The notes under the pieces are model-generated. The model was not told the origin of the DNA. It ran no database searches and worked only from the letters and a program-made list of their open reading frames with translations. 20,816 nucleotides of DNA, from positions 1 to 20,816 of IMG/VR virus record IMGVR_UViG_3300047491_000839; one strand, given 5' to 3'. The stretch comes from a virus. The translations under genes and the position numbers were made by a program. This document shows positions 1 through 20,816 of the stretch, in pieces; positions within the stretch are counted from its first letter, which is position 1, and each line of letters opens with the position of its first letter.

Positions 1-1
1 A

Positions 2-361
2 GATATTATTAAATGGATATCATCTTTACCAGAAAACATTAAAAAAGCAGTACAAGCTTGTTTGAATAACTTTACAAAATCCGTAAATCAGGTTGTTAGC
101 AACATCAATGCTCTACCAAACCAGGTCGAATCCTCGGTCAAATCTCAATATTCTTCATTTTCAAACAGTTTAACACAATCTCTAAATACAGTAAAATCTC
201 AAATAACAACAAACAACAAAACTCAAAATTCTACACTCACAAACGTTTTGAGTGGTGATACGAGCACAAAAACTTTGGCAGATTTAACCGAAATGTTGAA
301 ACCACCTTCAAAAGAAGAATTGTTAAAATCTGCTACGAAAACAAACTTCCAAAGACCATAA
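2..361 (+). CDS. 3' end of an unknown phage gene, truncated by the window edge
   Basis: The frame is open from base 2 to a TAA at 359-361, giving at least 119 residues. The TTG at 62 could be taken as a start, but the frame continues upstream without a stop (DIIKWISSLPENIKKAVQ...) and no ribosome binding site precedes the TTG, so I read this as the C-terminal part of a longer protein. The visible part is polar and rich in Ser, Asn, Thr and Gln, with few aromatic residues, and looks largely helical (NQVESSVKSQYSSFSNSL). It ends in a Lys/Pro-containing tail (LKPPSKEELLKSATKTNFQRP without its last residues). The next gene starts 3 bp after its stop, so the two are probably co-translated. By position it may be a baseplate or tail-tube component, but I do not recognise the family. 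Confidence 0.6.
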   Translation, partial: DIIKWISSLPENIKKAVQACLNNFTKSVNQVVSNINALPNQVESSVKSQYSSFSNSLTQSLNTVKSQITTNNKTQNSTLTNVLSGDTSTKTLADLTEMLKPPSKEELLKSATKTNFQRP

Positions 362-364
362 ATT

Positions 365-1195
365 ATGACAACAGTATATGAAAGATTGGGATTAGATTTA
401 GACACAGCACTTTTTGGTGCTGCTGCAAATCTATCTTCCGAAGCTGCAAATTCTTTGATTTTTATTGCGGACAATACGCCTCCGATACCACAATGGCAAA
501 AAGATGCCATAACAAATGCAGGTGAAACCCCAATTGTACGCACCGACTATTTTCAAAATCCAATGGCCAATAGTTTGGCTAACATTTCGGCCAGCGCACT
601 TTCCATTTATAATACAGCCGAATTGTTAGGAGATACCAGTACATCATATATTGCTTCTGGATTAATGGTAAATGCAAATACTTTCACACAACACACAAAT
701 AACATTTCTGGTGTTTCTATAGTAACAGATGCAAATGTTCCTTCTTATGACTTAGCATCGGCTGTCGGACAGCAGATTATGATGATTTTAGCCAAGGTCG
801 ATGGAAATACATCCGTTAAAAATACGGCACCTATACTTGGTAGTTTCACAAGTTTGTTTATTTCTGACGACATACAAGCAAATGCTAATGCACTATACTT
901 TTTTGCGACTGAATATTCTGGTAGTGTAACGGGAGGAGGAGAAAGTGGTCCCGCATACATCAGTACATTGGATCCTTCTGAATTATCGAATATAAGAAAT
1001 TACATGGCAAATACCTCTTCATCCATGAATACTAGAGAAACATTTGACAAAGATTATTATGTAAATGTTAGACAAATAATCCAGGACTACTCTTTTATGC
1101 AACAATTTAATACCATGGGTGGTACAAACACGTATTTGACAACGAATATCATTGGAACACCAGAATTGGCCAACAATCTTACATCGAATTCCTAA
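365..1195 (+). CDS. unknown phage protein, probably virion structural (276 aa)
   Basis: ATG at 365, 3 bp after the previous stop; TAA at 1193-1195. The protein is rich in Ala, Asn, Ser and Thr, lacks a signal peptide or clear membrane segment, and contains no catalytic motif that I recognise. A flexible Gly-rich stretch (VTGGGESGP) lies near residues 190-198. The C-terminal 50 residues (DYYVNVRQIIQDYSFMQQF, then GTNTYLTTNIIGTPELANNL) look like a compact helical end. Its position just upstream of gp25 and gp6 suggests a baseplate or tail protein made late in infection. No family name can be supported from sequence alone. The stop is followed by the longest early gap in the window, so it may end a transcription or translation sub-unit. 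Confidence 0.75.
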   Translation: MTTVYERLGLDLDTALFGAAANLSSEAANSLIFIADNTPPIPQWQKDAITNAGETPIVRTDYFQNPMANSLANISASALSIYNTAELLGDTSTSYIASGLMVNANTFTQHTNNISGVSIVTDANVPSYDLASAVGQQIMMILAKVDGNTSVKNTAPILGSFTSLFISDDIQANANALYFFATEYSGSVTGGGESGPAYISTLDPSELSNIRNYMANTSSSMNTRETFDKDYYVNVRQIIQDYSFMQQFNTMGGTNTYLTTNIIGTPELANNLTSNS

Positions 1196-1285
1196 AATTT
1201 CGAATTTTTCGATTCCGGCCCTAGATTTTTTGCCGCGAGTTTTGAGATTCTGAAAAAGCGTTTTACTCCTAGACATAAATAAAAG
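1196..1285. other. 90-bp intergenic gap before the gp25 gene
   Basis: No gene fits here. The stretch is AT-rich at its ends and holds a locally GC-richer core (CCGGCCC at 1216-1222 and GCCGCG near 1232). Short direct repeats of TCGAATT/TCGATT occur around 1184-1215, the first of them inside the end of the upstream gene. I see no convincing stem plus T-run terminator. The 3' end has CTCCT at 1266-1270 followed by an ATAAATA element. Nearly every other gene joint in the window is under 15 bp, so this spacing suggests regulatory content. Confidence 0.6.
1274..1281 (+). promoter_or_regulatory. possible T4-type late promoter element CATAAATA
   Basis: The octamer CATAAATA differs at one base from the T4 late promoter consensus TATAAATA and lies in the only sizeable gap ahead of the baseplate block. 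Against it, the element is only 4 bp from the gp25 ATG, so a transcript begun from it would be essentially leaderless. It could instead be a plain AT-rich leader, and TAAATAA-type sequence is common by chance in this base composition. Confidence 0.22.
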
Positions 1286-1678
1286 ATGGCAACCTTAACT
1301 AAAGTTTACTCCGACATAGATTTTACCTTCACTAAAAAACCAGTGACGGCTGATGTCGCTTTAAGTTATGATCAACAAGCTGTTTCTCGTTCTATTCGTA
1401 ATCTTTTGTTGACTAATTTTTATGAAAGACCTTTTAATCCTAGACTCGGATCAAATATTGGAGCTTTACTTTTCGAACCAATTTCATCCGCAACATCAGC
1501 CTATCTAGAAAAAGAAATTGAAAACACCATTAAAAATTACGAACCAAGAGCTAGACTAAAAAGTATTGTGGTAACGCCAGACGAATATAATAATGCATAC
1601 AACGTATCTTTGACGTTTTATTTGGAAAATGCAGCAACGCCGACAACAGTAACAATTTTTTTAGAGAGAAATAGATAA
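1286..1678 (+). CDS. 25: T4 gp25-like baseplate wedge subunit
   Basis: The 130-residue protein matches the gp25/IraD-like fold family (T4 gp25, P2 gpW): small size plus the conserved core around residues 38-67. There SIRNLLLTNFYERPFNP leads into LGSNIGALLFEP, the family's hallmark N-L-L-x-T-N-x-x-x-R-P-F-x-P pattern. gp25 sits at the inner edge of the baseplate wedge, binds gp6 and gp53, and is part of the machinery linking the baseplate to the sheath. The next gene is gp6, starting 1 bp after the TAA. The same small-gp25 then large-J/gp6 order is found in P2-like phages (W then J), which supports both calls. The start has only a weak upstream purine stretch (AAAAG). Confidence 0.92.
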   Translation: MATLTKVYSDIDFTFTKKPVTADVALSYDQQAVSRSIRNLLLTNFYERPFNPRLGSNIGALLFEPISSATSAYLEKEIENTIKNYEPRARLKSIVVTPDEYNNAYNVSLTFYLENAATPTTVTIFLERNR

Positions 1679-1679
1679 A

Positions 1680-3761
1680 ATGGCCGGTGCAAATTCAAAT
1701 ATCCAAATGACTGATTTGGATTTTAACACAATCAAAAACAACCTGAAGACTTATCTAAAATCTCAGGATGTATTGAAAGATTATAACTTTGAAGGTTCTG
1801 CTCTTTCCACTTTATTGGATGTTTTGGCGTACAACACGCAATATAATGCATTCTATTTAAATCAAGTTGCAAATGAAATGTTTTTAGATACTGCATTGCA
1901 ACGCGATTCGGTTGTTTCACAAGCAAAACTATTAAACTACGTACCACAATCCGCAAGAGCACCACAAGCCACCATTAATTTGACGGTGCACCAAGTTTCT
2001 GACACCTCCCTTACAATACCAAAGTTTACATCGTTTCTGTCAGAAGCAATCGATGGTGTGAATTACAATTTCGTTACTGTCGATTCAACCACAGTCGGTG
2101 TCGTGGCAAATACAGCGACCTTTACTAATTTGGAAATCAAACAAGGTCAACCTGCAACTATTTCTTTTCCGGTTGATTCGATTCAAAATCCAAAATATCT
2201 TTTCGAACTGCCGCAACCAAACGTAGATACTAGCACAATCAAAGTTGTTGTACAAGAATCATCGTCGAACGGCAGTACTACAACTTATACTCAGGCATCC
2301 AATTATCTGACATTAGATAGTAGTTCTACTGTTTATTTCTTGCAAGAAGGTATCGGTGGCCTGTTCCAGATTTATTTTGGTGATGATGTTTTGGGTAAAA
2401 AACTAAAAGATGGTAACATTGTTATCGTTTCTTATGTTGTTACACAAGGAACTGCGGCCGCAGGAGCCAATAACTTTGTGTTGATGAATACTATTTCTGG
2501 TTATTCCAACACATCAGTCTCATCTACGATTGCAGCAACACAAGGTTCGGAAAAAGAATCTATTGAATCTATCAAATTCCAGGCACCAAAATCTTACTCG
2601 GCTCAAGGTCGTGCGGTTACCAAAGAAGATTATATCACCGCAATACAGCAAAATAAAGAGGGATATCCTATTGATGCAGTAAGTGTTTGGGGTGGAGAAC
2701 AGAATGATCCTCCAGTTTATGGCCAAGTGTTCATTGCTGTTAAACCAACTGGTGGTTATTTGTTAACCGACACACAGAAACAAAGATTGATTGAAGATGT
2801 TATCAAGCCAATCTCTGTTGTTACTGTCCAACCAACGATTGTTGATCCAGATTACACTTACTTGAAACTTACATCTAACGTGTTGTATGACACCAAAAAG
2901 ACTGTACGCACAGCACAACAGTTACAATCTGCGGTGAAAACTACAATCAGTAACTTCACATCAACGAATTTAAATTCATTCAATTCCACGTTTGATAGTT
3001 CGGACTTGAATTACTCTATTCGCACGACAGATTTATCGATAGTGGCCAATGAAACCACCGTGCAAGTACAGAAAAAAATCATGCCGAATTTCACAACACC
3101 CACAACATATAAGTTGTATTTTGGTACTGAGTTGAAAAAAGGAATGTTCCAAAGTGGCATTTCAAGTTACCCGGCTTTACAATTTAGAAATCCTCTGAAT
3201 GCAGCATTAACAATAGACGGCATTTACATCGAAGAGCTTCCTGTATCGACAGGCGGCATACAATCCATAATGTTGACCAATCCAGGATTTGGTTATCAAA
3301 TTGCACCAACAGTAAAAATATTGGGAGACGGAACAGGCGCAACTGCTGAAGCTGTTTTAAACACTGACGGAAGTATACAAGAAATTAAAGTAACAAATAA
3401 GGGCAGTAGTTATACGAGTGCGCTTGTAACCATTACACCAGCAGACAATGATACTACTGGCCAATTGGGTGCAGCTGTCGCAAGTCTAGAAGGACAATAC
3501 GGAACACTTAGATTATACTATAATGATAACAACAATGTCAAGACCATTTTTAATAATAATATCGGCACAGTAGACTACACCAACGGAATTATTACACTGA
3601 ATGATTTTGGACCTTTGGGTGTTAATGATCCATTAGGACAATTAACAATCACGGCAAATCCTGTATCTACTATTATATCTTCCTCATACAATAGAGTTGT
3701 TACTGTAGATGAATATGATTCGGCTGCTGTCACGGTTAATGTTACTGCCAAAACGTCATGA
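1680..3761 (+). CDS. 6: T4 gp6-like baseplate wedge protein (baseplate J family)
   Basis: 693 residues, close to T4 gp6 (660). The N-terminal part has the typical gp6 segment at about residues 40-85 (LSTLLDVLAYNTQYNAFYLN, then ANEMFLDTALQRDS and KLLNYVP). The middle carries the baseplate-J hallmark near residues 304-335 (GRAVTKEDYITAIQ...). gp6 dimers form the ring of the inner baseplate that contracts or expands during tail sheath triggering. At residues 524-587 there is a GxGY beta module (NPGFGYQIAPTVKILGDGTG...) not expected in T4 gp6, repeated in other proteins of this window. The start follows the gp25 stop by 1 bp. The stop overlaps the next start as ATGA (3758-3761), which implies coupled translation. 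Confidence 0.9.
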   Translation: MAGANSNIQMTDLDFNTIKNNLKTYLKSQDVLKDYNFEGSALSTLLDVLAYNTQYNAFYLNQVANEMFLDTALQRDSVVSQAKLLNYVPQSARAPQATINLTVHQVSDTSLTIPKFTSFLSEAIDGVNYNFVTVDSTTVGVVANTATFTNLEIKQGQPATISFPVDSIQNPKYLFELPQPNVDTSTIKVVVQESSSNGSTTTYTQASNYLTLDSSSTVYFLQEGIGGLFQIYFGDDVLGKKLKDGNIVIVSYVVTQGTAAAGANNFVLMNTISGYSNTSVSSTIAATQGSEKESIESIKFQAPKSYSAQGRAVTKEDYITAIQQNKEGYPIDAVSVWGGEQNDPPVYGQVFIAVKPTGGYLLTDTQKQRLIEDVIKPISVVTVQPTIVDPDYTYLKLTSNVLYDTKKTVRTAQQLQSAVKTTISNFTSTNLNSFNSTFDSSDLNYSIRTTDLSIVANETTVQVQKKIMPNFTTPTTYKLYFGTELKKGMFQSGISSYPALQFRNPLNAALTIDGIYIEELPVSTGGIQSIMLTNPGFGYQIAPTVKILGDGTGATAEAVLNTDGSIQEIKVTNKGSSYTSALVTITPADNDTTGQLGAAVASLEGQYGTLRLYYNDNNNVKTIFNNNIGTVDYTNGIITLNDFGPLGVNDPLGQLTITANPVSTIISSSYNRVVTVDEYDSAAVTVNVTAKTS

Positions 3762-5464
3762 TATCAAGTAGTCAAAAGACATCACTCTTAGTACCATCAC
3801 AACTTCCTGAATTTATTCGGGACAATCCTGACTATTCCAATTTCGTTTTATTTCTAAAGGCATACTACGAATGGATGGAACAGAACGGTCAAGTTACAGA
3901 TAGAGCTAAGAATTTATTAAACTATAAAGATGTTGATCAAACTACGAATGAATTCATTGATTATTTTACAAATGATTTTCTGCCGTACTTTCCAAAAGAT
4001 ATACTGATAGACGAATCTAAGGCCGTAAAATTAGCCCGTCAACTATATCAAACCAAAGGCACACCCGGTTCATACGAATTTTTATTTAAAGTTTTATACA
4101 ACTCAGACTTCGATATCTTTTATACCAAAGATGCCGTATTGAGAGCATCAGATGGTATTTGGTACATATCAAAAAGTTTAAAATTAAATTCAACCAACAA
4201 ACAATTCTTAAATACCAAAAATTTAAGAATCTTTGGTGAGACGACCAAATCAATCGCTACAATTGAAAATGCGGTCGTTGCGAAAAACAAAATAGAAATT
4301 TTTATATCTAACATCGAACGTCTGTTTCAATCTGGTGAATTCGTTCGTGTTGTAGATAATAAAAACCAAGACGTACTTTTTAATGGTCAAGTACTACGTG
4401 CCAAGATTGTTGGACAAATCAGTCAGATCAATGTTAAGCCAACTAATCGAGGTTTGTCCTATGCTGTTGGTGATCCTGTTATTGTGTATGGTGGATTATC
4501 TTCAAACACAGGAATAGGAGCTATCGCTGAGGTTGGTGAAGTAACTACAGGTTCAGTAAGAAAAGTTACAGTTCTGACAGGCGGTCAAGGTTACTCTTCA
4601 TCGAATAACATACCAGCAAATACACAGTTCGAATTTACCGTATTTGATCCTGATGCGAAAAAACCGATCGCGATTGTAGGTTCTTTGGATCCAAATGCTG
4701 CAAATTCCAGAACAGTAAGCTTACTTTCTTCTGATACGATAGGGCTTAAAAAAGATATTCCTATTGGAAATACATACTACTATTTTGCTGCAAATTTAAA
4801 TGCAAATATATCTTGTACACTTGCTAATGCATTATCATTCACATCGTTCACAACCTACCCATTAAATTCTGTTGTTGTTACAAATGGAGGTGGCGGTATC
4901 ACTACGATGCCGACACTAGAAGCTCGTTCACTTTATCCAACCGACACTTTGGGTGGTTCAAATCTAAAGAATTTAGGTATTCTTGGAAAAATTAAAGTTA
5001 TAAATGGTGGCCGAGGATATGTCGCAAACGATACGATTGTGTTTACTGGAGGTTCTGGATACGGTGCGGCCGCCAGAGTTAGTTCCGTAAATGCTTCAGG
5101 TGGTATTATAAATGTATCATTCTATGCGGCAAATACTAACTTTCCAATCGGTGGAATGGGTTATAGACCAGAATGGATGCCTGGTGTTTCTGTAAATTCT
5201 GCAAACGCAAATGCAACTGGCGCCATCTTGGCCACTACAGGAATACTTGGTGACGGCGCAACATTTGACATGGTATTGGATCGCGCAGGATCAATTACAA
5301 AAATCAATATCGTCGATGGTGGTGAGGACTATATCGCAACACCAAATGTTTCGATTCGCATTCAGGATATATTGGTAACTAATGTATCGATCTCATCTCT
5401 ACCACAAAAAGATGACCTTGTATACCAAGGAAACACCATCAACACTTCAATCTATAGAGCCTAG
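3758..5464 (+). CDS. large baseplate/structural protein in gp7 position, N-terminal part up to an in-frame TAG
   Basis: ATG overlaps the gp6 stop (ATGA). The 568 residues up to TAG (5462-5464) begin with a conserved-looking helical domain (LPEFIRDNPDYSNFVLFLKA, then YYEWMEQNG and FIDYFTNDFLPYFP, about residues 16-85, and GTPGSYEFLFKVLYNSDFDI near 104-123). I recall this type from large structural proteins of marine T4-like phages. From about residue 216 onward come several GGxGY beta modules (GGQGYSS, GGRGYVA, GGEDYIA). The gene lies between gp6 and gp8, as T4 gene 7 does, and reading through the TAG gives 948 codons, near T4 gp7 (1032). I do not claim sequence homology to gp7. The conventional product stops mid-domain at SIYRA, so this alone is probably incomplete. 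Confidence 0.8.
   Translation: MISSSQKTSLLVPSQLPEFIRDNPDYSNFVLFLKAYYEWMEQNGQVTDRAKNLLNYKDVDQTTNEFIDYFTNDFLPYFPKDILIDESKAVKLARQLYQTKGTPGSYEFLFKVLYNSDFDIFYTKDAVLRASDGIWYISKSLKLNSTNKQFLNTKNLRIFGETTKSIATIENAVVAKNKIEIFISNIERLFQSGEFVRVVDNKNQDVLFNGQVLRAKIVGQISQINVKPTNRGLSYAVGDPVIVYGGLSSNTGIGAIAEVGEVTTGSVRKVTVLTGGQGYSSSNNIPANTQFEFTVFDPDAKKPIAIVGSLDPNAANSRTVSLLSSDTIGLKKDIPIGNTYYYFAANLNANISCTLANALSFTSFTTYPLNSVVVTNGGGGITTMPTLEARSLYPTDTLGGSNLKNLGILGKIKVINGGRGYVANDTIVFTGGSGYGAAARVSSVNASGGIINVSFYAANTNFPIGGMGYRPEWMPGVSVNSANANATGAILATTGILGDGATFDMVLDRAGSITKINIVDGGEDYIATPNVSIRIQDILVTNVSISSLPQKDDLVYQGNTINTSIYRA
5462..5464 (+). other. single in-frame amber codon (TAG) inside the gp7-position protein
   Basis: The frame that starts at 3758 meets TAG at 5462 and then stays open in the same frame (TDSVELLVQDADPTKSLYKF...) to TAA at 6602-6604. 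All 11 other stop codons visible here are TAA (9) or TGA (2), counting the TAA that ends this frame. There is no good ribosome binding site or ATG for an independent downstream start. Possible explanations are a nonsense variant, a sequencing error, suppressor-tRNA readthrough, or a regulated extension. Confidence 0.85.
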
Positions 5465-5479
5465 ACCGACTCGGTTGAA

Positions 5480-6604
5480 TTGTTGGTTCAAGATGCCGAT
5501 CCAACCAAATCTTTGTATAAATTCCGTGTATACAACTACAACGCAAAACCAAATCCAAATTATGAAATAAAAATTTTGGATAAGAATATCAATTTTGTTA
5601 TGGCGAATACGGCATGGAAACCATCAGGTTATACCAAATCGGTATATGACAAGACTGGCGTGAGAAAATATGGTGATGGTACCGCAAAGGCTACCGCATC
5701 ATTCTTGAATGGTCTGGTCTTAGGTCAAGGACAATACTTGAATTCTCAAGGAAGATTGTCGTCTTTCTCGAAATTGGAAAGTGAAGATTATAATAACTAC
5801 ACCTATCAAATCACTGTACAAAAAGAAATAGAAAAGTACAGAGATGTATTATTAAATCTGTTGCATCCAACCGGCATGAAAGTTATTGGTCGTTACGGCA
5901 ACTTGGATGAAAAACAATACGACTATCATGCATTAACAGCCCTAAAAACTGGAAGAAATTTATATTCATATACTGGTACAGCAGCATCAGCTGTTCAGGT
6001 ATACGCAGATTGGACAAATAAGAGCAACAACATTCTGAAGTTTACCAATTTGAGTGGTGCGAATGTTGCAAATATTATTTTTGCAAATACTATCATTTCA
6101 TTGAACACATTAACTGGTCCAGATATTCTTGGCGATGTTGTGTCGATTGATGCATCAAATAATCAAGTCACCATCACGAATAATGTATGGTTGACATTTA
6201 TGAACGTTGCCTATATCAGTGCAAATGCCGGTTCAAATGTCATAAATATTAAAACTGTTACGAACACCTATGATATGGTGAACAATGGTAATTATAGCAA
6301 CACTGCATATCCTATGATGGATGTTGTGTTTGCTGGTGATAATATTAAGATAGGCAGTGTATATAAGACAGTAGATTATGTTGATATTGCACACAACAAG
6401 ATTTATGTCGCAAACAATTTTGCAGCAAACATATCAAACTCACTCATGTCGGTCAATCGCGTACTCACAGCGGGTGGCCAACTATCCAGACAAGATGAAA
6501 TTATAATTTATGGACCTGTAGGTATACAATATGTACCTCAACTGACAACAGAAGCGGGAGACCTATTGACAACCGAAGACGGAAGAATTCTAATATTGGG
6601 GTAA
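5480..6604 (+). CDS. C-terminal part of the gp7-position structural protein, after the in-frame TAG
   Basis: Same reading frame as the upstream 3758-5464 gene. Coding sense begins directly after the TAG (5465), and 5480 is only the first TTG in frame. No Shine-Dalgarno-like sequence precedes that TTG, so independent initiation is unlikely. The segment holds YNYNAKPNPNYEIKI, then GYTKSVYDKTGVRKYGDGTA, a helical YQITVQKEIEKYRDVLLNLL followed by HPTGMKVIGRYG (about residues 112-146 of this part), and a beta-rich C-terminus ending TTEAGDLLTTEDGRILILG. The LLHPTGMKVIG segment resembles the late part of large structural proteins in related phages, which I recall as continuous with the upstream domain. 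The next gene begins 3 bp after the TAA. I read it as one protein with the upstream part. Confidence 0.7.
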   Translation: MLVQDADPTKSLYKFRVYNYNAKPNPNYEIKILDKNINFVMANTAWKPSGYTKSVYDKTGVRKYGDGTAKATASFLNGLVLGQGQYLNSQGRLSSFSKLESEDYNNYTYQITVQKEIEKYRDVLLNLLHPTGMKVIGRYGNLDEKQYDYHALTALKTGRNLYSYTGTAASAVQVYADWTNKSNNILKFTNLSGANVANIIFANTIISLNTLTGPDILGDVVSIDASNNQVTITNNVWLTFMNVAYISANAGSNVINIKTVTNTYDMVNNGNYSNTAYPMMDVVFAGDNIKIGSVYKTVDYVDIAHNKIYVANNFAANISNSLMSVNRVLTAGGQLSRQDEIIIYGPVGIQYVPQLTTEAGDLLTTEDGRILILG

Positions 6605-6607
6605 AAA

Positions 6608-7753
6608 ATGTCCACAGTAAAAATTTCTGAATTACCAGCAATTACACACCTGAATAGTAATACAGCCAATACACTTATTGTTGGTGTGGATATTCCTACG
6701 GGTGTAACGGGTAAAATTAGTGCAACTGTAATAGCAGAAAGTTTGTATTCAAACAATGCACTGAATGTGGGCAACAACGATATTGTTTTCCCTGGTGTTG
6801 TTGGCCAATTTGTCAGCAACAATGAGAACTATTTACAAGTTAATCTACAGAATTTAAATGGCAATGGTTCATCAGACTATGTTGCAACCGCTGATGTTGG
6901 AACTGACAGTGTTTATTATATCGATTTAGGTTTTTCTGGTTCGGATTACGACAATCTTTCTCCAAACAATTCTCTCGGAACATCACTCTATCCTTTAGAC
7001 GAATATGTATATGTACAAGGAAATACTGGACATCCAGGTGGAAACCTTGTGATTGGTACCACAGTAACAGGTACACAAATTAAATTTATTGTTGGTGGTG
7101 TAGATTCTCAGAACGTTGTTGCGACAGTCAATACTACAGGACTTTATTCTGCAACCATTTCTAATTCATCCACTTATGCCAATGGTGCATTTAGACAAGC
7201 CAATTCATCATATAATTCACAGAATACGACCGGAACATATGCGAATTCGGCATACACACAAGCAAACAGTTCTTTCTCTAAAGCTAATGCTTCGTTTGGT
7301 GTTGCAAATACTGCCCTTCAAAACACAACAGTAGTTGTTGTAAATGGATTGAACGCAACGAATTCTGTTATTGGAAACACATCGATCAATAACGGCGTAT
7401 CAATTAGTGGTGGTGGATTGTTTCAATATACTTCCGCAAACAATTCAACCGTTACACAAGCGACAAGTAAATCTACCGGGGTGACATGCAATGGTAGAAC
7501 AGGTCAAATTACCACAAATAATGCTGCTTTAGCTGGTGGTAGATCGGTTACGTTTACTGTTACTAATAATCAAATCGTTTCAAACAAAGATGTGGTCATA
7601 GTAAATATTGCATCCGGTGCGACTATCGATACATATCAGGTTGGAGCAACCGCAGTGACACCGGGTTCATTTAATATTACAGTGTCAAACGTGAGTTCAA
7701 CATCCCAATCAGATGCTCTCGTAATTAATTTTGCAATCATCCGTGTTCAATAA
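6608..7753 (+). CDS. fibre-like virion protein with N-terminal KISELPA motif
   Basis: 381 residues, starting 3 bp after the previous stop, with GGGG at 6598-6601 as a possible ribosome binding site. The N-terminus (MSTVKISELPAITHL) is of the K-I-S-E/Q-L-P-A type seen at the head of many phage fibre or minor tail proteins and probably anchors it to the baseplate. A heptad-like Ala/Asn repeat follows near residues 191-238 (GAFRQANSSYN, SAYTQANSSFSKANASF), consistent with a trimeric stalk. The last about 100 residues (TQATSKSTGVTCNGRTGQIT ... VVIVNIASGATIDTYQVGA ... VINFAIIRVQ) match a beta domain that I recall at the C-terminus of assorted phage tail proteins. It sits between the gp7-position gene and gp8, so it may be a short fibre on the wedge. 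The exact role is unknown. Confidence 0.72.
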   Translation: MSTVKISELPAITHLNSNTANTLIVGVDIPTGVTGKISATVIAESLYSNNALNVGNNDIVFPGVVGQFVSNNENYLQVNLQNLNGNGSSDYVATADVGTDSVYYIDLGFSGSDYDNLSPNNSLGTSLYPLDEYVYVQGNTGHPGGNLVIGTTVTGTQIKFIVGGVDSQNVVATVNTTGLYSATISNSSTYANGAFRQANSSYNSQNTTGTYANSAYTQANSSFSKANASFGVANTALQNTTVVVVNGLNATNSVIGNTSINNGVSISGGGLFQYTSANNSTVTQATSKSTGVTCNGRTGQITTNNAALAGGRSVTFTVTNNQIVSNKDVVIVNIASGATIDTYQVGATAVTPGSFNITVSNVSSTSQSDALVINFAIIRVQ

Positions 7754-7763
7754 TAAATAAATC

Positions 7764-9170
7764 ATGGCTAATAAATCTCTTCTCACATATAACGCTCAAG
7801 TATCAGCAGTCGAACAGGCATATTTTTATCCTTCGGCTGTTTTACCATATGCAACCAGCATTAATTTGGGAACACTATATTGTTTCCTAGCTAGCACTTT
7901 GCCGTGGGAAGATGATAATGATCCTCCTGTCCCAACACAAGATCAAAAATACATCAAACAAGTATTCAAAAATATCTTTGCGACGAAAAGAATTACTTCC
8001 GGCGATATCTCTCCAGTGATCCAGCGTGTGAACTGGACAACGGGAACAACATACGATTATTATCAAGATGATGTTGATATGATGGCCAGAGATACCAATG
8101 GTTATTTGTACAAAAATTTCTATGTAAAAAATCGTTACGACCAGGTTTTCAAATGTCTTTGGAACAATAACGATAATCCAGCCACAGACGAACCGTACTT
8201 TGAACCTGGAACTTACGGTACCAATAACATTTATGCCGGCACCGATAGTTACAAATGGAAATATATGTACACTATCGACACAGGTTTGAAAGTTAAGTTT
8301 ATGGATGCCGAGTGGATGCCCATACCTATTGGTTCCAACACTCCCAATCCTGAAGTAACTACTGCTGGTGCAGGAAGTATTGATGTGATTAATGTTTTGG
8401 ATGGCGGTTCAGGTTACGATGCGAATCTTTCCGTAATTAAAGTTACAATTACTGGTGACGGAACAAACGCGGAAGCTTCATTGTCATCCACACAAATCGT
8501 TGGTGGATCTATTCAAGACATTACCATTACAAGTCCGGGCAAAAACTATACATATGCCAACGTAACAATTACCGGAACAGCAGCCAACGGTGCTTCTATG
8601 GGTTCTGGTGCTGTTGCGATTGCACCTACATCTCCTGTTGGTGGCCACGGTTTTGATCCAGTATCTGAATTGGGTTGTGCCCATGTTATGTTCTCTGTTG
8701 AATTTATTCGTGATGAAGATGGAAAAATTCCAACCGACAACAACTATTATCAAGTTGGATTATTGGTCAACCCAACCACGAAACAACATCCAACCATCCC
8801 AGCCAACAGTTCGGTGTATAGAACAACCACAGATATGATTGTTTCTCCTGGATTCGGAACATATTCTGATGATGAATATGTATTCCAAGTTGCAACACCC
8901 GGTGATTCTATTGACAATGCATTATTTAAAGCTACAGTATTAAGTTTTAATACATCAACCAATTCGGTAAAACTGATAAATATGGTGGGCACTCCAATAA
9001 TTAATGCCTCCTTGTACGGTAACTCGTCAGGAACAACAAGAACATTACTATCTGTAGATTCTCCAACATACTCCTTATTATCTGGTTACATGACATACAT
9101 CGAAAACAGAAGTGGAGTCGAAAGAAGTCCGGATGGTATCGAACAATATAAGTTTGTATTAGGTTACTAA
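7764..9170 (+). CDS. 8: T4 gp8-like baseplate wedge subunit
   Basis: Several landmarks line up with T4 gp8 in order: LPW at residues 46-48 (T4 has EPW), VIQRVNW at 86-92 (VIPRRDW), YDQVFKCLW at 126-134 (the VYRCL region), DSYKWKYMYTI at 162-172 (DGYVWEYLFEI), and a C-terminal GYMTYIENRSG (GEMIYMENRPP) followed by a hydrophobic end. gp8 dimers are part of the baseplate wedge, bound to gp7 and gp6. Here the protein has 468 residues against 334 in T4. Much of the excess is a GGSGY beta module at about residues 203-289 that falls between the conserved halves. The start lies 10 bp after the preceding stop in an AATAAATAAATC leader without a clear ribosome binding site. Confidence 0.82.
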   Translation: MANKSLLTYNAQVSAVEQAYFYPSAVLPYATSINLGTLYCFLASTLPWEDDNDPPVPTQDQKYIKQVFKNIFATKRITSGDISPVIQRVNWTTGTTYDYYQDDVDMMARDTNGYLYKNFYVKNRYDQVFKCLWNNNDNPATDEPYFEPGTYGTNNIYAGTDSYKWKYMYTIDTGLKVKFMDAEWMPIPIGSNTPNPEVTTAGAGSIDVINVLDGGSGYDANLSVIKVTITGDGTNAEASLSSTQIVGGSIQDITITSPGKNYTYANVTITGTAANGASMGSGAVAIAPTSPVGGHGFDPVSELGCAHVMFSVEFIRDEDGKIPTDNNYYQVGLLVNPTTKQHPTIPANSSVYRTTTDMIVSPGFGTYSDDEYVFQVATPGDSIDNALFKATVLSFNTSTNSVKLINMVGTPIINASLYGNSSGTTRTLLSVDSPTYSLLSGYMTYIENRSGVERSPDGIEQYKFVLGY

Positions 9171-9174
9171 GGGA
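9169..9174 (+). promoter_or_regulatory. ribosome binding site AAGGGA for the DUF4815 gene
   Basis: AAGGGA lies 5 bp before the ATG at 9180 and overlaps the gp8 stop codon. It is one of the two clearest Shine-Dalgarno sequences in the window and fixes the start of the giant structural gene. Confidence 0.6.
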
Positions 9175-9179
9175 ACAAA

Positions 9180-12100
9180 ATGCTGAATTTTAATGTCAAG
9201 CCATATTACGATGATTTCGATGAAACAAAAAACTATCATCGTGTTCTTTTTAAACCAGGTTTTGCCGTACAAGCTCGAGAATTAACTCAGTCGCAAACAA
9301 TTCTACAAAACCAGATTACAAAATTTGCCGACCATATATTTGTTCAAAATTCTCCTGTTTCTGGTGGAAAACTTACCGTTAATCAAAGATGTTTCTATCT
9401 AAAATTACAAGAAACTTACAATGATGTTGCAGTCGATGTCAATGATTTCTTAAATCTACTCGTAAAAAATTCCAATGGTTCGGTGTTGGCCAGAGTAATT
9501 GCCATCGCTGAAGCCACCGGTGGTGACCCACCAACCTTAGTTCTATCCTATCTAAGCGGACCAAAATTCCAGAATGGTGATGTGGTATATGATGTGAACT
9601 CCAATTTGGCAGCTCAAGCTGTTGAGGTTGATGTTAACACAGCCGCAGGTACAAACTATTGTGCTACAGCACACATCACACAAGGCGTGTTCTATGTTCT
9701 TGGTAACTTTGTAACCAATACAGAAGATACAGTTATTCTATCCAAGTACGATTCAACACCATCTTTACGTGTTGGTTTAAACATCACTGAAACCATACAT
9801 GACTATGTGGACGATTCTTCTCTATTGGATCCTGCGATTGGTGCATCAAACTATCAGGCTCCTGGTGCAGATCGTTACGTAATTAGTTTAAATTTGGAAA
9901 CAAGACCATTAACATTTGGTGATGATGGCACATTCATCGAACTTTTACGCATCGAAAATGGTCAAATTCTGAGAAAGGTAGATGGTTCCGTCTACTCTGT
10001 AATTGATGACTATTTTGCCAAGAGAACATACGACACAAATGGTGATTATGTTGTAAGTGATTTCGCTTTGTTGGCCAAACCAAATGCAACAGATGATACA
10101 AAGTATGACATGACAATCGGTAAAGGTGTTGCTTATGTACACGGTTACCGTATTGAAAATCAGATGCCTATCGCTCTCGCATCAGATCGTGCTAGAACAA
10201 CACTATCACAGAATAATGTCCCAGTTTTCATGGACTATGGCAATTATCTGTATGTGAACCAAGTTCGTGGCGCAAACGGATCCGTATTAGATGTTTCAAC
10301 CACACAGGCTGTTGATTTGCATTGTGTGTCTGTTGCAAATATCAACACAACAAACACATCAACATACAACGCAACAGTTGTTTCGAGTGGTTATATTCGT
10401 GGTTTAGGATTCGACCATTATACATCACAATCAGATGCTAACACCTATGTGTATAAAGCATTTGTGAATGATATGCAAAATGCCACACTCACAGCAAATG
10501 CATTGGCTGGCGGCACAAGTACAATTACCCTACCAGGAACTTATTCAACAACAAGTAACGCATATCTTGGTGTCGATATTACTATCTCCGCAGGACCATC
10601 AGCAGGTGATTTTAGAACAATCACATCATATAATGGAGCAACAAGAGTTGCAACAGTAAATAATCCTTGGACAACAACACCCACAACTGCATCTGTTTTT
10701 GCTTTGAACTTTGGAGTCAAAGATGCGGAGTGTCTAGTATCTTCCAATTCAACATACCATATACTATCAACAGCAAATCTTTCAACTGATGGTCGTGCAG
10801 GTGGTGTTGCAACTGGTGATCCTTCAATTCAAAATCCAAATGTTCCCGAAATGTTGTTTAAAGTTGGAATGCCGTTCGTTTCAACATTATCCGACACTTC
10901 GTATACTGCAACACAAGTGTTCCGTTCTATCACATTTACACCTTCTGGCAGCAATCTAGTTGCACAACTACCGTTTGGCGGTGATTATTCGAACGTCATG
11001 CGTCACCTTGGTACTGGTGGTACCACATTATCTTCTGACGTTGTTAGTCAAAACTTTTTAGTTATTGTTACAAACAAAGGTTCAAGTAGTTACAATGTTG
11101 GTGATCAGTTGCCATGGACAATCAACAGCAGAACGGTTGCGTTGAATGCTGATGCATCTATTGCAACACTAACAGGAACTTCTGCTGACTTGGGTGGTAC
11201 CTTCACTGCGACTGTCATCGTCAAGGCTTTCGTATCAAATGCGGATAACACAGGCCATATTTTAAGACTAAAGAACCTGATTACCGCAAATACACAGAAG
11301 GTTATTTCTTCTTCAAACACAGCAGTTGGTAGTGGCACATACACATATATCGATGATGCAGCTCTGACTTCTTCTGGTCAAGTTTATATTCAAAATGCAG
11401 GACTTGTTTCTCCTGGAAGCAAACAGAGTCTTTATGTGTCGGACGTTAAGAAGATCATTAAGATTATTGACACCAAGAATGCCAACAATACACCAAACGT
11501 GGCCATGTTGACAGACTCCTCTTATGATGTAACAAGAAACTTCATCTTTGATAATGGACAGAGAGACAGTTTCTATGACCACGCATCTGTTAAATTAAAA
11601 GTTGGTGCCACAAAAATACAAGGGAACATGCTTGTGTTGATGGACTACTACCAACACACTGGCGGTGATGGTTACTTCAGTGTTGAATCATATTTGAATT
11701 CTTCTTCACCAGAAGCATACAGAGAGATTGGTTCATATACCAGTTCAAATGGAAACAAGTACGAACTTAAAGATTCATTAGACTTCAGACCAACCAGACA
11801 AAACGGAACATATACATTTGCTTTCCGTTATTCTAATCCTGGTGATACATCCAGATATGGCACAATATTGCCAATCGATTTGTCAACATTCACCACAGAT
11901 TATGAGTTCTATTTGGCCCGTAAGGACAAATTGGTATTGACAAAAGATAGAAGCTTCCAGATTGTACAAGGAGCTCCTGCTGTCAATCCAATCTATCCTC
12001 CACAACCTGATAACTCGTTGTTGTTGGCCAATCTCTCGTTAGAACCATACACTGGTTATGTAACGACAGAAGCTCCTGTTAGTGTCAAACCAAATATCTC

Positions 12101-13904
12101 TTTAGAGAAAGTAAAACACAAGCGTTATACAATGCAAGATATTGCGAGTATTGATCAACGTGTCAACAATCTCGAATACTATACATCATTAAATCTTCTT
12201 GAACAACAGACACAATCATTACAAATCACAGATGCATATGGTTTAAACCGATTCAAGAATGGTATTGTTGTAGATAACTTCTCCGGTTTCTTGACAGCTG
12301 ATACAGCAAGCGATGACTTCTTGGCATCCATCAATCGTCGCGAAAAGAAAATGGAACCAATGCACTTGGTGAAAAACTTCCCATTGAAGTCTTTAGATAT
12401 GGTTGTGACAGCTGGTGGCAATTTCTCAACAAGTACATCGTTGACATATTCAACAGACAAAGATGGATTCAATAATTTGTTTTCGTTGCCATACACGACA
12501 GCAAATGTGGCCTCACAGAAAATTGCAAGTCGCAGTTTCAATTTGAATCCATTCAGTGTTGTTAATCGCAAGGGTACCGCTTCAGCCACAGGTAGTTCTA
12601 CAACAATTGTGTACGTTACAAATGTTACCAACGTTACGAATGTTTCATATTCAAATACAACATATGTTGCAACAACAACACCTAATCCTCCTGTTGTCAC
12701 ACCAAAACCTGATGATCCTGTTGTAAATCCTGTTATCACTGTTGGCCAAGATTGTTACGATGATGGTTATTGGGCCGATATGGATCTTGGAGGATATGGA
12801 ACCGGTCATTCGGATGTATGGGTTGCACACACAACATGCATACCAAAAACACCAGTCACAACTGGAGACTGGAAAACTGTTGGCACAGGTACACAAGTAC
12901 CCACACCAACCACACCAGTATCGTCTGTAACAGGCAACTTAGAAAATGATAACAATGGTTACGATCTGATAGATGATTTCTATTTCGATCCATTCTATAC
13001 CACTCGTATGCCTAGACGACCTATTTCTGTTAGCACAGAAGGTCTTCTTGTCAACACAGAAGTTAAACCATATCTCAACAATGAAGATATTTCCAATTCT
13101 TTCTTGAAAACCCACGTTATCAATGTCGGAAGTGTCAATACAACCGTAAAAGAATTCGAAGTTGGCGATTCAATCTATAACGCAGATTCTTCTACACCTA
13201 TTGGAAAAATTGTAGCTGTAGAACCTGGTTTGGTTGAAGACACCTATGACATACATGTTTCAACAGGTGTTGGTGCTGATTATACATCGTTGTATACAGG
13301 AACAATAATGACTGGTGGATTTAATATTCCAGTTAATCCTGATGCCGATCCTCCATCGGTACCTGACGAAGAGTGGGCAACAGCAACTATCAACTCTACA
13401 ATAACTCCTTCTGGACCAGTAGAAACTGATGTCACAGCAGACACAACGATTGTATGTAGATATCCTTTGCCTGATGATGTTGTTGGTCAAACAGTATATG
13501 TTGTTGATGGTCCTAATGCTGGACAATCAAGTAACGTTGTCGCTGCAAATACCATAACAAATACATTAACACTTGACACTGATATGACCGTTAAAGGTGG
13601 ATTGGATATTGTGTCCATCGGACCTTTGGTGTCATCAGGTAAAGGTTCTGTGTTTGGAACATTCTGCGTGCCTACGGCTACATATACTCCAGGTGTTCTG
13701 ACACTAAGAGATGAACCTACTGATGAGCTTTCAACTACTTCTGCTTCAACGACAATTTACAATCCTCAAGAAGTTGTAAATCGCGCAACATTAGGTAGTA
13801 AATCTGCAGCACCATCTGGTGATTCATATTTCGTTGTTGTCAATCAAGATGCTCCTAATACAGTTGGTGTAGATGGTTCATGGGGTGATAATAACCTAGC
13901 ATAA
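9180..13904 (+). CDS. giant DUF4815-family virion structural protein (1574 aa)
   Basis: The N-terminus matches the DUF4815 signature: PYYDDFDETKNYHRVLFKPG then FAVQARELTQSQTILQNQI (residues 8-46) with a following FADHIF. A second signature lies at about residues 979-1040 (KRYTMQDIASIDQRVNNLEY, then YTSLNLLEQQTQSLQITDAY and GLNRFKNGIVVDNFSG). Between them is a long beta-rich body. A low-complexity linker at about 1140-1187 (VTNVTNVTNV, then Thr/Pro/Val) is followed by an aromatic, Asp/Gly-rich patch bearing two Cys (DCYDDGYWADMDLGGYG). The C-terminus is again beta-rich (VFGTFCVPTATYTPGVLTLR). Such proteins are virion parts of T4-like phages, probably at the baseplate periphery; a biochemical role is not established to my knowledge. 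In relatives that I recall, a DPLAQTF domain follows in the same protein; here it is the next gene. Confidence 0.88.
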   Translation: MLNFNVKPYYDDFDETKNYHRVLFKPGFAVQARELTQSQTILQNQITKFADHIFVQNSPVSGGKLTVNQRCFYLKLQETYNDVAVDVNDFLNLLVKNSNGSVLARVIAIAEATGGDPPTLVLSYLSGPKFQNGDVVYDVNSNLAAQAVEVDVNTAAGTNYCATAHITQGVFYVLGNFVTNTEDTVILSKYDSTPSLRVGLNITETIHDYVDDSSLLDPAIGASNYQAPGADRYVISLNLETRPLTFGDDGTFIELLRIENGQILRKVDGSVYSVIDDYFAKRTYDTNGDYVVSDFALLAKPNATDDTKYDMTIGKGVAYVHGYRIENQMPIALASDRARTTLSQNNVPVFMDYGNYLYVNQVRGANGSVLDVSTTQAVDLHCVSVANINTTNTSTYNATVVSSGYIRGLGFDHYTSQSDANTYVYKAFVNDMQNATLTANALAGGTSTITLPGTYSTTSNAYLGVDITISAGPSAGDFRTITSYNGATRVATVNNPWTTTPTTASVFALNFGVKDAECLVSSNSTYHILSTANLSTDGRAGGVATGDPSIQNPNVPEMLFKVGMPFVSTLSDTSYTATQVFRSITFTPSGSNLVAQLPFGGDYSNVMRHLGTGGTTLSSDVVSQNFLVIVTNKGSSSYNVGDQLPWTINSRTVALNADASIATLTGTSADLGGTFTATVIVKAFVSNADNTGHILRLKNLITANTQKVISSSNTAVGSGTYTYIDDAALTSSGQVYIQNAGLVSPGSKQSLYVSDVKKIIKIIDTKNANNTPNVAMLTDSSYDVTRNFIFDNGQRDSFYDHASVKLKVGATKIQGNMLVLMDYYQHTGGDGYFSVESYLNSSSPEAYREIGSYTSSNGNKYELKDSLDFRPTRQNGTYTFAFRYSNPGDTSRYGTILPIDLSTFTTDYEFYLARKDKLVLTKDRSFQIVQGAPAVNPIYPPQPDNSLLLANLSLEPYTGYVTTEAPVSVKPNISLEKVKHKRYTMQDIASIDQRVNNLEYYTSLNLLEQQTQSLQITDAYGLNRFKNGIVVDNFSGFLTADTASDDFLASINRREKKMEPMHLVKNFPLKSLDMVVTAGGNFSTSTSLTYSTDKDGFNNLFSLPYTTANVASQKIASRSFNLNPFSVVNRKGTASATGSSTTIVYVTNVTNVTNVSYSNTTYVATTTPNPPVVTPKPDDPVVNPVITVGQDCYDDGYWADMDLGGYGTGHSDVWVAHTTCIPKTPVTTGDWKTVGTGTQVPTPTTPVSSVTGNLENDNNGYDLIDDFYFDPFYTTRMPRRPISVSTEGLLVNTEVKPYLNNEDISNSFLKTHVINVGSVNTTVKEFEVGDSIYNADSSTPIGKIVAVEPGLVEDTYDIHVSTGVGADYTSLYTGTIMTGGFNIPVNPDADPPSVPDEEWATATINSTITPSGPVETDVTADTTIVCRYPLPDDVVGQTVYVVDGPNAGQSSNVVAANTITNTLTLDTDMTVKGGLDIVSIGPLVSSGKGSVFGTFCVPTATYTPGVLTLRDEPTDELSTTSASTTIYNPQEVVNRATLGSKSAAPSGDSYFVVVNQDAPNTVGVDGSWGDNNLA

Positions 13905-13947
13905 TTTGTTACATACATACAAATAGAAATAAAAGTTGGAGTAAATA
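13905..13947. promoter_or_regulatory. 43-bp gap with strong ribosome binding site for the DPLAQTF gene
   Basis: The gap is AT-rich with a TACATACATACA run. GGAG at 13938-13941, 6 bp before the ATG at 13948, is a good Shine-Dalgarno sequence and supports that start. No convincing promoter or terminator is visible. Confidence 0.55.
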
Positions 13948-15630
13948 ATGGCAGATCCATTAGCACAAACGTTTATGATAGATAAGAAGAACTATCCTAA
14001 TGGATGTTTCTTGAAATCTATAAAATTGTTTTTCAAAACAAAATCTACAGCGGATGATGGTGCAGTAAAATTAAGCATCGTCAACACTCTCAATGGATAT
14101 CCAACCGGTAGCACATTAGATTATTCTATTGTAACCGTTCGACCAGAAAAAATTAATATCTCCGAAACTCCACACTATTTGGATGCTGCGACTGCAACTA
14201 ATTTTACATTTAGTGCACCAGTCTATGTTCAACCTGGTGTGTTATATGCTTTTGTGTTACAAACAAATACTAGTAAATGTGAAGCCTGGGGCATAACATT
14301 AGGTGATGAAGCACTTAAATCTACCACAAAAAATCTACCCACTGATGCCACACCAAGTGAAGCTTCATTGATTTCTTCGGCACCATATGCCGGATCTCTT
14401 TTCTTATCTCAAAATGCATTGACATGGGATCCAGATTTAAATTCTTGCCTCATGTTTGTATTGGAACGTTGCGTATTCAACACTTCAGTCACACCAAGTG
14501 TTAGATTCGTTGTACCTAAGAAGCTACCAGAATCAACAATGGTTGTTGAATCATTACAACACTTTGCAAACTCAAACAATTTTACATCTACTGTTGGTGT
14601 TTCAACTAATAAAATATTCGTGGACGCATTCAATGTAACATCCACTGATTTTATTCCAACAGGCGGATCAATTAATTATACATATACATCAACACTAACT
14701 GATGGTTCACAGACAGCTGCAACCAGTATCACTCCAGGTAAATATGGTACAGCCATGAATGAGGACATTCTGTTGGCTGATGGGAAAGGATCAAGAGTGT
14801 TGGATCCAAATACACACTTGTCGTTCTCTCTATATGCACAATTATCTTCCAGTGATGATGCCATAAGTCCGATCATTTCTGATATGGGTCTTTCAACTTA
14901 TGCCATCAAAAATATCATCAGTGATTGTGAAGTATCCAACTCCATGATTACTTTGGTATCTGGCGGCACAGGTTACAATGCGAATACAACTTCCGTTACA
15001 ATATCAGCACCAACAGGAACCGATGGAGTTCAGGCCACAGCTGCAGCAAACGTGGTTGGTGGCGTAATTCAATCAATTTATATTACGAGTGTTGGATCCG
15101 GTTACATTGAAACACCAACAATGACAATCACAGACGCAAATACCACGCCAGGCACTGGTGCATCTGTATCATTGATTGGTGAAACTTCAAGTCATGGCGG
15201 AAACGGACTCGCTAAATATGTAACCAAGAAGATTTCTTTAGATCCACTTAACGAATCTGGTGACCTGAATGTTTATTTGACTGCGTATCGTCCAGTGGGT
15301 ACAGACATTCATGTATACTATAAGATACAAAATAATAATGATACTCAATTGTTTGAAGATGGCAATTGGCAATTGATGAACATGGTTAGAAATACATCGA
15401 CCCTATATTCACCCAACAGAAATGAATTGTATGAATATGTTTTTGCACCAGGCACCGATGGTATGGATCAAGGATACATATCTTATACAAGCACAAAAGG
15501 CCAGACATATACTACGTTCCATCAATTCGCAATCAAAGTTGTATTGAGAACGAATGATAATACTCTTGTTCCTTTCGTCAAAGATTTCAGAACAATTGCT
15601 CTTCCTGCTAACGTGAATACCACTGTATAA
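13948..15630 (+). CDS. DPLAQTF-family virion structural protein (560 aa)
   Basis: Starts MADPLAQTFMIDKKNYPNG, then FLKSIKLFFKTKS and VRPEKINIS. This matches the domain that in many marine T4-like phages lies at the C-terminal end of the large DUF4815-type protein (DPLAQTF..., then a GVFLTSVDLFF-like stretch). The block GGSLF.SQNG.TW seen in relatives appears here as YAGSLFLSQNALTW near residues 148-161. Residues 331-411 carry a GGTGY/GSGY beta module shared with gp6, the gp7-position protein and gp8. The C-terminal third (LDPLNESGDLNVYLTAYRPV, DIHVYYKIQ ... YTTFHQFAIKVVLRTND) looks like a receptor- or partner-binding beta domain. Expression from its own strong ribosome binding site suggests dosage independent of the upstream gene. 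Probably peripheral baseplate; the exact role is unknown. Confidence 0.8.
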   Translation: MADPLAQTFMIDKKNYPNGCFLKSIKLFFKTKSTADDGAVKLSIVNTLNGYPTGSTLDYSIVTVRPEKINISETPHYLDAATATNFTFSAPVYVQPGVLYAFVLQTNTSKCEAWGITLGDEALKSTTKNLPTDATPSEASLISSAPYAGSLFLSQNALTWDPDLNSCLMFVLERCVFNTSVTPSVRFVVPKKLPESTMVVESLQHFANSNNFTSTVGVSTNKIFVDAFNVTSTDFIPTGGSINYTYTSTLTDGSQTAATSITPGKYGTAMNEDILLADGKGSRVLDPNTHLSFSLYAQLSSSDDAISPIISDMGLSTYAIKNIISDCEVSNSMITLVSGGTGYNANTTSVTISAPTGTDGVQATAAANVVGGVIQSIYITSVGSGYIETPTMTITDANTTPGTGASVSLIGETSSHGGNGLAKYVTKKISLDPLNESGDLNVYLTAYRPVGTDIHVYYKIQNNNDTQLFEDGNWQLMNMVRNTSTLYSPNRNELYEYVFAPGTDGMDQGYISYTSTKGQTYTTFHQFAIKVVLRTNDNTLVPFVKDFRTIALPANVNTTV

Positions 15631-15632
15631 TT

Positions 15633-15863
15633 ATGGCTATCGTACAAATTCCAGGCACAAATCTTTATAGAGATACTACCTCTATGGCCCTACTCAATAA
15701 AGATAAAACTGGTTTGGAAGACTACAGAATGAAGAGAAGAATGTTGGAAACCCAGGCACAAGAAATAAATAGGGTTAAATCCGAAATTAATGGCATCAAA
15801 GATGAACTAAAAGAAATAAAATCCATGATGCTTAGACTAATCGACAAGGTTTCAAATGGCTAA
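15633..15863 (+). CDS. small coiled-coil phage protein (76 aa)
   Basis: ATG at 15633, 2 bp after the previous stop. The N-terminal half (MAIVQIPGTNLYRDTTSMAL) resembles short proteins that I recall beside tail-fibre genes in marine T4-like phages. The C-terminal half is a charged amphipathic helix with heptad hydrophobics (INRVKSEINGIKDELKEIKS, then MMLRLIDKV), a likely coiled coil. Its stop overlaps the next start (ATGGCTAA, 15856-15863), so it is translationally coupled to the long fibre gene. It may help the fibre trimerise or attach, but that is an inference from position and coiled-coil character. Confidence 0.8.
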   Translation: MAIVQIPGTNLYRDTTSMALLNKDKTGLEDYRMKRRMLETQAQEINRVKSEINGIKDELKEIKSMMLRLIDKVSNG

Positions 15864-18800
15864 TACAGTACCTATTTTAAGTTATGCCAATACATTCAGC
15901 GATTGGTATGTTGTCACTAATGCGCTGTCGCAGGAGAACAACATTCTTGGTAAAGCAGATTACACCAAGGATTCTGGTACTCTTTATCTAAGTGAAACCA
16001 CACAAAACTCATTACAATCCAATGGTAATATTGTTGTACAGAAACAACTTCTTGTACAAGGTCTAGGTTCATCAGCCACCGTACAGAACAATTTAACAGT
16101 TGGTGGACAAGTATATTTTACAAACACAACACTCAGTCTGGTTGCTTCCGGTCAGGCCAACGTTTCTGGTCCAATTTATGCTCTTGCACCAAATACAGGT
16201 CTTATTGTTGCCAATAATGCAACGATTGGTTCAAATCTAACCACGATTGGTTCTGGTGTATTTGCAAGTAATGTATCAGTTGCAAGTTGGTTTGCTGTCA
16301 ATTCCAATTCTAGATTTGTTGGTCCTGTTGTTGCATCACAATCTGTTTCGACAGCCAATTTAATTGCAGACGCAATTAGTTCTACGGGTATAGCTACCGT
16401 AGATAAAGTTCAAGCCAATAGTTCTGTAACAACAGGCATCGTAAATGCCAATACAGTAGTAAATACAGCAAACGTTGTCGCTGGTGTATTGAGTTCTGGA
16501 CCAGCCACAGTTTCTACACTACAGGCCAACACTACAGTTCTTGCTGCAACAATTACAGCCAATACATTAATTACATCACCTAATGTAATTGCGACAGAAA
16601 TTTCCGGTACAAACATCACCGTTAATGCGGTACAAGCCAATACATCAGTAACGACCGGCACAGTTACAGCTAATACACTTGTCAACACCGCAAATCTTGT
16701 TGCTGGTGTATTGAGTTCTGGTCCAGCTACAGTCTCTACGTTACAGGCAAATACTACAGTATTAGCAGCCACAATTACAGCCAATACATTATTAACATCA
16801 CCGAATGTTATTGCTACTGAAATTTCTGGTACAAACATCACAGTTAATGCGGTGCAAGCTAATACGTCTATAACAACAGGAACGGTAACAGCTAACACAT
16901 TAGTAAACGCAGCCAATGTTATCGCTGGTGTATTGAGTTCTGGTGCAGCCACAGTTTCTACGTTACAAGCCAATACATCTCTGTTAGCTGCAACAATTAC
17001 AGCCAACACATCAGTGTCCGCACCAAATGTTATTGCTACTGCAATTTCTGGTACAGCTGTAACTGTTAGTACGGTACAAGCTAATACCTCTGTTACAACT
17101 GGAACGGTTACAGCTAATACATTAGTATCTGCACCTAATGTTATCGCTGGAGTATTGAGTTCTGGTGGTACAGCAACAGTAAATGCACTACAAGCAAATA
17201 GTTCTATTCAAACTGGCACATTCGTTGCAAATACCTCTGTATTGACCGGCACAGTAACAGCGAATACACTAGTATCTTCTCCTAATGTTATTGCTGGAGT
17301 ATTGAGTTCTGGTGGTACAGCAACAGTAAATGCACTACAAGCAAACACAAGCGTTTTAGCTAATTCGATAACTGCTAATGTAAGTTTCTCAGCTCCAACA
17401 ATTACAGCTACCACTCTAGTATCTGCACCTAATGTTATTGCTACTGCAATTTCCGGTACAGCAGTCACTGTTAGTACTGTGCAAGCCAATACATCAGTCA
17501 CAACCGGAACAGTTACAGCTAATACTTTGGTATCTGCTCCTAATGTTATTGCCACGGCAATTTCAGGCACCACAATAATTGCAAACACAATTACTGCTAA
17601 TAGTACACTGAATGTAACTGGTTCTGTATTGACTGAAAACGTCACAGTATTAAATATTACATCATCAAATAACAGATCAAACATTGGTGCAGGAAGTACT
17701 TCTGTAGCCAAAGCAATTCTTAATGTTATTGGTACAGCTTCAGTAAGCAACCTTTCGTATGCAAACGTGACCGTTAGTTCTAATATTTCTACTGTATCGA
17801 TTACTGGTTCCAATTCGGGAACATTAACTGTATCCTCTTCAATTACATCAGCCAATATTATTGGAACATCCGCAATCAGTTCTGGTGGTACGGCTACAGT
17901 TAATAATTTGCAAGCTAACGTATCAGTATTGACGGGCACAGTAACAGCCAATACATCAGTGTCGGCGCCAAATATTATTGGAACATCCGCAATCAGTTCG
18001 GCTGGTACGGCAACTGTAGATAAATTACAGGCAAACACTTCTATATTGACCGGAACAATTGCTGCAAATACCTCACTTACAGTTCCAATTGTTACTGCGG
18101 CCACAGGCGTCACTTCATCCAATTTCTTTGGCAGTAACACCATATTCATGAGTGGTTCAACTCAAGTTGACAACGCCATTTCAGTCAATATTGTTACTGC
18201 AAACACTAGCAAGGCTAATGGAAATTATTCTAGAGCATCGATGAATATTGCTGGACCATTAACAGCAGGAAATACATCTTTGGCTGCATTGAACATTACA
18301 GCCAACCTTGCATCAATCGTTGTTTCGAATGGCACCAGTTCATTAACGATGACGCCCACATCAATGACGGGAGCCTCTGTTGACGCATCACTGAAATCAT
18401 TAACAACAACTGGACCGGTTCAAGTTGGCGGAAACTTTATTATTAGTGGCACAACTCTATATGCACCAAACACTTTCACATTAAGTTCTGGTGCGATTGC
18501 TAATTCAAACAACTACATCAATGTTGACAGAACTCAATCTCCTGGTGCTTCGAATGCATCGATTCGTTGGAATGAAACGGATAAGTATTGGGATATTAAA
18601 AATGTTTCGACAAATACCTATACAAAGATTGTTGTTGACCAAGATCCAAGTACATCGATAACATTACAAGGTTATCTCCGTGCAAATGGTATTGTTTCAA
18701 CACAAGGTACAATTACTCCAGCAGCGACAACAACTTTGAACTTGGCTTTGTTTGATAATTTTATTATTACATTAAATCAAAATGTAACATTTGCGTTGTC

Positions 18801-19014
18801 TAATATTGCTACAAAAATTGGTAGTTCGGGATGTATTATTTTGAAACAAGATGCAACTGGTGGTAGATCATTCACAAAGGCTTCAGAAATGAAAACACCT
18901 TTGGGTGGTGCAGCTATCACACAATATACAGCTGCAAATTCTATATCCGTTATTAACTATTATGTTGTTGATGCTTCTACAGTTCTAATTAATTACATCG
19001 GTAACTTTGCATGA
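15856..19014 (+). CDS. long repeat-built tail fibre protein (1052 aa)
   Basis: The start overlaps the preceding gene by 8 bp. The N-terminus (YANTFSDWYVVTNALSQENN, then YTKDSGTLYLSE) is of a type that I associate with fibre proteins of marine T4-like phages and probably binds the baseplate. Residues 185 to about 744 are Val/Thr/Ala/Asn repeats of 37 residues (core QANTSVTTGTVTANTLV), grouped early on as exact 74-residue pairs; this predicts a long trimeric beta shaft. The C-terminal about 200 residues form a different domain (YINVDRTQSPGASNASIRWN, then KYWDI; TLNLALFDNFIITLNQNVTF; GCIILKQDATGGRSFTKASE), resembling fibre tips of many phages and likely the host-binding end. No chaperone or peptidase motif is visible. 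The stop overlaps the next start as ATGA (19011-19014). Confidence 0.82.
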   Translation: MANTVPILSYANTFSDWYVVTNALSQENNILGKADYTKDSGTLYLSETTQNSLQSNGNIVVQKQLLVQGLGSSATVQNNLTVGGQVYFTNTTLSLVASGQANVSGPIYALAPNTGLIVANNATIGSNLTTIGSGVFASNVSVASWFAVNSNSRFVGPVVASQSVSTANLIADAISSTGIATVDKVQANSSVTTGIVNANTVVNTANVVAGVLSSGPATVSTLQANTTVLAATITANTLITSPNVIATEISGTNITVNAVQANTSVTTGTVTANTLVNTANLVAGVLSSGPATVSTLQANTTVLAATITANTLLTSPNVIATEISGTNITVNAVQANTSITTGTVTANTLVNAANVIAGVLSSGAATVSTLQANTSLLAATITANTSVSAPNVIATAISGTAVTVSTVQANTSVTTGTVTANTLVSAPNVIAGVLSSGGTATVNALQANSSIQTGTFVANTSVLTGTVTANTLVSSPNVIAGVLSSGGTATVNALQANTSVLANSITANVSFSAPTITATTLVSAPNVIATAISGTAVTVSTVQANTSVTTGTVTANTLVSAPNVIATAISGTTIIANTITANSTLNVTGSVLTENVTVLNITSSNNRSNIGAGSTSVAKAILNVIGTASVSNLSYANVTVSSNISTVSITGSNSGTLTVSSSITSANIIGTSAISSGGTATVNNLQANVSVLTGTVTANTSVSAPNIIGTSAISSAGTATVDKLQANTSILTGTIAANTSLTVPIVTAATGVTSSNFFGSNTIFMSGSTQVDNAISVNIVTANTSKANGNYSRASMNIAGPLTAGNTSLAALNITANLASIVVSNGTSSLTMTPTSMTGASVDASLKSLTTTGPVQVGGNFIISGTTLYAPNTFTLSSGAIANSNNYINVDRTQSPGASNASIRWNETDKYWDIKNVSTNTYTKIVVDQDPSTSITLQGYLRANGIVSTQGTITPAATTTLNLALFDNFIITLNQNVTFALSNIATKIGSSGCIILKQDATGGRSFTKASEMKTPLGGAAITQYTAANSISVINYYVVDASTVLINYIGNFA
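16408..17073 (+). repeat. three in-phase 222-bp repeats in the tail fibre gene
   Basis: Copies begin at 16408, 16630 and 16852, each at a VQAN(S/T)S(V/I)TTG segment, and a further unit head lies at 17074. Each 222-bp unit is two 37-residue half-units: one contains (V/I)AGVLSSG(P/A)ATVST, the other VIATEISGTNITVNA or a close variant. Protein identity between copies is very high, with many synonymous base differences. Less regular copies continue to about 18090. Confidence 0.85.
17146..17345 (+). repeat. 53-bp exact direct repeat, 147 bp apart, in the tail fibre gene
   Basis: Bases 17146-17198 and 17293-17345 are identical and encode AGVLSSGGTATVNALQA plus flanking residues. The offset of 147 bp is 49 codons, so the frame is kept. 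Exact identity amid otherwise diverged repeats suggests recent duplication or gene conversion. Confidence 0.8.
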
Positions 19015-20816
19015 GCGGTTTTGGTTTCTTTGGTGTGTACGATTGGAGTACAGATGTAACCACATCTAGAACAACCACGACCACATGGAACACAAGTCAG
19101 TCTACAACTACTACTTGGTCGACCAGTAAATCAACTAGCCAATCTACCACAACTACCTGGACAACTAGTCGTTCAACTTCTAGTAGTTGGAACACCAGTA
19201 GATCAACAAGCCAATCGACAACTACTAGTTGGAACACCAGTCAATCTACCAGTCAATCTACCACAACTACATGGTCAACTAGCAAATCGACTAGCCAATC
19301 CACAACTACTACCTGGAATAGTGTGTGGACAACTACATGGTCTACCAGTCAATCTACTAGTCGTTCTACTACAACTACATGGTCCACAAGTCAATCAACA
19401 AGTCAAAGTACCACAACATCATGGATTACAGCGTGGAATACAAGTCAAAGTACAACAACTACTTGGACTAGTGTTTGGACAACAACCTGGTCAACTAGTC
19501 AATCAACATCACAAAGTACAACAACTACTTGGTCAACTAGCAGAAGTACAAGTCAATCCACAACAACCACCTGGACAACCAGCTGGTACACAAGTCAATC
19601 CACATCCACAAGTTGGATCAGTGTGTGGACAACGACATGGACCACAAGTTTAACTACTAGTCAATCAACCACCACTACGTGGACAACTTATTGGAACACA
19701 AGTCAATCTACAACTACTACATGGACAACCAGCTGGAACACTTCGCAAGCTACCACTACTACCTGGACTACCAGTTGGACCACAATAACGCAAGCTAACA
19801 CCAGTAAAAGTACTAGCCAAAGTACAACTACCACGTGGACAACCAGCTGGGACACAAGTCAATCAACGACAACAACCTGGACCACAACTTGGTCAACATC
19901 ATCATCTTGGACTACTACTTGGACCACCAGCCAAAGCACAACGACAACCTGGACCACTAGTTGGAATACAAGTCAATCCACAACAACAACTTGGACAACA
20001 AGTTGGAATACTCAACAAGTATTATTGACCGAACGTTTAACTTATTATGGAATAGATGAAGTTTTGACACAATGGGAAACTGTAGGTGTCTTGTCAACTT
20101 CTATATTAACATCACGATCAACAACAACTACATGGTCCACAAGTAGAAGTACCAGTCAATCCACAACTACTTCTTGGTCAACCAATAGAAGTACATCTTC
20201 GTCTTGGTCCACAAGTAGAAGTACCAGTCAATCCACAACTACTAGTTGGTCTACCAGTCAGTCCACCAGCCAAAGCACAACTACAACATGGACTACTACT
20301 TGGGTAACATCTTCAGCCTGGTCAACCAGTATAAGTACAAGCCGATCTACGACTACTACCTGGTCAACTAGCAAATCCACCAGCCAATCCACAACAACGA
20401 ACTGGACAACCAGTCAGTCAACCAACCAAACCACAACTACTTCTTGGACGACCAGTTGGAATACAGATCTAACAACAACAACAGCAGGATCAACTAGCCG
20501 AATCACAACAACGACCTGGACAACTAGCCAGTCCACCAGCCAAAGCACAACGACAACCTGGACTACCACGTGGAACACCAGCCAATCCACTACGACCACC
20601 TGGACCACAAGTTGGAATACTTCGCGTTCAACTTCGACAACTGCAACTACTAGCCAATCCACAACAACTACCTGGTTAACAAGTATTGCTACCTCACGTT
20701 CAACTACGACCACTTGGACAACCAGTTGGAGTACTAACCAATCCACAACGACCACCTGGACCACAAGTTGGAATACTTCGCGTTCAACTTCGACAACTGC
20801 AACTACTAGCCAATCC
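19011..20816 (+). CDS. Ser/Thr/Trp-rich repeat protein, 3' end beyond the window
   Basis: ATG at 19011 overlaps the fibre stop (ATGA). The frame has no stop for 602 codons to the window end, so the gene is 3'-truncated. A short unique head (MSGFGFFGVYDWSTDV) is followed by repeats of the form WSTSKSTSQSTTTTW. Sixty Trp are present; 58 of 59 successive Trp intervals are 4, 6, 10, 14 or 20. Lys, Arg or Gln mostly sit 4 and 8 residues after a Trp, on the same alternating face. Residues about 335-368 form a single non-repeat island (QQVLLTERLTYYGIDEVLTQ, then WETVGVLS). There is no signal peptide. Its place next to the tail fibre suggests a fibre, adhesin or decoration of the virion. The function is unknown, but the coding nature is firm because the open frame carries the amino-acid pattern throughout. 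Confidence 0.82.
   Translation, partial: MSGFGFFGVYDWSTDVTTSRTTTTTWNTSQSTTTTWSTSKSTSQSTTTTWTTSRSTSSSWNTSRSTSQSTTTSWNTSQSTSQSTTTTWSTSKSTSQSTTTTWNSVWTTTWSTSQSTSRSTTTTWSTSQSTSQSTTTSWITAWNTSQSTTTTWTSVWTTTWSTSQSTSQSTTTTWSTSRSTSQSTTTTWTTSWYTSQSTSTSWISVWTTTWTTSLTTSQSTTTTWTTYWNTSQSTTTTWTTSWNTSQATTTTWTTSWTTITQANTSKSTSQSTTTTWTTSWDTSQSTTTTWTTTWSTSSSWTTTWTTSQSTTTTWTTSWNTSQSTTTTWTTSWNTQQVLLTERLTYYGIDEVLTQWETVGVLSTSILTSRSTTTTWSTSRSTSQSTTTSWSTNRSTSSSWSTSRSTSQSTTTSWSTSQSTSQSTTTTWTTTWVTSSAWSTSISTSRSTTTTWSTSKSTSQSTTTNWTTSQSTNQTTTTSWTTSWNTDLTTTTAGSTSRITTTTWTTSQSTSQSTTTTWTTTWNTSQSTTTTWTTSWNTSRSTSTTATTSQSTTTTWLTSIATSRSTTTTWTTSWSTNQSTTTTWTTSWNTSRSTSTTATTSQS
19045..20816 (+). repeat. degenerate Thr/Ser-Trp minisatellite-like coding region
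   Basis: Units of 12, 18, 30, 42 or 60 bp, each ending in TGG, follow one another without strict tandem order. Thr and Ser positions use all available codons in mixed order, so DNA identity is much lower than protein identity. Local exact copies exist, for example 20133-20171 and 20205-20243 (39 bp, offset 72). Confidence 0.85.
20582..20816 (+). repeat. 79-bp near-perfect direct repeat ending exactly at the window end
   Basis: Bases 20582-20660 recur at 20738-20816 with one mismatch (20591 T against 20747 A), so 69 bp are identical to the last base. The offset is 156 bp (52 codons). The second copy ends precisely at the last base of the window. Confidence 0.85.

Follow-up and report, generated by a model that had tools for sequence, protein, structure and literature searches.

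A single in-frame TAG codon (positions 5462-5464, plus strand) interrupts a putative gp7-like baseplate wedge gene in the window analysed here, a 20,816-base IMG/VR record, and we consider it very probable that this codon is a sporadic single-codon lesion of one metagenomic contig. Two origins would fit: a nonsense mutation that arose recently and is present in the sequenced phage population, or a consensus base error. In all relatives examined the gene is a normal gp7-like baseplate wedge gene contained in one ORF. The window TAG is not evidence of recoding, and it serves as a caution that a single interior stop in one metagenomic contig, in a gene that is unbroken in every relative, does not amount to such evidence.

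As described in the initial annotation, one TAG divides an otherwise open frame of 948 codons (TAG counted) at 3758-6604 on the plus strand, and it is the only internal stop of the gene. The upstream part (3758-5461) comprises 568 codons from an ATG at 3758, the TAG is codon 569, and the downstream part (5465-6604) comprises 379 codons followed by a TAA at 6602-6604. The downstream part has no credible start of its own, which also agrees with the earlier description. In a start codon scan, the earliest possible restart after the TAG was a TTG at 5480 and the earliest in-frame ATG lay at 5600, and a convincing Shine-Dalgarno motif was absent at both, as it is at several real starts in the window, that at 3758 included. 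The frame is not a chance one, since in each of the two closest relatives (G002 and G003) one continuous gene matches both halves, at 78-86% identity. Identity of the upstream part to the single gene of G003, G002 and a third relative, G001, is 86, 82 and 67%, respectively, and that of the downstream part to the same gene of G002, G003 and G001 is 84, 78 and 72%.

Profile comparisons place the frame in a wedge-subunit family. Upstream of the TAG, the frame hits the baseplate wedge subunit family phrog_17744 at E = 1.6e-42 and phrog_26741 at E = 6.1e-32; the downstream part matches phrog_26741 at profile positions 375-432, further along the same profile than the upstream part. Of 23 aligned family members, 15 have a PF23786 hit at E <= 0.001, the two scores inspected (26.9 and 20.7) lying below the curated cut-off of 27 bits. 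Uncultured T4-like phages have gp7-like wedge genes (phrog_17744, phrog_26741) of the same family, and the 896-aa ORF Melnitz3EXVC039M_161 of the cultured Methylophilales phage Melnitz-3 belongs to it as well; the window gene shares with these relatives a position after two baseplate wedge genes, and both of its halves match one ORF. In the window, a small baseplate wedge gene (1286-1678) precedes a gp6-type gene (1680-3761), which matches gp6 of 9f4a (E = 6.6e-47) and 5hx2 (E = 2.3e-43) and directly precedes the frame. A location between gp6 and gp8 had been proposed; the gp6-type gene is indeed upstream, but direct adjacency to a gp8 does not hold, as one gene (6608-7753) intervenes before a gene starting at 7764 that matches the phrog_438 baseplate wedge profile.

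The likeness to T4-type gp7 (PDB 9f4a; 5hx2/5iv5) consists of one short alignment and weak local fold matches, and does not extend over the full length. The sole sequence alignment to solved gp7 pairs profile positions 94-120 with gp7 733-759 (27 positions, E = 0.0006). This conserved stretch is N-terminal in the window protein and C-terminal in T4-type gp7, and the remainder is unaligned by sequence. A fold search returned local matches to chains of 1,004-1,031 residues from T4-type baseplates, which we take to be gp7 (probability 0.97-1.00, TM-scores about 0.1); these are weak because the underlying model, of the closest homologue (L002), is poor overall (mean pLDDT 63.6, pTM 0.34). The product of 3758-6604 is therefore a gp7-like wedge protein with a layout differing from that of T4 gp7, and the nearness of the read-through length to that of T4 gp7, to which the initial annotation had pointed, is coincidental.

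We evaluated the TAG position in relatives from two scans of viral contigs, which gave 90 loci, three of them repeating a contig, and so 87 distinct contigs. The site is spanned in 82 of these; in the other five, which were not counted, the contig ends before the frame does, after 412-589 codons. An unbroken gene is present in every relative checkable at the site, and the TAG occurs in the window only. Examination of the homologous residue, a check that had been suggested earlier, revealed a sense codon in 82 of 82 contigs (T in 29, Y in 27, R and I in 7 each, K and L in 3 each, and F, S and V in 2 each), with F and Y in the two closest relatives. Homologues naturally split at the TAG, which had been put forward as grounds for taking the TAG as an ordinary stop, were not found (0 of 82). 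The closest relatives carry one gene of 948-949 aa. In 70 relative loci the end of the frame is contained; none of these frames ends near residue 568, and all measure 715-1150 aa except that of L081 (72 aa). No same-species contig was recovered with a 23-base pattern across the site in viral_contigs, a set from which near-identical records may be omitted. In GTDB genomes 38 stretches match a pattern, none of them a relative, and the 'phages' set gave no match in a DNA search or in a protein search with the downstream half. For the 767-aa homologue of Cr30, the profile comparison aligned only the first ~290 columns and is uninformative on the site.

The downstream part is still under purifying selection. 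Against G002 and G003, dN/dS for the window was 0.054 and 0.039 upstream and 0.075 and 0.115 downstream, rough values given that synonymous sites are near saturation; the downstream values are in line with those of intact pairs (0.080-0.126). Private nonsynonymous:synonymous changes in the downstream part number 28:43 in the window and 35:56 in the intact G003 (Fisher P = 1.0), an equality of ratio that argues against long decay. The nonsynonymous share in the window is larger downstream than upstream (28:43 and 28:92, respectively; P = 0.02), a point against a sporadic lesion, though the same contrast is stronger in the intact G003 (P = 1e-5). Downstream constraint and an ordinary private-change ratio point to a TAG that is either young or read through, and to a gene that is not an old pseudogene. 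Alignment column 569 varies in residue but has no gap in any of the 21 aligned relatives; S572, three columns after the TAG, is identical in all 21, Y566, A568 and D571 close by are mostly conserved, and near-invariant columns persist downstream up to about residue 900. The C-terminal end of the family is highly variable, with totals of 715 to 1150 residues, and the part up to about residue 700 is kept. In the L002 model, the TAG position falls within a predicted beta strand (566-577) in a block with pLDDT 80-85. Such a strand-interior site, with no domain border, would be unlike the expected dividing point of a two-form protein.

A genuine TAG without suppression would leave a 568-residue fragment with about 40% of the protein missing and the cut within a folded domain, and this fragment should block or impair baseplate assembly. 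This counts against a lesion, as a lethal mutation should not reach the population consensus and such lesions are rare. To gauge that rarity we scanned for lone stops flanked by 40 aligned columns on each side with at least 16 of 40 identical. Across 88 sequences (the window and its relatives) and 237,883 covered codons, the window TAG was the only plus-strand case; 73 minus-strand events, each with one supporting query, were set aside as presumed antisense shadow frames, the loci having been turned to place the gp7-like gene on the plus strand. The scan speaks against interior stops being tolerated across the clade, and the rarity of lone stops is a mild point against a chance lesion; the window, however, was chosen for having one. 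The main matches of every other window gene in G001, G002 and G003 were also without interior stops, bar a single stop in the G001 match to a small gene (15633-15863). In favour of a lesion, isolated disruptions of the frame are seen in this gene in two relatives as well. L061 (6001-8766) carries a 134-bp out-of-frame deletion relative to its sister L058, to which it is 99.8-100% identical, and this is either an assembly artefact or a real deletion, while in L081 a one-base insertion causes an early frameshift that leaves 72 aa.

Wholesale reassignment of TAG had been judged unlikely from the outset, and the data uphold that judgement. Like code 15 phages (TAG = glutamine), the window has a structural gene with a TAG in frame. 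Those phages, however, carry such codons across numerous genes, in one case in 41 ORFs (PMC10607447), whereas the window has one TAG and its relatives none. Code 15 was rejected, as it would require many in-frame TAGs spread over the genes. A CTA suppressor tRNA is encoded by 375 of 715 code 15 phages (PMC11210395). Decoding of this one TAG by a phage or host amber suppressor tRNA, or misreading of UAG by a natural tRNA, would yield the full 948-residue protein and would account for the constrained downstream part; large tRNA sets do occur in relatives, and the window is a fragment, such that the phage's own tRNA genes, if any, lie outside view. We nevertheless regard it as very unlikely, and the suppressor proposed earlier gained no positive support. 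ARAGORN, applied to the full G001 contig and to the tRNA clusters of six further relatives, detected 156 tRNAs, not one of which has a CTA anticodon, and no lone interior TAG occurs elsewhere in the window or in the plus-strand frames of relatives. TAG also still serves as a gene stop in G001, G002 and G003, terminating 16 of 278 crude ORFs (7/155, 2/65 and 7/58, respectively). G002 and G003, partial genomes that were read whole, gave no tRNA at all in ARAGORN, and the window, as a fragment of a phage genome, contained no tRNA and no Rfam family. The lack of TAG among the 11 other visible gene stops (nine TAA and two TGA) had been offered as weak evidence for a suppressor; weak it is, because relatives seldom end genes with TAG and its absence is expected (P about 0.52, computed from the 16/278 share in crude ORF calls of three relatives). 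It is very unlikely that the TAG is real, stable in the lineage and usefully read through by a suppressor or misreading tRNA, which would make an essential wedge gene dependent on amber suppression and restrict its expression to suited hosts. If true, the window would offer a rare instance of suppression at one codon of an essential structural gene.

Phage Q-beta makes a readthrough form of its coat protein. Programmed or leaky readthrough of the window TAG, likewise giving short and long forms of a wedge protein as the initial annotation had envisaged, would fit a frame that stays open and constrained after the TAG, but we find it highly improbable: the TAG is common to 0 of 82 relatives, the break would interrupt a strand within a predicted domain, and the RNA context is ordinary. 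Four RNA stretches of the window, covering the site or lying immediately downstream, were no more stably folded than most of their shuffles (z -0.6 to -1.2), and one stretch from each of three relatives gave z 0.2 to 1.9. Least probable of all is a genuine gene split with the downstream half translated from its own start. The TTG and the ATG that it could use are in frame; no ATG is near the TAG, however, the start signals are weak, the relatives are unsplit and the same predicted strand would be cut. Among the options listed initially, a nonsense variant or base error is therefore the one we favour, leaky or regulated readthrough and suppression being without positive support.

Further observations concern the translation apparatus of the relatives and the end of the window. 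G001 (IMGVR_UViG_3300042924_006566, a 156.6-kb contig with 22 tRNAs) encodes a permuted tmRNA of betaproteobacterial type with the tag ANDEKFALAA (L126:8437-8796, minus strand; 136 bits to RF01850 and 138 bits to RF04321), a type that hints at a betaproteobacterial host. Clusters of 17-28 tRNAs, several covering most amino acids, are present in the distant relatives L139, L140, L141, L142 and L122. The frame at 19011-20816 of the window shows strong strand skew (GC skew -0.25 and AT skew 0.28 over 19001-20000) and hits relatives many times over with self-similar matches, like a repetitive protein of tail-fibre type.

Follow-up and report, generated by a model that had tools for sequence, protein, structure and literature searches.

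Sequence rules and gene order suggest an undescribed, probably sugar-coated, tail-fibre part in aquatic viruses

Introduction

Tail fibres determine a phage's host. The fibre and adhesin modules of T4-like and T7-like phages are among the known systems most similar to the locus analyzed here, in which a gene for a Ser/Thr/Trp repeat protein likewise follows the baseplate genes, with the fibre gene as its immediate upstream neighbour.</replace> A T7 fibre N-terminal domain in the fibre of Caulobacter phage Lullwater and a Peptidase_S74 chaperone domain on one relative are further likenesses, but the repeat protein has no detected match to any fibre or adhesin family and, to our knowledge, neither its repeat grammar nor a paired glycosyltransferase is a feature of T4 gp36-38 or T7 gp17.

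The locus also resembles those of the bacterial SRRPs (GspB, PsrP, and the L. reuteri SRRP, with GtfA/GtfB), in which a Ser/Thr-rich rod is encoded together with its own glycosyltransferase(s). SRRPs are, however, bacterial cell-wall proteins exported by SecA2/Y2 and their loci use GtfA/B, whereas the repeat gene described here is phage-borne and its partner is one KpsC-like enzyme; in addition, we know of no SRRP with the aromatic-x-Thr grammar reported below. The SRRP rod is O-glycosylated (PMC6973325). A dedicated glycosyltransferase gene beside a Ser/Thr repeat gene, as in SRRPs, was present in relatives of the locus; the sequence analyzed here ends before this gene. Inspection by eye recognized no SecA2/Y2 export genes in the neighbourhoods that were read, the repeat protein does not begin with an extended signal peptide, and the ends of complete relatives carry no cell-wall anchor.

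The partner enzyme has its best fold matches among GT-B enzymes of the KpsC/KpsS, GT52, and polysialyltransferase type and has an HP motif resembling theirs, but it differs from them in that there is no significant sequence match, the KpsC QxxxD motif was not seen, and the acceptor is presumably a protein. In this study, we describe a fibre-like protein whose sequence obeys a simple rule that can be tested, and we name the matching enzyme; if the enzyme glycosylates the repeat protein, the two would be a phage counterpart of the bacterial serine-rich repeat glycoproteins.

Results

The repeat gene in a T4-like tail module

The window, i.e., the whole stretch of DNA analyzed (20,816 bp), carries a T4-like baseplate and tail-fibre module according to Pfam and PHROGs searches, and its gp6-like protein has 37-43% identity to the counterparts from Pelagibacter and Methylophilales phages. 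The features at the end of the window are listed in Table 1. Where the fibre could be matched to its counterpart in the nearest relative, the segments are 59-71% identical. Internal repeats of the form QANTSV..ANT..NVIA, with periods of 111 and 222 nt, were observed in the fibre gene at 16411-18075 and may represent a second type of repeat shaft. The start ATG of the repeat ORF overlaps the stop codon of the fibre gene (ATGA), and the N-terminus, MSGFGFFGVYDWST, is similar to the starts of complete relatives, namely, MINAGFFGVFDWST, MSIGFFSIYQWST, and MKNIGFSRIDFWST. The ORF runs off the end of the contig, so the window protein is a fragment.

Table 1. Coordinates of features in the window
Feature	Position	Strand	Basis or remark
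Window	20,816 bp		Virus fragment, IMG/VR record IMGVR_UViG_3300047491_000839
Virion structural protein, 76 aa, phrog_473	15633..15863	+	PHROGs; precedes fibre gene
Long tail-fibre protein, 1052 aa	15856..19014	+	ORF and identity to the nearest relative's fibre
Fibre C-terminal domain, ~100 aa, ends NYIGNFA	18712..19011	+	Found immediately ahead of repeat genes; probable site of docking
Ser/Thr/Trp repeat protein, 602 aa	19011..20816	+	ORF; 3' end cut by contig end
Repeat-protein N-terminal segment MSGFGFFGVYDWST	19011..19052	+	Resembles starts of complete relatives
Non-repeat island, about residues 335-371	20013..20123	+	Conserved in nearest relative; site of the only odd Trp interval

Trp spacing and word grammar

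The original prediction for this protein was that its Trp residues are spaced at even intervals, and our recount reproduced its figures exactly: 60 Trp in 602 residues, the first at residue 12 and the last at 587, separated by intervals of 4 (22 times), 14 (18), 10 (12), 20 (4), 6 (2), and 23 (once). Thus, 1 of 59 intervals was odd, whereas 2000 residue shuffles averaged 31.1 odd intervals and never gave fewer than 17. The lone odd interval spans the non-repeat island, as had been stated, and the nearest relative, which keeps the island, likewise has exactly one odd Trp interval (47).

Bulky and charged residues had been placed in the phase of Trp, which was correct for Q, R, and K (22/24, 5/5, and 3/3, respectively, in the first half of the protein) but not for L and I, which had no clear share. 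As for the proposed hydroxyl face opposite a Trp/charged face, Ser, Thr, and Asn do occupy the opposite phase, but Thr is also the main residue of the Trp phase (88 T, 38 W, and 22 Q among 165 positions). One face would therefore alternate between a bulky residue and Thr, and the other would consist of Ser/Thr/Asn. Ser and Thr together account for 68% of the window protein. So strict an alternation of two phases would suit an extended beta strand, as had been proposed; an AlphaFold2 model of repeat residues 1-230 was uninterpretable (pLDDT 42.8).

We found that 87% of the window protein can be parsed into words of four and six residues. The 78 four-residue words read X-x-T-[S/T/N/A], where X is mostly W, Q, R, or K, and the 35 six-residue words read X-x-T-T-T-T or close variants, where X is mostly Q or R; Trp comes next after 32 of the latter. 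Since sums of 4 and 6 are always even, the parity follows from this word grammar, and aromatic-x-Thr is the deeper regularity.

Simple tandem growth, it had been pointed out, need not give only even intervals, and the codons show that recent tandem duplication does not explain the parity. The word QSTTTTW occurs in 18 copies with 16 DNA spellings, and the fraction of identical codons between identical words is 0.42 versus 0.38 expected; such near-random synonymous codons indicate that the pattern is maintained by selection at the protein level. At the DNA level, tandem repeats can be detected with lengths of 42 nt and multiples thereof. We also considered the NTS/NTT after aromatics as N-x-S/T sequons but did not take up this reading, as Asn makes up only 3% of the window protein and the slot is often Ser or Thr.

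Relatives of the repeat protein

The database search proposed with the original prediction, run here on Pfam, PHROGs, and PDB sequences, gave no match for the window repeat protein, and neither tblastn nor blastn with the repeat ORF found anything in cultured phages, probably because of low-complexity masking. Relatives were gathered from IMG/VR by a DNA motif scan together with protein-based scans. In 74 non-redundant relatives, with counts restricted to Ser/Thr-rich stretches, odd intervals made up 10.4% of 5168 between all aromatics and 3.7% of 3508 for Asn, and Thr was found at +2 after 84% of aromatics. The Trp rule itself held, with 1.8% of 1490 intervals odd, a figure somewhat flattered by the choice of these relatives partly through a motif with two Trp four apart or a Ser/Thr/aromatic filter. 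In the set collected by the fibre-domain scan only, 8.0% of Trp and 17% of aromatic intervals were odd, and these values are inflated by fibre and unrelated ORFs that passed the loose filter. Trp is not itself the essential residue: W, F, and Y interchange among the relatives, with Phe and Tyr taking the place of Trp, and the sum of aromatics stays at ~10% in most of them.

A one-Trp-motif scan of bacterial and archaeal genomes gave 50 matches, none of which was recognized as an in-frame repeat gene, and the fibre regions sampled from HTVC008M and Melnitz yielded no repeat ORF under the scan filter. A literature search with Trp motif strings returned only seemingly unrelated papers among the matches listed, and Phe/Tyr strings returned none. 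The repeat family is large and common in aquatic viral contigs, yet annotation seems to have overlooked it, probably because it is concealed by low-complexity filtering.

Conserved order of three genes

In the nearest relative, L099 (IMGVR 3300044266_000349), the fibre is followed by a complete repeat protein of 869 aa and a 290-aa protein starting with MDMFNKK. This order recurs. In the set gathered through the repeat or the enzyme, 52 of 53 fibre end domains lie directly before a repeat ORF. A scan that was blind to the repeat, using the fibre C-terminal domain alone, found a repeat ORF directly after this domain in 76 of the 78 loci with room for one, and the enzyme in 67/80 loci, several of which are truncated. 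When 80 loci were examined starting from the enzyme, 75 had enough upstream sequence (at least 300 bp), and the repeat ORF was directly upstream in 70; one gene-sized stretch intervenes in four others, and the repeat ORF is 2.5 kb away in the last. Near-identical loci occur among them, which means that the counts do not represent independent events. The fibre with its ~100-aa end domain, the repeat protein, and the ~290-aa enzyme are thus a conserved unit, and the enzyme gene belonging to the window is predicted to lie beyond the contig end.

Two repeat genes are often present in marine loci. The first repeat protein of L164:1845-4823 ends in a Peptidase_S74 endosialidase-chaperone domain (Pfam, E=1e-7), and that of L183:3276-5543 has a weak match to the same domain (E=0.004). 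The fibre setting that had been proposed is strongly supported by the gene order together with this fibre-chaperone domain on one relative.

The downstream enzyme

The enzyme, modeled by AlphaFold2 with 51 relatives (pLDDT 89.3, pTM 0.88), has two Rossmann-like domains matching solved GT-B enzymes. The best matches among PDB structures were KpsC beta-Kdo transferase (E=2.6e-4, the single match with E below 0.001), TagF, and UDP-GlcNAc 2-epimerase, followed by the GT-B folds of WaaG and MurG; Foldseek TM-scores against solved glycosyltransferases were ~0.4 or lower. A library of viral structures gave a 321-aa protein (TM 0.80), which from its equal length is probably the homologue from Caulobacter phage Cr30, a Vibrio phage VH1_2019 protein (TM 0.78), and then a phage acylneuraminate cytidylyltransferase. 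Weak Pfam matches, all below the cut-offs, were to Capsule_synth (Lullwater), Glyco_transf_52 (KVP40), and polysialyltransferase (two members). The enzyme is confidently modeled as a GT-B glycosyltransferase whose fold is nearest to that of KpsC.

D46, K158-x-H160-P161, and E204 are invariant in the family down to ~22% identity, and the catalytic QxxxD motif of KpsC is not conserved in the alignment of members. The HP motif is common to KpsC and CMP-sialic-acid enzymes (PMC10148158), from which we would guess that a CMP-sugar is the donor.

Diverged pairs in cultured phages

Homologues of the enzyme were found in Vibrio phage KVP40 and its relatives and in two Caulobacter phages, Cr30 and Lullwater. 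A repeat of this kind also occurs in KVP40.0254, which is separated from the KVP40 homologue by one gene, being two genes upstream of it; Thr stands at +2 for 12 of 14 aromatics, and 2 of 13 intervals are odd. Lullwater gp41, directly upstream of the homologue, has aromatic-x-Thr at 20 of 34 aromatics versus 8.8 in shuffles; the parity that holds across the 74 relatives is not kept in this very distant protein, whereas aromatic-x-Thr is. The Cr30 neighbour is aromatic-rich, with neither aromatic-x-Thr nor parity significant. KVP40.0254/.0256 and Lullwater gp41/gp42, which are annotated as hypothetical, thus resemble our locus in having a Thr/aromatic repeat ORF beside or near an enzyme homologue, although their repeats are short (about 117-215 aa). 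KVP40 and Lullwater carry diverged versions of the repeat/enzyme pair.

Discussion

These results suggest that the repeat protein is an undescribed, probably sugar-coated, tail-fibre part. We consider it rather likely that the repeat protein is a distal tail-fibre component of a T4-like aquatic phage whose Ser/Thr shaft is O-glycosylated by the neighbouring enzyme. It would be attached to, or form, the distal end of the tail fibre, with the ~100-aa C-terminal domain of the fibre as the likely docking partner, and its repeat region would be an extended shaft or adhesive rod. Its words, which read bulky-x-Thr-Ser/Thr and are lengthened by Thr-Thr ahead of each aromatic, would keep the aromatics and bulky polar residues in one strand phase. 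The KpsC-type Kdo-transferase-like GT-B enzyme would most likely glycosylate the repeat Ser/Thr in the host cell, before virion assembly. We infer the virion location, the docking, the glycosylation, and a role in receptor binding or shielding: a fibre-associated role is likely given the order of the genes and the S74 domain, and a GT-B enzyme so closely paired with the repeat protein points to the abundant Ser/Thr as glycosylation sites, by analogy with bacterial SRRPs. The sugar epimerase and sugar C-methyltransferase near the repeat gene in L103 also favour this reading. More tentatively, and with appreciably less confidence, the aromatic-x-Thr beta repeat may be a widespread fibre architecture of novel fold, with O-linked sugars placed on its hydroxyl face by the dedicated KpsC-like enzyme, giving a sugar-coated rod docked on the fibre domain; the sugars on that face would perhaps be Kdo- or sialic-like and come from CMP donors.

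The enzyme might instead modify something else, e.g., a host surface polysaccharide, with the repeat protein still fibre-associated and the enzyme and adhesion genes co-located merely because both concern the cell surface. Its relatives KpsC, TagF, and polysialyltransferase act on capsule or teichoic acid, and phages are known to alter host surface sugars (PMC12619734). However, the enzyme pairs with the repeat gene itself, lying directly downstream of it in 70/75 loci, and is near a repeat-like gene even in the unrelated cultured phages KVP40 and Lullwater, so we regard this explanation as unlikely. So tight a pairing with a low-complexity structural protein could also mean that the GT-B protein is not an active enzyme but a chaperone for the folding or assembly of the repeat protein, as GtfB serves as an acceptor-binding chaperone (PMC6973325), and the absence of the KpsC QxxxD motif from the family alignment would agree with this. 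The invariance of D46, K-x-H-P, and E204 across highly diverged members is a better fit to catalysis and leaves the chaperone role improbable.

The repeat protein might also be no virion part but a protein made late in infection and displayed on, or secreted from, the infected cell, in line with the Ser/Thr-rich rods typical of adhesins on bacterial surfaces (PMC6973325), but the position of the repeat gene inside the tail-fibre cluster, its translational coupling to the fibre gene through the ATGA overlap, and the Peptidase_S74 chaperone on one relative make this very improbable. We find it scarcely credible that the repeat is low-complexity drift or a recent slippage product without a structural rule: although tandem repeats of 42 nt and its multiples speak for it, this reading is refuted by the nearly random synonymous codons between identical words and by the recurrence of the rule in 74 non-redundant relatives.

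Other features of the loci

In two related loci, L247 and L248, an unrelated gene and not a repeat gene follows the fibre end domain. Collagen-like shafts (GTNGTSG, GTQGIQG) occur in the fibres directly upstream of the repeat gene at L002:2631-5600 and L100:1048-4794, and both fibres end in the same C-terminal domain. A Hint/intein-like end (CIVEGSLVHIS..ANGILTHN) was seen in L002:5629-9264, the second repeat ORF of L003, and the first repeat ORF of L014, with Pfam matches to Intein_splicing and Hint_2 below the cut-off; a self-cleaving fibre end is possible. A sugar dehydratase/epimerase and a sugar C-methyltransferase are encoded near the repeat gene in L103:11383-15759, and similar sugar genes were recognized by eye in L101:2723-7212; both loci also carry three paralogues with a DFLIRTNxSTFW-type motif near the repeat gene, of which the one tested had no Pfam match. 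Downstream of the repeat gene at L100:10613-15160 is a 1515-aa ORF with many AWGxNxxGQLG repeats, RCC1-like by eye, and a DUF2827 protein (E=3e-75) is encoded upstream of the fibre at L002:741-1940; both contigs are from phages.
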